64,000 nt of DNA from Acidithiobacillus caldus ATCC 51756. Lineage in GTDB: Bacteria; Pseudomonadota; Gammaproteobacteria; Acidithiobacillales; Acidithiobacillaceae. The stretch covers positions 2,180,615 to 2,244,614 of the forward strand of contig NZ_CP005986.1 of NCBI RefSeq assembly GCF_000175575.2, in the 5' to 3' direction. Below are positions 1-64,000 of this stretch, in pieces. Below the pieces are notes generated by a model. The model saw nothing but the letters and a program-made list of their open reading frames with translations, was not told where the DNA came from and searched no databases. Positions within the stretch are counted from its first letter, which is position 1; each line of letters starts with the position of its first letter. The position numbers and the translations under genes are program-made.

Positions 1-21
1 CTGCCAATGATCGGTATACAT
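1..21 (-). CDS. opgH: Start of glucan glucosyltransferase gene (opgH/mdoH), partial
   Basis: The opgG stop codon TGA shares its last base with an ATG on the minus strand (21..19), and the frame reads MYTDHWQ to the window edge. The end of opgG supplies a strong ribosome binding site (AGGAGGG, about six bases from this ATG). In most proteobacteria opgG is followed by opgH, the inner-membrane glucosyltransferase that makes the beta-glucan backbone. Only seven codons are visible, so the identity rests on position and translational coupling, not on protein sequence. Confidence 0.55.
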
Positions 22-1583
22 CACTGCCCTCCTTGTACCTCGGTACGGTGTAGTAGGTAGGTCCAGGTGTTGCTCATGACCTGGCCATCGAGACTGAGAA
101 AGCAACGGACATTGCTGGGCACGCCCGCGGCAGGCTGGATCCGGGCCTTGACCCGCCAAAAATGTCCGTCCTTGTCCCACTGTAATTTCTGCGCGAGGAT
201 CTTGGCCCCATTGTCCGCCGTCAGATGCACCTGAATGGGCATGTCACCGGGGAGATCCCGCAGTGCGCCTCCGGAAAAATCGATCACGACATCGCGAATG
301 CTGGGATCCTTGACGTCATAACCCAGGTAGGTGGCAACGGGATGGCCCAAGGGAATGAGGCCGTCATTATCCAGGAAAAAACGCAGCGTGTAGGCAAAAT
401 GGTAGGGTTGCCCCGGCTTTGGCGCTTGGGCCGGCACCCAGAAGGCATCGATATTGTCCATGTCCGAGTTGTTGGTGGGAAATTCCACGAGACGCACCTC
501 ACCCTTACCCCAGTCACCCTCGGGGCTCACCCAGACGCTGGGACGTTTTTGATATTGCGTGGCGATGCCCTGGTAGGCGCTGAAATGGCGATCCTCCTGG
601 ATCAGACCAAAACCCTGAGGATTATCCATGCTGTAGGTGGTGGTCTGGATGTGCAGGGGATTGGACAGCGGGCGCGTGATCCACTCGCCATTGCCATTGG
701 CCAGAACCAGGTCGCTGGCATCGTGCTGTGCCGGGTGCCAGTCACCCGCCACCACGCCACGACCGTGACCGTGCCAGAACATGCTGGTCAGGGGCGCCAA
801 TTCCAGTACTTGCACGGGCTTACGGAGGTAGATGGTGGCATCCACCGCCACCGTCGTGCTGTCGCCGGGGGTGATGACGAAGCGGTAGGCACCGGTCACC
901 ACGGAACTATCCATGAGGGCGTAGACGGTCATGCTCTTGGCGTCCGCTGCGGGCTTGACCAGCCAGATGTGGGTAAAATATGGGAAGATCTCGCCCGAGG
1001 GCTGCGCCGTGTCGATACCGATCCCGCGGGCCGAGGTGCCGTAGACCGCGTCCTTACCCACTGCCCGAAAATAGGTGGCGCCCAGAAAGGAAATGAATTC
1101 GTTGTGGTACGGCGGCGTATTCAGAGGGTAGAGCAGCCGAAACCCGGCATAGCCCAGATCCGCGGGCAAATCCTTCGGGCGGAGAATACCAAAGCTGAAG
1201 TCGTCGAGACGAAAAGGTACGCGCTCTACCTGGCCGTCGGCATCCACGACCGAGATCCTCTCCGGCCGATGGAAATAGGAGCCCGGCAGGTAGAACTGCA
1301 CCTGAAATGGTAAAGAGGTATTGGACCAGAGCGGTTTTATGTCCTGGATCTCGGCGTACTGTTCGGGGGTGAGATCCTTGAGGAAAGCCGGGGTCGGCAA
1401 TGGCTCCGGGTGATAGGGGGCGGCGGCCAGAGCCGCGGCCTGCGCCTGCACCTGTGCGAAATCAAAGGCCGTGGCGGCCCCCGCCCAGGTCCCAAAACCC
1501 GGGCCGAGACCGAGGCCAAGACCGAGGAGTGCGCCGAGCCAGAGTCGGACAAAGGGTCGGTAGGAAAGGCCGTGGATTTTCAT
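21..1583 (-). CDS. opgG: Glucans biosynthesis protein G (OpgG/MdoG family)
   Basis: This is a periplasmic protein of the OpgG/OpgD family, needed to build osmoregulated periplasmic glucans, probably in branching or release of the backbone. The 520-residue product matches the family length. It opens with basic residues, then a long Leu/Gly-rich hydrophobic stretch ending in small residues (about residues 15-38), a Sec signal peptide. Segments such as DFSFG, SFLGATYFRAVG and YGTSARGIGIDTA are typical of the family. The start at the ATG at 1583 puts the signal peptide at the N terminus; an in-frame GTG at 1604 would lie inside the sigma-54 promoter and has no ribosome binding site. The ATG itself also lacks an obvious Shine-Dalgarno sequence. 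The gene is coupled to opgH. Confidence 0.93.
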   Translation of the reverse strand: MKIHGLSYRPFVRLWLGALLGLGLGLGPGFGTWAGAATAFDFAQVQAQAAALAAAPYHPEPLPTPAFLKDLTPEQYAEIQDIKPLWSNTSLPFQVQFYLPGSYFHRPERISVVDADGQVERVPFRLDDFSFGILRPKDLPADLGYAGFRLLYPLNTPPYHNEFISFLGATYFRAVGKDAVYGTSARGIGIDTAQPSGEIFPYFTHIWLVKPAADAKSMTVYALMDSSVVTGAYRFVITPGDSTTVAVDATIYLRKPVQVLELAPLTSMFWHGHGRGVVAGDWHPAQHDASDLVLANGNGEWITRPLSNPLHIQTTTYSMDNPQGFGLIQEDRHFSAYQGIATQYQKRPSVWVSPEGDWGKGEVRLVEFPTNNSDMDNIDAFWVPAQAPKPGQPYHFAYTLRFFLDNDGLIPLGHPVATYLGYDVKDPSIRDVVIDFSGGALRDLPGDMPIQVHLTADNGAKILAQKLQWDKDGHFWRVKARIQPAAGVPSNVRCFLSLDGQVMSNTWTYLLHRTEVQGGQ

Positions 1584-1594
1584 GACTAGGCTAT

Positions 1595-1611
1595 AAGCAA
1601 TCACCGTGCCA
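1595..1611 (-). promoter_or_regulatory. Sigma-54 (-24/-12) promoter upstream of opgG
   Basis: The minus strand reads TGGCACGGTGATTGCTT, an exact fit to the sigma-54 consensus TGGCACG-N4-TTGCW with the required GG-to-GC spacing of 12. The predicted transcription start is near 1585, only two or three bases before the chosen ATG, which would make the mRNA almost leaderless. An AT-rich, A-tract-containing block lies just upstream (about 1612-1655) and could bend DNA or bind IHF. The motif is seen directly; its function is inferred. Confidence 0.7.
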
Positions 1612-1953
1612 TTTTTTAGTTCTCTGTTTTTTATTGTTTATTTTTGTTGCGGCGGAATATCTTGTCGCTTCACCCCGACGCTTTTCGGGCTTTTTCGTGG
1701 GCAACGCACGCCGATGCCGTGGGGATGGGCCATACTTGCGCCACGCACCCTGCAAGTCCTTGCACGATCAGCGGTTACTGAAATGCCGCTGGAGCGTCGT
1801 GCCGAGGTGCCGAGCTTCTCGCGCGGCCGGACCGGGCGCGATTGTCGCCGACGAGCAACAATACCCAGGACAGGCCATCAAAAGTCGTTATGAAGCCATT
1901 GGCAGAGCAAGGGGAGACAAAAGCTCGTGGAACCGTATGCTAAGGCGTAGGGG
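1612..1953. other. Intergenic region between opgG and the Lpd-like gene
   Basis: About 340 bases separate the divergent opgG and flavoprotein genes. The first 45 bases are strikingly AT-rich in a GC-rich genome; the rest is GC-rich and has only short overlapping frames without a credible protein. The region is likely to hold promoters and activator sites, but no clear operator repeat was recognised. Confidence 0.5.
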
Positions 1954-3369
1954 GTGGATATGAAAGACTTTGACATCGGCATCATCGGCAGCGGACCCGG
2001 CGGCTACCGCGCCGCGGTACTGGCGGCCCTGCGTGGCCAGAAAGTAGCCATCATCGAGCGTGCCACATGGGGCGGGACCTGCCTCAATCGCGGCTGCGTG
2101 CCCAAAAAAGATTGGCACGAGAGCGCCAAGTGGATCGAGCAGAGCCAGCACTTCGAGCAGCGCGGCATCGTCGGCAGCCCCTTGCGGGGAGATCTCGGGC
2201 GCGCCTGGAAACACCAGCACGAAGTGGTCAACACCGTGCGCCAGAGCTACCTGGACTACCTCAAGCGCCTTGGCGTGCGCATGCTGGAAGGAAGCGCTCA
2301 ATTCATCGGCCGTCACCAGCTGCAGATCGATTCCGCCGAGGGGCAGACCCAGATCCACTGCGACAAGATCATCATCGCCACCGGCTCGCGCCCTGCCCTG
2401 CCCCCGGGCATCGAGACCGTAGCGCACCGCATTCTGCACAGCGACGAGCTTTTCGACACGGGCGTGCCCGAGGGCAAGCGCGTCATCATCGTCGGCGGCG
2501 GCATCATCGGCACGGAATTCGCGTACATCTTCACCATGCTCGGCAAGCAGGTGACCTGGCTGGTGCATTCCGAGCCTCTAAGCCACACCCGCTACTCCGA
2601 ACAGGCCAAGGATGCCCTGAGGGATGCCCTCGCTGCCCTGAAAATCGCGGCGCAGAGCGGCTTCATCCTGAAAAAGGCCGGTATCCGCGGCGATCTGGCC
2701 TGGGTCGAGGGCGCCGATGGACAGCGGCACGAGGCCGACTGGGTGCTGCTGGCCACGGGCCGCCATCCGCAAACCCAAGGCCTCGGCCTCGAGCGTACGG
2801 CCGTGCGGCGGGACGAGCGCGGCTTCATCGTCACCGACCTCGGGCTCGAGACGGATGAACCCGGGGTCTACGCCATCGGTGACGTTGTCGGCCCCCTCAT
2901 GAATGCCAATCAGGCCCTGGCCGACGCTACCCTGGTGGTCGACCGGATTCTGGGCAAGAGCGAGGCCCGGCGCGAACCCCTCTGGGTTCCGGAACTGGTC
3001 TACTCTGCCCTGGAACTGGCCCGCATCGGCATGGATGAGCAGCAGGCCGAGGATGCCGATCTGGAGCCGGCTGTCGGTTTTGCCGCCTTCGAGACCTCGC
3101 CTCGCGCCCTGGGTCAGGACGATGCCGCAGGTTTTGTCCGCCTGTTGGCCGACATGGACAGTGGTGCCTTTCTGGGTGGCGAGATCGTCGGTCGCGATGC
3201 CGGCGAACTCATCCACCTCCTCGCCCAGGGGAGCGATCGCGACACGGTGCTGCGCCAGTGGATTTCCGCCCGCTACAACCATCCTGCCCGTGCGGAAGAA
3301 GTCCTCAATGCCACGGAGACCCTGGCTGCACGCTGGGGCCTGGGCGACTTCCTCTACGGCGAATCCTGA
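1954..3369 (+). CDS. Dihydrolipoamide dehydrogenase-like flavoprotein
   Basis: This is a class I pyridine nucleotide-disulfide oxidoreductase of 471 residues. It has an N-terminal FAD dinucleotide fold (GSGPGG, residues 12-17), the redox-active pair in GGTCLNRGCVPKK (Cys43 and Cys48), a second NAD(P)-binding fold (VGGGIIG), the FAD contact YAIGDV and a C-terminal interface with a His-Pro-containing segment (YNHPARAEE), as in E3 enzymes. It probably moves electrons between a dithiol such as dihydrolipoamide and NAD(P). No E1/E2 genes are adjacent, so it could serve glycine cleavage, a 2-oxoacid dehydrogenase or a lipoate-dependent sulfur pathway. The start is the GTG at 1954 or the ATG two codons later; neither has a strong ribosome binding site. 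Confidence 0.88.
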   Translation: MDMKDFDIGIIGSGPGGYRAAVLAALRGQKVAIIERATWGGTCLNRGCVPKKDWHESAKWIEQSQHFEQRGIVGSPLRGDLGRAWKHQHEVVNTVRQSYLDYLKRLGVRMLEGSAQFIGRHQLQIDSAEGQTQIHCDKIIIATGSRPALPPGIETVAHRILHSDELFDTGVPEGKRVIIVGGGIIGTEFAYIFTMLGKQVTWLVHSEPLSHTRYSEQAKDALRDALAALKIAAQSGFILKKAGIRGDLAWVEGADGQRHEADWVLLATGRHPQTQGLGLERTAVRRDERGFIVTDLGLETDEPGVYAIGDVVGPLMNANQALADATLVVDRILGKSEARREPLWVPELVYSALELARIGMDEQQAEDADLEPAVGFAAFETSPRALGQDDAAGFVRLLADMDSGAFLGGEIVGRDAGELIHLLAQGSDRDTVLRQWISARYNHPARAEEVLNATETLAARWGLGDFLYGES

Positions 3370-3394
3370 GAACGGGGGATCCCAGGGCTTGCGA

Positions 3395-3410
3395 GCGCCG
3401 TCGACGGCGC
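3395..3410. terminator. Perfect 16-bp palindrome between convergent genes
   Basis: GCGCCGTCGACGGCGC is perfectly self-complementary and lies in the 139-base space between the convergent flavoprotein and esterase genes. A second GC-rich hairpin (CCCCCG...CGGGGG) follows near 3434-3456. Neither has a T-run, so they may act as transcript 3-prime-end structures or factor-assisted terminators. Confidence 0.35.
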
Positions 3411-3508
3411 CCGCTCTGGCACTGGTCCATTCCCCCGAGTATCCCGCCGGGGGTATGCGTCGTAGCCGACAACCTCTCTCGGGCGAGCGCCACGAAAGAC
3501 TCGCGGAC

Positions 3509-4186
3509 CTAAGCCGACGAGGGCACCTCGGGACGGGAACCGCCCATGACCTGCTGCCTGAGGAAGGTACGGGCATCTTCCAACTCCGTCGCCACGACCT
3601 GGTGCGCCATGGGGTAATCGCGCCACTCCACGCGATAGCCTTTCTGTTCCAGGATGGTGGCGCCAATCCGGGCGAACTCCAGGGGGAGAATCGGATCGCG
3701 GGTTCCGTGACCCCAGAAGATGGGGGGGCTGTCCTCCGCTGCCGGGGGCAGTTCGTGGCGCAGGGGCAGGTAGCCGCTGAAAGCCAGGACCGCCGTCGCG
3801 GGAACCCGGGCGTGGAGGGCAGCGTGGAGGGACAAGGCCGCCCCCTGGGAGAACCCGCCCAGAATCACCGTTGATCGGCGCCAGTTGGCCAGCCACTGTC
3901 CAAGGCTGGTCGCCATGGCAGCGATTCCTTGCGCGTCTTCCGGGGAATCGGCCGCGAGATCCAGAATATCGTACCAAGCCGGCATACGCTGGCCTCCCTG
4001 GATGGTCACCCGGCGCAAAGGCGCCGCTGGAGCCAACACATGCCAATCCTCCTCGGGATCCAGTACGGGTAAGAGCCCCGCCATATCCTCGGGACCGGCT
4101 CCCAAACCGTGCAGGAGAACCAGAAGCGGCGCCGCAGCACGGCGACCGGGCCGCTCCCAGAGGGTTTCAGGCCACCGGGGGGACAT
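3509..4186 (-). CDS. Carboxylesterase/phospholipase-type alpha/beta hydrolase
   Basis: This 225-residue protein belongs to the YpfH/dienelactone-hydrolase-like esterase family. It shows an HG oxyanion segment (LLHGLGAG), the nucleophile elbow GFSQG, the acid in GTRDPILP and the catalytic His in MAHQV, so the triad is complete. It has no signal peptide and should be cytoplasmic, hydrolysing short-chain or aryl esters; the substrate is not evident. Its start codon lies within the last 20 bases of the sigma-54 activator gene upstream, so the two are translationally coupled. Confidence 0.85.
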   Translation of the reverse strand: MSPRWPETLWERPGRRAAAPLLVLLHGLGAGPEDMAGLLPVLDPEEDWHVLAPAAPLRRVTIQGGQRMPAWYDILDLAADSPEDAQGIAAMATSLGQWLANWRRSTVILGGFSQGAALSLHAALHARVPATAVLAFSGYLPLRHELPPAAEDSPPIFWGHGTRDPILPLEFARIGATILEQKGYRVEWRDYPMAHQVVATELEDARTFLRQQVMGGSRPEVPSSA

Positions 4187-5516
4187 GGCTCTGGTGCGCG
4201 TCCAGTTGGTCCAGCTTGCGGTAGAGGGTGCGCTCGCTCACCCCGAGGCGGTGGGCAAGGCTGCGCCGATCGCCCGGGAAGTTATCCCGGGCCCAACGCA
4301 GATACTGCGCTTCGAGTTCGGCGAGGGGCAGAATCTCCGGCACGGCTCCTGCAGCCGCCTGGCCCGGCAGGCTTGGGGGCTCCGCTTTACGCAAACCCTC
4401 CCGCAGGTGTGGCGGAAGGTGCTCGGGCAAAATCCAAAGCTCATCCGCCAACAGAGCCGCGCGTCCGAGGATATTGCGCAACTCACGGATGTTGCCGGGA
4501 TAATCGTAGTTGCGCAAGCAGGCCAGGGTATCGGGATGCAGACGCAGCCGCCGCCCCTCTGGCAAGCGATGCAGCAGGGCCTCGGCCAAGGCATCGATGT
4601 CCTCGCGCCGTTCTCGCAGGGGCGGCAGGACGATGGGAAACATATTGACGCGATAATAGAGATCGCGGCGGAAACGCTCTTCCGTCACCATCTTTTCTAG
4701 ATCCCGATGGGTGGCGGCGATGAGCCGGAAATCGGAGTGAATGGGCTCCACACCGCCCACCCGGCGGAACTGCCCGGTTTCAAGGAGGCGCAACAACTTG
4801 ACCTGTAGCGCCAGAGGGATGTCGCCCACCTCGTCGAGGAAAAGGGTACCGCCATGGGCGGCCTCGGCAAGACCGATCTTGCGGCTGTGGGCGCCGGTGA
4901 AGGCGCCTTTTTCGTGACCGAAGAGCTCGCTCTCAAAGAGGGTCTCCGAGAGCCCGGAGCAGTCCAGCACCACGAAGGGGCCGGTGCTGCGCGGGCTGGC
5001 GCGGTGGATGGCCGCGGCGGCAAGTTCCTTGCCCGTTCCCGACTCACCCAACAAGAGCACTGCAGAATCGCTGGGGGCAGCCCGCCGAATGAGGTGCAAC
5101 ACCTCGCGCCAAGCCGGGGAATTGCCCACCATGCTGGTGGATTCGTCGCCCTTGCTGAGCAGGGGGCTCAACAGCTCCAGAAAATACCGGGGCACGCCCT
5201 CATCGTCGCGAATGGGGTAGAGATCGATCTGTACCGCCCCCTGATCGTGGACATGAAGGACATGCTGCTCGAGACCCGTCTGCCCGCAGGCCTCCAAGGG
5301 GCAGAGATTGCCCTGGCTGTGGCAGTCGTAACCGGCAGCGGCCAGAATACCGTCGCAGGAGCGCCCCTGCAGGGGCTTACCGTCGCCGAAGCGCCGCCGA
5401 TAGGCCTGATTGGCGGTAATCACCGTGCCATCCTGCCGCAGCAGTACGGCGGGCGTCGCAAAACAATCCATGAGCGACGTGAGCTCCGGACGCAACTGTG
5501 CGAATAACTCGGACAT
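4167..5516 (-). CDS. PAS-domain sigma-54-dependent transcriptional activator
   Basis: This 449-residue activator has an N-terminal PAS-like sensor (about residues 10-115), a sigma-54 AAA+ domain and a C-terminal Fis-type helix-turn-helix (about 412-436). The ATPase carries Walker A GESGTGKE (157-164), the sigma-54 contact loop GAFTGA (204-209) and Walker B LFLDEV (225-230). It has no receiver domain, so it should sense a signal directly. The PAS domain holds four clustered cysteines (Cys54, 65, 72, 77), which suggests a metal, an iron-sulfur cluster or a redox switch. It is divergent from the cytochrome bd operon, whose promoter is of the sigma-54 type, so that operon is its most likely target. 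Confidence 0.93.
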
Positions 5517-5577
5517 GCCCTCCCTCCCGACCAGAGTACGGGATGCAGATTCCCACCCCCTGACGCTGTCAATTTTA

Positions 5578-5614
5578 GCAGAAACTGCCGAATGGCGCCT
5601 GCCATTTTTGGCAG
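5578..5614. promoter_or_regulatory. Tandem inverted repeats, probable activator binding sites
   Basis: Two neighbouring dyads lie between the activator gene and the sigma-54 promoter: GCAG-AAA-CTGC (5578-5588) and CTGCCA-TTTT-TGGCAG (5599-5614, perfect). They share the CTGC/GCAG core and sit about 120-155 bases upstream of the sigma-54 promoter, the usual place for enhancer sites of NtrC-like activators. The repeats are seen directly; binding is inferred. Confidence 0.6.
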
Positions 5615-5731
5615 AAAGGTCTTGGCGCAGATTCCACAGCCACCGTCCCCCATCCGGCCAATATCAATCCAAGTTATTGTTTATGATATATAAGTTCGAG
5701 CGAACCAAACTCCAATGATAGCCCCTGGTCG

Positions 5732-5748
5732 TTGGTACAGCTATTGCT
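5732..5748 (+). promoter_or_regulatory. Sigma-54 (-24/-12) promoter of the cytochrome bd operon
   Basis: The sequence TTGGTACAGCTATTGCT fits the sigma-54 consensus with GG at 5734-5735 and GC at 5746-5747, exactly 12 apart. Transcription should start near 5759, about 25 bases before the ATG at 5784, leaving room for the AGGTGG ribosome binding site. The divergent activator gene is 230 bases away. Confidence 0.75.
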
Positions 5749-5783
5749 GATATGGGGTGGGCAAATCCAGGCAGGTGGCTATC

Positions 5784-6515
5784 ATGATCTTCAGACAGCT
5801 GTGTACCAAGGACAAGGTGGGCGCGCTCGCCTATCTGCTGGGCGACCCCGTCACGCGGGAGGCGGTGGTCATCGATCCGCTGCCCGTTTTGCTGGAGGAA
5901 CTGGAGGACTTCACGCAGCAACGTGGTCTCAAGCTGCGTTACTGCATGCAGACGCATCACGACGAAACGCACGTCGTCGCAGCACAGGCCCTGCGTGAGC
6001 GCCACGGCGCACGTCTGCTCGCCCACGAGGAGGTACCCTCGTCGGCGGTGGATGTGCGGGTGCGGGACGGGGATGTGATCTACTTTGGTGAGGAGCGCCT
6101 GCGCGTGATCCACCTTCCCGGACTCACACCCTGCGCCGTGGCCTACGCCTGGGAAGATCGCCTTTTTACCGGTCTCACCGTGCTGGCCAACGGTCTGAAT
6201 CGGCGCCTGCGGGGAAGCGCCCGGGCGCAGGCGCAAAAGCTGGTGGAGACCAAGATCTTTGGTTTTGCTGGGGAGACCCTGCTCTACCCCAGCGCCGAGT
6301 TCCGCGGCCGGCGCCTGGCCAGCGTGGCCGAGTTGCGCTGCCAAATGGCCGGCAGTAACTCCAATGGCAGCAGTGGGCGTTTTCTGCGCCACTGCGCCCT
6401 GCTCATCAACGACAAAAAAGAAGCCGCAAATCCGCAAGAAGAACGTCCACACCAGGACACGGCCAATGATCTGCAACGTTACGCGCCGGGCTTTCGGGCT
6501 CCGGCTTCTTCGTAG
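5784..6515 (+). CDS. Degenerate metallo-beta-lactamase-fold protein (ETHE1-like) of the bd operon
   Basis: This 243-residue protein resembles persulfide dioxygenase/glyoxalase II-type proteins in layout, with an N-terminal IDPLP segment, a THHDETH stretch (57-63), HLPGLTP (110-116) and RLFTGLTVL. The usual HxHxDH metal motif is reduced to HHDETH, the later GH is GL and the bridging Asp after FTG is Leu, so most metal ligands appear lost. It may be a non-catalytic binding or regulatory relative. The ATG at 5784 is chosen because AGGTGG precedes it; an in-frame GTG at 5757 falls at the predicted transcription start. cydA follows after only ten bases. The C-terminal 40 residues are polar and unrecognised. 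Confidence 0.72.
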   Translation: MIFRQLCTKDKVGALAYLLGDPVTREAVVIDPLPVLLEELEDFTQQRGLKLRYCMQTHHDETHVVAAQALRERHGARLLAHEEVPSSAVDVRVRDGDVIYFGEERLRVIHLPGLTPCAVAYAWEDRLFTGLTVLANGLNRRLRGSARAQAQKLVETKIFGFAGETLLYPSAEFRGRRLASVAELRCQMAGSNSNGSSGRFLRHCALLINDKKEAANPQEERPHQDTANDLQRYAPGFRAPASS

Positions 6516-6525
6516 GAGGTAATCC

Positions 6526-8166
6526 ATGGACATGTTGATCAATCCCACGGTGGTGGAGCTGTCGCGGGCGCAATTCGCCCTCACGGCCCTGTACCACTTC
6601 CTTTTCGTACCTCTGACCCTGGGGCTCAGCTTCATTCTGGCCACCATGGAATCGGTCTACGTCATCACCGGCAAGCCCATCTACAAGGAGATGACCCAGT
6701 TCTGGGGCAAGCTCTTTGGCATCAACTTCGCCCTGGGTGTGGCCACGGGCCTGACCATGGAATTCGAGTTTGGCACCAACTGGTCCATGTACTCCCACTT
6801 CGTCGGCGACATCTTTGGCACGCCTTTGGCCATCGAAGGGCTCATGGCCTTCTTCATGGAGTCGACCTTCGTCGGCGTCATGTTCTTTGGTTGGGATCGC
6901 CTGAGCGCCCGTGCGCACCTGGTGGTCACCTACCTCGTGGCCCTGGGGTCCAACCTCTCGGCTCTGTGGATCCTCATCGCCAACGGCTTCATGCAGGACC
7001 CGCGCGGTGGCACCTTCGATCCCAACACCATGCGCATGCAGTTTTCGAGCTTCGTTGACCTCATCTTCAACCCCGATGCGCAGGCGAAGTTCGTGCATAC
7101 CTCCATCGCCGGCTTCGTTACGGGCTCGATGTTCGTCATGGGCATCAGTGCCTATTACCTCCTGACCAACAAGCGCAAGGACATCGCCCTGCGCTCTTTC
7201 CGCATCGCGACGGTCTTCGGGGTGATCTCCAGCATCGGCGTCATCACCTTGGGGGACGCCTTGGGCTACATCGACGTCCACGCCCAGCCCACCAAGCTCG
7301 CTGCCATGGAGGCCATCTGGACCACCGACCCCCATCCTGTGAGTGCCGCCTGGAACCTCATCGCCTTTCCCAGCCGCACCGCGCAGAAGAATTATTTTGA
7401 AATCAGCATCCCCTATGTGTTGACGCCGCTGCTCACCCACTCCGAGAACACGGTGATCCCCGGTATCATCCAGCTGGAGCAGGAAGCCAAACCGCGCATC
7501 GAAAACGGCATCAAGGCCATGGTCGCCCTGAAGGCCTACAACGAGGATCACGGCAACACCGAGGCGCTTGCCACGTTCAAGAAGTACGAGAAGGACATGG
7601 GCTACGGCTTCCTGGCCAAGGAATTCGCTCCCGATCAGGATCTGGCCAAGGTCAACGCCGAGAATCTGCCGAGCGTTCTGGACAAGACCGCCAAGGCTAC
7701 CATCCCCAACGTCTGGGTAGAGTTCTGGTCCTTCCGCCTCATGGTGGCGGCTGGCTTCTTCATGCTGGTGCTCTTTGCCTTCGCTGCCTACTACAGCCTC
7801 AAGAATGAGGTCGAGAAGCATCCGGCCCTGCTGAAGCTCGCCCTGTGGAGCATTCCGCTCCCCTGGGTTGCGGTGGAGTTCGGCTGGATCACCGCCGAGA
7901 ACGGTCGTCAGCCGTGGACGGTCTACGGCTGGCTGCCCACCTTCGTCTCGGCCTCCAGTCACTCCGTCGGCTACATGATCTTCTCTCTGATCGGATTCAC
8001 GCTGCTCTACAGCTCCTTCATCGCCGTCGAGTTGTACCTGATGTTCAAGTACGCTCGCCTCGGACCCCAGGAGCATCACCACCATCAGCCCGAACCGCAG
8101 ACGGCAGGTGGCGGTATGGCGGGACAACCGGCCTTTGCCAAACCCAGCCTGAGTCCCAAGCACTGA
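6526..8166 (+). CDS. cydA: Cytochrome bd ubiquinol oxidase subunit I
   Basis: CydA carries the three haems and the quinol site of the bd terminal oxidase, which reduces oxygen to water in the inner membrane. The 546-residue sequence has the N-terminal SRAQFALTALYHFLFVPLTLG block (His24 corresponds to the haem b595 ligand), many membrane helices, a long Q loop after YVLTPLLTHSE, and the conserved GRQPW motif (AENGRQPWTVYGW). Total length and Q loop resemble the Escherichia coli type rather than the short cyanide-insensitive type. A perfect AGGAGGT precedes the ATG. The His-rich C-terminal tail (EHHHHQ) is unusual but is in the cytoplasmic or periplasmic tail and of unknown significance. The gene is second in the operon. 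Confidence 0.97.
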   Translation: MDMLINPTVVELSRAQFALTALYHFLFVPLTLGLSFILATMESVYVITGKPIYKEMTQFWGKLFGINFALGVATGLTMEFEFGTNWSMYSHFVGDIFGTPLAIEGLMAFFMESTFVGVMFFGWDRLSARAHLVVTYLVALGSNLSALWILIANGFMQDPRGGTFDPNTMRMQFSSFVDLIFNPDAQAKFVHTSIAGFVTGSMFVMGISAYYLLTNKRKDIALRSFRIATVFGVISSIGVITLGDALGYIDVHAQPTKLAAMEAIWTTDPHPVSAAWNLIAFPSRTAQKNYFEISIPYVLTPLLTHSENTVIPGIIQLEQEAKPRIENGIKAMVALKAYNEDHGNTEALATFKKYEKDMGYGFLAKEFAPDQDLAKVNAENLPSVLDKTAKATIPNVWVEFWSFRLMVAAGFFMLVLFAFAAYYSLKNEVEKHPALLKLALWSIPLPWVAVEFGWITAENGRQPWTVYGWLPTFVSASSHSVGYMIFSLIGFTLLYSSFIAVELYLMFKYARLGPQEHHHHQPEPQTAGGGMAGQPAFAKPSLSPKH

Positions 8167-8172
8167 TGCAAT

Positions 8173-8204
8173 CGCGGGGGCACAGAGTGCGCTGAGCCCC
8201 CGCG
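8173..8204 (+). other. GC-rich intercistronic hairpin between cydA and cydB
   Basis: CGCGGGGGC (8173-8181) and GCCCCCGCG (8196-8204) form a perfect 9-bp stem with a 14-base loop. It begins just after the cydA stop and ends four bases before the cydB ribosome binding site. There is no T-run, so it more likely stabilises the cydA mRNA or tunes cydB translation than terminates transcription. Confidence 0.6.
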
Positions 8205-8219
8205 CACAAGGAGATGGAA

Positions 8220-9353
8220 ATGGATAGCTATGTTGCACTGAAAATCCTGTGGTGGCTCTTACTCGGAGTTCTACTCATGGGGCTCGCCATCATGGTGGGC
8301 ATGGACATGGGTGTGGGCGCACTGCTGCGCTTCGTAGGCAAGACCGATGGCGAGCGGCGGGAAGCCCTCAACATCGTCGGCCCACACTGGGACGGCAATC
8401 AGGTCTGGTTCATCCTGGGCGGCGGCGCCATCTTTGCGGCCTTCCCGACCCTCTATGCGACGTCCTTCTCGGTATTCTACATCGTCATGATTCTGCTGCT
8501 TTTCAGCATGATCATGCGGCCGGTGGCCTTCGAGTACCGGTCCAAGGTAGCGACGGACCGCTGGCGCACCAGCTGGGACTGGGTCTTCCTCATCTCTGGC
8601 GCGGTCCCCATGATCATCTACGGAGCCGCCTTCGGGAATATCTTGGAAGGGGTGGGCTTTCACTTCGGCTGGGATGGTCAGTACTACCAGACCGAATCCT
8701 TCCTAGGCTACCTACTCAACCCCTTTGCCTTGCTCTGCGGATTCCTGTCCCTGGCGCTGGCCATCTATCAGGGTGCTGCCATGCTCATGATTCGCGGCAC
8801 CGATCCCATTTATTCACGGGCCAAAAAGATCGGCTCCGCAGCCGCCCTCGTCGCCATGGCCCTCTTCGTCGTCGGTGGCATCCTCGTGGCGGGGATGAAG
8901 GGCTACGTCCTCACCAGCGGTGACCCAGCCATGCCGGCCAATCCCGTCAGCGGCCAGGTCGTGGAGCAGGTAGCGGGAGCCTGGCTGCATAACTATGAGG
9001 CGCACCCCATCCTCTGGGCCGTACCCCTCATCGCCCTCGCGGCCATGCTCCTGGGTTCCTTGGCCATGAGCGCACGCAAGGCCATCCTCGCCTGGTGGCT
9101 GGGCGCCGTGGCCTGGATCGGCACCATCGCTACCGCCGGGGTTTCCATGTTTCCCTTCCTCATGCCGTCCAGCGATGACCCCAACCAGAGCATCACCGTC
9201 TGGAACGGCACGGGCAGCGAATACAACCTCATCTGGATGACGATTTTCGCCCTGATCTTCGTACCCGTCATCATCAGCTATACCACCTGGTGTTTCCACG
9301 TCATGCGCGGCAAGGTGCAGCCCCCGGCCCCGCAAGACGATCATGCCTATTAA
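8220..9353 (+). CDS. cydB: Cytochrome bd ubiquinol oxidase subunit II
   Basis: CydB is the haem-free partner of CydA. The 377-residue protein starts with WWLLLGVLLMGLAIM, followed by the family blocks GPHWDGNQVWFI, FAAFPTLYA and MRPVAFEYRSK, then further membrane helices to a short polar tail. AAGGAG at 8208-8213 is six bases from the ATG at 8220; the ATG at 8214 directly abuts it and is a less likely start. The gene continues the operon into two very small membrane-protein genes. Confidence 0.96.
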   Translation: MDSYVALKILWWLLLGVLLMGLAIMVGMDMGVGALLRFVGKTDGERREALNIVGPHWDGNQVWFILGGGAIFAAFPTLYATSFSVFYIVMILLLFSMIMRPVAFEYRSKVATDRWRTSWDWVFLISGAVPMIIYGAAFGNILEGVGFHFGWDGQYYQTESFLGYLLNPFALLCGFLSLALAIYQGAAMLMIRGTDPIYSRAKKIGSAAALVAMALFVVGGILVAGMKGYVLTSGDPAMPANPVSGQVVEQVAGAWLHNYEAHPILWAVPLIALAAMLLGSLAMSARKAILAWWLGAVAWIGTIATAGVSMFPFLMPSSDDPNQSITVWNGTGSEYNLIWMTIFALIFVPVIISYTTWCFHVMRGKVQPPAPQDDHAY

Positions 9354-9367
9354 TGGAGGAACCGGTC

Positions 9368-9571
9368 ATGAAAAAACTGCTGACCTTCGTTGGACTCGCC
9401 GCCGTCATGGTGCTCTCCCTCTTCCTCGCCGTGGTAACGGGGGACTACGGCCCCTGGTACTTCGCCTGGCTGGTGGGCACTACCATGATCGTCATGATCT
9501 CCGTCGCCGGTGCGGTGATGTTCGATAAACAGGATGAGGAACTCGCCAAGAAAGGCATCAACGAGCGTTGA
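9368..9571 (+). CDS. cydX: CydX-like small subunit with an extra N-terminal membrane helix
   Basis: The 67-residue product has two hydrophobic helices. Its second half (PWYFAWLVGTTMIV, then a charged EELAKKG tail) matches CydX, the roughly 37-residue bd-oxidase subunit that begins WYFAWILGT in Escherichia coli. Here a first helix of about 25 residues is fused in front. GGAGG lies nine bases upstream of the ATG at 9368, and the gene begins 14 bases after cydB. It probably stabilises the CydAB haem core. The family match is from remembered sequence. Confidence 0.75.
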   Translation: MKKLLTFVGLAAVMVLSLFLAVVTGDYGPWYFAWLVGTTMIVMISVAGAVMFDKQDEELAKKGINER

Positions 9572-9582
9572 GGGGAACGACC

Positions 9583-9684
9583 ATGCATTACACGGATCTC
9601 GAGAGCATCATCTTTTTTCTGCCCTTCGTGTACTTCAGCTTCGCTGGGGTCATGTATCTCTACACGCGCAAGCGTTTCAAATAG
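9583..9684 (+). CDS. 33-residue single-helix membrane protein of the bd operon
   Basis: An ATG at 9583, eleven bases after the cydX-like stop and preceded by GAGGGGAA, opens a 33-codon frame. The product has a short acidic N terminus, one hydrophobic helix rich in Phe and Tyr (IIFFLPFVYFSFAGVMYLY) and a basic TRKRFK end. Size, topology and position just before the operon terminator suggest another accessory bd-oxidase subunit, comparable in kind to CydH/CydY or YbgT-like peptides, but no family was recognised. Confidence 0.65.
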   Translation: MHYTDLESIIFFLPFVYFSFAGVMYLYTRKRFK

Positions 9685-9711
9685 CTTTCACACCTTCCAG
9701 TAGCGTATTCT

Positions 9712-9732
9712 GGGGCCTTCGGGCCCCTTTTT
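9712..9732 (+). terminator. Rho-independent terminator of the cytochrome bd operon
   Basis: GGGGCC-TTCG-GGCCCC forms a six-base-pair stem closed by a TTCG tetraloop and is followed by five T residues. It lies 27 bases after the last small gene. Confidence 0.9.
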
Positions 9733-9757
9733 CGTTGCAACCCACAGGAGCGAAACG

Positions 9758-10210
9758 ATGCTGCAACTCTTGCTCTTCCTTCACCTGGTGGCCGTCACCT
9801 ACTGGATCGGCGCGCTGGGCTTTGCTGGTTTCGTGTGGATACCGCGCAGCCGCGGCAAGCCCACCACAGCGCCACAGGACTGGACCGATCGGGCGCAGAT
9901 CGTGCAGAGCCTCGCCATCATCGGGCTCGTGGCCGGGACCCTGCTGCTCGCAACCGGCGTGGCTCTGGTGATCTGGATGGGTGGACTGGCAACGCTGGAT
10001 GTCGCGCGCTGGGCTATGGTGCTGCTGGGGACCGTGGTGGCACTGGGTGCCTTCCACCTCTACTTCAGCTCACGCAAAGGCCTGCAGCGGGCGCTGCGGG
10101 CACAGGACTGGTCGGCGGCAGAGCAGGCTTTCCAGAAATTCGGACGTTTTGCCCGGATGTTCGCGCTGCTTGCCCTGCTGGCAATACTGGCGGGAGTCTG
10201 GGGGGCCTGA
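9758..10210 (+). CDS. CopD-like four-helix membrane protein
   Basis: This 150-residue integral membrane protein has four predicted helices. It starts with LLLFLHLVAVTYWIGALGF, the His/Trp-Gly pattern of CopD/DUF2269-like proteins, which are linked with copper handling or unidentified membrane redox roles. An AGGAG sits before the ATG. It is separated from the bd operon by a terminator, so it is transcribed independently or by read-through. A GC-rich hairpin (GGGGGC...GCCCCC, 10201-10217) spans its stop codon and faces convergent thiC. Confidence 0.65.
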   Translation: MLQLLLFLHLVAVTYWIGALGFAGFVWIPRSRGKPTTAPQDWTDRAQIVQSLAIIGLVAGTLLLATGVALVIWMGGLATLDVARWAMVLLGTVVALGAFHLYFSSRKGLQRALRAQDWSAAEQAFQKFGRFARMFALLALLAILAGVWGA

Positions 10211-10223
10211 CGCCCCCTCGGGC

Positions 10224-12212
<1,989 letters not shown>

Positions 12213-12326
12213 TTCGGCAACCCTTGGATGCTACCGAATTCCCCTGGAGACTGTCAAAGTTTGTCGCCACTGCCGACGGTATCGGCGCTTCCATCCTCGA
12301 AGCAGAGCGGCCCTCGCTTTGACCAG

Positions 12327-12653
12327 CTACCGGGCCGATCTGGTAATACGCTCCTCTTCGGCGAGCAGGAGAATGTAAAAGAAAATGCCGATGGCCAAGC
12401 CCAGAATGAAAAGCGAAAGCGCCTGGGCAATGCTGGAAAAGGTCATGCCAAAAGCGGCGAAGAGCGCCAGCGCCGGGATGAGCAGGGATAAGGCAGACCA
12501 GAGCAGCAGGACGTGATGGTGCGCCACACGGTATTTCTTGGCCCATCGATGCAGCGGTCGAACGAGAAAGAGCACGATTCCACCCCATTGTGCCAATGCC
12601 CGGAAAGATCGGGAACCGTAACGAAAGTAGCACAGACCAATGACGGTTACCAA
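12327..12653 (-). CDS. Small hypothetical membrane protein
   Basis: A minus-strand frame of about 108 codons from a TTG at 12653 encodes three hydrophobic segments (GGIVLFLVRPLHRW, VLLLWSALSLLIPALALFAAF and ALSLFILGLAIGIFFYILLLA) and a polar end. The frame stays open upstream, so the start is uncertain. The strong helix pattern supports a real protein, but no family was recognised. It lies between the thiC leader and the divergent hemerythrin gene. Confidence 0.5.
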   Translation of the reverse strand: MVTVIGLCYFRYGSRSFRALAQWGGIVLFLVRPLHRWAKKYRVAHHHVLLLWSALSLLIPALALFAAFGMTFSSIAQALSLFILGLAIGIFFYILLLAEEERITRSAR

Positions 12654-12732
12654 AATCCGCTGGCACCGGCTGCTTCCAAACCGCGCCCCTTCGCACACCG
12701 ATGAAGAACCGCTGCAGCGATCCCGCTTTTCG

Positions 12733-12761
12733 TTGCCCACAGGCCCGGGGCTCGTTATACT
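12733..12761 (+). promoter_or_regulatory. Sigma-70-type promoter of the hemerythrin gene
   Basis: TTGCCC (12733-12738) and TATACT (12756-12761) are separated by exactly 17 bases. Transcription would start near 12768, about 25 bases before the GTG start at 12793. Confidence 0.65.
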
Positions 12762-12792
12762 CGGTCTAATTACACGGACAGGAGATGGTATC

Positions 12793-13539
12793 GTGACCGA
12801 CGTCCTTGAGCATTCTGCACTCCTCACCGTCACCGAGATCGACATCCGCGGCGTACCCGACAGTGTGGCCGGGCCGCAACTCTTCACCGCCGCCCAGACC
12901 CTGGGTATCGGCCAGCGTATCCGCCTGCGCAGCGACCGTGACCCGCGCGCTCTGCTCAAAGCCACGGCTTTCCAGCTACGGGACGGGATCTCCTGGCAAG
13001 CGGAGGGCGAGGATCGCGACTGGACTGCCGAGATACGCCCCCGCTTCGAGGCGGAGGCCCGCGACGTCGTCGACCTGCTCACCTGGGATCACTACCGCCT
13101 CGATCGTCAGTTTGCCGATGTCCTGGCCGCTGCCAATGCCAATCGCGTCGAGGAGGCCGAAAAGATCTTCCAGGATTACTGGATCGGTTTGCGCCGCCAC
13201 GTGCACATGGAGAACCACGTGCTGGGTCCGGTACTAGGCGGTGGTTCGGAGCAGGGTCCGCTGGCGGATATGCTGTACGAGCACGACAGCATCATCGATC
13301 AGTCGCGCCTGGTACAGGAGACCTTCGCAGAGCAGGATTACGCCATGCTACCGGCCATCTGTGCGGTGCTCTCGGGTTCCCTGGCCAAGCACGAGAATCG
13401 CGAGGAGAACACCCTGTTTCCCATCTGGCAGGCCGCCGACAACAGCGACCGCGTCCGCGCCCGCGAGTTTCTGGCGCGCACCCGGGAGCTCTTGGCGGGC
13501 AGCGAGGACGAGCAGGTACGGCGTGTCTTTCCGGACTGA
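12793..13539 (+). CDS. DUF2249-hemerythrin (HHE) fusion protein
   Basis: This 248-residue protein joins an N-terminal DUF2249 domain (about residues 8-80, from EIDIRGVP to ISWQAEG) to a C-terminal HHE hemerythrin-like bundle. The likely di-iron ligands are in LTWDHYRLD, HVHMENHVLG, EHDSI and LAKHENREENTLFP. HHE proteins bind oxygen or nitric oxide or act in iron-sulfur repair; DUF2249 is TusA-like in fold. Together they suggest a redox or gas response near respiratory genes. GTG at 12793 with GGAG upstream is chosen because it follows the promoter; a longer frame to 12640 would start before it. Confidence 0.85.
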   Translation: MTDVLEHSALLTVTEIDIRGVPDSVAGPQLFTAAQTLGIGQRIRLRSDRDPRALLKATAFQLRDGISWQAEGEDRDWTAEIRPRFEAEARDVVDLLTWDHYRLDRQFADVLAAANANRVEEAEKIFQDYWIGLRRHVHMENHVLGPVLGGGSEQGPLADMLYEHDSIIDQSRLVQETFAEQDYAMLPAICAVLSGSLAKHENREENTLFPIWQAADNSDRVRAREFLARTRELLAGSEDEQVRRVFPD

Positions 13540-13553
13540 GGGCAGGCGCGGCC

Positions 13554-14084
13554 TTGGCCAACCTCGACGCTAAAAGCACCCGCCCCTCTCGCCTTGGCAA
13601 CATCATCCGCGATTGGGCGGTCCTCAGTACCTACGAGCGCCTCGAGCAAATCGTCGCGCTGGCGCTCTCGGTGATTCTCACCGTCGTCATTTTATTGTCC
13701 CTGTGGTCGGTCCTGGATCACCTGCTGAAAATCTTGATGAATTACCATCAGGACCAGGTAGAAAGGCAGATTACGTCCTTGTTCGGCAGCGCCATGGGTC
13801 TACTCATCGCCATGGAATTCAACCACACCATATTTCACTCGGTGATGCGACGAGGGCAGGTGGTGAAGGTGAAAACCGTCGTGCTCATTGCCATCCTGGC
13901 CATATCGCGCCAGTTCATCCTCATCGAGAATTCCGAGGTATCCACCCAGAAAATCCTTGCTTACGCCCTGGCGACTCTGGTCCTCGGCATAGTCTACTAC
14001 CTGATCGATCGCCGCGACGATCTACATCTGCGGCGCGCCTATGCGCAGGCCGAAGACAAGCGATACATCGGCCCACACCAATAG
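13554..14084 (+). CDS. psiE: PsiE-family membrane protein
   Basis: This 176-residue protein has four hydrophobic helices (about 35-57, 75-95, 103-123 and 132-150) and the PsiE-type segments FGSAMGLLIAMEFNHTI and VLIAILAISRQFI. PsiE is induced by phosphate starvation in Escherichia coli, but its molecular role is not known. It starts at a TTG at 13554, 14 bases after the hemerythrin gene, and the two are probably co-transcribed. Confidence 0.75.
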   Translation: MANLDAKSTRPSRLGNIIRDWAVLSTYERLEQIVALALSVILTVVILLSLWSVLDHLLKILMNYHQDQVERQITSLFGSAMGLLIAMEFNHTIFHSVMRRGQVVKVKTVVLIAILAISRQFILIENSEVSTQKILAYALATLVLGIVYYLIDRRDDLHLRRAYAQAEDKRYIGPHQ

Positions 14085-14127
14085 CGATCTCGCGCGGTGG
14101 ACGCCGACCCGATCCGGGGACGATCCC

Positions 14128-14973
14128 CTAGTGGCGAGCCTTTTCCTGGCCAAACAGCGCCGCCACCTCTGCTTCGCCCAGACGGTAGATCTGCTGGCAG
14201 TACTCGCAGGTGACGAGGATGGCTCCCTCTTGTTCCAAGGTCGCCATCACCTCCGCCTCACCCAGGGCCAGCAGCATGTTCTCGACACGCTCCAACGAGC
14301 AGGAACATTGAAAATGCAGATCCTGCTGCCTTTGCAGGCGTAATCCCACCCCCGGAAATATCTCCGGGAGAAACTGCTCTGGCTGAGCCAAGAGGAGGGA
14401 CCGGTCGCTGCCTACGGCCAAAAAGCCGGTGGCAACCCGCCACTCCTCGGCACTCAGGATGCCCGGTAGACGCTGCAGAAAATAGCCGCCAGCCATACCC
14501 GCTTCGACATCCACCACGATCCGGAAGTAGGCCGGTGACTGTACCGACTCGCCGAAGTAGGCCTCCAGAGAGGCCGTCAGACTGCGGCGCAGGCGAATGA
14601 GTCCCTGGTAGCGATCGCGGTCGAGGCCGGGATCGACGGTCACGGCCAGAAGCGCGTCGGGGAGATCAACGAGGTCCACGCGCCCATCTCCTCCCAGCCA
14701 GTGGGCGTAGGCACGCAGCCCACCTCCCTGAAACATATCGGCGACGAGCAGGCGCAGATCACCGGAACTCTGCGCCTGCAGGGTCAGGCGCTCATACTGC
14801 TTTTGCGTGCTCGACAGCAGCACCAGACCGACGACGGCCTCGCCCATGAGTTTCAACAGCGCATCGGGCGGCGTGAAGCGCCGCCGCAGCTCCGCCAGGA
14901 TGCCATCCAGGCGACAACGCGCGCCGCGCAGGGGCAAGGTCTCCCAGTAAAAGCCCTGGACGAAATCCGTCAT
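14128..14973 (-). CDS. hslO: Redox-regulated chaperone Hsp33
   Basis: Hsp33 is a cytoplasmic holdase switched on by oxidative stress through a C-terminal zinc site. The roughly 281-residue protein has the zinc cysteines as CSC and CEYC about 30 residues apart near the C terminus, with the usual N-terminal substrate-binding domain. The ATG at 14973 is five bases from GAGGGG; a GTG two codons upstream is possible. The start overlaps the end of ttcA, so the genes are coupled. Confidence 0.93.
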   Translation of the reverse strand: MTDFVQGFYWETLPLRGARCRLDGILAELRRRFTPPDALLKLMGEAVVGLVLLSSTQKQYERLTLQAQSSGDLRLLVADMFQGGGLRAYAHWLGGDGRVDLVDLPDALLAVTVDPGLDRDRYQGLIRLRRSLTASLEAYFGESVQSPAYFRIVVDVEAGMAGGYFLQRLPGILSAEEWRVATGFLAVGSDRSLLLAQPEQFLPEIFPGVGLRLQRQQDLHFQCSCSLERVENMLLALGEAEVMATLEQEGAILVTCEYCQQIYRLGEAEVAALFGQEKARH

Positions 14974-15738
14974 GTCCACCCCTCATCGAGCTGCGGGAGC
15001 CCGCGCGCCATGAGGGGCAACATGGCTCGCCGCAACTGGCGAAAGAGGCGAGGATCGCGAGCCTCCTGCTGCGCCAGCAGGGTCTTGACGTAAGCGCGCT
15101 CGGTGGGGTGCGCGAAGCAGGCAGGACAGTTTTCCGGGATGACGGGCAGTCCCGTGGCCTCGGCGAAGTCACGGGTCTGGCGCTCGCGGCAGTAAGCCAG
15201 GGGACGAATGACCCGCAGATCCCCTTCCCGCACCCGATAGTGCACCTTCATCGTGCGCAGCTCTCCGTTGTAGAACAAGGACATGAAAAAAACTCTCCGC
15301 GAGGTCGTCCAAATGCTGGCCAAGAGCCAGGACGTTGTAGCCCTCGCGCCGCGCGCAGGCATACAGCACCCCGCGACGCATCCGCGCGCAGAAGCTGCAG
15401 TAGGAAGGACGCCCCAGATGTTGCTGTGCCCGTCCGTAGATGTCCTGCCGTTCCAGATAATAGGGCAAGCCCCGGGCCTCCACGGCGGCTCGAAGCGGTG
15501 CCGGATCGTACTCGGGACTCATGGGGTCGACGGTGGCCACACCCAGAGCGAAGGGGATGGGGCTGTGGGCCTGCCACTCGCGCAGCAACTCCAAGAGGCT
15601 CCAGGAGTCCTTACCGCCGGAGAGGGCCAGCAAGATGCGATCCCCTGGGCGGATCATAGTGAAGTCCGCCAGCGCTCTGCCCACGCGCCGGGCCAGCAGT
15701 TTGGGTACGGGCAGCCGGTGCTGCGTAACCGTAGACAC
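14970..15738 (-). CDS. ttcA: tRNA 2-thiocytidine biosynthesis protein TtcA, split by a one-base frameshift
   Basis: TtcA thiolates cytidine 32 of tRNAs using ATP and an iron-sulfur cluster. The first part (15738 to about 15290) has the PP-loop SGGKDS, CSFCARMRRG and LGQHLDDLAESFF. The second part, in another frame, continues MSLFYNGEL through VIRPLAYCRERQ and NCPACFAHPT to the stop at 14970. They join at a run of seven T on the minus strand (15286-15292); six T would give one frame of about 255 residues. This is a homopolymer sequencing error, a true mutation or a slippage site. Start is GTG at 15738, directly after hldA. Confidence 0.85.
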
Positions 15739-15741
15739 GAG

Positions 15742-16707
15742 TCACTCCAGCCTTGCCGCGCAGGCGGCACGCAGTTCATCCACCGACACCGTTGCCGCAC
15801 CGAGCTTGCCGACGACGATTCCGGCGGCGCGATTGGCAAGGTCCACAGCCGGCTCCAAGGGCCAGCCAGCGGCCAGGGCCGTGGCCAATGTCGCGATGAC
15901 CGTGTCGCCAGCACCGGTGACGTCAAAGACCTCCCGCGCCCGGGCGGGGTGGTGGGTGGGGCCGGCAGCGGTAAACAGGGTCATCCCCTCTTCGCCACGG
16001 GTTACCAAAAGCGCGTCCAGGTCAAGGCTGCGCCGCAGCTGCTCGCCGCGCGCCAGGAAATCCTGCTCGTCCTGCCACGGTCCCACCACGGCCATGAACT
16101 CCGACCGGTTGGGTGTCAACAGGGTAGCCCCACGGTAGGGCGCATAGTCCCGTCCCTTGGGATCCACCAGCACCGGCAGTCCCCGACTGCGCCCCCGTCG
16201 GATCCAGTCACCCACCGGCGCCAGACTGCCCTTGCCGTAATCCGAGAGCAGCAGGGCTCCGCAGCCCTCCAGCAGTGCGTCGGCGCGTGCGAGCAACGCG
16301 GTGGCAGCATGGGTGACCAGCCTGTTCTCGAAATCCATACGCAAAAGCTGCTGCTGGTGGCCGATGACCCGGAGCTTGACGGTGGTGGTGAGTGCCGGGT
16401 CACGCAGCAGATCGGTTTCCACACCCGCCCGGTGCAGGAGCTCGGCCAGACGCTGGGCCGCTTCATCTTCGCCCACGGCGGCCAGCAGGCGCGCCACGGC
16501 CCCCAGTGCACCGACGTTGACCGCCACGTTGGCAGCCCCGCCCGGTCGGGCCTCCTCCCTATGCACCTGGACCACGGGTACCGGAGCCTCGGGGGAAATG
16601 CGCTCGACCTTGCCAAACCAGTAGCGGTCGAGCATGACGTCGCCCACCACCGCCACGGGGCGGGGCGCGAAACCGTCCAGGGAGAGCGGATCAGGGGCGA
16701 CCAATGG
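15742..16707 (-). CDS. hldA: D-glycero-beta-D-manno-heptose-7-phosphate kinase
   Basis: This 321-residue PfkB-type kinase corresponds to the first domain of HldE and phosphorylates heptose 7-phosphate in ADP-heptose synthesis for lipopolysaccharide. It has the RfaE start [32 protein letters not shown] and the anion hole and catalytic [10 protein letters not shown]. The adenylyltransferase domain of HldE is absent, so a separate HldC-like enzyme is needed. The ATG at 16707 overlaps ugd by 17 bases; the frame extends further upstream but only into ugd. Confidence 0.9.
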
Positions 16708-18016
16708 CATGATAGCTGAACCCCTCGCGGCGCAGGCTATTGGGATCGTAGAGGTTGCGCCCGTCGACGATGATGGGTCGCCGCAGCCGGCGCCGGATAT
16801 CGGCAAAATCGGGGCTACGGAAGATTTGCCACTCCGTGCAGATGACCAGCGCGTCGGCCTCATCGCAGGCTTCGTACGGATCGGCACAGAGGGTCAAATC
16901 GGCGCGCTCACCGTAGAGCCGCCGCGCCTCGGCCATGGCCGCCGGATCGTAGGCACGGACCTGCGCCCCTCGAGCCCAGAGCCCCTCCATCAAGACGCGA
17001 CTGGGAGCCTCGCGCATGTCGTCCGTATTGGGTTTGAAAGCGAGACCCCAGATAGCGATGCGTGCCCCCGCAAGGGCATCCTTGCCCAGCGCCTCCTGGA
17101 GTTTTTGCTCCAGAATCCGTTTTTGGCGGTTGTTGACGGTCTCGACGGCAGCGATGAGGGGTACGGCAAAACCCACATTCCGGGCGGTATGCTCCAGGGC
17201 CCGCACGTCCTTGGGGAAACAGGATCCGCCATAACCGCAGCCGGGATAAATGAAGTCGTAGCCGATGCGTGGGTCGGCCCCGATGCCGATGCGTACCGCC
17301 TCGATATCCGCCCCCAGACGCTCCGCCAGACCCGCAAGCTCGTTCATGAGGGAGATCTTGGTGGCGAGCATGACATTGGCCGCGTATTTGGTCAGCTCTG
17401 CCGAAGGTGCGTCCATCAGAATCAGACGGTTGTGGTTGCGATTGAAGGGCGCATACAGGCTGCGCATGCGCTCGGCGACTTCGGGATCGTCCGTGCCGAC
17501 GATGATCCGGTCCGGCTTCATGAAGTCGGCCACGGCAGCTCCTTCCTTGAGAAACTCCGGGTTGGACACCACCGGTATGGAAAGCTCCAGACCGCGCTCG
17601 CGCAAACGCGCGTGGATGCGCTCTCGGACCAGCGCCGCGGTCCCCACGGGCACCGTGGACTTGTTGATGACGATGCGTTTGTCCGAGAGGTGCTGGCCAA
17701 TGGCGTCGGCTACGGCCAACACGTGCCGCAGATCCGCCGAACCGTCTTCCTCGGGCGGCGTGCCGACGGCAATGAAGAGGAACTCACCGTGGGCCACACC
17801 CGCTGCGATGTCGGTGCTGAAGGCGAGACGTCCGCCGCGCAGTCCCTCGGCAACGATCTCCGGCAGGTCCGGCTCATGGATCGGTACCTGACCCTGCTGC
17901 AGATGCGCCACTTTCTGGGCATCCACATCGATGCACAGGACCCGATTGCCCACCTGTGCCAGGCAAGCGCCGGTCACCAGGCCAACATAGCCCGTGCCAA
18001 TCACCGTCACGCGCAT
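16691..18016 (-). CDS. ugd: UDP-glucose 6-dehydrogenase
   Basis: Ugd oxidises UDP-glucose to UDP-glucuronate with NAD, feeding exopolysaccharide or lipid A modification. The 441-residue protein shows the NAD fold [12 protein letters not shown], the substrate-binding middle domain and the catalytic cysteine in [14 protein letters not shown]. The length is normal. It starts 22 bases after acpS and its end overlaps hldA, so it appears to join the acpS and hldA transcripts. Confidence 0.95.
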
Positions 18017-18038
18017 CTATCCTCCTCCCTCACCATGG

Positions 18039-18443
18039 CTAAACCCCCTCCCGAGGCGGATCCCGATCTTCAATGACGACCGTGGCCAGGGCGTAGGCCC
18101 GTTCGTCGCTGATGCTGAGCCAGACCCCGGGACGTCTGGCCAACGCGCGCAGGCGCTGTTGGGCAGCCCCGGCAAACTGCAGTTCGGGCCGGCCGAGGGA
18201 GTCGTGCACGACCTTCAGATCGACCCAGCGGATCCCCGCCCGCAAACCCGTACCCAGGGCCTTGAGCGCTGCCTCCTTGGCGGCAAAGCGACGGGCCAGG
18301 AAAGCGGCGACGCCCGGCCCCGGCGGTAGCTCGCCAAGTTCCGTCGCCGCCAGCAGTCGCTGCTGCAGACGCTCACCGTAGCGCTCGTGGAGTGCCGCCA
18401 TGCGGGCCACCGCGATGAGGTCACAGCCGAGGCCGACGATCAC
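18039..18443 (-). CDS. acpS: Holo-[acyl-carrier-protein] synthase
   Basis: AcpS attaches 4-phosphopantetheine to acyl carrier protein. The 134-residue product has the N-terminal metal-binding [10 protein letters not shown] and the second motif [12 protein letters not shown], both diagnostic. It starts at GTG 18443, which overlaps the pdxJ stop in a GTGA arrangement. The C-terminal extension past VVIED is short and polar. Confidence 0.94.
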
Positions 18444-19165
18444 CCGCGGGCCTCGCGCAGGAGCCGCTTCATTTCGGCCACCGCCGGCCCAAGGCCAACG
18501 AAGAGCGCGTGGGCAACGATGGCGTGACCGATGTTGAGCTCCCGGACCTCGGGAATGGCCGCCACCGCTTGCACATTGGGATAATCCAGACCGTGCCCGG
18601 CATGCACCCGCAGACCCAGTCCCGCCGCATGCTGTGCCGCTTCGCGGAGCTTGGCCAGCTCGTCGCGCTGCTGGGCACGCGTGCACGCATTGGCATAGGG
18701 GCCCGTGTGCAACTCCACCACCGGCGCACCCACTTCCGCCGCCGCCTCTAGCTGGCGCCGCTCGGGATCGACGAAAAGCGACACCCGCACGCCGACCGCC
18801 GCCAGACGCGCACAGGCAAGGCCGATGCGTTCGCGGCCCTGACAGACGTCCAGCCCGCCCTCCGTGGTCAACTCGGCACGCCGCTCCGGTACCAGACAAC
18901 AATCGCTGGGCTGCAGCTCCTCGGCAAGGCCGAGGATATCCTCGCTGACGGCCATCTCCAGATTGAGACGGGTGCGCAGGCACTGGCGCAACAGGCGGAT
19001 GTCGCGCTCTTGCATGTGCCGCCGATCCTCGCGCAGATGGGCGGTGATGGCGTCGGCACCGAAACGTTCCGCTACAAAAGCGGCCTCCAGGGGATCGGGA
19101 TAGATCGTGCCGCGCGCCTGCCTCAGCGTTGCCACGTGGTCGATATTGACGCCCAGCGCTACCAT
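18440..19165 (-). CDS. pdxJ: Pyridoxine 5-phosphate synthase
   Basis: PdxJ condenses 1-deoxyxylulose 5-phosphate with aminoacetone phosphate in vitamin B6 synthesis. The 241-residue TIM-barrel protein begins [16 protein letters not shown] and contains [18 protein letters not shown] and HAGHGLDY, all family blocks. The ATG at 19165 lies in the end of recO. Linkage with acpS and recO is conserved in gammaproteobacteria. Confidence 0.96.
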
Positions 19166-19917
19166 GTTTGTCTCCCCGAATCCTTTTGCCGCCGTAAGTA
19201 TGCCGCAAGGAGCCGACGACTCTCCAGTGGGCGTCCGTCCAGGAGCTCGTCGATCTGGGCCCGCAGATAGCGCCGCAGGGGGTCCTGAATGGAGGATACT
19301 GGCGCTTGTATCATGCTGCCGCTCAACCACTGGATCATGGCATCCGTAAGGATCAGACCCCCAGGCTCGGCGTGGAGCGGACAGCGCGGGGCCGCCCCAG
19401 GGCCTTGGCTCCAGGCATCCGAGCCTAGCTTCCAGGCCGTGCCGCAGACGGTACAGTACGGCAGGTCCGCCGCCCAGCCCAGCGCCCGAAGCAGTCGTTG
19501 CTCGAAGCGGCGCAAATGCCAGGTCGCCCGCGCACCCGCCCACAGGTCCTCCAGCACCTCGGCATAGGCCGCGAAAAGTTCCGGTACGGGGTCGTTGCGT
19601 ACCGTGAGTCGCAGCACCAGTTCGTTGACGTAAAAAAGGCAGAGCCCCTGCCAGGGACCGGGCAGGCGCGCCGGAGCCACTTCGTCGGCACTCACCAGGG
19701 TCGGTAGTTCGCCCCGGCCACGCCAGCGCAGCACAAAGGGGCGCCCAGCTTCGAGACCGCCCAGGGCCGAACGCGGTCTGCGCGCGCCGCGCGCCAAGAG
19801 ACCCAGACGCCCGTGACCAGCGGTGATTACCTCCAGCACCAGGCTGCTGTCGGAAAAGGGGTAACGATGCAGGACAAAAGCGTGGTCTTCGCCCTCAGTC
19901 TCCATAACCCAGCTCAT
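19159..19917 (-). CDS. recO: DNA repair protein RecO
   Basis: RecO loads RecA on SSB-coated DNA in the RecFOR pathway. The 252-residue protein has an N-terminal OB domain ([19 protein letters not shown]), a helical middle and four cysteine/histidine residues that could bind zinc (CTVCGTAW and RCPLH). The start overlaps era by about 23 bases; an ATG four codons in is an alternative. Confidence 0.92.
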
Positions 19918-20797
19918 GGAGCAGGCTGCGATCGTCGTCCCAGTCCTCCTTTTCCTTGACCCAGAGACCCAGCCACACCCGACTGCCCGTCAACTCCTCG
20001 ATGGCCTGGCGCGCGCGGCTGCCGATCTGCTTGAGACGCTGACCGCCCTCACCGACGAGGATGGCCTTCTGTCCCGGGCGACGGCAGTAGATGGTCGCCT
20101 CGATCTCGTGGCGATCGTCCTCGGTGACGGTGTAGCGTTCGATGGCGACGGCGGTATCGTAGGGAACTTCGGCGCCCAGTTGCCGAAAGATCTGCTCCCG
20201 GACAAACTCCGCCGCAAGAAAACGCAGGGGACGATCCGTCAGCGTATCGGCGGCAAAGCGCGGCGGTCCCGGCGGCAGGTGCGGCAGGATACGTCCGGCA
20301 AGCCGCTCTGCATCCTGGGCACGGCGGGCGCTGAGGGGCAGGATTTCGAGGAATGGGGCACGCCGGCCGAGCTCTGCCAGATAGGGGAGCAGGCGGGCCT
20401 TGCCGCGCACCCGATCTACCTTGTTCACCACCGCAAGCAGTGGGATGGAGCGCTGCTCCAGCCAGCGCAAGGCCTCGGCATCGGCCGCCGTCCACAGCAG
20501 TGCCTCCACCACCAGAATTCCCAGATCGGCACCGTCCAGCGCCGCACGGGTGGCACGCAGCAGGTGGCGGTTGAGCCGTCGATAACCGCGGTGCACTCCA
20601 GGCGTATCGAGAAAAAGTATCTGCGCCTGTCCGCGCGTCCAGACTCCCAGTATCTGATCCCGGGTCGTCTGTGGCCGCGGCGCGGTGATACTGATTTTCT
20701 GGCCGATGAGGTGATTGAGGAGGGTCGATTTGCCGACATTGGGACGGCCCACCAGGGCTACCGCGCCACAGCGCGCGACGGTGTCGTCAGCCGGCAT
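19895..20797 (-). CDS. era: GTPase Era
   Basis: Era is a ribosome-assembly GTPase that binds 16S rRNA. The 300-residue protein has G1 GRPNVGKST, G2 TTRDQI, G3 DTPG, G4 NKVD and a C-terminal KH domain with ILVGEGGQRLKQIG. The ATG at 20797 overlaps the rnc end by 11 bases and fits the usual N terminus; the longer open frame upstream lies inside rnc. Confidence 0.96.
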   Translation of the reverse strand: MPADDTVARCGAVALVGRPNVGKSTLLNHLIGQKISITAPRPQTTRDQILGVWTRGQAQILFLDTPGVHRGYRRLNRHLLRATRAALDGADLGILVVEALLWTAADAEALRWLEQRSIPLLAVVNKVDRVRGKARLLPYLAELGRRAPFLEILPLSARRAQDAERLAGRILPHLPPGPPRFAADTLTDRPLRFLAAEFVREQIFRQLGAEVPYDTAVAIERYTVTEDDRHEIEATIYCRRPGQKAILVGEGGQRLKQIGSRARQAIEELTGSRVWLGLWVKEKEDWDDDRSLLHELGYGD

Positions 20798-21485
20798 GCC
20801 GCTGCTGACCTGCGGGCGACTTCTGCAATTGCTCCAGCATCTGCTGCGCGGCCTGTTGTTCAGCCTTGCGGCGGCTGCCGGCCTCGGCGTCGGTGGCGGG
20901 CACCCCCTGAACGCTGCACCGCGCGACAAAGCGGCGTTCGTGCGCCTGGCCTTTTTCTTCCACCAGACTGTAGCTCGGCAAGGGCTTACCCTGACCCTGA
21001 AGAAATTCTTGCAGCCGCGTCTTGGGGTCGCGCAGTTCCTCGTCGCCCAAGGCCTCGGTCATCAGGGGGACGATGAGCTGACGCACGATCCCCTGGGCGG
21101 CGGCAAAGCCTCCGTCCAGGTAGGCCGCACCGATGATCGCCTCCAAGGCATCGGCGCGGATGGAGTCGCGCCGCGCGCCCCCGGAACGCAGCTCCCCCGG
21201 TCCGAGAATGAGGGAATCGGCCAGCGCGATCTCGCCCGCCACCTGGGCCAGGGTCTCCTCCCGCACCAAACGCGCCCGCATGCGCGACAGGTTGCCCTCA
21301 CTGACCTTGGGGAAACGGGCGTAGAGCTCCGCCGCCACCACAAAATTCAGGGCCGCATCGCCCAGAAACTCCAGACGTTCGTTGTGCTGGGCGCCGGCGC
21401 TGCGGTGGGTGAGGGCCTGGCGCAGGAGTACCTCGTCCTGAAACACATAACCGATGGCCTGTTGCAATCGTTCCAATGATTTCAT
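20787..21485 (-). CDS. rnc: Ribonuclease III
   Basis: RNase III cuts double-stranded RNA in rRNA and mRNA processing. The 232-residue protein shows the signature HNERLEFLGDAAL, the second acidic cluster DALEAIIGAAYLDGG and a C-terminal double-stranded-RNA-binding domain ending in KAEQQAAQQMLEQL. The ATG at 21485 gives the normal N terminus MKSLERLQQAIGYVF. Confidence 0.96.
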   Translation of the reverse strand: MKSLERLQQAIGYVFQDEVLLRQALTHRSAGAQHNERLEFLGDAALNFVVAAELYARFPKVSEGNLSRMRARLVREETLAQVAGEIALADSLILGPGELRSGGARRDSIRADALEAIIGAAYLDGGFAAAQGIVRQLIVPLMTEALGDEELRDPKTRLQEFLQGQGKPLPSYSLVEEKGQAHERRFVARCSVQGVPATDAEAGSRRKAEQQAAQQMLEQLQKSPAGQQRHAG

Positions 21486-21544
21486 GAAAAGATTATAAAC
21501 CGAAATGTGCGCCAGCGAGAGTGGTCTATCCCCCGGCCAGGACC

Positions 21545-21925
21545 TCAAGCTCGGGTATCGAAGTGAATGAGCAGGCTCACATTGGCAAAAAGCGGCACTT
21601 CACGCTCATAGTCGACCCGGATCTGCACCGGTCCGGAGCTACCGTTGCGGCTGATGAAGATATCCTGCTGTGGGATTTCGATCATGGCCACGGCCAGGCG
21701 ATCGTTGAGGTCGCGCCGAACTCGATCCAGGGATTCCTCGGGCGTGGTCGCCTGCACCTGTTGCTGGACGATATGCTGGAGAGACAAATTCTCGTAGTAG
21801 ACGGGCATGACCTTGACGATCAGCGCGACGACCATGGCCAGGATCACGATCCAGAAAATGACCCCGATGAGGGACATCCCGCCCTCGCGCGACACGATCA
21901 CCTGCTTACCGTACCCTCTCTTCAT
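21545..21925 (-). CDS. DUF4845 single-pass membrane protein
   Basis: This 126-residue protein has a basic N terminus with a pilin-like SREGGMSLIGVIFWIVILAMVVALIVKV helix (about residues 10-40) and a periplasmic domain. DUF4845 proteins are commonly found between lepB and rnc in beta- and gammaproteobacteria; their role is unknown. AAGAGG precedes the ATG at 21925. Confidence 0.85.
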   Translation of the reverse strand: MKRGYGKQVIVSREGGMSLIGVIFWIVILAMVVALIVKVMPVYYENLSLQHIVQQQVQATTPEESLDRVRRDLNDRLAVAMIEIPQQDIFISRNGSSGPVQIRVDYEREVPLFANVSLLIHFDTRA

Positions 21926-21989
21926 ACCGTCCTCTTTGCAGCCCCGAGATGCCAATTAGGTCAATACCGGCACTTTGCAAGCGGGCCGC

Positions 21990-22784
21990 TCAGTTGTGCG
22001 GACCGTCCAGGGCCCGCCCGATCTGATTCCAGCGTATGGACCAGTTTTCACTGTCCCAGGAAAACCAGACGAACATGGCCTTGCCGACGATGTTGGCACG
22101 CGGTACGCAGCCCCAGAAGCGGCTATCGTTACTGTTGTCGCGGTCATCCCCCATCATGAAATAGCAATTGGGCGGTACCTTGTAGGGACCGAAATCCATA
22201 TGCGCTTCTGGCGTATCGAATTCGATGATGTGGAAGGTGTGGCCGCCGATGGTCTGGGCATATTCCTTGGTGGGAATGACCATGCCGCGATCGCCCTGCC
22301 CTTCGGGACGGTAGGCAAAGGGGCCGATGTATTTCTGCGGCACGAGCTTGCCATTGATATACAGATCGTTGCCTTTGACCTCGATGGTATCACCGGGCAG
22401 GCCAATGACGCGCTTGATGTAATCGATGCGCGGATTTTTGGGATAACGGAATACCATGATGTCGCCGGCTTGCACCGGCCCGCCGTGGGTCAGTTCCGTG
22501 TGGATCAGCGGTAAGCGTAGACCATAGGCAAACTTGTTGACGAGCAGAAAATCGCCCACCCGGATGGTGGGGATCATCGAACCCGAGGGCACCTGAAAGG
22601 GCTCGAAGAGAAAGGCACGGATCAAAAACACCACGAGCAGCACGGGAAAGAAGCTGCGGGCGTATTCCACCACCACCGACTCTTTCGTGTTCGGTGCGCG
22701 ACGGGCGCGGAAGAATACGATATCCAACAGCCAGACGAGTCCGGTGAGCACCACAGCCAGAAACAAACCCAGCGTAAAATCCAT
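21990..22784 (-). CDS. lepB: Signal peptidase I
   Basis: LepB removes signal peptides from exported proteins in the inner membrane. The 264-residue protein has N-terminal hydrophobic segments, the catalytic serine in VPSGSMIPTI, the catalytic lysine in YIKRVIGLPGD and the box E motif GDDRDNSNDSR. It lies between lepA and DUF4845 as in related genomes. Confidence 0.96.
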   Translation of the reverse strand: MDFTLGLFLAVVLTGLVWLLDIVFFRARRAPNTKESVVVEYARSFFPVLLVVFLIRAFLFEPFQVPSGSMIPTIRVGDFLLVNKFAYGLRLPLIHTELTHGGPVQAGDIMVFRYPKNPRIDYIKRVIGLPGDTIEVKGNDLYINGKLVPQKYIGPFAYRPEGQGDRGMVIPTKEYAQTIGGHTFHIIEFDTPEAHMDFGPYKVPPNCYFMMGDDRDNSNDSRFWGCVPRANIVGKAMFVWFSWDSENWSIRWNQIGRALDGPHN

Positions 22785-22831
22785 GCCTTATCCTCTTTCC
22801 TCATGCCCAATCCGCAAGGACCGATGGGCGC

Positions 22832-24634
22832 TCAACGTTTATCGCTCTGAAGGATGGCCAAGAAAGCCTCCTGCGGGATCTCCACGTGCCCCACCTGTTT
22901 CATCCGTTTCTTGCCTTCTTTCTGTTTTTCCAAAAGCTTGCGTTTGCGGGTGATGTCGCCGCCGTAGCATTTGGCCAAGACGTTCTTGCGCAGCGCCTTG
23001 ACCGTTTCGCGGGCGATGATCTTGGCGCCTATGGCCGCCTGTATGGCCACTTCGAACATCTGCCGGGGAATGAGTTCCTTGAGCCTGCCCACCAACTCAC
23101 GCCCACGGCGCTCGGCAAAGTCGCGGTGGACGATCCAGGAGAGGGCGTCCAGCTTTTCGCCATTGATGAGGACGTCCATCTTGACCAGGGGGCCACTTTC
23201 GAAGCGGGCGAACTCATAGTCCATGGAAGCATAGCCACGGCTAACGGATTTGAGACGGTCAAAAAAATCCAGGACGACCTCGTTCAGGGGCAACTCGTAA
23301 CTGACCATGACCTGACCACCCGTGAACTGCAGATTCTTTTGCCGCCCACGACGCTCCTCACAAAGGGTGATCACCGGGCCAAGGTAAGCCTCGGGCGTGA
23401 GAATATTGGCAAGAATGACGGGCTCGCGGATATCGTGTATGCGATTGGGCACTGGCAGATCGGCGGGATTGGAGATGTGCAGGACACTGCCATCGGTGGT
23501 CTCTACCTCGTACACCACGGTGGGTGCCGTGCTGATGAGTTCCAGGCCGTACTCCCGCTCCAGGCGCTCCTGCACGATTTCCATGTGCAGCAGGCCCAGA
23601 AAGCCGCAGCGAAAACCAAACCCCAGGGCCTGGGAGGTCTCAGGTTCGAACTGCAGCGCCGAATCGTTGAGCCGCAGCTTTTGCAGTGCCTCGCGAAAAC
23701 TCTCGTAATCGCTGGAGTCCACCGGGTAGAGACCGGTGAAGACCTGCGGCTGCACCTGGCGAAAGCCGGGCAAGGGCTGCGCCGCCGGCCGGCTGGCGTC
23801 CGTGAGCGTATCCCCCACCCGCGCGCCATCGATGCTGCGCACTCCAGCGATGACAAAGCCGACCGCTCCGGTCTCCAGTTCCGGAACGATCAAGGCCTTG
23901 GGCGTGAAGACTCCCACCTTCTCCACCACATAGTCCTTCTGTCCCGCCATGGTCCGAATCTTCTGTCCGGCGCGCAGGCTGCCGTTGACCACCCGTACCA
24001 GTACTACCGTACCCACGTAATTGTCGAACCAGGAGTCGATGATGAGGGCCTGCAGCGGGGCATCGCGCTCCCCCCGCGGTGGCGGAATCTGCCGCACCAC
24101 CTGCTCGAGGATTTCGCGGATACCGATACCCTCCTTGGCGCTGGCCAGAATGGCATCGGCGGCCGGGAGACCGACGATCTCCTCGATTTCCCGCCGCACC
24201 CGCTCGGGATCTGCGGCGGGCAGATCGATCTTGTTGAGCACCGGGATGATCTCCAGATCGTGCTCCATGGCCGTGTAGCAATTGGCCACACTTTGCGCCT
24301 CCACACCCTGAGAGGCATCCACCACCAGCAGCGCGCCCTCGCAGGCGGCGAGGGAGCGGCTGACCTCGTAGGAAAAGTCCACGTGACCCGGAGTGTCGAT
24401 GAGGTTGAAGGCGTAGAGCTTGCCATCGTCGGCCCGGTAGTTCAGGCGTACGCTCTGAGCCTTGATGGTGATGCCCCGCTCCCGCTCGATATCCATGCTG
24501 TCGAGCACCTGCTGCGACATTTCGCGATCGCTCAAGGCACCGCACAGGCGAATGAACTGATCCGCCAGGGTGGACTTGCCGTGATCCACGTGGGCGATGA
24601 TGGAGAAGTTACGGATGAGGGACTGTTCGCTCAT
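22832..24634 (-). CDS. lepA: Elongation factor 4 (LepA)
   Basis: LepA is a ribosome-associated GTPase involved in translation under ionic stress and in ribosome biogenesis. The 600-residue sequence has G1 AHVDHGKST, the RGITIKAQ switch, [16 protein letters not shown] and the LepA-specific C-terminal domain ([21 protein letters not shown]). It is the first gene of the lepA-lepB-rnc-era operon, and its leader lies next to the mucD terminator. Confidence 0.97.
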
Positions 24635-24700
24635 GGACCAGATTCAGCTTCCAAAATCAGGGCAGGACGGCGGACCGACAATAGCGCCACATCCTAACAG

Positions 24701-24743
24701 AAAAAGGGCCGGCAACAAGAAAAAGGGGCGGGCCTTGCCGGCC
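24701..24743 (-). terminator. Terminator after mucD/degP
   Basis: On the minus strand GGCCGGCAA and TTGCCGGCC form a perfect 9-bp stem, followed by CTTTTTC. It lies 27 bases past the mucD stop and separates the rpoE-rseA-mucD genes from lepA. Confidence 0.75.
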
Positions 24744-24769
24744 AGCCCCCCGCACCTTGCTCCCCGCCC

Positions 24770-26233
24770 TTAGCGCGGCAGAGTCAGCACGACGTAGAAG
24801 TTCCCCTGGGCCCGATGCAGGAGCACCGGGATGGGCTGCCCCGCGGGCAGGCTTGCGACGATCTTCTGCAGGTCCGCCACCGAGGTCACGGGCTGCTGGG
24901 CCACCTGCAGGATCACGTCCCCCGGCCGCACACCGGCCTGGCCCGCCGGGCCCTGCCCAACCCCCAGAACCAGCACACCGCTGTTCACGTCCAACTGCTG
25001 CCTGGCCGAGGCCGACAGGGGGCCTACCTTGATGTTCAAGCGCTTGATGTCGCCCTTCTGGCTCGGACTGGCAGGCTCCTGACCTTCTTCCTTGCCATTC
25101 ATGTCCGAGGGCAGGCTCTCGATGGTGATGGGCAGGGTCATGGCCTTGCCGTCGCGGATGATCCCCACCTTGGCCTTGAAGCCGGCCGGCAGGGCACCCA
25201 CCAGGGGCGGCAGCTGCGCCGAGTTGTACACGGGCTGACCGTCAAAGGAGACGATCACATCCCCGGGCTTGATCCCGGCCTTGGCCGCAGGACCGTTGGG
25301 CACCACCTGCGACACCAGGGCGCCCATGGGTTCCTTCATGTGGAAGGATTTGGCCAGATCCATGCTCACATCCTGGATCATCACCCCAAGCCAGCCAAAA
25401 TGCACCTTCTGACCCAGTTTCAGCTGCTTGACGGCATCCATGGCGACGTTGATGGGGATGGAGAAGGACAGCCCCATGTAGCCGCCACTGTTGGTGTAGA
25501 TCTGGTCGTTGATACCCACTACTTGGCCACGCATGTTGAAAAGCGGCCCACCCGAATTGCCCGGATTGATGGGCACGTCCGTCTGGATGAAGGGGATGTA
25601 GGGGTCGTCGGGGAGGGGCCGGGAGGTGGCACTCACCACGCCCTGGGTTACGCTATTCTCGAAACCGAAGGGCGCCCCCACGGCCAGCACCCACTGACCC
25701 ACCTCCAGTTTACTGGAGTCGCCGATCTGCACGGTGGGAAGATTCTTGGCATCGATCTTCAGGAGGGCCACATCGATGCGGGTGGACAGACCCACCAGTT
25801 TCGCCTCGTACTGCTGGTGATTGGTGAGGCTGACGATGATCTTCTGCGCGCCCTTGACCACATGCGCCGCGGTGACGATATAGCCATCGGGACTGACGAT
25901 GAAGCCGGAGCCCAGGGACTGTACCTGATATTTGTCCTCAGGCCCTCCGCCAGGTCCCTGGGGCCCGAAGAAGGGAGCAAAGAACTGATTCAGGGGCGAA
26001 TTGGGCGGAAAGGGCGACCCAGCGTTGCGGGCTACCTTGGTCTCCGTGGTGCTGATATTGACCACGGCCGGTCCGTATTGGCGGACGATGGGAGTAAAAT
26101 CGGGGAGGTTGACCAAGGTCGAGGTATTGGCCGCATCGGCATAGACCGGCGACAAGGCACCAATACCCAGACTCAGAACCACCGCAACGGCAACCAGCGG
26201 GCTCTTCAGGCCCGCAAAACGCTCTCTCCGCAC
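24770..26233 (-). CDS. mucD: Periplasmic serine protease, DegP/MucD type
   Basis: This 487-residue HtrA protein degrades misfolded envelope proteins. It has a signal peptide (cleavage after SPVYADA), a trypsin-like domain with His in TAAHVV, Asp in DVALLKI and Ser in GNSGGPL, and two PDZ domains (from about residue 290 to the end). Its location after rpoE-rseA matches MucD of the sigma-E regulon. A 138-base gap separates it from rseA and could hold its own promoter. Confidence 0.94.
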   Translation of the reverse strand: MRRERFAGLKSPLVAVAVVLSLGIGALSPVYADAANTSTLVNLPDFTPIVRQYGPAVVNISTTETKVARNAGSPFPPNSPLNQFFAPFFGPQGPGGGPEDKYQVQSLGSGFIVSPDGYIVTAAHVVKGAQKIIVSLTNHQQYEAKLVGLSTRIDVALLKIDAKNLPTVQIGDSSKLEVGQWVLAVGAPFGFENSVTQGVVSATSRPLPDDPYIPFIQTDVPINPGNSGGPLFNMRGQVVGINDQIYTNSGGYMGLSFSIPINVAMDAVKQLKLGQKVHFGWLGVMIQDVSMDLAKSFHMKEPMGALVSQVVPNGPAAKAGIKPGDVIVSFDGQPVYNSAQLPPLVGALPAGFKAKVGIIRDGKAMTLPITIESLPSDMNGKEEGQEPASPSQKGDIKRLNIKVGPLSASARQQLDVNSGVLVLGVGQGPAGQAGVRPGDVILQVAQQPVTSVADLQKIVASLPAGQPIPVLLHRAQGNFYVVLTLPR

Positions 26234-26371
26234 AAAGCCTCCCTAACATCTCCTGGTTGATCGATACCGCGGTGACACCTGCCCTCCCAGGCGCCCGCGC
26301 AGGCCAGGCGCGAACGCGCCTGCCCCTTGTCTACGGATGACTACTCTAAAGCACTGAGAACGAAAACACCA

Positions 26372-27043
26372 TCAGGGTTGACCGGCGGGAGCCCAAAGGT
26401 CCGGACTGGCAATGCCGGCACCACGCTCATAGCGGGTGGGAAGAAGTCTGCCCCCGAAGGATGCCGGATCGTAGCCGGCGTAACCCAGGGCGGCATTGGG
26501 GAAAGCGCGCCCGCTTGGCACCCAGATCCGACGGATATCGCGCTGGATGAGCAAATCGGCGCGACTGTCCGGCTCCACCGTGGTCACGAAACGCACTGGT
26601 CGCAGGGCAAAAACCGTCTTGCCGCCGTTATCCATGGCCACTGCCTGCGTGGCACTCGCCCCACGGGACGAACTCGCCATCTGACTGGTGGGGACATGTC
26701 CCCGCCCGGGCAGGAAGCTCAGGAGCGACACCGCCAGCACGACCACCGCCGCTGCCGCCGAGGCCTTGAACCAAGGACCATTGGCGGGACGGCGCCGGCT
26801 TTCCAGTGCCCCTTCCTCCGTCTCCAGGGCGATGGCCGCCCGCACCCGGGCGGCAAAATCCGCTGGTGCCGGCCGCTGGCCAGAGCGCCCCTGCTGAAGG
26901 AGAAAACTCACCCGATGCTGCCGCTCCCAAGCCTCGGCCAAGGCGGCTTCGCGCTCCAGCCGTTGCGCCATGCGCTCCGCCTCCAGCCCCTGCAGCTCCC
27001 CTGCCATGAACGCCATCAAGGCTTTCTGCGACTCATCGTTCAT
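26372..27043 (-). CDS. rseA: Anti-sigma-E factor RseA-like
   Basis: This 223-residue protein has an N-terminal cytoplasmic anti-sigma domain (MNDESQKALMAFMAGELQG), one membrane helix (about residues 92-110, AAAAVVVLAVSLLSFL) and a periplasmic part. It should hold RpoE inactive until envelope stress triggers proteolysis. Its ATG overlaps the rpoE end by 11 bases. The periplasmic domain is little conserved, and no RseB gene follows. Confidence 0.85.
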   Translation of the reverse strand: MNDESQKALMAFMAGELQGLEAERMAQRLEREAALAEAWERQHRVSFLLQQGRSGQRPAPADFAARVRAAIALETEEGALESRRRPANGPWFKASAAAAVVVLAVSLLSFLPGRGHVPTSQMASSSRGASATQAVAMDNGGKTVFALRPVRFVTTVEPDSRADLLIQRDIRRIWVPSGRAFPNAALGYAGYDPASFGGRLLPTRYERGAGIASPDLWAPAGQP

Positions 27044-27665
27044 GATCACTCTGCTCCAACAAGGGCGCCAACACCTTGGCAATGGCTTCGCGCGCCCGAA
27101 AAATCCGCGACCGCACCGTACCCACCGGACACTCCATCACCTGCGCTATCTCGTCGTAACTGAGTCCCTCAAACTCGCGCAGGGTCACCGCAATGCGCAG
27201 ATCCTCCGGCAAGGCCGTCAGCGCTGCGTCGATATGCTGGGCGATCTCCTTGGTCAGCAGGAGACCTTCCGGGGTATCGTACTCCCTTAGTCCATCGGCA
27301 CTGGCAAATTGTTCCGCATCCTCGGTCTCGACGTCGGCGATGGACACCTGCCGACCCTGGGCGACCAGGTGGTTCTTGGCGGTGTTGACGGCGATACGAT
27401 AAAGCCAGGTATAAAAGGCGCTGTCGCCACGAAAGTTCTTGAGCGCCCGGTAGGCCTTGACGAAAGCTTCCTGGGCTACGTCCTCGGCTTCCTCGGGGTT
27501 GCGCACAAAACGTCCGACCAGGGCGAGCACCCGATGCTGGTATTTACGCACCAGGAGATCGAAGGCCGCCTTTTCGCCCTTCTGGACCCGCCGCACGAGG
27601 ACCAGGTCGCTCTGCGCACCGGCATCCTGTCCCACCGATTCGCCGCGTCCTGTCTTCTCTGTCAT
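27033..27665 (-). CDS. rpoE: RNA polymerase sigma-E factor
   Basis: This 210-residue ECF sigma factor controls the envelope stress response. Region 2 includes VRKYQHRVLALVGRFVRNPEEAEDVAQEAFVKAYRALKNFR-type sequence (in order VRKYQ, EDVAQEAF, TWLYRIAVNTAKN), and region 4 has LPEDLRIAVTLREFEGLSY and CPVGTVRSRIFRARE. ATG at 27665 with AGGA upstream is chosen. It is divergent from nadB, as in Escherichia coli. Confidence 0.95.
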   Translation of the reverse strand: MTEKTGRGESVGQDAGAQSDLVLVRRVQKGEKAAFDLLVRKYQHRVLALVGRFVRNPEEAEDVAQEAFVKAYRALKNFRGDSAFYTWLYRIAVNTAKNHLVAQGRQVSIADVETEDAEQFASADGLREYDTPEGLLLTKEIAQHIDAALTALPEDLRIAVTLREFEGLSYDEIAQVMECPVGTVRSRIFRAREAIAKVLAPLLEQSDHER

Positions 27666-27800
27666 TCGGCCTATCCTTCTGCACTGCACACGTCCGCGCT
27701 GGCCGGGTGGCAAATCCTGCGGCCTTCTTCACCTGTTTGTGCAGGGCATCGTATCATGAGGAATACGCCATCGCGCAATCGCCCCACGGCCAAGGAAGCC

Positions 27801-29441
27801 ATGCCCTCTTTCGATTTTCTCATCATCGGCGCCGGCGCCGCCGGACTGCGCGCAGCGCTCGGGCTTGCGCCACTGGGCCGGGTGGCCGTCCTCAGCAAGG
27901 GTGAGGCAACGGACTCTGCCAGCGACTGGGCCCAGGGCGGCATTGCCGCGGTAACGGACTTCGTCCGAGACAGCATCGCCGCCCACGTTGCCGACACCCT
28001 TGCCGCCGGTGGTGGTCTATGCCATCCGGAGCGGGTCGAGGCGATCGTTGCGGCGGGACCCGCGGTAATCGAAGAGCTTGCCGGGTGGGGAGTGCCCTTC
28101 GACCGCGAACACGGCAGCTGGCAACTGACCCGGGAGGGTGGCCACGGCACGCGGCGCGTGCTGCACGTTGCCGACCACACCGGTGCCGCCATTACCCGAA
28201 CCCTGCTGGCCCAGGTATATCGCGAGAACCAGATACGGATCTTCCCGCACACCATGGCCCTGGATCTCATCCGGGACGACGAGCGTTGCCTGGGCGCCTG
28301 GGTCCTGGATGCCCAGGGTCGGATCAAGGCCTTTACCGCGCGCGCGGTGGTCCTCGCCAGCGGGGGTGCCGGCCAGGTCTACCAGCACAGCAGTAGCCCC
28401 AGGGGGGCCAACGGCGACGGCCTAGCCATGGCCTGGCGCGCTGGAGCGGCGCTGGCCAACCTCGAGTTCATCCAGTTCCATCCCACGACGCTCTACGACC
28501 CGGGTCAGCCCGCGTTCCTGCTCTCGGAGGCACTGCGAGGTGAGGGCGCCAGACTGCGTCTGCCGGGCGGCGAGGCCTTTCTGGAAAAGTACGACGAGCG
28601 CGCCGAACTGGCTCCACGGGACGTGGTGGCGCGCGCCATGGCCATGGAAATGCGCCAGCGCGGTATCCAACACCTCTGCCTGGATATTCACGAACAGGAC
28701 TGCGAGCGGATCCGCCGGCACTTTCCCGGCATCTACGCCCATTGCCAGAAGCGCGGCTACGATCTTTGCCGGGAAGCCGTACCGGTCGTGCCGGCGGCAC
28801 ACTACACCTGCGGAGGCATCGTCACCGACCCCTCGGGCCAGACCACCCTGCCCGGTCTGTATGCCGCCGGTGAAGCGGCCTGGACGGGCCTGCACGGTGC
28901 CAATCGCCTGGCCAGCAACTCCCTCCTGGAATGCCTGGTCACCGCCCGCGCCATCGCCACCCACCTGGCTGGCCTCGCGACCCTGCCCGCGGCCGCCAGC
29001 GTGGTGCCGGCAAAACCCGATATCCTGCCAGCGCTACCCGCCGACGTCGCGCACGAACGCGGACGGGCCCTACAGCACCTCATGTGGACACAGGTAGGGA
29101 TCTTGCGCCGCCAGGCAGAACTGCAGCGGGCCATGGAGCAGCTCACCCAGTGGCTTGAGGAAGACGCCCTCGCCGCCACCGGGATCGCCGTGGAGATCAC
29201 CCACAACGCCTTTCGCAATCGCTTGCAGTGCGCATGGCTCATGACCCGCGGCGCCCTCGCGCGGCATGAATCGCGCGGCTGCCACTACGATGCCGATCAC
29301 CCCAATCCGCACCAGCCCCCGGAGGATCTCATCCAGTGCCTGGGGTCGGCGCAGCCCGAGCGTCGTCCCATCGGCGCCGCAGATGCAGACGCCAGCGTCG
29401 CCAGGACTCTGCCGTCGGCGGCATCGGGGACAACACGGTGA
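27801..29441 (+). CDS. nadB: L-aspartate oxidase
   Basis: NadB oxidises aspartate to iminoaspartate, the first step of NAD synthesis. The 546-residue flavoprotein has GAGAAGLRAALGL at the N terminus, SDWAQGGIAAV, HGANRLASNSLLE and the fumarate-reductase-like active-site region RRVLHVADHTG. ATG at 27801 has AAGGA upstream; an in-frame ATG at 27756 lacks one. The last 35 or so codons are unusual and overlap the convergent ygfX gene by 113 bases. Confidence 0.94.
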   Translation: MPSFDFLIIGAGAAGLRAALGLAPLGRVAVLSKGEATDSASDWAQGGIAAVTDFVRDSIAAHVADTLAAGGGLCHPERVEAIVAAGPAVIEELAGWGVPFDREHGSWQLTREGGHGTRRVLHVADHTGAAITRTLLAQVYRENQIRIFPHTMALDLIRDDERCLGAWVLDAQGRIKAFTARAVVLASGGAGQVYQHSSSPRGANGDGLAMAWRAGAALANLEFIQFHPTTLYDPGQPAFLLSEALRGEGARLRLPGGEAFLEKYDERAELAPRDVVARAMAMEMRQRGIQHLCLDIHEQDCERIRRHFPGIYAHCQKRGYDLCREAVPVVPAAHYTCGGIVTDPSGQTTLPGLYAAGEAAWTGLHGANRLASNSLLECLVTARAIATHLAGLATLPAAASVVPAKPDILPALPADVAHERGRALQHLMWTQVGILRRQAELQRAMEQLTQWLEEDALAATGIAVEITHNAFRNRLQCAWLMTRGALARHESRGCHYDADHPNPHQPPEDLIQCLGSAQPERRPIGAADADASVARTLPSAASGTTR

Positions 29442-29823
29442 GTCTCGTACCATCCTCACGCTGCAAGGGCAGCACCAGGAGCCTTGGCGCAAGGAGCATG
29501 CCCGACCGCAGGGCGACACCGCAGGAGCGACCGTCCGCGTAGTGCAGCCGGAGTGTTCCTGCCGAGTCCAGGGACAGGCCGCAAGGCAAGCTCTCCACCT
29601 GCGCCCGACGCCAGGGGCAGAGCAACGCACTCACTACGGCTACCAACGCGAGGCAGAGCAGGCCCCAGCGCCAGTGGTGAACGAGGGTCAGGGTGGCCGA
29701 CAGGGCAACCAACACACAAGGTAGGGCCAATAAGGCCAACTGCTGGGTAGGGGAACCCAACTCCAGCCAGCCTAGACTTGGGTCGACGGTCCCCGCGGCG
29801 CTATCATCCCGCCGTACACTCAT
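29329..29823 (-). CDS. YgfX/CptA-like inner-membrane protein
   Basis: This 164-residue protein has two closely spaced hydrophobic helices (about 25-42 and 48-65), then a soluble part containing WRRAQVESLPCGL and LLAPRLLVLPLQRED, the layout of YgfX (CptA). In enterobacteria YgfX sits beside YgfY/SdhE and YgfZ and is linked to cell-shape toxicity or flavinylation. Here ygfZ is divergent, 17 bases away, but no sdhE-like gene is seen between. Its 3-prime end is antisense to the nadB end. Confidence 0.7.
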   Translation of the reverse strand: MSVRRDDSAAGTVDPSLGWLELGSPTQQLALLALPCVLVALSATLTLVHHWRWGLLCLALVAVVSALLCPWRRAQVESLPCGLSLDSAGTLRLHYADGRSCGVALRSGMLLAPRLLVLPLQREDGTRLTVLSPMPPTAESWRRWRLHLRRRWDDARAAPTPGTG

Positions 29824-29840
29824 CCCCAAGGAGCACCCCC

Positions 29841-30806
29841 ATGACCCATTCGTCCTTCCTGGCACCGCTTTCCGAGGAACTGGGCATCCTCCATTGCCAT
29901 GGAGCCGACGCGGAGAAATTCCTGCAAGGGCAATTCTCCAACGATTTGACGAGCCTGCCCAGCCCCGGCGGTCAGTGGAGCAGCTACAGCACCGCCAAAG
30001 GCCGGATGATTGCCAACTTCTATCTGCTCCGCGACGACGATGGCTTCTGGCTCCTGCTGTCCCGGGATCTGACGGAAACGGTGGCAGAACGGCTGCGCAA
30101 GTTTCGTCTGATGGCCAAGGTGGACATCGAGGACGCCGGCACCACGCACGCGCTCTTGGCCCTCTGGGGCGCGGGCGCTACAGAAGTACTGGGCAACCCC
30201 GGCGGCGAGGATGTCCCGGCCACGCCACACGCGGTGAGTGTGCGCAACGGCGCCAGGATAGTGCGCTTGCCTTGGCCCGAACCCTCCTTTCTGATCCTTG
30301 CCAGCGGTGACGATATCGCATCCTGGGGTGAGCAGCTGCGCGCTCGCGGAGCGCACGAGGCGACGGGGGCAGACTGGCGTCTGGGCAGCATCCGCGCCGG
30401 TATTGCCTTCATCAACGCCGCCACCACCGAGCAGGTGATCCCCCAGGAACTCAATCTCGAAGTCCTGGGTGGTATCAGCTTCACCAAAGGCTGTTATCCC
30501 GGCCAAGAGATCGTGGCACGCTCCCATTACCTGGGGCGTCTCAAGAATCAGTGCTATCGCCTACGCGCCCACGCGCCGCTCGCGCCCGGACGTGCCATCT
30601 TCAGCGCCGCCATGGGAGAGCAGAGCATCGGCCTCGTGATTCAGGCGGCCGCCGTGGGTGACGGCAGTTTCGAGGCCCTGGCGGTAGTGCGTGCCGAAGA
30701 CGCCGAGCACAGCACCCTGGGTTTGGAAGCACAGGGGCAGGTCCCCCTGGAAAAGCTGGAACTTCCCTACAGCCTGCCCTTGCAGAAGGCAGCGGAGGCC
30801 AACTGA
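29841..30806 (+). CDS. ygfZ: tRNA-modifying/Fe-S maturation protein YgfZ
   Basis: YgfZ is a folate-binding GcvT-related protein that supports iron-sulfur enzymes such as MiaB. The 321-residue protein has the diagnostic KGCYPGQE motif followed by ARSHYLGRLK, and an N-terminal LHCHGADAEKFLQGQFSND block. AAGGAG lies eight bases before the ATG at 29841. The stop overlaps the next ATG (TGATG). Confidence 0.92.
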   Translation: MTHSSFLAPLSEELGILHCHGADAEKFLQGQFSNDLTSLPSPGGQWSSYSTAKGRMIANFYLLRDDDGFWLLLSRDLTETVAERLRKFRLMAKVDIEDAGTTHALLALWGAGATEVLGNPGGEDVPATPHAVSVRNGARIVRLPWPEPSFLILASGDDIASWGEQLRARGAHEATGADWRLGSIRAGIAFINAATTEQVIPQELNLEVLGGISFTKGCYPGQEIVARSHYLGRLKNQCYRLRAHAPLAPGRAIFSAAMGEQSIGLVIQAAAVGDGSFEALAVVRAEDAEHSTLGLEAQGQVPLEKLELPYSLPLQKAAEAN

Positions 30807-31150
30807 TGTGGGGACTCCTGGTGGGCGTCGTGAGCTACTTTCCGGCGGCCTGGTACGGCCACCGCTTCCTGGAAGGGCAAGGCATGGAACCGGGCTTTAT
30901 GCGCAAGCTCAGTGTCTTTCTCTTCGCCAGCATCGTCTCCACGGCTCTGGGCTATGGGGTTTCCCTCGTCACCAGCAGCCCGGCGCACCGACGCGCAGAA
31001 GCCGGCCTCCAGCGCCAGACCCTGCAGCTTTTAGGCAGCGCCGCACGCTGCACCCAGAATCCTGGCCTGCCCCAATGCTCCCAGGACCGGGCCGAAGCCG
31101 AGCAGCTACTGGGCAAGATCCTGGGAGGCGCACCTGCTAAGTCGCACTGA
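30806..31150 (+). CDS. Small hypothetical membrane protein after ygfZ
   Basis: A 114-residue protein translationally coupled to ygfZ. It has two hydrophobic segments (about 1-20 and 35-57) and a polar C-terminal half with two cysteines (RCTQNPGLPQCSQD). No family was recognised. Its end overlaps the convergent cydC end by 14 bases. Confidence 0.65.
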   Translation: MWGLLVGVVSYFPAAWYGHRFLEGQGMEPGFMRKLSVFLFASIVSTALGYGVSLVTSSPAHRRAEAGLQRQTLQLLGSAARCTQNPGLPQCSQDRAEAEQLLGKILGGAPAKSH

Positions 31151-32897
31151 GCTCCGCCGCAGTCCGAAAACTGGCAAAGTGGCGCAGACGACCATCGGGC
31201 CGGGCGATGAGTTCGGCATAGGTCCCGGCCTCCACCACCTGGCCACCGTCCAGGATCAGGATCTGGTCCATGTCCTTCAGGCCCAGCAGCCGATGGGTGA
31301 TGTAGATGACGGTGCGTCCTTTCATCAAGGCCTTGAGGGCGTCAAGGAAGTGCGCCTCGGTGATGGCATCCAGGCCTTCCGTGGGCTCATCCAGCAGCAG
31401 AATGGGACTATCCTTGAGGAAAGCACGGGCGATGGCCACGCGCCGAGCCTGACCTCCGGACAGATTGACCCCCCCCTCGCCGACGATATTGTCGAGCCCC
31501 TGGGGAAGGCTGCGCACGAATTCGTCCAACTGCGCCGCCGCCAGCGCCGCCCAGAGCTCCTCCTCGTCCGCGTCGCCCTTGGCCAGCAACAGGTTGTCGC
31601 GGATGGTGCTGTGGAATAGGTAGCTGCGTTGCGACACGACGGCAAAGTAGCGACGCAGATCGTCGGCGGGAAAGTCGCGCAGTTCCACTCCACCCAGACG
31701 GGCCGACCCCCCCTGATAATCGTAGAAGCGCAGGAGCAGGTTGACGATACTGCTCTTGCCGGCACCAGTGGCACCGAGGATGGCCGTCCGGCTTCCCTCC
31801 GGTACCCGCAGGCTCAAGCCGCGCAGAGCATCGGTCTGAGCGTCAGGGTAGCGTAGGCGCAGGTCACGCATCTCGAGGTCGAGTCCAGCAGGCTGCGGCG
31901 CCGGCCCAGCAACGTCGGGAAAGGGTGCCGGCAGATCGGCGACGGCGAAGATACGTCGGGCGGCTGCTCGTGTCTGTCCCAGAAACTGGAAGGCCAGGGG
32001 CAGAGCCACGATGGCCTCGAAGGCGGCCATGGTACCCAGGGCAAACATCGGTAGCATGGCGCGGCCAATGCCATGCTGCACCAAGGGAATACCCAAGAGC
32101 AGGATCACCCACAGGGCCAGGTTGCCCATGAAACTCATGCCGGCGCTGCCGATTCCCGCGACTCCCGCCAGGTGCCCCTGCCGAGCGATGATCTGGGCAT
32201 TCTTTTCCGCCAGCTCTCCCTGCAGGCGCGGTCCGGCATTGGCCACCAGCAGTTCTCCCATACCCTGAAGCGTATCGACGATCTGGACGCGCATCTCGGC
32301 CTGGATCTGCGTCATCTCTGCCCCTGCCCGCGCCCCCAGTCGCTCGCTGAGCACGGGCAGGCCAAGACCAGAAACCAACAGGAACAGCAGGAGCGCGAGA
32401 CCCAGTTGCCAGGCGTAGAGGGCAAAGAAAGCCGCCATGATCAGGCTGGCGAGACCGGCCACGAGGAAAGGGGTAAAGACGCGCAGATAAAAATTGTTGA
32501 GGGTATCGATGTCGGCCACCAGCCGCGCCAGTAGGTCGCCAGAGCGCAGCCCACGCAGACCTGCCGGTGCCAGGGGCTCGAGGCGGGTATAGAACCAGGT
32601 ACGCAACTGCGCCAGGAGGCGGAAAGTCGCCTCGTGCGTGACGATACGCTCCAGCCAGCGCGACAGGACGCGGATGGTGGCAAAGCCGCGCACCCCCGCT
32701 GCGGGCAGGAAAAAATTGTAGAGATTGAGGGTGGCATAGCCACCAAGGCCAGCCAGCGCCGCACTGGCCAGGAACCATCCCGACAGGGTCATGAGACCAA
32801 AGTTGGAGAGCATGGTCAGCAGGGCCAGCAGAGCGCCACCCAGCATCCACCAGCGATAGGGCGCGAACAGTTTGAGCAGACGCCAGAGATCCCTCAT
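31137..32897 (-). CDS. cydC: Thiol reductant ABC exporter subunit CydC
   Basis: CydC pairs with CydD as an inner-membrane ABC transporter that exports cysteine and glutathione, which is needed to assemble cytochrome bd and periplasmic c-type cytochromes. The 586-residue protein has a six-helix membrane domain and an ATPase domain with Walker A GATGAGKSS, signature LSGGQARRVAIARA and Walker B LLLDEPTEGLD. Its start overlaps the cydD stop (ATGA). The gene pair lies 23 kb from cydAB. Confidence 0.94.
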   Translation of the reverse strand: MRDLWRLLKLFAPYRWWMLGGALLALLTMLSNFGLMTLSGWFLASAALAGLGGYATLNLYNFFLPAAGVRGFATIRVLSRWLERIVTHEATFRLLAQLRTWFYTRLEPLAPAGLRGLRSGDLLARLVADIDTLNNFYLRVFTPFLVAGLASLIMAAFFALYAWQLGLALLLFLLVSGLGLPVLSERLGARAGAEMTQIQAEMRVQIVDTLQGMGELLVANAGPRLQGELAEKNAQIIARQGHLAGVAGIGSAGMSFMGNLALWVILLLGIPLVQHGIGRAMLPMFALGTMAAFEAIVALPLAFQFLGQTRAAARRIFAVADLPAPFPDVAGPAPQPAGLDLEMRDLRLRYPDAQTDALRGLSLRVPEGSRTAILGATGAGKSSIVNLLLRFYDYQGGSARLGGVELRDFPADDLRRYFAVVSQRSYLFHSTIRDNLLLAKGDADEEELWAALAAAQLDEFVRSLPQGLDNIVGEGGVNLSGGQARRVAIARAFLKDSPILLLDEPTEGLDAITEAHFLDALKALMKGRTVIYITHRLLGLKDMDQILILDGGQVVEAGTYAELIARPDGRLRHFASFRTAAELSAT

Positions 32898-34660
32898 TGA
32901 TCCCCCCGATAAGCGGCTACCAGCCGCGCATAGACGCCGCCGGCGGCAAGGAGCTCCTCATGCGTACCCGCTTCCACCACGCGACCGCCTTCCACCACCA
33001 AAATCCCGTCGGCCCGCTCCGCCGTCGCCAGACGATGGGCGATGACCACTGCCGTGCGCCCCCGGACCAAGCGCTGCAGGGCATCCAGAACCAGCGACTC
33101 ACTTTCCATGTCGAGATTGGCGGTGGCCTCATCGAGGATGAGGAGTCGCGGGTCTTTCAGGAAAGCACGGGCCAGCGCCAGACGCTGAATCTGTCCGCCG
33201 GAAAGCCCTTGCCCGAGGTCACCGATATGGGTCGCAAGCCCCTCGGGCAAGGCCTGGATGAAATCCCAGGCGTGGGCAGCCTTGGCCGCCTCACGGAGTT
33301 CGCCGTCGCTGGCTTCGGGTCGCACGAGGCGCAGATTGTCGCCGATGGTGCCGTGAAAAAGGCGGGGATTCTGGGGAATCCAAGCGACGTGCTGCCACCA
33401 GGCCTCCCGCGGGATATCGGAAAGTGCAGCGGCAGCCTTCCCGTCCTCATCCTCCACCGTGATCTGCCCCTGCTGTGGCTGGATAAAGCCGAGGATGGCG
33501 GCGGCCAGGGTGCTCTTGCCCGCGCCGCTGGCACCGACGATGGCCGTGAAGCGCCCCGCCGGCAGGTGGGCGGACAGGCCTGCGAGCGCCACGCTGCCAT
33601 CGGGATAGCGAAAATGCAGATCCGCAAGGCGCAGGCCAATGGCACCAGACAGGTGCAGGGCGGTGGCGCCGGACTCCGGCAAGGCGGGCCTGGGCGCATC
33701 GAGGATTTCGAAAATACGTTTGGCGGCGGCGATGGCGCTCATGCGGGCATGGTAATGCGTGGACAGGCCGCGCAGCGGATTGAAAAACTCCGGCGCCAGC
33801 AGCAGAACGAAGAAGGCCGCCAGAAAGGTCACGGAGGCGTGCACCTGCAGTAAGCGGGCACCCAGGGAGACGGCAACGAGGGCGATGGATAGGCTAGCAA
33901 AAAACTCCAGCACCGCCGAGGTTAGGAAGGCCACGCGCAAGCCGGCCATGGTGGTCTGCCGGTAGTCGTCGGAGATTCGGGCGACGATCTCGATCTCGTC
34001 CTTGGCCCGGCCGAAGATCTTCAGGGTGGTCAGTCCTTGGATCACATCGAGAAAGTGGGCGCTCATCAACAGCAGCTTGCGCCACTGGCGCTGGTTGATG
34101 GCCTCGGCCCGATAACCCACCAGCACCATGAAGAAGGGGACCAAAGGACCGGCAATGAGCAGGATCAGGCCGCTGATCCAGTCCACTGGAAAAACGAAGA
34201 CGAGAATGGCCAGGGGCACCAGGCTGACCAGCGCCATCTGCGGCAGATACCGGGAAAAATAGGGCTCGAGGGCTTCCACCCCCTCGATGATGGTGCTGCT
34301 GATATCGCCGCTGCGCTCGCTGCCGAGGTCTACCGGACCTCGGGCCAGCAGGGCCGAAATCAGCTGCGCACGCAGATCCGTCTTGATCCGAGCGCTGGCG
34401 TGAAAGGCCACCACCTCCCCCGCCCAGGACAGGGCAGCGCGCAGAACGAAAAGGGCAAGCAGACCCCACAACCACGGCATCACGGCAGCAAGTTCGGCAC
34501 CCTGGAAGGACACAGCATCGATGACGCGCGCCAGGATGCTCGCCTGAAGAATGATGAGCAGACCGGCGGCCAGTCCAAGGCCAATGGCAAAGTAGAGAAC
34601 GCCCCGCGCAGAGCGCCCCTCCCGCATCAAGCGCTGATCCAGCCGTTCTGCTTTTGCCAT
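32894..34660 (-). CDS. cydD: Thiol reductant ABC exporter subunit CydD
   Basis: CydD is the first half of the CydDC exporter. The 588-residue protein starts with a cytoplasmic stretch, then membrane helices (GLAAGLLIILQASILARVID) and an ATPase domain with GASGAGKSTL, GLSGGQIQRLALARA and LILDEATANLD. The RTAVVIAHRLATAERAD switch region is normal. It follows a 61-base gap after the FIST gene on the same strand. Confidence 0.94.
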   Translation of the reverse strand: MAKAERLDQRLMREGRSARGVLYFAIGLGLAAGLLIILQASILARVIDAVSFQGAELAAVMPWLWGLLALFVLRAALSWAGEVVAFHASARIKTDLRAQLISALLARGPVDLGSERSGDISSTIIEGVEALEPYFSRYLPQMALVSLVPLAILVFVFPVDWISGLILLIAGPLVPFFMVLVGYRAEAINQRQWRKLLLMSAHFLDVIQGLTTLKIFGRAKDEIEIVARISDDYRQTTMAGLRVAFLTSAVLEFFASLSIALVAVSLGARLLQVHASVTFLAAFFVLLLAPEFFNPLRGLSTHYHARMSAIAAAKRIFEILDAPRPALPESGATALHLSGAIGLRLADLHFRYPDGSVALAGLSAHLPAGRFTAIVGASGAGKSTLAAAILGFIQPQQGQITVEDEDGKAAAALSDIPREAWWQHVAWIPQNPRLFHGTIGDNLRLVRPEASDGELREAAKAAHAWDFIQALPEGLATHIGDLGQGLSGGQIQRLALARAFLKDPRLLILDEATANLDMESESLVLDALQRLVRGRTAVVIAHRLATAERADGILVVEGGRVVEAGTHEELLAAGGVYARLVAAYRGDQ

Positions 34661-34721
34661 GGGGGCTCCTATCTCCGACCGTGCCTTACCATACTACAAT
34701 ATGTGGCCAAGGACCGCCGCA

Positions 34722-35837
34722 CTAGTGGAGAAAAAGGGTGAGCACGCCGGTATACCCGTAGATGCGATCCCGGGAGATTTCGCCGTTGGCAAAAAAACCC
34801 ACCAGAGGCACCGGGCCGAGGCGTGCCGCGATCTGCCGCAACTCCGCCGAATCTGGCCCGAACAGGCTTTCGCCACGCCCCAGACAGGAGAAATACAGGG
34901 CGCCCCGGATCCTGCGACCGGCCCGCAGCGCATCGATGTCCGCCAGCATGCGCGCCAGATCGTTGCGCGCTGTCTCGGCGTCGCGTTTGCAAAACATCAG
35001 CTCCTGACCCGGTTCCACCAGCTCACCGATGGCGACGAGGCCATGTTCCTGGTCCACTCCCACGAGGTTACGCACCAGATAATCTCCGCGATCGTCACCG
35101 CTGACGGGCAAAGCCGCAAAGATGAACCCGGCGGCGCGGCGTATGTCGCGGGCGAGGATCTCACCCACCTCGGAGTAGAGCACCTCCAATGCAGGATGAC
35201 GATCCAGGGTCACGATGATATTGCGCTGCGCCTCCTGTACCCGATGAACGGGGCCGATGGGGCTGCAACCCTGGGTCAGGCGCGTGACCACGGCGACCCG
35301 TTCCGAGAGCATCACTCCGCTCAGGCCGCCGTGCACGATCTCGCCGGCGATCTGCGCGCCATTGGCGCGGCTACTGCTGACGCCACCCACCAGAAAACCG
35401 CTGCTGGTGCGACTGGCCAGATCGGCAACCTGGGCCGTCAGATCGCTGCTGTGGGGATCCCCGTGCACCACGGCCAAAAAGGGCGCGCTGCCATCGGCCA
35501 GCTTCCAGCCGCCGGTGGCGTAGGGCGCCATTCCGTGGAACACCTGAAAATCCTCCGGCGCAAGGTCGGTGAGCATGAGGGCCAGGGCCTTCTGGTCCAG
35601 ATATTCCACGCTGGTGGCGCAGATGCCGATGCCAACGCTGCCAACCCAGGTGACACCGGCAAAACGCTCCTTGAGTGCTGCCAGGATGGCTGGTAGGTCC
35701 TCCTCGAAGCCATCGGAGACATACAGAAAACCCAAAGTAGCGGGAAAGTCTTCCGGGATCGTTCTCAGAGCCGCCGCAAGTGCAGAGGACCAGTCGTCCA
35801 TCGCCGCATGTCCATAGGGAAAGCTGTCGTACTTCAT
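34722..35837 (-). CDS. FIST-domain signal-transduction protein
   Basis: This 371-residue protein matches the FIST N and C domains, a ligand-binding sensor module thought to bind small molecules such as amino acids. Blocks include TLGFLYVSDGF, GSVGIGICATS, GGVSSSRANG and the C-terminal GALYFSCLGRGESLFG and PLVGFFANGEI. No kinase or cyclase domain is attached, so it must work with a partner. AAGGAAATCG precedes the ATG. An IS256 element is inserted about 50 bases upstream and may have displaced its promoter. Confidence 0.85.
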   Translation of the reverse strand: MKYDSFPYGHAAMDDWSSALAAALRTIPEDFPATLGFLYVSDGFEEDLPAILAALKERFAGVTWVGSVGIGICATSVEYLDQKALALMLTDLAPEDFQVFHGMAPYATGGWKLADGSAPFLAVVHGDPHSSDLTAQVADLASRTSSGFLVGGVSSSRANGAQIAGEIVHGGLSGVMLSERVAVVTRLTQGCSPIGPVHRVQEAQRNIIVTLDRHPALEVLYSEVGEILARDIRRAAGFIFAALPVSGDDRGDYLVRNLVGVDQEHGLVAIGELVEPGQELMFCKRDAETARNDLARMLADIDALRAGRRIRGALYFSCLGRGESLFGPDSAELRQIAARLGPVPLVGFFANGEISRDRIYGYTGVLTLFLH

Positions 35838-35878
35838 CGATTTCCTTACCCCTCCGGGCCTTTCCTGCGCCTGCCCAT

Positions 35879-35887
35879 GCGGCAGTG
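35879..35887. repeat. Left 9-bp target-site duplication of the IS256-family element
   Basis: GCGGCAGTG lies immediately outside the left inverted repeat and is repeated exactly at 37307-37315 outside the right end, the expected 8-9 bp duplication of IS256-family transposition. Confidence 0.93.
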
Positions 35888-37306
35888 GAGCTATGCTCGA
35901 ATCTGGTGTACGGGAGGTCTACAACTAGCTTGAGGAGGGTGGCGCACTGTTGCTAGAAAAGGGTTTCTGGATCCGATTCGCAACGAATGAGGAGTGCGCC
36001 ATGCAAGAGAGTACTGGTTTCGACGGAGGAATGGGAGAGTTGGGCCTGAACATCGAGGGCTTATTGCGGCGGTCCGCGCGCCAGCTGATCCAACAGGCCA
36101 TCGAGGGCGAGGTGCAGGTGCTGCTGGAGGAGTATGCCGCGGTACGCATGGTCGATGGTCGCCGGGCCGTCGTGCGGAATGGATATCTGCCGGAGCGGGA
36201 GATCCTGACAGCGGTCGGCCCCGTGCCTGTACAGGTCCCCAAGGTGCGAGACCGCTCCGGTTCGGGCGTGGTCTTCCGTTCTTCCCTGGTACCGCCCTAC
36301 GTGCGCAAGTCGCGGACCGTGGCCGCAGCGCTCCCCTGGTTGTACCTGCACGGGGTATCGTCGGGACGGATGCACGAGGCGCTGTCTGTTCTCCTGGGCG
36401 AGGAGGCCAAGGGGCTTTCTCCGGCCGTGCTGGGACGCTTGAAAGTCGAATGGGCGCAAGAGCATGCCCAATGGCAGCGCCGGTCTCTACAGGGAAAACG
36501 CTACGCCTATTGGTGGGCCGACGGGGTCTATACCCAGCTGCGGGCGGAGGACGATCCCCGGATGTGTCTCTTGGTCATTATTGGCGTGACGGCCGAGGGC
36601 AAGAAGGAGGTCGTGGCGGTCACCGACGGTTTACGGGAGTCCAAAGCCTCCTGGCTAGAGATCCTGCGGGACTTGCGCGACCGCGGGCTGCAGGAGGCGC
36701 CACTACTGGCCATAGGAGATGGGGCGATGGGTTTCTGGGCCGCCCTGGACGAGATTTACCCACAAACCCGTCATCAGCGCTGTTGGGTGCACAAGACGGC
36801 CAACATCCTCAACGAGCTACCGAAGCGCCTTCAGGGGAAAGCCAAGGCCGCCCTGCAGGCGATCTGGATGGCCGACACCCGTGAAGCTGCGGAGAAAGCC
36901 TGGCAAGCCTTCGTGCGGGACTACCAGGCCAAATATCCCAGAGCGGTCGCAAAGCTCGAGAAGGACCGGGACGTGCTGCTGACCTTCTTCGACTTCCCGG
37001 CAGAGCACTGGCGGCATATCCGCAGCAGCAACGCCATCGAATCGACCTTCGCCACCGTACGGCAACGCAGCAGCCGCACTAAAAACTGTGTCTCTCGAGC
37101 CACTTTCCTTGGCCTGAGCTACAAGCTCATCCAGCAGGCAGAGAGACACTGGCGCGGGATTCAGCATCCGGAAAGACTGCGCGAGCTCTTTGCCGGGGTG
37201 ACATTTGTCGATGGGATGCCTGCCAACGAAACCCGGCTGGATCCTCAACAGGACGCCGCCTGAATCGTGTTAGCAAATGCTCATACACCAATCTTGACCA
37301 TAGCTC
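35888..37306 (+). mobile_element. Complete IS256-family insertion sequence, 1419 bp
   Basis: The element is bounded by imperfect inverted repeats: both ends begin GAGCTATG and share TGGTGTA at the same distance inward, with about two thirds identity over 24 bases. It holds one transposase gene and is flanked by identical 9-bp direct repeats. The intact ends and duplication indicate a recent or undisturbed insertion. It sits in the intergenic region upstream of the FIST gene and does not visibly break an open reading frame. Confidence 0.93.
36001..37263 (+). CDS. IS256-family transposase
   Basis: This 420-residue DDE transposase has the IS256-type N terminus (LRRSARQLIQQAIEGEVQVLL), Asp residues in WADGVYTQLR and LLAIGDGAMGF, the CWVHKTANIL segment and the final Glu in SNAIESTFATVRQR. 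It looks intact. GAGGAG precedes the ATG at 36001; the frame is open 51 bases further upstream but without a ribosome binding site. Confidence 0.95.
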   Translation: MQESTGFDGGMGELGLNIEGLLRRSARQLIQQAIEGEVQVLLEEYAAVRMVDGRRAVVRNGYLPEREILTAVGPVPVQVPKVRDRSGSGVVFRSSLVPPYVRKSRTVAAALPWLYLHGVSSGRMHEALSVLLGEEAKGLSPAVLGRLKVEWAQEHAQWQRRSLQGKRYAYWWADGVYTQLRAEDDPRMCLLVIIGVTAEGKKEVVAVTDGLRESKASWLEILRDLRDRGLQEAPLLAIGDGAMGFWAALDEIYPQTRHQRCWVHKTANILNELPKRLQGKAKAALQAIWMADTREAAEKAWQAFVRDYQAKYPRAVAKLEKDRDVLLTFFDFPAEHWRHIRSSNAIESTFATVRQRSSRTKNCVSRATFLGLSYKLIQQAERHWRGIQHPERLRELFAGVTFVDGMPANETRLDPQQDAA

Positions 37307-37315
37307 GCGGCAGTG
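37307..37315. repeat. Right 9-bp target-site duplication of the IS256-family element
   Basis: Exact copy of GCGGCAGTG found at the left end; marks the right boundary of the insertion. Confidence 0.93.
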
Positions 37316-37635
37316 CAGGGCATGGTACAAAGTGCCGACCCGGCTGTCACCCCACCATCCATGCCCGCGCAAGGTCGACCCGGCGCCCCCGCCCGGAGCG
37401 CCAGCCCTCACGCAGCGTCCGCTGCCCCACATCCCCCCGTGCAGCCGGGACCAGAGCGCTGGCGTCCACCTTGGCAAGGCCCCTCGCAAAACCGATACTA
37501 CGCGCGGAACCTGCGGACGGCGCAGGATGGGGGCTCAATACGACCATCTGCAGCCTGCCGCTCTGGGGCGGATAGCCGAAGCCGCTGTCGGTCGGCGGGC
37601 GCGAGTACGGTGATCACACCTGGGGGGTATCGCCC
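37316..37635. other. Intergenic region between the insertion sequence and the GNAT gene
   Basis: This 320-base GC-rich stretch has several overlapping short frames on both strands, none with a recognisable protein or ribosome binding site. Before the insertion it would have joined the FIST promoter region. It may contain the promoter of the acetyltransferase and of the FIST gene; no clear motif was found. Confidence 0.4.
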
Positions 37636-38154
37636 GTGCGTTTGGCAACGGAACATCCGCGCTGTGTACTACGCCCCTGGCAGGAGTCGGATCGGTATTC
37701 CCTCTGCGCCCAGGCCAACAATCCCAGAATCTGGCGGTGGCTCGCGGAAGGCTTCCCACGGCCCTACACCCTGGCCGATGCCGATGCCTGGATTGCCCAC
37801 GCACAGGATTGCCAAAAGGATCTGACCCTGGCCATCGAGTTCTGCGGCGCCGCCGTCGGCAATATCGGCGTGCGCGCCACCGCCTCAGCCCGGCGCGGCC
37901 ACATCGGTTACTGGATCGGCGAGGCGTTCTGGGGGCTCGGCCTTGCCACCGCCGCCGGCCGTGCCCTCATGAACCACCTGCGTGCCCAGGCGCACTTCGA
38001 CTATCTGGAAACGCTGGTCTATGCCGGCAATGTCCCTTCCCAGCGGGTTCTGGAAAAACTCGGCTTCGTCGCCGACAACGCCCGCCCGCAAACGGTGTAT
38101 AAGGACGGCGAGCGCCTGGAGGCCAGACGTTTTTTCTGCGCACTGCGCAACTGA
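37636..38154 (+). CDS. RimJ/RimL-type GNAT acetyltransferase
   Basis: A 172-residue GNAT N-acetyltransferase. It begins with the RimJ-like CVLRPWQESDRYSL, and has GHIGYWIGEAFWGLGLATAAGRAL (acetyl-CoA-binding motif) and VYAGNVPSQRVLEKLGF. Such enzymes acetylate protein N termini or small amines; the substrate is unknown. The GTG at 37636 is the likely start. Confidence 0.85.
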   Translation: MRLATEHPRCVLRPWQESDRYSLCAQANNPRIWRWLAEGFPRPYTLADADAWIAHAQDCQKDLTLAIEFCGAAVGNIGVRATASARRGHIGYWIGEAFWGLGLATAAGRALMNHLRAQAHFDYLETLVYAGNVPSQRVLEKLGFVADNARPQTVYKDGERLEARRFFCALRN

Positions 38155-38179
38155 ATCTTCCACAGCCCGCTGGGAGATC

Positions 38180-39814
38180 CTAGGACTCCTGCGGTTGCGC
38201 GTGCTCCCGTGTGGCCATGAAGCGGATGCCGGGCCAGCGCTCCATGGTCAGTTCCAGATTGACCCGACTCGGAGCCAGAAAGGCGAGACGCTCTCCCGCA
38301 TCCCAGGCCAGATGCGCCTCGAGCTTGGCTGTAAACTCTCCCAGGGTCTTGGGATCGGCGCTGTGGACCCAGCGCGCCGTGTGGATGGGGGCCGGCTCGA
38401 AGACCGCCTCGACCCCGTATTCCGTGCGCAGGCGCTCGGCCACCACATCGAACTGCAGGGTCCCCACCGCACCCAGCACCAGATCTCCACCGCTCAGGGG
38501 GCGAAAGACCTGCGTTGCACCCTCTTCCGCCAATTGTTGCAGGCCCTTCTGGAGTTGCTTCGCCCGCAAGGGATTGCGCAGCCGCACCCGACGGAAAAGC
38601 TCCGGGGCAAAATAGGGAATACCCGTGAACTGCAGATTTTCGCCCAGGGAAAAACTGTCGCCAATCTGGATACTCCCGTGATTGTGCAGGCCGATGATGT
38701 CGCCCGCATAGGCCTCCTCCACCACTTCCCGCTCCTGCGCCAGAAAAGTGATGGGGTTGTGCACCTGGATATCCCGCCCGAGGCGCAGGTGGCGGATGCG
38801 CATGCCGCGCTGGAAGCGGCCAGAGCAAATGCGCAGGAAGGCCACCCGGTCCCGGTGCTGCGGGTCCATATTGGCCTGGATCTTGAACACGAAGCCGGTG
38901 AAATGGGGCTCCGCGGCATCCACGACGCGCTCGTGGGCAGGCCGAGGGCGCGGACCGGGAGCCCAATGGATGAGGGCGGCGAGCAGTTCCTGCACACCAA
39001 AGTTGTTGATGGCCGAGCCAAAAAAGACCGGCGTCTGCTTGCCCGCCAGAAAGGCGTCCAGATCGAAGGGGTTGGCCGCTGCCCGAAGCAGTTCCACCTG
39101 CTCGCGCAATTCGGGCATCTCATCGGGAAACCGACGATCCAGCTCGGGATTGTCCAGACCCCGGATGCGCTCCAGGTCCTGCGTCCGCGTCTCCTCGCCG
39201 GCGGTAAAGACCAGAACCTCGTCCCGCAGCAGGTGGTAGACTCCGCGAAAACGCTTGCCCATGCCAATGGGCCAAGTCACGGGCGCGCAAGCGATCTGCA
39301 GGACCGACTCCACCTCGTCCATGAGCTCCGTGGGGTCTCGGCTCTCCCGGTCAAACTTGTTCATGAAGGTGATGATGGGTGTGTCGCGCAGGCGACAGAC
39401 CTCCAGGAGCTTGATGGTCTGCGCCTCGACACCATTGCCGCCGTCGATGACCATGAGTGCCGAATCCACCGCCGTCAGGACGCGATAGGTATCCTCGGAA
39501 AAATCCTGGTGACCCGGCGTGTCCAGCAGGTTGATGACGTGCCCATCGTACTCGAACTGCATGACGGAGCTTGCGACGGAAATGCCCCTGCTCTTCTCGA
39601 TGGCCATCCAGTCGCTGGTCGCGTGGCGACTGCTCTTGCGCGCCTTGACGGTCCCAGCGAGGCGAATGGCACCACCAAAGAGCAGCAGCTTTTCCGTCAG
39701 CGTGGTCTTGCCGGCGTCGGGGTGCGAAATGATGGCGAAGGTCCGACGGCGGCCAATCTCCGTCGCCAGATCCCCACTGGGAGACGCCAAGGTCTCCCGA
39801 ACTTCCGGTTCCAT
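38180..39814 (-). CDS. prfC: Peptide chain release factor 3
   Basis: RF3 is the GTPase that recycles RF1/RF2 from the ribosome. The 544-residue protein has [15 protein letters not shown], the [14 protein letters not shown] switch, [14 protein letters not shown] and MNKFDR. The ATG at 39814 gives the normal N terminus; the longer frame upstream is not supported. Confidence 0.95.
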
Positions 39815-39917
39815 GGGTGGATGTATTCCTGTGCTGCAGAGCCCCATTCGGATGGGGTGGACTCGGTGGGCAGATCCAAAGCTCAAAAGTAAAGGATACC
39901 GCAAAGACCGGCGATAT

Positions 39918-40439
39918 TCACTGCGGTGCGGACCCAGGGTCCGATCTGCCGCCAAGGTCCGCCGCATACTCGCTATCGTCGCCCAAGGTGCCCATGGCGT
40001 CCAGGGACAAAGACAGCACCAGGGCATCCTCGCGCCCCTCGGGATTGCGGTAGTAGTTCAGCCGCACGCCAATCTCATGAAAGCCCAGGGAGCGGTAGAG
40101 ATTCTGGGCGGCCAGATTGGATACCCGCACCTCCAGAAAGGCCCGCTCTGCCCCTACCCGACGGGCCCGACACAGGAGGTGACGCAACATCCGGCGACCA
40201 TAGCCGCGCCGGCGCGAAGCGGGATCGACGCCGAGATTGAGGATGTGGGCCTCGGCGGCACCCGTGGACAATATCCCGAAGGCCAGCAGCCGATCCGCCG
40301 TATCCACCCCAACCCAGGCGTCGTAGCCGGCCATGAGGCAGTCGCGAAAGATACCGCGCGTCCACGGCCCCGGCGAAATGGCCGCCTCCAGAGCCGCAAC
40401 GGCATCGAGATCCTCCGCCGCCATGGGCCGCAGGTGCAT
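39918..40439 (-). CDS. rimI: Ribosomal protein S18 alanine N-acetyltransferase
   Basis: A 173-residue GNAT enzyme of the RimI type, which acetylates the N terminus of S18. It has [23 protein letters not shown] (acetyl-CoA site) and [23 protein letters not shown], both typical of RimI. It starts two bases after tsaB, the usual partner. The C-terminal 30 residues are longer than in most RimI proteins. Confidence 0.9.
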
Positions 40440-40441
40440 GG

Positions 40442-41119
40442 CTAGCGACCGCCCTGCTCGGCCTGGGAAGGGCGGATGTAATGCGGCTCCAGCTCCCAGG
40501 GGGCGAGACCGCCGTCCCCTTGCAAACGACGGCGGTGCGCAAGGCTCAGGACCTCCCGCGCCTGGGGAAAGCACTGCGCATCCACGCTGTGCAACCGCGC
40601 CCCTTGCCAGGATTGGGCATAAAGCTTCCAACCGCTGCCCATGCCACGCCAGGTAACGCCTTCGGGCAGTGCGGGCGGCCAGTGCAGATCCGCGGGCGGA
40701 CAGACGCGCTCGACACCCTGCAGCGCGGGCCAGCCGCCATCGTCGCGCAGGTAGACGCCGGCGTAGACCTCGCCCTTACGGGCGTCGAAGGCCGCCAGCA
40801 CCCCGGGCTCGGGAGAGGCTGCCGCCAGCGCCTGCAGGCTGGACACGGCATAGACCGGGACATCAAAAGCCTCGGCCAGCGCCTGAGCGGTACTGACGCC
40901 CATACGCACCGCCGTGAAACCACCGGGTCCCACGCCACAGGCGATGGCATCCAGCGCATCCGCCCGGATTCCCGCCTCCGCCAACACGGCGTCGACCATG
41001 GGCAAGAGCAGATCGCTGTGGCGGTGGTCGGCAAGGGCGCTCCGGGAAAACACGGCATCACCCACCGCCACGGCCACCGAGCAGCATTCCGTTGCCGTCT
41101 CCAGGGCCAGCCACTTCAT
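40442..41119 (-). CDS. tsaB: tRNA threonylcarbamoyladenosine biosynthesis protein TsaB
   Basis: TsaB is the scaffold partner of TsaD in making t6A on tRNAs. The 225-residue protein starts LALETATECCSVAVAVGD and has GVGPGGFTAVRMGVSTAQALAEA, both characteristic. Its start overlaps the end of the helicase gene (ATGA), forming a helicase-tsaB-rimI operon. Confidence 0.93.
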   Translation of the reverse strand: MKWLALETATECCSVAVAVGDAVFSRSALADHRHSDLLLPMVDAVLAEAGIRADALDAIACGVGPGGFTAVRMGVSTAQALAEAFDVPVYAVSSLQALAAASPEPGVLAAFDARKGEVYAGVYLRDDGGWPALQGVERVCPPADLHWPPALPEGVTWRGMGSGWKLYAQSWQGARLHSVDAQCFPQAREVLSLAHRRRLQGDGGLAPWELEPHYIRPSQAEQGGR

Positions 41120-43056
41120 GATCCGGCTCCGCCACGCCAGAACTCGCGTACGGCGGCGATGTCCTGCACTACGGGTATGGGCGGCAGGCTACGCAGGAAT
41201 ATCCGGCCATAGCCCTTGTTGAGCAGGCGTGGGTCACAGATGGTCAGAACACCTCGATCGCTCTCGGAACGAATGAGACGCCCCACACCCTGGCGCAGGG
41301 CGATGACAGCCTGCGGCAGTTGCAGGTCGCGAAAGGGGTCGCCGCCCATGGCTGCGCAGTGGCGATGGTGCGCCCGCAGGACTGGATCGCCGGGGTTCGC
41401 AAAGGGCAACTTGTCGATGATGACACAAGACAGCGTTTCACCCTGCACGTCCACCCCCTCCCAAAAACTGGCCGCCCCCAAAAGGACCGCGTTGCCCGCC
41501 CGTCGGAAGGCATCCAGAAGCCGGGCGCGCGGCATGCTCCCTTGTACCAGTATGGGAAAGTCCAGCCGCTGGGGCAATTCCACCGCCGCCTCACGCAGGG
41601 CGCGGTGGCTGGTAAAAAGAAAGAAACAGCGTCCGCCACTGGCCTCGATGACCGGAATGGCCGCCTCGATACAGGCCGCCGTAAATTGCGGACTGGCTGG
41701 TTCCGGCATCTGCGGTGGCAGATAGAGCAAGGCCTGGCACGTGTAATCGAAGGGCGAATCGGCCACGAAATGCTGCGGGCTGGGCTCTCCCTCCACCAGT
41801 CCCAGACGCGCCTCCAGAGCCCCAAAATCCCCGCCCACGCGCAGGGTGGCACTCACCAGGATGGTGGTGGCGTTGCGCGCGAAGAGTTCTCCGCGCAAAA
41901 GCGGGCCCAGATCGATGGGACTGGCATGCAGCAGAAGGCCGCGACCGCGACGTTCCAGCCAACGCACCGCCGACGGCTCCGACTCCGGTTTCAGAAAAAA
42001 TTCCAGCAATCCGGTCAGCTGCTCACCGCGTCCGGCGCACTGCTCCAGCTCCTTACTGAATTCGCGCAAGGACTGCAGCGTGCTCTCGAGCTGCGCCGCC
42101 TCGGAGGCCACTTGCCGAAGGCTGGCCGTCAGGACCTGCACGGGGAAAGATGGCCACTCCCAGCGACTCTCACCGCCCGGCAGCTGCTGCCCCTGGGCCA
42201 ACCAGTGCTCAATGTGTTGCTCCAGCCGCGCCGGCAGCCCGAGCTCGGCATCGTCCCGGGCTGCGGCGAGTAGCGCCTGGCGGCTGTCCCGAGCCCACTC
42301 CAGTAGCTGGTGGCTGCTCAGATGCTGGCCAAAGTACTGCCCCGCCAGATCGGCGAGCTGATGCGCCTCGTCGATGATGACCGCGTCGACGCGGGGCAGG
42401 AGGTCGCCGCGGGATTCCACGCGCAGGGCCAGGTCCGCCAACAACAGATGATGGTTGACCACCACCACATCGGCCTCCAGGGCACGCTTGCGCGCGGCGA
42501 TCACTGGGCAGCGGGCGAATTCCGGACAGTCGCTGCCCAGGCAATTGTCGCGCGTGGAAGTCACCAGAGGCCAGACCGGGGAGGACTCCGGTAGAGCACT
42601 CAACTCGGCGATGTCGCCCTCACCCGTGCGCCCCGCCCAGTCGGCCACCACCAGGAGATCGCGGGCGAGGCGTGGCGCCACCCCCTCCGCCAGGGCGCGC
42701 TGCAGGCGGAAGGGGCAGAGATAGTTGCTGCGCCCCTTGAGGCGCACCACGCGGCGCGGGCTGGACCAGGCCTGCGCAAGCACCGGAATGTCCTTGTCCA
42801 GGATTTGATCCTGGAGGGCCCGACTGGCAGTGGAAATCAGCACCTTGCGTTCACACAGCAGGGCGGGGAGCAGGTAGGCGAAGCTTTTCCCAGTGCCGGT
42901 ACCGGCCTCTACGAGCCCCACGCCGCCCTCGGCGAGCCAGCCAGCCACCTGTGCCGCCATTTCCTGCTGCTGCCGACGCACGTGAAAATGGGGCAAAATA
43001 CGACGCAAAGGGCTATCCGCCCCAAGGGCGGCGTGCCACTCGCCATCCTGCCTCAC
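41116..43056 (-). CDS. ATP-dependent DNA helicase, DinG/YoaA family
   Basis: This 646-residue XPD-like superfamily 2 helicase has Walker A EAGTGTGKSFAYLLP, the DEAH box IIDEAHQLADLAG, a cysteine set for an iron-sulfur cluster (YLCPF, NCLGSDCPEFARCPV) and C-terminal motifs GSASFWEGVDV-like and QGVGRLIRSESDRG. It probably unwinds damaged or structured DNA. It is the first gene of its operon. Confidence 0.92.
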   Translation of the reverse strand: MRQDGEWHAALGADSPLRRILPHFHVRRQQQEMAAQVAGWLAEGGVGLVEAGTGTGKSFAYLLPALLCERKVLISTASRALQDQILDKDIPVLAQAWSSPRRVVRLKGRSNYLCPFRLQRALAEGVAPRLARDLLVVADWAGRTGEGDIAELSALPESSPVWPLVTSTRDNCLGSDCPEFARCPVIAARKRALEADVVVVNHHLLLADLALRVESRGDLLPRVDAVIIDEAHQLADLAGQYFGQHLSSHQLLEWARDSRQALLAAARDDAELGLPARLEQHIEHWLAQGQQLPGGESRWEWPSFPVQVLTASLRQVASEAAQLESTLQSLREFSKELEQCAGRGEQLTGLLEFFLKPESEPSAVRWLERRGRGLLLHASPIDLGPLLRGELFARNATTILVSATLRVGGDFGALEARLGLVEGEPSPQHFVADSPFDYTCQALLYLPPQMPEPASPQFTAACIEAAIPVIEASGGRCFFLFTSHRALREAAVELPQRLDFPILVQGSMPRARLLDAFRRAGNAVLLGAASFWEGVDVQGETLSCVIIDKLPFANPGDPVLRAHHRHCAAMGGDPFRDLQLPQAVIALRQGVGRLIRSESDRGVLTICDPRLLNKGYGRIFLRSLPPIPVVQDIAAVREFWRGGAGS

Positions 43057-43126
43057 CGCCTTTCCATCCCTTTCCCCCCTGCCTGGGCCCTGCTATTTTG
43101 TCACAAAATGGAGAAAAGACCGCCTC

Positions 43127-43570
43127 ATGTACAAGCGCCCTGCCCATATACAATTCCTGAGCCCGCAGAACCCAGCGCGCTGTGCCGCGGCCCTGGAACT
43201 CTGCGCAGAGCGGGGCGCGGGCTGGGTCCTTGCAGCAGGTGCCGAGGCACCGCCGCAGTGGCCCGATCTCATCGTCTGGCTCGATACCCCACCACAAGGG
43301 GATAACGCCCCTGGCTCCCCCCAGGCTCTGCTGCGCCATTGGCCACTTGCCGAACCCTGGCCGGAAGATCTCGCCCGGCGCATCGATGGGCTTCTGGGCG
43401 GCCTGCGCCTTCTCGCGCGCATGGACGGCAGCGGCGCTCCGCGCCGCGCCGATCTTGGCGGAGTCGGTAAAAATGGGCCAGTCTTTCCGCCTGCAGTGCC
43501 CCATTCGGACCAGGACGGAAGACGGACCCGTCCAGGAAACGGTTCAGAGCGGCGGCGCAAAAATTGCTAA
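43127..43570 (+). CDS. Hypothetical protein resembling a Cys-less low-molecular-weight phosphatase
   Basis: A 147-residue protein without a clear family. The start reads IQFLSPQNPARCAAALEL, which lines up with the low-molecular-weight tyrosine phosphatase/ArsC loop (FxCxxNxxRS, C-x5-R), but the nucleophile position is Ser12 and Arg18 is kept. DLIVWLD and RHWPLAEPWPED could match later elements, with EP instead of the usual DP. The last 45 residues are low-complexity and may not be folded. It starts at ATG 43127, divergent from the helicase gene. The similarity is a visual inference. Confidence 0.5.
   Translation: MYKRPAHIQFLSPQNPARCAAALELCAERGAGWVLAAGAEAPPQWPDLIVWLDTPPQGDNAPGSPQALLRHWPLAEPWPEDLARRIDGLLGGLRLLARMDGSGAPRRADLGGVGKNGPVFPPAVPHSDQDGRRTRPGNGSERRRKNC
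43553..43568 (+). promoter_or_regulatory. Possible sigma-54-type promoter of ccsA
   Basis: CGGCGCAAAAATTGCT has GG and GC 12 bases apart as in sigma-54 promoters and is about 55 bases before the ccsA start. Fifteen bases (GGCGCAAAAATTGCT) are identical to the motif before the dsbG-like gene. The -24 box differs from consensus at two positions, so function is uncertain. Confidence 0.4.
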
Positions 43571-43634
43571 AGTCAGGTACGCACTTGAACATCGGTAGCG
43601 ACAAAGCTTTTCCGCAAAACAAGGGGGACACTGC

Positions 43635-44801
43635 ATGTCTGTGCAGACTCAGGAGCCGGCGCTTACGCCCACAGCTCCGCGACGCTTCCACTGGGGCTGG
43701 CCGGAACTCGGCTGGCTGACATTCCTCACCTTGGGTGCCCTGACTGTCTGGAGCATCTTTCGCGCACAGTTCTGGCTCTGGCAATACATCATTCTGGCCT
43801 TGTGGTACGTGGGGCTGCTGTGGTTTGGACTCAAGTGGCCGCATTTTCGCAGCCTCACCCTGAGCGTTCTTGCCATCGCCGGCATCGGCGTCGGACTCTA
43901 CGGTGCAGGTCTGAACCCGCACAACAGTCTGATCCTGCGCTACGGCTTTCAGAGTAACGCCATGTTTGTCTGGATGAGTGTGGCCATTGCCCTGAGCGCC
44001 ATGGGCTATTATGGCTATCTGTTCCGCGGTGCCCGGCTGGCCGGAATCTGGGGCCAGCGCTTCGCCTGGGTGGCATCGACACTGGGTTTCGCCGGTCTGG
44101 CCATTCGCTGGCGTGAAACCTATCTGGGCCACCCCAGTTGGGGTCACATTCCCGTCAGCAACATCTACGACGTCATGGTGCTTTTCTGTGCCATGACCAT
44201 CCTCTTCTACCTCTACCACGAAGAGGACACGGACAGCCGCGGCCTTGGCGCCTTCGTCCTGCCGCTGGTACTGGTGGCCGATGTCTTTCTCCTTTGGGTC
44301 GGAGCGGCCTATCACCTCGATCGCATCCAGCCGCTCATCCCCGCCCTGCAGAGCTTCTGGATGAAAATCCATGTGCCCTCCATGTTCGTCGCCTATGCCA
44401 ACTTCTACATTTCTGCCATGGCCGCCCTCGCCTGGTTACTCAAGGACCGCGGTGAAGCCAAGGGCAGCGTCCTGGCGCGGCGTCTGCCCAGCCGGGAACT
44501 GCTGGAGCGCACCTTTACGGGCACCATCAGCTTTGGCTTTCTGTTCTTCACGGTGGGGACGATTCTCGGAGCGGTGTGGGCAGCACGTGCCTGGGGTGGC
44601 TTCTGGTCCTGGGACCCCAAGGAAACCTGGGCCCTCATCGTCTGGCTCAATTACGCGGGCTTCCTGCACGCGCGCAGCCAGAAGAACTGGCACGGGCGCC
44701 CCATGGCCTGGTGGGCATTCACCAGCCTCATCGTCGTCACCTTCTGCTTCATCGGGGTGGACCTCTTCCTCGGCGGATTGCACTCCTACGGCAAGCTCTG
44801 A
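43635..44801 (+). CDS. ccsA: System II cytochrome c biogenesis protein CcsA/ResC family
   Basis: This 388-residue membrane protein handles haem delivery in system II cytochrome c maturation. It has about ten hydrophobic helices, the tryptophan-rich haem motif WGGFWSWDPKETWALIVWL and flanking histidines in MKIHVPS and YAGFLHARS. AAGGGGG precedes the ATG. A CcsB/ResB partner is not next to it. Confidence 0.9.
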   Translation: MSVQTQEPALTPTAPRRFHWGWPELGWLTFLTLGALTVWSIFRAQFWLWQYIILALWYVGLLWFGLKWPHFRSLTLSVLAIAGIGVGLYGAGLNPHNSLILRYGFQSNAMFVWMSVAIALSAMGYYGYLFRGARLAGIWGQRFAWVASTLGFAGLAIRWRETYLGHPSWGHIPVSNIYDVMVLFCAMTILFYLYHEEDTDSRGLGAFVLPLVLVADVFLLWVGAAYHLDRIQPLIPALQSFWMKIHVPSMFVAYANFYISAMAALAWLLKDRGEAKGSVLARRLPSRELLERTFTGTISFGFLFFTVGTILGAVWAARAWGGFWSWDPKETWALIVWLNYAGFLHARSQKNWHGRPMAWWAFTSLIVVTFCFIGVDLFLGGLHSYGKL

Positions 44802-44826
44802 CCCCCGGGAGAACCCCTGAAAGACT

Positions 44827-44861
44827 CGGACCGCGATGCCATGAGTGCGCATCGCGGTCCG
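44827..44861. terminator. Bidirectional hairpin between ccsA and the NlpC gene
   Basis: CGGACCGCGATGC and GCATCGCGGTCCG form a perfect 13-bp stem with a nine-base loop in the 99-base space between two convergent genes. There is no T-run, but the stem is very stable and placed as a shared transcript end. Confidence 0.6.
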
Positions 44862-44900
44862 GGTGCGGAAGGACGGAACCGGCTTTCGGCCGACATCACC

Positions 44901-46112
44901 TCAGCTGGGGTGGGCAGTTCCCGGTATCCGTCGGGCGCCATCGAAGCGCGCCGCCCAGTATGGATTGTCGAGACTGGCCACCTGTACTCCCGAGCTGGGA
45001 GTCTGCGCACTGACGAAACGCCCGTGGCCGATGTAGATACCGACGTGGGAATAGGCCCGATGCATGGTGTTGAAGAACACGAGATCACCGGGCTTGAGAT
45101 CGCTGCGCGGGATACGCGGCAGGGCCGCAGCCTGGGCATAGGAGGTACGCGGTACCTCGATGTCGAATTTGGCCAGGACGAATTTGACGAAACCACTGCA
45201 ATCGAAGCCCGACACCGGGCTCATGCCACCCCAGCGATAAGGCGCACCGATGAACTTCAGAGCCGAGCGCACCAAGGAACGTGGCGACAGCCAACTGCTG
45301 TCCCCACTGGTACCACCGGCATCCGCCGCCTCGGCAAGGTCGGCAGCGAGGTTGGCCACGCCCTGACGTCCAACGGCGGCATCGCCGCTGGCCTCCAGCG
45401 CCATCAAGGGATGCCGTGCCCAGTGATAGGCTTGGCTGGCCAGCATCTCCAGCGCCAGACCCAGCTGCGACGTCGGTGCCTCGGTACTTTGGGGTCGTTC
45501 TCCACTGGGGGCACCCTGGGCCACCGCCGGGATGGCTGCTGCGGATGCCGCCACCTCAGCCGAGGCCTCAGCCGTCGCAGGCATGGGTACGATGGGCGCT
45601 ACTCCGGTCTTGACCAGAACCAGGGACTGGTCGATGAAGGACGGTGCCGTCACCGATGCCGCCCGGGTCGGCAGGGGAACGATCCGGTAGGGACGGAACT
45701 CCGGTTGCTGCGGCGCCGCCCCAACTCCGGCGAACTCCACCGGACTCATCCCCATCAGCTCCAGGGCTGTGGGCATGAGGCTATCGTAATTGGCCGGAGC
45801 CGGAGCGTTCTCCTCACTGCTCCGGTACTCCCCCGGCCGCACGGACGGCACGTGCGCTGCCACCTTCCGGTGCGTAGTCACGCGATGATGAGCGCCACGC
45901 ACTGCGGACCGCTTGCGCAGGGCGGTGGCTCGGGACTCCTTCTTGGCTGCGACCTTGTGTGCGGCCACCTTGCCCGGGTGGTGCTGCGCGCTGGAATGCG
46001 TGCGTGGATGCGCGCCATGCGCTGCACTCGTGGTTGCTGCTTGGGCCAGCCCGCTGCCGCCCAAGAGCACGGCAGTGGCAAGCAGGATGTGCCAACGGCT
46101 TTTCTTCTGCAT
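44901..46112 (-). CDS. Exported NlpC/P60-family peptidoglycan hydrolase
   Basis: This 403-residue protein has a signal peptide (LLATAVLLGGSGLAQA), a long His/Ala/Pro-rich region (about 25-280) and a C-terminal NlpC/P60 domain with Cys305 in FDCSGFVKF, His356 in YSHVGIYIG and His363. These are the catalytic residues for cutting peptide stems in the cell wall. The basic, His-rich linker (about 25-90) may bind the wall or metals. AGGGAG precedes the ATG at 46112. The gene lies 105 bases after a terminator-ended structured RNA on the same strand, which might control it. Confidence 0.9.
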   Translation of the reverse strand: MQKKSRWHILLATAVLLGGSGLAQAATTSAAHGAHPRTHSSAQHHPGKVAAHKVAAKKESRATALRKRSAVRGAHHRVTTHRKVAAHVPSVRPGEYRSSEENAPAPANYDSLMPTALELMGMSPVEFAGVGAAPQQPEFRPYRIVPLPTRAASVTAPSFIDQSLVLVKTGVAPIVPMPATAEASAEVAASAAAIPAVAQGAPSGERPQSTEAPTSQLGLALEMLASQAYHWARHPLMALEASGDAAVGRQGVANLAADLAEAADAGGTSGDSSWLSPRSLVRSALKFIGAPYRWGGMSPVSGFDCSGFVKFVLAKFDIEVPRTSYAQAAALPRIPRSDLKPGDLVFFNTMHRAYSHVGIYIGHGRFVSAQTPSSGVQVASLDNPYWAARFDGARRIPGTAHPS

Positions 46113-46217
46113 TCGACTCTCCCTACGGTCCTTGAGGAGTGCCGCTGGATAATCCGCCAATGGGGCCGATTATCTAGGGGCATCGCATTCTGTCAGTTTT
46201 CTACACCTGCAAACACC

Positions 46218-46244
46218 AAAAAAGCCGACGACACATCGGCTTTT
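46218..46244 (-). terminator. Terminator ending the structured RNA
   Basis: On the minus strand AAAAGCCGA and TCGGCTTTT pair around a seven-base loop, followed by T residues (six in all). The element is nearly symmetrical and could act on both strands, but no gene precedes it on the plus strand. Confidence 0.75.
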
Positions 46245-46341
46245 CCACATCATCCATCAGAGCGTACTGCGTTGCCGCACCGACGGCCTCCCCGCCATCG
46301 GCCACACCCAGCGCTCTGCTCCCTCTCGGGATCGGCAGAAC
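46218..46341 (-). ncRNA. Putative structured small RNA or leader upstream of the NlpC gene
   Basis: Read on the minus strand, this stretch forms a series of good hairpins. CTGC...TCCC-GAGA-GGGA-GCAG comes first. A stem AGAGCG/CGCTCT then encloses an 8-bp stem CCGATGGC/GCCGTCGG and a TGCG-GCAA-CGCA hairpin with a GNRA loop. It ends in a terminator with six T. A TAATAT box lies at 46353-46348. No credible frame runs through it. It could be a free small RNA or a riboswitch/attenuator for the NlpC gene. No known family was matched. Confidence 0.5.
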
Positions 46342-46467
46342 ACCGGTATATTAGTCATAAGTGACATATATAGGCCATAACGCATGGTTGGGAATATAGA
46401 GGGCTTCGGCGGTCTTGGCAAGGGTCGAAAGGGGTCCGAAAAAGTCCCCTCCAACGCGTCCCAGATC

Positions 46468-46483
46468 TGGCGCAAAAATTGCT
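46468..46483 (+). promoter_or_regulatory. Possible sigma-54-type promoter of the dsbG-like gene
   Basis: TGGCGCAAAAATTGCT has the -24 GG and -12 GC exactly 12 apart and matches the consensus except for two bases in the -24 box. The expected start near 46494 leaves a 34-base leader with a GGAGAG ribosome binding site. The motif is shared with ccsA. Confidence 0.5.
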
Positions 46484-46527
46484 GGACCCTTACCAAGACA
46501 GCTATCCACGACCCTTGGAGAGTAAAC

Positions 46528-47172
46528 ATGTCCAGGCCCCACCCAGATCCTCTAGAACTCCCCGTTTCCCGCACCAGAGGCACCCCCGCATTGCGGCCTC
46601 GGGAACGGATCTGGCAGGCCTTGGCGGGTGGCCTGCTCCTGCTCGCCCTGGCTTTTTGGGGTATACGTCCGGCCCTGGCTGTGCCAGAAAGGACAGAAGC
46701 GCATCCAAAGCTCTGGGAGCAGCTGGGTCAGGCCCACTGGATCGGCCAAGGCCATGGACCGCACATCCTCTACATGATTTTCGACCCCAACTGTCCCTAC
46801 TGCCATGTGCTCTACGACGAACTCGAGCCCATGGTCCAGTCTGCCCATCTCAATCTGCGCTTCATCGTCGTGGGTTTCCTTGCACCTTCCAGTACCGGCA
46901 AGGCTGCTGCCATACTCCAGGCCAAGGATCCGCGAGCCGCCATCCGCGAAAACGAAAAAGGCTTCAACATGGAACACTTCGGCGCCATCCGAGAGGTCAT
47001 ACCCACGCCCGAAACCGACAAGATCCTGGCGGACAACCTGAAACTGCTGGAGGAAAGTGGGCGGCGCATCGTCCCTACCCTGATCTACCGCGACCGCCAA
47101 GGCAAGATCCAGGTCATACACGGACTGCTGGACAAATCGGGCTTGCAGGCGACCCTGAAACAGATTCGCTAG
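46528..47172 (+). CDS. DsbG/DsbC-like periplasmic thiol-disulfide protein
   Basis: This 214-residue protein has one N-terminal membrane anchor or uncleaved signal (about 29-50) and a thioredoxin-like domain with the active site FDPNCPYCHVLYDEL (Cys89 and Cys92). VPTLIYRD supplies the cis-proline loop. The CPYC pair and HxxF-type domain resemble DsbG, which protects or isomerises periplasmic thiols. The N-terminal dimerisation domain of DsbC/DsbG appears short. ATG at 46528 with GGAGAG is chosen; the frame is open further upstream through the promoter. Confidence 0.85.
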   Translation: MSRPHPDPLELPVSRTRGTPALRPRERIWQALAGGLLLLALAFWGIRPALAVPERTEAHPKLWEQLGQAHWIGQGHGPHILYMIFDPNCPYCHVLYDELEPMVQSAHLNLRFIVVGFLAPSSTGKAAAILQAKDPRAAIRENEKGFNMEHFGAIREVIPTPETDKILADNLKLLEESGRRIVPTLIYRDRQGKIQVIHGLLDKSGLQATLKQIR

Positions 47173-47197
47173 CTCCAGCAGCTTGACTTGAAGGGGG

Positions 47198-47767
47198 TTG
47201 AGGATTAAATCGAGTACCGTGCATACCCCAAAGCTCGGTACCGTCCTCGCCATCGCCCTGGGCCTCGTCTGCACAAGTTCAGGCCTCATGGCGGGGCCCA
47301 TCTATCGCTGGGTATCCCCAGGTGGCGTCGTCTCCTTCGGCGACCATCCCCCGCCCACGGCGCGGGATCTGCGGCGGATTCACACGGTCCCGGCGCCGCC
47401 ACCCAGCCCATCGGGGCCGCCCGCTGCGGCAACGGCTTCGCGCCCGGCCGAGACCGCCTCCTCGGCCGCCAGCGCCGCCACGGCCCGGGAGGAAGCCCTC
47501 ATCGCCCGCATCGACCTGCTCACCGCCCTGGCAAATTACGCCCGAAGCACCACACCGCCGACGCACCCGCCCCACAGTGTCTACCGTCCCGCCTTTCTCC
47601 TGCCGCCTGCCTATCCTCACTACCCAGCCCCGCCAGCACCCGGCGCTCCGCCGCCGCCACCGCCACCCGGACCAGGCATACGGGGATCCGGCGTTCCGCC
47701 ATGGGCTTCACCACCTCCATCGGCGGGACCAGCCGCCCCGCAGCGTCCGCTCTGGGCGGCGCCCTGA
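47198..47767 (+). CDS. Exported proline-rich DUF4124-like protein
   Basis: This protein of about 189 residues has a signal peptide (VLAIALGLVCTSSGLMA), then YRWVSPGGVVSFGDHPP, which resembles the DUF4124 motif (YKWVDAxGxxHxxDxPP), and a long Pro/Ala-rich tail. The role is unknown. The start is uncertain: TTG at 47198 or GTG at 47219. It follows the dsbG-like gene by 25 bases. Confidence 0.65.
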   Translation: MRIKSSTVHTPKLGTVLAIALGLVCTSSGLMAGPIYRWVSPGGVVSFGDHPPPTARDLRRIHTVPAPPPSPSGPPAAATASRPAETASSAASAATAREEALIARIDLLTALANYARSTTPPTHPPHSVYRPAFLLPPAYPHYPAPPAPGAPPPPPPPGPGIRGSGVPPWASPPPSAGPAAPQRPLWAAP

Positions 47768-47834
47768 GATCCCTTGCTCGCACCTTGCCCAGTCACTATG
47801 CTTGGTACACGGGTCGCTGGATGAGGACAAGGGC

Positions 47835-48698
47835 ATGCGCGTGCGGGTAGCCGCTGTACAAATGGCCGTGGGCGCGGATTCCGCTGCCAATATCCGCAAG
47901 GCAGTGGACATGGTACGTGCCGCTGCCGCGGCGGGAGCGCAGGTCGTCCTCTTACAGGAGCTCTTCAGCAGCCTGTACTTCTGTCAGGACCAGAACATTG
48001 CCCACTTCGCGCTGGCGGCACCCCTGGATCGTCATCCCGCTGTCATCGCCCTGACGGATCTGGCTCGGGAGCTGGGCGTGGTCTTGCCGGTGAGTTTTTT
48101 TGAGCGTGCCGGCAACAGTCATTTCAACAGCCTCACGGTCATCGATGCCGATGGCCGCAATCTCGGGCTGTACCGCAAGGCGCACATCCCGGATGGTCCC
48201 GGCTACCAGGAAAAATTTTATTTCAGTCCCGGCGATACGGGCTTTCGGGTCTTTCCCACCCGCTTCGGCCGCCTGGGCGTGGCGGTGTGCTGGGATCAAT
48301 GGTTTCCGGAAACGGCGCGCATTCTCGCGCTGCGCGGCGCCGAGATGCTCCTGTACCCAACTGCCATCGGCTCCGAGCCCGAAGCCCCCGAACTCGACAG
48401 TCGTCCCCATTGGACCCGGGTCATGCAGGGCCATGCCGCCGCCAACATGGTGCCCGTCATTGCCGCCAACCGCATCGGGAACGAGCAGGGACAGCACAGC
48501 GCGATCACCTTTTACGGCGGATCTTTCATCACGGACGGTACCGGGGCGATCCTGGCCCAGGCGCAGAGCGAGGAAGGCTTCATTCAGGCCGATCTGGACC
48601 TGGATGCACTGGCTCGCGCCCGCCTGGAGTGGGGACTCTTTCGCGATCGTCGCCCAGACCTGTACGGCCCCCTGCTCGGCTTCGACGGCGAGTCCTGA
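47835..48698 (+). CDS. aguB: N-carbamoylputrescine amidase
   Basis: This 287-residue nitrilase-superfamily enzyme converts N-carbamoylputrescine to putrescine, carbon dioxide and ammonia in the arginine decarboxylase route. The catalytic set is complete: Glu42 (LLQELFSS), Lys115 (YRKAHIPD) and Cys152 (AVCWDQWFPE). YQEKFYFSPGD and TAIGSEP are typical of AguB. The ATG at 47835 follows GAGGACAAGGG; the frame upstream runs into the previous gene. No aguA is seen nearby. Confidence 0.92.
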   Translation: MRVRVAAVQMAVGADSAANIRKAVDMVRAAAAAGAQVVLLQELFSSLYFCQDQNIAHFALAAPLDRHPAVIALTDLARELGVVLPVSFFERAGNSHFNSLTVIDADGRNLGLYRKAHIPDGPGYQEKFYFSPGDTGFRVFPTRFGRLGVAVCWDQWFPETARILALRGAEMLLYPTAIGSEPEAPELDSRPHWTRVMQGHAAANMVPVIAANRIGNEQGQHSAITFYGGSFITDGTGAILAQAQSEEGFIQADLDLDALARARLEWGLFRDRRPDLYGPLLGFDGES

Positions 48699-48706
48699 GT
48701 ACTGGC

Positions 48707-49738
48707 TCAGGCCGAGGCGGCCCAGCCCGACGCCAGAATCTCCAGAGCCTCGCCGAGTACCCGCTCCGGCTCCAGCTCCTCCATGCAGCGGCGGTGGCTG
48801 CAGGCCCCGTAATCGCTCCGATGAACGCAGGGGCTACAGGGCAGACCACGGCGCAGTATGCGAATGTCGGCCACTCCACTGTCCCAGGGTCCCGTCATAT
48901 TCGGGTCGCTGGGTCCAAATACCGCGATCAGGGGCGTCCCCAGGGCCGCAGCGAGGTGACTGGGTCCGGTATCCGTACTGATCAGCAGGCGCGCGTGGCG
49001 AATGACGGCCATGAGCTCCGGCAGACTGGTCGCCCCACACAGATCGATGGCATCGGGCACTGCCTCGATCAGGGTAGCAAGGTACGGACGCTCGGCCCTC
49101 TCACCAATGAGCACGAGGCGTAGCTCCGGGTGCCGGACCATCAGGCTCTGCGCCAGACTCTGCCAATGCCGCAGGGGCCAGGCACGCAGGTTGGCCTTGC
49201 CGCGGGCAATATGGCTATTGCCGGGGTGGAGGACCAGATAGCCGTGGGACTGGCAAAGGCGGGGTGGAAGCGGCGCATCGGCGACCCGGATGCTGGGCTC
49301 GGCCAGAGCCAGGCAATCCTCGGGCAATACTTCGCGCAAGAGCTCGCGGACGTCATCCACCACATGGTGACGCGCCCCTGCTGGCCGCGGCCTGGCCGAC
49401 ACCTTCTGCTGTGCCGGTAAGCGTCGCAACAACTCGCGAAAGTCCGTGCCGGTTTCGAGATCCAGAACGAGCCGATAGGGCTGCTGCCGGGCTGCGGCCA
49501 GGATCGCCCGCTTGGTGGGACTCCAGAAACTCGGCAGGCCCCGTCGCCGCAGCCCAAAAACACGATGAATGCGCGGATCGTCGACGAGGAGAGGCGCCAT
49601 GTTGGCCATGACGACAAAATCTATCTCCACCCCCTTGCCAAAGTGCGCCCGCAGGGGTTCGATGACGGCCGTCGCCCACAGGGTATCTCCCAGGCGACCG
49701 GCACGGATCACCAGAATGCGGCTATTGGCGGTACTCAT
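48707..49738 (-). CDS. ADP-heptose:LPS heptosyltransferase-type glycosyltransferase (GT9)
   Basis: This 343-residue GT-B enzyme of family 9 transfers heptose to the lipopolysaccharide core. It has the N-terminal ILVIRAGRLGDTLWATAVIEPLR and the C-terminal nucleotide-sugar site STDTGPSHLAAALGTPLIAVFGPSDP. Similarity to WaaF/WaaC is clear, but which step it performs is not. It is convergent with aguB, eight bases apart. The C-terminal region has several Cys (CSPCVHRSDYGACSHRRC), an unusual cluster seen in some heptosyltransferases. Confidence 0.88.
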   Translation of the reverse strand: MSTANSRILVIRAGRLGDTLWATAVIEPLRAHFGKGVEIDFVVMANMAPLLVDDPRIHRVFGLRRRGLPSFWSPTKRAILAAARQQPYRLVLDLETGTDFRELLRRLPAQQKVSARPRPAGARHHVVDDVRELLREVLPEDCLALAEPSIRVADAPLPPRLCQSHGYLVLHPGNSHIARGKANLRAWPLRHWQSLAQSLMVRHPELRLVLIGERAERPYLATLIEAVPDAIDLCGATSLPELMAVIRHARLLISTDTGPSHLAAALGTPLIAVFGPSDPNMTGPWDSGVADIRILRRGLPCSPCVHRSDYGACSHRRCMEELEPERVLGEALEILASGWAASA

Positions 49739-49811
49739 GGCCCGATCCTCCCATGGCCTGTGGCGTACGGTCGTGGCGCGCCGTAGTTCTATTTGGATTC
49801 CGAAGTATTCG

Positions 49812-50453
49812 TCAGTCGGCGCGGCGACTGCGGCGTCCCTGTAACCCCGTCCAGGCTGCCGGCAACAGGGAAAGCAGGATCAAACTCACCAACACCAGAT
49901 TGAGATGACTCTTGACCCAGGGCACGGCGCCCAGAAAATAGCCCGCCAGCAACAATCCGCCCACCCACAGCAGCGCTCCCAGCAGGTTGAAACGGAGAAA
50001 GCGCGCATAGGACATGCGCGCAATCCCGGCGACGAAGGGCACAAAGGTGCGGATGATGGGCAGAAAGCGCCCAATCACCACGGCCTTGCCACCGTGACGC
50101 TCATAAAAGGCCTCCGTCCGCCGAAGATAGGCGACGCGCAACCAGCGGCCACCGAAAAGGCATATTCCGTAACGATGTCCCAAGTAGTAGTTGAGGGCAT
50201 CCCCCAGCACGGCGGCGGTCATCAGGGAAAGCAGCAGCCAGGGCAGGGACATCAGACCTGCACCCGCCAGGGTGCCACAAACGAAGAGCATGGAGTCGCC
50301 CGGCAGTATGGGTGTGACCACCAAACCTGTCTCTGCAAAAAGGATGAGAAAGAGAGCGAGGTAGATCCACAGGCCATAGTGCTGCACCCACAGGGCAAGG
50401 TATTGATCGAAGTGCAGCAGTTGCTGCAACAGGCCAGGCCAACCGGGGTTCAT
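49812..50453 (-). CDS. DedA-family membrane protein
   Basis: This 213-residue DedA protein is thought to act as a proton-linked lipid carrier flippase needed for envelope homeostasis. It has the motif FAETGLVVTPILPGDSMLFVCG, the glycine-rich GDALNYYLGHRYG and RFLPIIRTFVPFVAGIARM, all family hallmarks. Its start overlaps the preceding small gene (ATGA). Confidence 0.92.
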   Translation of the reverse strand: MNPGWPGLLQQLLHFDQYLALWVQHYGLWIYLALFLILFAETGLVVTPILPGDSMLFVCGTLAGAGLMSLPWLLLSLMTAAVLGDALNYYLGHRYGICLFGGRWLRVAYLRRTEAFYERHGGKAVVIGRFLPIIRTFVPFVAGIARMSYARFLRFNLLGALLWVGGLLLAGYFLGAVPWVKSHLNLVLVSLILLSLLPAAWTGLQGRRSRRAD

Positions 50454-50806
50454 TCGAAGGTCTGACGATAGCGCTGGTAGTGCTCGGCGAAGAGGACTTC
50501 CAGTTGGGCGATGACCTCCGCTGCCGGCGCCCCGCCGACGACGTGCCGGGACATGAGGGCTGCGGTCTCGTTGAGCATGGCCTTGGCATCCAGCATGGCA
50601 TAGCTCTCGCGCAGGCGCTTGATGGCCCCGACCACGGTCTCCCCCTCCCGAGCCGGGAGCAGGGAAGGCGTCTCGGGAGTCTGCGCGACCACCACGGTGT
50701 CGCGGCGACGGCTGGCCAAAAATTCGGCAAAAAGCTGCAACTGCTCCCTCTGCGCGTCATCCAGTTTGCGCGCCACCCGGAGCAGACGCCGTTCAAAGCT
50801 GTTCAC
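50450..50806 (-). CDS. Hypothetical helical protein between pseudo-amidotransferase and dedA
   Basis: This 118-residue protein is mostly charged helix (FERRLLRVARKLDDAQREQLQLFAEFLASRRRD, in parts) without signal or membrane segment. No family was recognised. It starts at GTG 50806, overlapping the previous stop as GTGA, and overlaps dedA at its end, so the three genes form one operon. Confidence 0.75.
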   Translation of the reverse strand: MNSFERRLLRVARKLDDAQREQLQLFAEFLASRRRDTVVVAQTPETPSLLPAREGETVVGAIKRLRESYAMLDAKAMLNETAALMSRHVVGGAPAAEVIAQLEVLFAEHYQRYRQTFE

Positions 50807-51564
50807 GTCGAGCTTCCATCCTCTCCGGTATCCACCTTGAGCGCGAAGACCCGCGGCTTGCGTCGCTCCGACATGAGCGAGAGTTCCCGGACCAACGCCA
50901 CCAGCGTCTGGTCCGTCGTCTGCTGCATCTCGGGCCACAGGCGTCGCGCCTCTTCCAGCAGCTCGCCGATGTGCTCCGGTACCTCACGATCTTCCTCCAT
51001 GAGGATGTCCTCGATGAGGCCCGGTTTCATCTCCGGTCGGAACAGCAGGGACATGCTGCCGGCATCGGGACGAAAGGCGATCCAGCGACCCGCGTCGTCC
51101 ACCAGCAAGGCTTCCTTCCCCGGCGGCAGGATTGCCGTCCCCGGCGCCCAGACCATGACCTTGCGTCCCGCTACGGCCTCGGCCAGGACATCGCCCTTGC
51201 CCGCGGGGCCCAGATGCGCCGTGGTGAAATAGGCATTGTGGTAGGGTTCCAGCTGCAATTGTGCACCCTCGTACTGTGCCAGGAGCAAACCGCCCAAACC
51301 AAAACCCACCACCGGACGATCGGCCTTGCGAAAGGCGGCAATGGTCTGCAACTCTTGGGTAAGCCAGGGATACTTGTCCGTCTCCAGGGGCGACATGGGA
51401 CCGCCCAGGAGGAAGAGCGCATCAAAGGTCAGCGCGCTGGACGGTAACTCCTGATTGAGAAACACCCGAAAGTAGCTGTAGCTGATGGCCCGCTTTTCCA
51501 GTTGCGCTTCCAGGGTCCCCAGAAACTCCGAATAGCTATGTTGTATCACGGCGAAGTGCTTCAT
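50803..51564 (-). CDS. Class I glutamine-amidotransferase-like protein lacking the catalytic cysteine
   Basis: This 253-residue protein has the fold pattern of class I glutamine amidotransferases: LLGGPMSPLETDKYPWL, then PVVGFGLGGLLLA where the usual GxCxGxQLLA nucleophile is. The Cys position is Gly89. LLFRPEM replaces the usual FHPE, so the catalytic His is also lost. It is probably a non-catalytic relative with a binding or scaffolding role. The last 80 residues are extra, with an acidic helical part. GAGGG precedes the ATG at 51564. Confidence 0.75.
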   Translation of the reverse strand: MKHFAVIQHSYSEFLGTLEAQLEKRAISYSYFRVFLNQELPSSALTFDALFLLGGPMSPLETDKYPWLTQELQTIAAFRKADRPVVGFGLGGLLLAQYEGAQLQLEPYHNAYFTTAHLGPAGKGDVLAEAVAGRKVMVWAPGTAILPPGKEALLVDDAGRWIAFRPDAGSMSLLFRPEMKPGLIEDILMEEDREVPEHIGELLEEARRLWPEMQQTTDQTLVALVRELSLMSERRKPRVFALKVDTGEDGSST

Positions 51565-51574
51565 GGGGCCGCCC

Positions 51575-52513
51575 TCATGCGTTGCTTTCACGCCGGGGAA
51601 TGAGTACGCGCATGTCGCGCGCGCAGCGTTCCTTGGCAAACTCCAGAAATTCGTCCATGACCAGACTGCGGAACTTCTGCTTCTGATACACGAAGAAATA
51701 GGGACGTGCCAGCGGCGGGTTGAGGGGAAGCGCGATGATGGTACCCAGGGCCAGTTCCTTGAGCACGGTGGCTTCCGATACCACGGCAATTCCGAGGCCG
51801 CCCTCCACGGCACCCTTGACCGCCTCGGGACTGCCGAGCTCCATGGTGATGTGCAGATCCTCCGGGTCGATACCCACCTGATGCAAGTATTCCATGGTCA
51901 CTTCCCGCGTGCCGGAGCCCTCTTCGCGCGAGACGAAGGGGTAATCCAAGAGCTCCTGGGCGCTGACGCTCTCGTGATCACGCAGAGCATGGTCCTGAGG
52001 AGCGATGACGATCATGTTGTCCATGCAGCACTTGAGGGTGGCGAGGCTCTTGTTGCTCACCACTCCCTCCACGAGCCCCAGATCGATGCTGTTGTCCTCG
52101 ATCATGTGCACGATCTTGTCGGTGTTGCCCACGTGCAGACGTACCTGCACGTCGGGATACTTGAGCTTGAAGTCCCCCAGCACGCGCGGCAGCATGTATT
52201 CGGCAATGGTCGTGCTGGCGCCGATGAGGAGGTGGCCGCGCAGGTCCCCTGTCATTTCACCGACACGGTTGGACATTTCTCCATACAGGGACAAGATCCG
52301 CTCGGAGTATTCATAGACCACCATGCCCGCTTCCGTCAGGCTGATGCGGTTGTGGGTGCGATCGAAGAGGCGGGTGTTGAACTGCTCTTCCAGTTGCTTG
52401 ACCTGAAAGGTGACCGCCGGCTGCGTCATATGCAGGGTCTCGGCCGCCTTGGTGAAGCTCAGGAGCTTCGCCACCGTGTGAAAGACCTGTAACCGTCTAT
52501 CTGCCATGAACAA
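51575..52513 (-). CDS. LysR-family transcriptional regulator
   Basis: This 312-residue regulator has an N-terminal winged helix (FHTVAKLLSFTKAAETLHMTQPAVTFQVKQLEEQ, in parts) and a substrate-binding domain with GLVEGVVSNKS and FVSREEGSGTREVTME. These features are close to CysB/CbbR/CysL types. The SREEGSGTR block is frequent in CbbR and CysL-like proteins, so a link to carbon or sulfur metabolism is possible. It is divergent from the TM2 gene and just upstream of the pseudo-amidotransferase operon. Confidence 0.88.
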   Translation of the reverse strand: MFMADRRLQVFHTVAKLLSFTKAAETLHMTQPAVTFQVKQLEEQFNTRLFDRTHNRISLTEAGMVVYEYSERILSLYGEMSNRVGEMTGDLRGHLLIGASTTIAEYMLPRVLGDFKLKYPDVQVRLHVGNTDKIVHMIEDNSIDLGLVEGVVSNKSLATLKCCMDNMIVIAPQDHALRDHESVSAQELLDYPFVSREEGSGTREVTMEYLHQVGIDPEDLHITMELGSPEAVKGAVEGGLGIAVVSEATVLKELALGTIIALPLNPPLARPYFFVYQKQKFRSLVMDEFLEFAKERCARDMRVLIPRRESNA

Positions 52514-52590
52514 TCCCGTCGGGCGCGACTTTGCCCGAGTTTATGAGTAATATCTGAGCGCTTCAATACAGTTTTCTGGGAGACTCACCC

Positions 52591-53181
52591 ATGCCCGAAG
52601 CCTGGGAAAAACTCGATCTGCATGGAGCTGGACTGCAGAGTCTACAAATTCGGCTGAAAAAACTCCAGAAAAAACCGTTATGGACCTATCTATCCTGGTT
52701 GGGCTTCCCCTTGGGCCTGCACCGCTTCTACCTGCATCGCCGCCGCGCCTGGATCTTTCCCGCGGCCGGCATCGCGGTACTGGCCCTCGCCCTGCTTGCG
52801 CCCTGGTACCTTGCGGCGCTTGCGGCTGTGATACTAGCGGCCCTCGCCCTGCACGATCTGCGACACCTTTCCGCCTGGCTTGGCGACTACAACAAGGAGA
52901 TGCGAAAACAGGCCTGGTTTGCCCAGAACGCGCCGGCGGCCCCACAGAACTACCGGGGCCGCGCCGATACCGTGGAGGATGCTCCAGACTACCAGACGGA
53001 ACTGGAGGGCTACCGCAGGATCAAGGAAAGTGAGCGGGGGGGTCATCCGGCCGGCGATACCAAGCCCGAGCGCAAGGGCTTCGGCCCGGGACAGAGACGC
53101 CTGTCCTTTGCCGAGCAAGAAAAACTCCTGGCCGAACTGAGCAAGAAAAAGGGCGGCGAGGGCCCCGACGCTTCCGCCTGA
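52591..53181 (+). CDS. TM2-like membrane protein with a polar tail
   Basis: This 196-residue protein has three hydrophobic segments around residues 30-90. The first contains the TM2 pattern WLGFPLGLHRFYLHRR. A charged C-terminal cytoplasmic half follows, ending EKLLAELSKKKGGE. TM2 proteins are of unknown function. GGGAGA is before the ATG. The gene converges on the aldo/keto reductase with three bases between stops. Confidence 0.75.
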   Translation: MPEAWEKLDLHGAGLQSLQIRLKKLQKKPLWTYLSWLGFPLGLHRFYLHRRRAWIFPAAGIAVLALALLAPWYLAALAAVILAALALHDLRHLSAWLGDYNKEMRKQAWFAQNAPAAPQNYRGRADTVEDAPDYQTELEGYRRIKESERGGHPAGDTKPERKGFGPGQRRLSFAEQEKLLAELSKKKGGEGPDASA

Positions 53182-53184
53182 CTC

Positions 53185-54333
53185 CTATTTTTCCTTCTCG
53201 AACATGGCGAGATAGCTTTCCTTGGCCAAGGGCGGGCGCCGCGCTACCGCCAGAAAATCCGCCAGGTGCAGGGGCGTACTCATGCCCACCAGGGTGACCG
53301 CGATCCCGGGGGTCGAGCGAACGAACTGGATGGCACGCTGGGCGGCATTGTCCAGATCCGGCATGCCCTGCTGCAGTGCGGGCACCTCCTCCCGCGCCAG
53401 CAGTCCCTTACCGAGGGTATGGCTGGCCATGACCGTCAGTTTCAGCTGAAAGGCGGCCTGGATGGTGGAGGCGATGTTACCCTGCCCGGTGACCTGGCTG
53501 AAGCGGGTGTAGGCCTCGGGCATCAGGGCATTGAAGGGAAGCTCCACCACCCGCAGATGGTGGCGACGCCCCTCTCCCGCCGCCTTTTCTGCCAGGCCCA
53601 GAAGGCTGGTCATGGATTGAAACAGCGGGTTGTCCGTTTCCACCCGACAGGCGTTGAAGGTCGATATCCCATAGTAGCGCAGCTTGTTGGCCGCCACCGC
53701 GTCTTCCAGGGCAGCGAAAACCGCCTGCAGCTTGCGGTACATGTGTTCCTTGCCGATGCTCGGGATGTGCACCTCGGGCTGATCCACGAGGAAGCAGTCC
53801 AGGGTCTCGAGGCCCGTCTGCTCACGCAGGCTGTCCAGCTGCCAGATAATGTACTCCGGACTCAGGCAGTGCACACCCTCGGCCAGATCCTCCCGGCGGC
53901 CGAGGCCGCGGCCCTCCACCTCCTCGTGGAAAAACGCCTCCAGATCGTCGGGACGGCCCCGAGGAAAGGTCAGAAAACCGCCCTTGCCAATGACGAAGAA
54001 CTCCTCCCGTTGGATACCGCTCGCCATGGCCTTGGCGATACCCGCACCCACGGCCCGCCCGGCACGGCCGTAACGGTAATTGGCGCCCGTATCGATGACG
54101 TTTATACCCGACTGCAGCGCTTGGGCGACGATGGCAGCGACGGCCAGATCCGTTACCTCATCGACACCCCCGGGGAAGGTACCGACACCCAGAGAGGAGA
54201 GCTTGATTCGGGTATTGAGGAAGTCGCTGTAGTGCCCCTCCGGCAAGGTATCGCTAAAGCGCGCCGCATAGGCCTTGGTGGCCAGGCTGTTGGCAGCGCC
54301 GGGGATCGGAGTTTGGGAAGCAGGGGACGGCAT
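53185..54333 (-). CDS. Aldo/keto reductase with altered catalytic His
   Basis: This 382-residue TIM-barrel protein belongs to the aldo/keto reductases, which use NADPH to reduce carbonyl compounds. Asp and Tyr are in INVIDTGANYRYG and Lys in VIGKGG. The usual LxxHxPD strand reads FLVDQPEVH, so the catalytic His appears to be Asp. It is longer than typical (around 320) through an N-terminal extension and an insert near residues 130-150. It is the last gene of the CbbQ/CbbO operon. Confidence 0.82.
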   Translation of the reverse strand: MPSPASQTPIPGAANSLATKAYAARFSDTLPEGHYSDFLNTRIKLSSLGVGTFPGGVDEVTDLAVAAIVAQALQSGINVIDTGANYRYGRAGRAVGAGIAKAMASGIQREEFFVIGKGGFLTFPRGRPDDLEAFFHEEVEGRGLGRREDLAEGVHCLSPEYIIWQLDSLREQTGLETLDCFLVDQPEVHIPSIGKEHMYRKLQAVFAALEDAVAANKLRYYGISTFNACRVETDNPLFQSMTSLLGLAEKAAGEGRRHHLRVVELPFNALMPEAYTRFSQVTGQGNIASTIQAAFQLKLTVMASHTLGKGLLAREEVPALQQGMPDLDNAAQRAIQFVRSTPGIAVTLVGMSTPLHLADFLAVARRPPLAKESYLAMFEKEK

Positions 54334-54349
54334 GGAGAATGCTCCTGGT

Positions 54350-55519
54350 CTAGGGGGAATGCCACAGGGGATGGTCGGCCAAGAGGCGCTTCAGACGCTG
54401 CTGAATCTCGGGCCGGATGGGACCCTCACGGGCCGCGTCGCGCAGCACGAGGAATTGCCGCTCGTAATCGGGGGCCTCTTCATCGTCCAGCTCCCAATCC
54501 ACGGCCCGCAGCAGTGCGCTCCCCGCCGCCGGTAGGGTGTCCGGGAGGCTACGCCCGGTGAGGATCGCCCACAGCCCGGTCCAGCAGCGCGCCAGGGCAA
54601 TGGGATGATAACCCCCGCCACCCAGCACCAGCAGTCGCGGGCTGTCGGCCAGGATCTGCGCCGCCATCTCCCAAAAAAAGCCATTGCTGACACGAAACTT
54701 GCTCAGAGGATCGGGAGCGAGGATGTCCGTACCCGCCTGCAGTACCACCACATCCGGCCGAAAAGCCTCGAGGACCTCCGGCCAGAGCAGGGTAAAAACC
54801 GCGCGATATTCGCTGTCGTTGACCTCGGCCGGCAGGGGCAGATTGACCGCACCGCCCGGGTGATCGTCCACTCCACCACCCTGGAAGGGATAGGCATAGG
54901 CGGTGTCCATGTGGATGGAGACCGTCAGCACCTCAGGATCTTTCACGAAAGCGGACTCCACGCCGTCACCGTGGTGCGCATCCAGATCCCAGTAAAGGAC
55001 GCGCAGACCCTCGCGGCGTAGGCGCTGGATGGCCAGCACCGGATCGTTGAGATAGCAGAAGCCGCGCGCCTGCCCCGGCGCCGCGTGGTGCATACCCCCG
55101 GCGGGGCTGAAGGCCAGTCGCCCCCGCAAGACCTCCTCCGCCCCCTGGATGCTGGAGCCCGTGGCCAGATTGGGGGTATCGAAAAAACCGGGGAAATAGG
55201 GATTCTCCAGGGTACCCAGTTGATAGCGGCGCCGCTCGGCATCGGTGACCCCACCACGAAACTGGGCGCGCTCAAAACTCTGGATGTAGTCGCGGGTGTG
55301 AAAACCCCAGAGTTCCCGATGGCTGGCGGGACGGCCGCTGCGATATTCGGCCGGAGCAATGGCACCGTAACTATTGATGAGGTCGAGGGTCAGGGAAACC
55401 CGCGGGATGGCCAGGGGATGATTCTGGCCATAGCTTGCCCGACGGTAGCGCGCAGCACCAATGAAAAGCGCCTCCCGCTGCGGGTCGATGCGCGGCTTGA
55501 GGGCGTCCACCTCCCTCAA
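54350..55519 (-). CDS. Histone-deacetylase-superfamily enzyme (AcuC-like)
   Basis: This 389-residue enzyme of the arginase/deacetylase fold removes acetyl groups from lysine or polyamines. The zinc site is intact: GMHHAAPGQARGFCYLND, YWDLDAHHGDGVESAF and LQAGTDILAPDPLSKF, plus the catalytic Tyr in GGGYHPIALAR. It starts at TTG 55519, overlapping the CbbO stop, so it is translationally coupled to CbbO. The AKR gene follows after 16 bases. Confidence 0.88.
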   Translation of the reverse strand: MREVDALKPRIDPQREALFIGAARYRRASYGQNHPLAIPRVSLTLDLINSYGAIAPAEYRSGRPASHRELWGFHTRDYIQSFERAQFRGGVTDAERRRYQLGTLENPYFPGFFDTPNLATGSSIQGAEEVLRGRLAFSPAGGMHHAAPGQARGFCYLNDPVLAIQRLRREGLRVLYWDLDAHHGDGVESAFVKDPEVLTVSIHMDTAYAYPFQGGGVDDHPGGAVNLPLPAEVNDSEYRAVFTLLWPEVLEAFRPDVVVLQAGTDILAPDPLSKFRVSNGFFWEMAAQILADSPRLLVLGGGGYHPIALARCWTGLWAILTGRSLPDTLPAAGSALLRAVDWELDDEEAPDYERQFLVLRDAAREGPIRPEIQQRLKRLLADHPLWHSP

Positions 55520-58011
55520 TGGCTACCCCGCAGACGCAGGTAGATCTCGGGCAGGCGCTGCGGCAGGCTGTCCAGGTGCGGCAACACCAGATAGTGACCA
55601 TTGCCGAAGACCAAGGGCAGGTAGTCGCCACCGCGCGGGTCGAGGCTGATGCAGAAGGCGTGCACACCCGCATCGCGCGCCTCCTTCACCGCCATGCGGG
55701 TATCCTCTTGCAGGTAACGGGCGTCGCCGCCGTCGTCGTAATCCGCCGGACGCCCGTCGGAGAGGATCAGCAGCAGACGTCGCTGCGCCTGGGTGTGCAG
55801 CATCTGCCGCGTCGCGTGACGGATGGCCGCCCCCATGCGGGTAGCCAGACGTCCGGACAGCCCCGCCAGGGTCGCGCGGGCGCGGCTGTCGAAGCGCTCG
55901 CCGAAGCGTTTGACCGGATATAGAATCACTTCCTGATGGTATTTGCTGGCGAAACCGTAGATGGCAAAGGGATCGCCCACTTCCAGCAGGGCCTCGCCGA
56001 AGAGCAGCATGGCTGCACGCAGGCGATCCACGACCCGCACCCCGCTGTCCCCGGCCTCGGCCATGATGGATGTGGATAGGTCGGCCAGCAGCAACACCGC
56101 GGTGTCGCGCTGCTGCGGGCGCCGTTGCAGGTAGATGTTGGCCTTGGGACTGCGGCCCGCGCGCCGTTCCACCACATACTGGACGGCGGCCTCGAGGTCG
56201 GGCTCTTCACCTTCGAACTGGCGACGCAGAGACGCCATGCGCGTGGGTTTTTGCGCCTGCAGGGCACGCTTGAGCCGCCGCAGGGTACCATCGTAGCTAG
56301 CGGCAATCTCCACCGCCCGCGCCTCGTCCCGCTCCCGCAGACTGCGTTCGTGCACCCGCGCCCAGTCCTCCTTGTAGCGTTCCTGACGATAATCCCACTC
56401 ACGATAGGGCCAACCGCCCTTGGGACCCTGCACACCGCGACCCGAGCCACTAACCTTGGCCGGCATGGGGATCCCCACCCCCACCCGACCGCCGGTGCCC
56501 TGAATGTCCTCGGGCGGGATCTCCAGATCGGGATCGTTGCCTTCGGCCTGTTGCGGTGCCTCCCGTGGTTTCTCCTTGTGTCCGGCGGCGCCCAGGGCAC
56601 CCCCGGCATCCATTTCCACGGCCCCGCTGGCCACCCGTCGACGCGGATAGACCGGTCGCGCCGCATTGGGAGAATGGCCCGGGAGAAAGGCCGCCGCACG
56701 CTCGGCCAGGGTGATGGGGGGCAGATCCGTGTGCGCATAGCGCGCCAGCGCCACCCGGAAGGCATCGACGATCCCGGAACCTGGCTCGAGCAGGGTGCGC
56801 AGGTCTTCCGCCAGACATCCGGCGGCGTAGTCCGCGTAGATCTCCGCCGCCGCCCGCCAGTAGGCACCGGCAGCCCCGGCAGGGGTCGGACACGCCGCTG
56901 CAGCCCGGCGCAGACGCTCGATGTAGCCGGGCATCTCCCGATCCAGGGCCGCGTCCACCCGGAGATCCTCACAGAGATCGAAGATCAGCTGAAAGCGCAG
57001 CAGATCGTCGCCAAACTGTGCAAAGAGCGGCCGCCAGGTGATGCGCTGGTCCGGGTCCAAAGGCGGATGCTCCATCCCGATCTCGCGAAACAGCGCGTGG
57101 ATGGCGTCCTGATCGTAACTGCCAAAGGCCAGATGGGCACCCGTATGATAGAAGGCGAGGAGCGCTTCTTCCCGATCCGGCATCACCGCTGGCACGAAGA
57201 GACTGCGGCCATCGGTCTCCAGAAAGCTGCGGCCACCCTCCACGCTCCAGTCCCCATCCTCCAGGGGCATCTGCAAACCGGTCCAGGCCTGCAAAAGCAG
57301 GGCAAAGAGCCGCTTGTGCGGCCCGGTGCGAAAGCCCGGCAGAACCTCCAGCAGAAAGGCCCGCGCCTCGTCGCTTTCCAGGCGGAACCAGGCCTCCCCT
57401 CGGATCCGTCCCGCCGCCAGGACATCCCGACCGCGGCGCGCCCACTCGGCCACACCATCCAGACCGCAGATGGCCCGTACCTTGATGGCACCATCGAGAT
57501 AGGTACCAAGACCCAGACGCCCCTTGGCCAACTCCTCCGCTGGCTGCAGCAGCGTGTCCAGACCTTCGATACCGGCACTCCCGAAAAGCTGCGCCGCCGG
57601 CACGCGAAAATAGGCAGCGGCGCTGTCCACGTGGCGATCTATCCAGCGCGCGCCCTGCTCATACCAGGACTGCTCGCCACGGAGGCCATAGTCGCGACGC
57701 ACCGCCGCCGCCTGGGAGAAAAAGGCCACGGCTGCGCGAAAGGTACCGCGCCGGCGGGTAAAAACGGCTGCCTGTTCCAGCCAGGGGTCCAGTCCGCCAA
57801 AGGCCTGAACCAGATCGGCGGTGGCGTGGAAGAAGGCCTTGCCGGCCTCACGGTCGTAGAAGAAGAGCTCTCGACCCCGTTCCAGGTAACGGAGCACCGC
57901 CGCCGAGCCCAGACCCTCCACCGCCGGGAGCGCTGCCCGCGCGTCCCGCCCGGCCACGAAGCTCACGGCCTCCAGATGTTCGAGGATATCTTCCGCCGCC
58001 GCCTCGGTCAT
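55516..58011 (-). CDS. cbbO: CbbO/NorD-type VWA-domain protein
   Basis: This 831-residue protein has a long N-terminal helical region and a C-terminal von Willebrand factor A domain. The MIDAS is present as DLSTS (about residue 645), with Thr in ATRMGAAIRH and Asp in LSDGRPADYDDGG. CbbO works with the AAA+ protein CbbQ as a RuBisCO activase; NorD pairs similarly with NorQ. The central region (about 450-550) is Gly/Pro/charge-rich. It begins two bases after cbbQ. No RuBisCO or nitric oxide reductase gene is in the window, so the client is open. Confidence 0.85.
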   Translation of the reverse strand: MTEAAAEDILEHLEAVSFVAGRDARAALPAVEGLGSAAVLRYLERGRELFFYDREAGKAFFHATADLVQAFGGLDPWLEQAAVFTRRRGTFRAAVAFFSQAAAVRRDYGLRGEQSWYEQGARWIDRHVDSAAAYFRVPAAQLFGSAGIEGLDTLLQPAEELAKGRLGLGTYLDGAIKVRAICGLDGVAEWARRGRDVLAAGRIRGEAWFRLESDEARAFLLEVLPGFRTGPHKRLFALLLQAWTGLQMPLEDGDWSVEGGRSFLETDGRSLFVPAVMPDREEALLAFYHTGAHLAFGSYDQDAIHALFREIGMEHPPLDPDQRITWRPLFAQFGDDLLRFQLIFDLCEDLRVDAALDREMPGYIERLRRAAAACPTPAGAAGAYWRAAAEIYADYAAGCLAEDLRTLLEPGSGIVDAFRVALARYAHTDLPPITLAERAAAFLPGHSPNAARPVYPRRRVASGAVEMDAGGALGAAGHKEKPREAPQQAEGNDPDLEIPPEDIQGTGGRVGVGIPMPAKVSGSGRGVQGPKGGWPYREWDYRQERYKEDWARVHERSLRERDEARAVEIAASYDGTLRRLKRALQAQKPTRMASLRRQFEGEEPDLEAAVQYVVERRAGRSPKANIYLQRRPQQRDTAVLLLADLSTSIMAEAGDSGVRVVDRLRAAMLLFGEALLEVGDPFAIYGFASKYHQEVILYPVKRFGERFDSRARATLAGLSGRLATRMGAAIRHATRQMLHTQAQRRLLLILSDGRPADYDDGGDARYLQEDTRMAVKEARDAGVHAFCISLDPRGGDYLPLVFGNGHYLVLPHLDSLPQRLPEIYLRLRGSH

Positions 58012-58013
58012 CT

Positions 58014-58832
58014 TCAGGCCGCCAGAAAGCTCTGGAAAATCTCCTCGAGGGCGGCACCCAGCTCGGGATCGTCCGTCTGCGGGCTGATGATGGCCGCTGC
58101 CACCGCCTCCATGGGAGCAAGACCTGCAGCCATGAGGGTGGCTGCGTAAATGAGGGCGCGGGTGGAGGTCACCTCCTGCAGGCCCTGGTCCTTGAGATTA
58201 CGCGCCTTGGCGGCAGCCTGCACGAGCTTGCCCGCCTGCTCCACCGCGAGGCCCGACTCGCGGGCGACGATGCTTTGCTCTAGTTCCGCCGGTGGGTAGC
58301 TGAAGTTCATGCCCACGAAGCGTTGCTTGGTGGAGGGCTTGAGGTCTTTGAGCACCGTCTGATAGCCGGGGTTGTAGGAGATGACCAGAAGAAAGTCGGG
58401 GTGGGCGCTGATCTCCGTGCCCAACTTATCGATGGGCAGGTGGCGGCGATGATCCGTCAGCGGGTGGATGACCACCGTGGTATCGGTGCGGGCCTCGACG
58501 ATTTCGTCCAGGTAGCAGATGGCGCCTTCGCGCACCGCCCGGGTGAGGGGCCCGTCCTGCCAGATGGTCTCGTCCCCCTCGATGAGAAAACGCCCCACGA
58601 GGTCGGAGCTGGTGAGATCCTCGTGGCAGGCCACCGTAACCAGTGGACGCTTCAGCCGCCAAGCCATGTGTTCCAGAAAGCGAGTCTTGCCGCAGCCCGT
58701 TGGCCCCTTGAGCATGACGGGCAGACGGCGCTGCCAGGCGGCCATGAAGACGGCGAGTTCATTGCCCACCGGCTGATAGTAGGGCTCCTCGGTCAGGTGG
58801 CGCAGGGGGGTTTCAGGGGAATGTCGGCTCAT
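58014..58832 (-). CDS. cbbQ: CbbQ/NorQ-type MoxR AAA+ ATPase
   Basis: This 272-residue MoxR-family ATPase has Walker [10 protein letters not shown] (42-50), Walker B ICYLDE (105-110), the sensor ISYNPGYQ and a C-terminal lid. The N-terminal [15 protein letters not shown] is typical of CbbQ. It probably forms a hexamer that uses CbbO as adaptor to remodel a client enzyme. The ATG at 58832 overlaps the end of the upstream small gene (ATGA); a longer frame to 59033 is inside that gene. Confidence 0.9.
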
Positions 58833-59239
58833 GCGGTCTCCTCGGGACTTTGTTCGCAGTGGCTGCGCAGATACAGGTACAGGTGGCGCAGGGTGTGGAC
58901 GATCATCTTCCGGGGGTGCGGCGGCAGCGCGTCTTCCCGACCGAGGTCGAGGCAGTTGTGGTAGTACACCAGTTCCCGGCAGTTGTCGCGAATCGTGTTC
59001 CAGTGCGGCTCGCCTTTTACCAGAACCTTCCACAGCTGCAAAAGGTCGGCGTCGGCCTCGTAGGGCTTCCCCTCGGCATCCAGAAGGATGCGCAGGAGCT
59101 CCCTGGCCAGATCCATGGCCTTATCCACCGCGGGCGCCAGCGGCACCCCGTCGCCGTCCGCCGCCATTTCCCGGGCCATGGCCTCGATGCGCGCCTGCGC
59201 CTGATCGAGTCGGGACAGGGTCAACACTTTGTCGTACAT
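58829..59239 (-). CDS. Small helical protein leading the CbbQ/CbbO operon
   Basis: This 136-residue protein is mainly helical, with [19 protein letters not shown] and a conserved-looking [19 protein letters not shown] and [19 protein letters not shown]. It has three cysteines but no recognised domain. GGAGG is seven bases before the ATG at 59239. It is translationally coupled to cbbQ and could be an adaptor or client-specific factor. Confidence 0.75.
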
Positions 59240-59358
59240 CGGCAAGCCTCCGTCGTCCTCATTACACCCTACCGTTCATCCGGGATTTCGTCTAGGATAA
59301 ATGGGTTTTGTCCGTAGTGGTTCATAATTCGTTTTATAGACTGATTAAAGGGGCTTTC
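59240..59358. promoter_or_regulatory. Divergent promoter region of the CbbQ/CbbO operon
   Basis: This 119-base region separates the CbbQ operon from the plus-strand small gene. It is more AT-rich than its surroundings (around 59290-59350) and probably holds both promoters. No -35/-10 pair with good spacing or clear operator was identified. Confidence 0.45.
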
Positions 59359-59682
59359 ATGAGCACGAAACTCATCAAGATGGTCAAACTCAACAACTTG
59401 GAATACAACCCCAATCGCGACCCCCAGGTCTATCGTCGCGTCGTCGGCCACCCCTTCCGTATCCAGGCCTTTTTGGGCGGCTCCGGCAAGGCAACGATTA
59501 CCCTGAGCTGCGAAGGCAAGACCCTCAAGGAAAGCACCCTGGAACTGCCCGGCAATTTTTCCTACGAGCTCACCTTCAAGGACGCCGGTGTGCGCATCGT
59601 CACGCTCACGGTGAAGAACGACAACCAGAGCGAAAGCCGCGATCTGCTGCTGGATACCGAGGCCCACGCCAAAGTCGGCTGA
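59359..59682 (+). CDS. Small beta-rich protein of unknown function
   Basis: This 107-residue protein has alternating beta-strand patterns (KATITLSCEGKTL, FSYELTFKDAGVRIVTLTVKND), suggesting an immunoglobulin-like sandwich. It has a single cysteine and no signal peptide. A general likeness to SoxZ-type folds can be imagined but is not supported by motifs. AAAGGGG precedes the ATG. It is divergent from the CbbQ operon and convergent with the next gene. Confidence 0.7.
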   Translation: MSTKLIKMVKLNNLEYNPNRDPQVYRRVVGHPFRIQAFLGGSGKATITLSCEGKTLKESTLELPGNFSYELTFKDAGVRIVTLTVKNDNQSESRDLLLDTEAHAKVG

Positions 59683-59689
59683 GCCCGTC

Positions 59690-59719
59690 GCGGTCCGCAA
59701 ACCAGCCCGCGCGGACCGC
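59690..59719. terminator. Hairpin between convergent small genes
   Basis: GCGGTCCGC and GCGGACCGC form a perfect 9-bp stem with a 12-base loop, between stops at 59682 and 59727. There is no T-run; it is a possible bidirectional transcript end. Confidence 0.5.
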
Positions 59720-59726
59720 CGCAGGC

Positions 59727-60104
59727 CTACCAACCGAATTGTTTCTGAAAATCCTCGAGGCGATCGGCAATTTCGTCGCGAGCAAAAAAGCGGTCAGCGC
59801 GCGCTTGGCGTGCCTCCAGGCGGCGTTCGTTGTCTCCGCCAAAACAGAATACCGGGATATTGAGTTGATATTCCCGGCGTAAGGTATCGATGGTGGCTAT
59901 GGGATCGGCGATGGCGGCATCGTCCAGATCCAAAACCAGAAAACGGCGCAGCAGGATCTCCTGCCAATCCCCGAAATCCTCCAGGTCCACGCCACACTCC
60001 ATCTCCCAGCCCGGCAGCAGCCGAGCCTGCGCCTGGGCGCGCAAGGCCTCATCGCTGCTCATCCACAGAAAACGCTTGCGTAGCCGATCGCCAATACTGG
60101 CCAT
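59727..60104 (-). CDS. Hypothetical protein, possibly receiver-like
   Basis: This 125-residue protein has a central FLVLDLDDAAIADPIATIDTLRREYQLNIPVFCFGGDNE pattern (seen in parts) that could be an alpha/beta receiver-like fold, and a charged C-terminal helix (ARADRFFARDEIADRLEDFQKQF). It lacks a full set of response-regulator residues. It follows the lipoate-ligase-like gene by 13 bases and is the last of a three-gene set. Confidence 0.65.
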   Translation of the reverse strand: MASIGDRLRKRFLWMSSDEALRAQAQARLLPGWEMECGVDLEDFGDWQEILLRRFLVLDLDDAAIADPIATIDTLRREYQLNIPVFCFGGDNERRLEARQARADRFFARDEIADRLEDFQKQFGW

Positions 60105-60117
60105 ACCCCATCTCCTC

Positions 60118-61185
60118 TCAACCTTCCGTCCATACTGCCGTCGCTTCTAGGCGCGCCCGCCAGAGCTGCGCCCTGTCCCGATCCAGGCAGCGCTCCAGAG
60201 CCGCCAGCGCGGCATCCCGTCCACAACCCGTCAGGGCCGTCGCGCAGTCCTCGGGCCAGGCGCTGCACAACACGCGACGGTAGCTGCCATCCTCGGTCCA
60301 GACCCGCAAGAAGCTGCCATCGGACCAGTGGCGCTCCGTCAGGAAACTACGATCCTTTATTTTGATGCCGTGCGCGACCCGCCGACGCCCGGGTTGCTGC
60401 CAATCCGGTGCCTCCAATTCCGCACCGGCCATGGCCAGGCGTTCCGCCGCGTTCGGGCCCTCTTCGACCCGCGGGTTCCAGCCCGCTGCCGCCAACGCGT
60501 GCAGCAGGGCTTGCCGCAGTTCCGCGCGGGTAGGGAGCCGGGGAAGGAAATGGGTCCAGAGACCCAGGGACTCCTCCAAGGCACGCTCCAGCTCCCGCCG
60601 GAAGCCGGTCGAAGGCACCGCGATGCAGCCGACAAAGGCACGCCAGTCGCCATCGAGGAGCAGACTACCGCCCAGCACGAGGCTACAGCCGATGGTGGCC
60701 GCGCCGGTGCCGCCCAGCTTCCGCTGGCCGAGCCAAAGATCCCGATGCCCTACGAGGCGAACGTCCAGGCCAAAGTATCGGTGCCAGGCGCACAGGACCG
60801 GGCCCAGCAGTTCCAGGACCTGGGCGGGTCTGCGCAAGCCGGTCCCGTGGGGCATCACCAGGAAATAATTGAGGTGGCGCCGGTCCACCCACACCGTACC
60901 ACCGCCCAGGGGGCGCTGCACCACGGGAATTCCCGCTGCCCGACAAGCTTCCCGATCCAGCTCTGCACCCACGCCCTGCGCAGCACCGACGCTCAAATGG
61001 TCGTCTGCACTGGCCAGGATCAACGCGGGTGGATCGTCCCGCCCCTGTGCCTCGGCAAATCCCAGATAGGCCCGGTGCAGTGCTTGGGCAGAAAGGTGGC
61101 CGAGATCCAGAAGCCGTAGGGCACCAGCGCAGGAGGCTGCAGACGGGGGTGAGGGTGGAGCGGCAGCTTCAGTGGGAGCCGTCAC
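60118..61185 (-). CDS. Lipoate-protein-ligase-like (LplA/LipM) protein
   Basis: A protein of about 355 residues from the biotin/lipoate transferase family. It has RPLGGGTVWVDRRHLNYFLV (like the RxxGGGxVxHDxGxxN substrate loop) and a lysine-containing LGQRKLGGTGAATIGCSLVLGGSLLLDGD (like the catalytic GKKIxGxAQ...HGxLL). It should attach octanoyl or lipoyl groups to carrier proteins. The start is uncertain: GTG at 61185 overlaps the upstream gene; an ATG at 61230 overlaps it more. The C-terminal half is divergent and unassigned. Confidence 0.75.
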   Translation of the reverse strand: MTAPTEAAAPPSPPSAASCAGALRLLDLGHLSAQALHRAYLGFAEAQGRDDPPALILASADDHLSVGAAQGVGAELDREACRAAGIPVVQRPLGGGTVWVDRRHLNYFLVMPHGTGLRRPAQVLELLGPVLCAWHRYFGLDVRLVGHRDLWLGQRKLGGTGAATIGCSLVLGGSLLLDGDWRAFVGCIAVPSTGFRRELERALEESLGLWTHFLPRLPTRAELRQALLHALAAAGWNPRVEEGPNAAERLAMAGAELEAPDWQQPGRRRVAHGIKIKDRSFLTERHWSDGSFLRVWTEDGSYRRVLCSAWPEDCATALTGCGRDAALAALERCLDRDRAQLWRARLEATAVWTEG

Positions 61186-61564
61186 GATCCCGCGGGCGAT
61201 AAAAAGCGGAGAAATAGAAATCCCGCTCATTGAGCGCCTCGTGCCAGCGCGCCCGCTCGGCCACTCCCTCCTCCATGATGGCCGCAATGGCCATGGCCTG
61301 TTCGCCGTCGAGGATCAGGATGGCGTCCTGAAGGTCTTCGTCCAATTCGATAAAGTGGGCGGCAAGGCCCTGTGGCTCCTGCACGTGGACCAGAAAGGCA
61401 CGGCACTCGGGGTCCTCTGGGTCCAGCGGCGCCATGACCAGACGTCCGATATAGGCCATACGCGCCAACTGGTTGAAGCGGGGAATCTCCAGTTTTTTGC
61501 CCTTTTTGTATTTGTTCAGCTCGTTCTTGAGCGCGCTCACGTCGGCAATGGGTATGGTCTTCAT
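61169..61564 (-). CDS. Small conserved-looking hypothetical protein
   Basis: This 131-residue protein starts MKTIPIADVSALKNELNKYKKGKKLEI and continues with acidic, mixed alpha/beta sequence (FIELDEDLQDAILILDGEQAMAI). No known domain was recognised. AGGATTG precedes the ATG at 61564. It is the first gene of the set with the lipoate-ligase-like gene, and the two overlap. Confidence 0.7.
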   Translation of the reverse strand: MKTIPIADVSALKNELNKYKKGKKLEIPRFNQLARMAYIGRLVMAPLDPEDPECRAFLVHVQEPQGLAAHFIELDEDLQDAILILDGEQAMAIAAIMEEGVAERARWHEALNERDFYFSAFYRPRDRDGSH

Positions 61565-61629
61565 GGCAATCCTGAGCAAATTGATCTACTAAGCATTATC
61601 CCAGCCAGCAGCGCCCCTGACAAGGCAAG

Positions 61630-61658
61630 AAAAAGGAGGAGATGCTCGCGCATCTCTC
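61630..61658 (-). terminator. Terminator after fadL
   Basis: On the minus strand GAGATGC-GCGA-GCATCTC forms a 7-bp stem with a GCGA loop, extended by flanking GG and CC pairs and followed by TTTTTC. It lies 32 bases after the fadL stop. Confidence 0.8.
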
Positions 61659-61689
61659 CCGACCCGAGGAGGGTGCTTACAACCGTCGA

Positions 61690-63009
61690 TCAGAACTCGT
61701 AGCCCACCTGGATACCGTAGGAGTTCTCGGTGAGGGTGGAGGAGGCCGCCTGCTGGGGATTGAAGGGAGCAGAGCCCGGAGCACCGGTCATCGTGTTGCT
61801 GAACTCGTGCATGTAGGCCTCCGTCAATTTCCAACCCATGCCAAGCTTCTGCGTCGCGCCGAAGGTGATGGCGTTCTGCACGATGGCCGGGAAGATGGTG
61901 TTGGCAGCAATAGCGTTGCTGTTGTTGGGTACCGGGTTGGAACCCCAGGTGTAGCCAGCGCGCACCTGCAACCAGTCGTTGACGTTATACTGGGTACCAA
62001 TGTTGGCTACCCACTGGTTCCGCCAATTCAACGCTAAAGGCACAACGTTGGTGCCGTTCCAGGGACCATAGATATTGAAGGTGTTGAGGGTGTTGTGCCA
62101 GTTGATCCACTGCCCCTCCACGCTCACCAGCCACTGCGGGATGGGGCGGATGGCAATACCCAAGGCAATCTGCTGCGGATAGTTCAGATGACCGCTGTAC
62201 TGACCGGGGTTGCCCGTCAGGACCTGACCGTTGGGCATCCGCAGCGATTGGGCTCCTCCTTGGAAGGTTAAAGGCGTGAACATGATGGGCGACTTGTAGG
62301 TAGCGCCCAGGGTGACCTTATCGTTCACCTTGTACAGAGCGCCCAAGGTCACACCGACGCCATAGGCCCAGGAGGGTGTGGAAAGGTTAAGACCGCCCGT
62401 CAGCGGTACCACGAAGGGCTGCTTGGGGTTCGGACTGAACTGGGTCATGGTTTGCTGGAAAGAACCCTGCTCCGCAGCAATGTTCAGAGAGCCACCGATG
62501 TAGAGGTGATCATTGACCTTCATGGCGATGGACGGGGCCATCTGGATGAAGGTGATACTGCTGTAGGCCTGCGCATAACCACCGTAGGGAAGCGCAGAAT
62601 TGGGTCCGATGTTCTGGAGATAATTCACACCCAGGCCCGAGGTACCATACACGCCGCCACCGAAGACGATGCCGTCACCAAAGGCAGGGGCAACCCAGCC
62701 GATGGAGGGGATGCCGTACACATTGCTGTGGCTGCCGATCTCACCAAAACCCATATTGGTTTTGCGTGTGGGATTGAAGATCTCCGCCGAGAAGGCTGCC
62801 TGCGGCTTGATCATGGCCAAGCCTGCCGGGTTACTAATGGCCGCCGATAGGGGGTCGTCGGGAGCCGCCACCACGGCGCCACCCATACCCACCGCATACT
62901 GCCCGATACCGATCAACTGGTAGCCGTCCGTGGCCATGGCCGAACCGGCAAAGGCGCAGGAGAGCGCCGCCGCCACCGCCACACCCAACCGCATCGCTTT
63001 CTTTTTCAT
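61690..63009 (-). CDS. FadL/OmpP1-family outer-membrane transport protein
   Basis: This 439-residue beta-barrel protein of the FadL family moves hydrophobic molecules across the outer membrane. It has a signal peptide (AMRLGVAVAAALSCAFAGSAMA), the N-terminal hatch YQLIGIGQYAVGMGGAVVA, the NPAGLA motif and a C terminus ending in aromatic Phe (QVGYEF). In sulfur oxidisers FadL-like porins may handle elemental sulfur or hydrocarbons; the cargo is not evident here. Confidence 0.9.
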   Translation of the reverse strand: MKKKAMRLGVAVAAALSCAFAGSAMATDGYQLIGIGQYAVGMGGAVVAAPDDPLSAAISNPAGLAMIKPQAAFSAEIFNPTRKTNMGFGEIGSHSNVYGIPSIGWVAPAFGDGIVFGGGVYGTSGLGVNYLQNIGPNSALPYGGYAQAYSSITFIQMAPSIAMKVNDHLYIGGSLNIAAEQGSFQQTMTQFSPNPKQPFVVPLTGGLNLSTPSWAYGVGVTLGALYKVNDKVTLGATYKSPIMFTPLTFQGGAQSLRMPNGQVLTGNPGQYSGHLNYPQQIALGIAIRPIPQWLVSVEGQWINWHNTLNTFNIYGPWNGTNVVPLALNWRNQWVANIGTQYNVNDWLQVRAGYTWGSNPVPNNSNAIAANTIFPAIVQNAITFGATQKLGMGWKLTEAYMHEFSNTMTGAPGSAPFNPQQAASSTLTENSYGIQVGYEF

Positions 63010-63047
63010 TTCGTTCTCCGCCTCTGTTGTTGCCCAATTTCTTCACG

Positions 63048-63076
63048 ATTGTGTCGTAATGGGCACACTATGGCAA
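63048..63076 (-). promoter_or_regulatory. Sigma-70-type promoter of fadL
   Basis: On the minus strand TTGCCA (63076-63071) and CACAAT (63053-63048) are separated by 17 bases. The -10 matches four of six consensus bases. Transcription would start about 30-35 bases before the ATG. Confidence 0.5.
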
Positions 63077-63189
63077 GACGGCAAAGCATCAAATCTTTCA
63101 TGGCCGTAACAAAATATCGCAATGATAGATCATCAGAATACGGTAATGTTATGCCAAAGCATTCCTGCGGCGGCTACCGATCGCACCGT

Positions 63190-63212
63190 AAAAAAGCGCC
63201 CTTTCGGGCGCT
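63190..63212 (-). terminator. Terminator after the radical SAM gene
   Basis: On the minus strand AGCGCCC-GAAA-GGGCGCT forms a 7-bp stem with a GAAA loop, followed by a run of T. It lies 25 bases after the stop. Confidence 0.9.
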
Positions 63213-63236
63213 TCGGCAATGGGTGGGGCAACGGTC

Positions 63237-64000
63237 TCAATCGACGCGCAGATCCCGCAGGCGCATCTGACGACGCACCACTTCCACATCCTGCTTGTTG
63301 AGGGCAAAGGGGAAAGAGCGGATATCCGAGGGGGAGGAGTCACCGTAGGGACGGTTGCAGGCGCTCACTTCTTCGTCGTCCTTACCCGGACAGCCACTGG
63401 TCTGGAAGGGCTTGCCGGAATTGATGATGTCCTCGAGCTCCGCCTGCGGATAACCAAAATCCTCAACCCGCCCGTAGGCATCAAAACTCATGTCCTCGTA
63501 GCGCCCACCGGCGTAATCGATGAGAAAGCGCCCCAGCTGCACACGGCGCCAGTGATCCTGAGGCACAGCATCCCAGTCTTCCATCATGGAGCCTTTTTCC
63601 GGGAAAAAGGCAAACATGTGGTTGTGGCCACCCATGTCCTTGATGCGTTGGCAGACCTCCAAAATCTCCTGCTCCGTCTCACCCATACCACAGATGAGGT
63701 GGGCACCGAACTTTTCCGGGCCATAGATCTCTGCCGCCCACTCGATGGCCTGCCAGTACTTGTCCCAGCTGTGCGGACTCTGCACCGTCTTGCCCCGAGT
63801 GCGCTCGAATATGGCGGGCGTCACCGCATCCAGGGCGACGGTGAAGATGTCGGCCCCCAGATTCTTGAGATCGATAAGGTCCTGCTTTTCCATGGTGGTG
63901 GGGTTGGAGAGAATGGACACTGGGATGTGAGGAGCCGCTTCCATCCAGCGCTTCAGCACCACCTGGGTATCGTGGTCGGAATCGGGATGGGTGATCATGC
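63237..64000 (-). CDS. Radical SAM enzyme, BioB/LipS-like, N terminus outside the window
   Basis: The last 254 or so residues of a radical SAM protein. VSILSNPTTMEKQDLIDLKNLGADIFTVALDA, HLICGMGETEQEILEVCQRIKDMG and FAFFPEKGSMM (seen as separate blocks) are typical of the biotin-synthase-like barrel. The C terminus has two further cysteines (SGCPGKD and ACNRPYG) and a SDIRSFPF stretch, which may bind a second cluster as in lipoyl synthases. The CxxxCxxC motif is beyond the edge. LipS1/LipS2-type lipoyl synthase is a plausible identity, unproven. Confidence 0.7.
   Translation of the reverse strand, partial: MITHPDSDHDTQVVLKRWMEAAPHIPVSILSNPTTMEKQDLIDLKNLGADIFTVALDAVTPAIFERTRGKTVQSPHSWDKYWQAIEWAAEIYGPEKFGAHLICGMGETEQEILEVCQRIKDMGGHNHMFAFFPEKGSMMEDWDAVPQDHWRRVQLGRFLIDYAGGRYEDMSFDAYGRVEDFGYPQAELEDIINSGKPFQTSGCPGKDDEEVSACNRPYGDSSPSDIRSFPFALNKQDVEVVRRQMRLRDLRVD

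Follow-up and report, generated by a model that had tools for sequence, protein, structure and literature searches.

A candidate translation-coupled attenuator leader before an NlpC/P60 hydrolase gene in the Acidithiobacillaceae

Introduction

In the pyrE and ampC attenuators of Escherichia coli, a ribosome near the terminator relieves termination. The pyrE attenuator relies for this on the end of the gene before it. That of ampC has a minimal start-stop and couples expression to growth rate as well as to cell-wall metabolism. Unlike these two, the locus described here has its own promoter, followed by a frame of 33 codons. The amino-acid leader-peptide attenuators, such as those of trp and his, have in common with it that an intrinsic terminator comes after the leader ORF. 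Unlike them, its leader was found to contain no run of regulatory codons, no conserved peptide and no antiterminator, and its stop lies closer to the stem than the distance of more than 20 bp from stop to terminator that is usual in amino-acid attenuators (PMC4824070).

In the pyrBI (pyrL) attenuator of E. coli the leader ORF is short, and an intrinsic terminator sits at its end or within that end; a close ribosome blocks the hairpin, and the sequence of the peptide is unimportant (PMC4824070, PMC5021804). The same layout and the same indifference to peptide sequence are seen at the present locus, and the same action of the ribosome is proposed for it. In E. coli, termination dropped from about 90% to under 10% once the stop had been shifted from 28 to 5 bp ahead of a terminator (PMC4824070). 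When several bp separate stop and terminator, the ribosome represses the terminator almost fully, and beyond about 27 nt termination is again complete; in pyrBI itself the terminator lies inside the leader ORF (PMC4824070). The locus differs from pyrBI in that a cell-wall hydrolase would be controlled, in that a Shine-Dalgarno sequence is lacking, and in that half of the species have their stop 4-16 nt ahead of the stem and not behind it. The U-rich polymerase pause tract of pyrBI, which serves as its UTP sensor, was likewise not seen in the leader by eye.

The tandem attenuators of Salmonella mgtCBR are also comparable, since transcription into their coding region is governed by short ORFs within a long leader; there, two ORFs are tied to stem-loops, unlike the one frame and the lack of alternative stems at the present locus (PMC3641672). 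A search of the available literature yielded neither work on attenuators or leader peptides in Acidithiobacillus nor a transcript mapped to the locus. The element lies in a window of 64,000 nucleotides (the whole stretch of DNA that was analysed) from Acidithiobacillus caldus ATCC 51756, and we read it, with about even confidence, as the 5′ leader of the hydrolase mRNA and a translation-coupled (pyrL-type) transcription attenuator. A conserved promoter, a start-codon block, an open frame, a terminator and a position before the hydrolase gene are all observed.

The locus and its relatives

A preliminary description of this DNA had placed a structured RNA upstream of an NlpC/P60 hydrolase, and Pfam confirms the identity of that gene (Table 1). 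Homologous leaders were found by searching the family with the hydrolase protein and then inspecting the DNA upstream of each orthologue. In the protein search 28 of the 29 family genomes showed an orthologue, and a homologous leader region precedes it in all 28 species concerned, which belong to four genera; the upstream DNA, used as the query against the same family, produced few clear matches. Scanning 84,980 species genomes with a pattern of the 5′ block, a pattern whose coverage does not extend to genus g3, returned 20 records, each with a leader already among the 28. Those named to genus were Acidithiobacillus or Igneacidithiobacillus, and the others were metagenome bins labelled only Proteobacteria. 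Because these records all fall in the known set and the two genomes of the sister family hold only distant NlpC paralogues, the leader is, as judged from sequence comparison, a trait of the Acidithiobacillaceae and restricted to that family. A second DNA match within the source genome (L002) comprised only 33 nt of GC-rich hairpin and was judged to be due to chance.

Table 1. Features of the leader region and its flanking genes (window coordinates).
Feature	Coordinates	Strand	Description
NlpC/P60 hydrolase gene	44901..46112	(-)	403 aa; presumed controlled gene; Pfam PF00877 (NLPC_P60), E 1.1e-30
Shine-Dalgarno-covering hairpin	46119..46139	(-)	CTCCT paired with AGGGAG, by folding
Second conserved hairpin	46140..46182	(-)	directly before the hydrolase start; pairing in 89.8% of cells, with both sides altered at five pairs
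Intrinsic terminator	46218..46244	(-)	strong stem and U tract; found in 24/28 relatives
Body hairpins	46245..46347	(-)	hairpin with GAGA loop, stem CCGATGGC/GCCGTCGG, hairpin with GCAA loop; specific to lineages
Leader ORF (predicted)	46257..46358	(-)	33 codons plus TGA; peptide MTNIPVFCRSREGAERWVWPMAGRPSVRQRSTL; sequence not conserved, frame kept open
Conserved 5′ transcribed block	46347..46385	(-)	ends ATGRCTAATAT; holds the invariant ATG and the TAATAT of the preliminary description
Sigma-70-type promoter	46393..46421	(-)	TTGCCA 46421-46416, 17-nt spacer, TATATT 46398-46393; 10/12 consensus bases
Thioredoxin-like gene, divergent	from about 46522	plus	in front of the element

Promoter and conserved 5′ block

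The promoter keeps the form TTGCnn-17-TAtAnT, with a spacing of exactly 17 nt, in all 28 genomes. Given its position, transcription should start near 46385 and yield a short transcript of about 168 nt. This predicted start lies upstream of the one in the preliminary description, in which the RNA was taken to be about 125 nt long and TAATAT to be a -10 element. The latter assignment was rejected: the last T of the motif is lost in several relatives (TAATAC, TAATAG, TAATGA; that is, C, G or A replaces it) and, since the conserved promoter sits upstream of it, TAATAT lies within the predicted transcript, at the end of the conserved block.

Column conservation over the 28 genomes showed an alignment of the 5′ block that is gap-free as far as ATGRCTAAT. 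The ATG at 46358 is invariant (28/28), and the following GRCTRAT is nearly so. In the GCT and AAT codons of the block even the third positions are invariant, which suggests constraint at the nucleotide level. The start region is also more open than the remaining leader in 17 of 20 genomes.

The core occurs in one copy per genome, always before the hydrolase gene, and a search of the genomes for further copies of it or of its complement (at most 2 mismatches in 17) gave none, except for a single 2-mismatch match in G010. As the operator of a regulon it was rejected because of this single copy. The same facts bear on the main rival to the attenuator, a stand-alone trans-acting small RNA, in which the 5′ block would be the seed, the body would drift, the terminator would form the 3′ end and the hydrolase would have its own promoter. 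An open conserved 5′ segment, a drifting body and an intrinsic terminator are the usual profile of a small RNA, and the element does have its own promoter and intrinsic terminator (the terminator being absent in 4 of the 28 species). However, the search for second copies left only the G010 match, no long complementary site was found, the locus is always tied to the hydrolase gene, the four genomes without the terminator retain promoter and core, and the open frame is left unexplained. A small RNA had been one of two readings offered in the preliminary description; it is no longer the best one and is kept here as a rather doubtful rival.

An open frame between start and terminator

The preliminary description had found no credible ORF in this stretch, but one runs from 46358 to 46257, beginning at the ATG that is invariant in all 28 genomes. 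Read in frame 0 from this ATG, all 24 terminator-bearing genomes stay free of stops until the last 16 nt ahead of the terminator stem; over the same stretches, the remaining two forward frames contain 12 and 22. Counted by genome, frame 0 is open in 24/24, and the other five frames are open in 11 to 20. When all members of a lineage were required to be open, the test gave p of about 0.02-0.004 with 8-13 lineages; the strictest count, one member per lineage at 8 lineages, gave p = 0.13, and multiplying the shuffle probabilities of 8 lineages gave about 0.003. Since the sequences are GC-rich, open frames are not rare (20-70% in shuffles), and the statistics are weakened because the genomes are related and the lineages few. 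The evidence from sequence for the ORF is thus moderate.

No Shine-Dalgarno sequence precedes the ATG at 46358, and translation of the ORF is a prediction. A leaderless ORF at 46385 (MRYG...) was rejected, as its ATG is missing in many relatives (ACG, AAG, AGG), and for this reason the ATG at 46358 is preferred. The leader peptides are unrelated between lineages beyond M-[AT]-[ND], and the substitutions in the ORF show no third-position excess overall. On this ground a functional leader peptide was rejected, so that translation, and not the peptide, would be the selected feature.

In 12 genomes the stop precedes the stem by 4-16 nt (ending 12 nt before it in the source genome), and in 12 the ORF crosses the stem, which places the end of the ORF within ribosome reach of the stem or through it in 24/24 terminator-bearing genomes, with moderate significance. 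Because the stop is found at 4-16 nt or behind the stem, the arrangement is pyrL-like and not of the amino-acid-attenuator type. In the terminator-less trio G007, G011 and G015 the leader ORF has only 8 codons, as expected if the long frame is needed only together with a terminator.

Terminator and body structure

The fold given in the preliminary description for the minus strand of 46218-46353 was confirmed: it has a hairpin with a GAGA loop, a stem of 9 bp, a small hairpin with a GCAA loop and the terminator (MFE -67.5 kcal/mol, z = -4.9, a stability that none of the 200 shuffles reached). When homologous regions were aligned, the terminator part of this structured RNA held up and the body did not. 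The terminator stem stays paired across genera despite changes on both sides, as GAGCCGAAC/GTTCGGCTT in g2 and GGCCGCCTC/GAGGCGGTC in G004. It is not recognisable in four species of genus g4 (L054, L055, L052 and L049; genomes G007, G015, G011 and G017), which keep the promoter and the core. The long body stem is identical in G001, the nearest relative of the source genome, and is not kept in other genera; more generally, hairpins in the stretch from core to terminator vary from genus to genus. Folded without the terminator, the body is better than shuffles in G000 (z -3.3), G002 (-5.2) and G005 (-3.2), but its z is near or above zero in 5 of 12 lineages, and in about half of the lineages it does no better than shuffles.

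The second reading offered in the preliminary description was a terminator-type riboswitch, whose body would be a ligand-binding domain controlling the terminator. Strong folding of the source copy and of G002 and G005 is in keeping with it, as is the pairing of the 5′ end with a segment before the terminator in part of g2. However, no covarying aptamer fold is common to the genera, Rfam offers no match, and the body folds as poorly as noted above in several lineages. A partner for the 5′ arm of the terminator was also sought by comparing duplex energies with those of shuffles, and none was consistent (z about 0 across genomes). The lack of a shared body fold together with that of a consistent antiterminator argues against a riboswitch, which we consider very improbable, and equally against a classical amino-acid attenuator.

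The element had been said to match no known family, and this was borne out by covariance-model searches: Rfam 15 at the gathering threshold gave no family on the element, and permissive thresholds on the window and eight relatives gave only weak sub-threshold matches. The only Rfam match in the whole window is a TPP riboswitch (RF00059, 77.9 bits) at 12126-12217 on the minus strand.

In part of genus g2 (L032, L042 and others), a duplex joins the RNA 5′ end GGACTATGGAGCA to a segment that lies some 32-40 nt upstream of the terminator. The z of this duplex reaches down to -5, and it forms a lineage-specific closing stem. As a general closing stem the pairing was rejected, being strong in part of g2 and absent in others.

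Proposed mechanism

Because the conserved parts are a promoter, a start-codon-like block and a terminator, with a frame held open between them, the element points to a translated attenuator leader; the promoter stands upstream of ORF and terminator, and the gene presumed to be controlled lies behind them. RNA polymerase would start near 46385 and make the conserved 5′ block. A ribosome would then initiate at the AUG at 46358, in AU-rich and relatively open RNA without a Shine-Dalgarno sequence, and translate about 33 codons whose sequence is free. If close behind, the ribosome would sit on or next to the terminator stem and block the hairpin, and the polymerase would continue into the hydrolase gene. 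If translation were late or failing, the terminator would form and the RNA of about 168 nt would be released. We infer translation of the ORF, ribosome-dependent read-through and pausing; the body hairpins are possible pausing structures that may let the ribosome catch up with the polymerase. As to the signal, translation capacity or growth state would be our guess.

Terminators within about 100 nt of the start are usually not repressed unless the polymerase pauses (PMC4824070), which counts against the attenuator. The retention of the core even where the terminator has been lost also speaks against it, as do the missing Shine-Dalgarno sequence at the ATG, the small number of lineages, the constraint at the nucleotide level suggested for the block and a promoter-like site behind the terminator in the source genome, at 46196-46169.

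If the attenuator reading is true, wall hydrolysis in Acidithiobacillus would be gated by the translation of a short ORF with arbitrary sequence, giving a simple link from translation state to wall remodelling and extending pyrL-type attenuation to a wall hydrolase. Such a leader is recognised by its frame and the position of its stop, not by sequence or fold, and RNA-family searches are blind to a signature of this kind. In a further, tentative version of this reading, the ORF, without a Shine-Dalgarno sequence and irrelevant in sequence, would be a dedicated sensor of translation-transcription coupling that ties the hydrolase to translational capacity in extreme acidophiles, with the second covarying hairpin as a tandem translational switch.

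Between the terminator and the hydrolase gene

The pairing of the second conserved hairpin (89.8% of cells) compares with 29-52% in slid controls. Its covariance model matched once in the source genome and otherwise at chance level only, among 274 genomes of the class. It is followed by the hairpin that covers the Shine-Dalgarno sequence of the hydrolase, and in other genera the corresponding pairings TTCCC/GGGAG and CTTCC/GGAGG are visible. These two hairpins may add a translational layer to the control of transcription.

The promoter-like site at 46196-46169 on the minus strand has the form CTGACA-16-GATAAT, and its -10 overlaps the second hairpin. From it, a second transcription start is possible in the source genome, as far as its sequence indicates. 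Many relatives have only a weak counterpart or none, and the sites in genus g2 are weaker. Between terminator and hydrolase, no promoter-like site above the shuffled median was found in G003, G004, G006, G008, G009 and G013, all of which bear the terminator; since nothing above chance lies behind the terminator there, transcription of the hydrolase in these genomes probably depends on read-through.

The site in the source genome, with the weaker ones of g2, is a point in favour of the small RNA, for which the hydrolase needs a promoter of its own; G004 and G009, with a terminator and no such site above chance, tell against it. The same site would suit a reading in which the terminator is plain and partial and read-through is passive, or in which it acts as an insulator; the second promoter would then partly serve the hydrolase, and the leader would exert no regulation. 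In favour of this reading, no antiterminator was found, and in GC-rich sequence open frames are no rarity. It leaves unexplained, however, why a near-invariant core lies downstream of the promoter in 28 genomes and why the stops are grouped 4-16 nt before the stem, and we regard it as unlikely.

The segment 46182-46119 on the minus strand can also be read as a short ORF, with ATG TCN CTG CAT AAT in g2 and g3. In g3, the end of this short ORF overlaps the ATG of the hydrolase.
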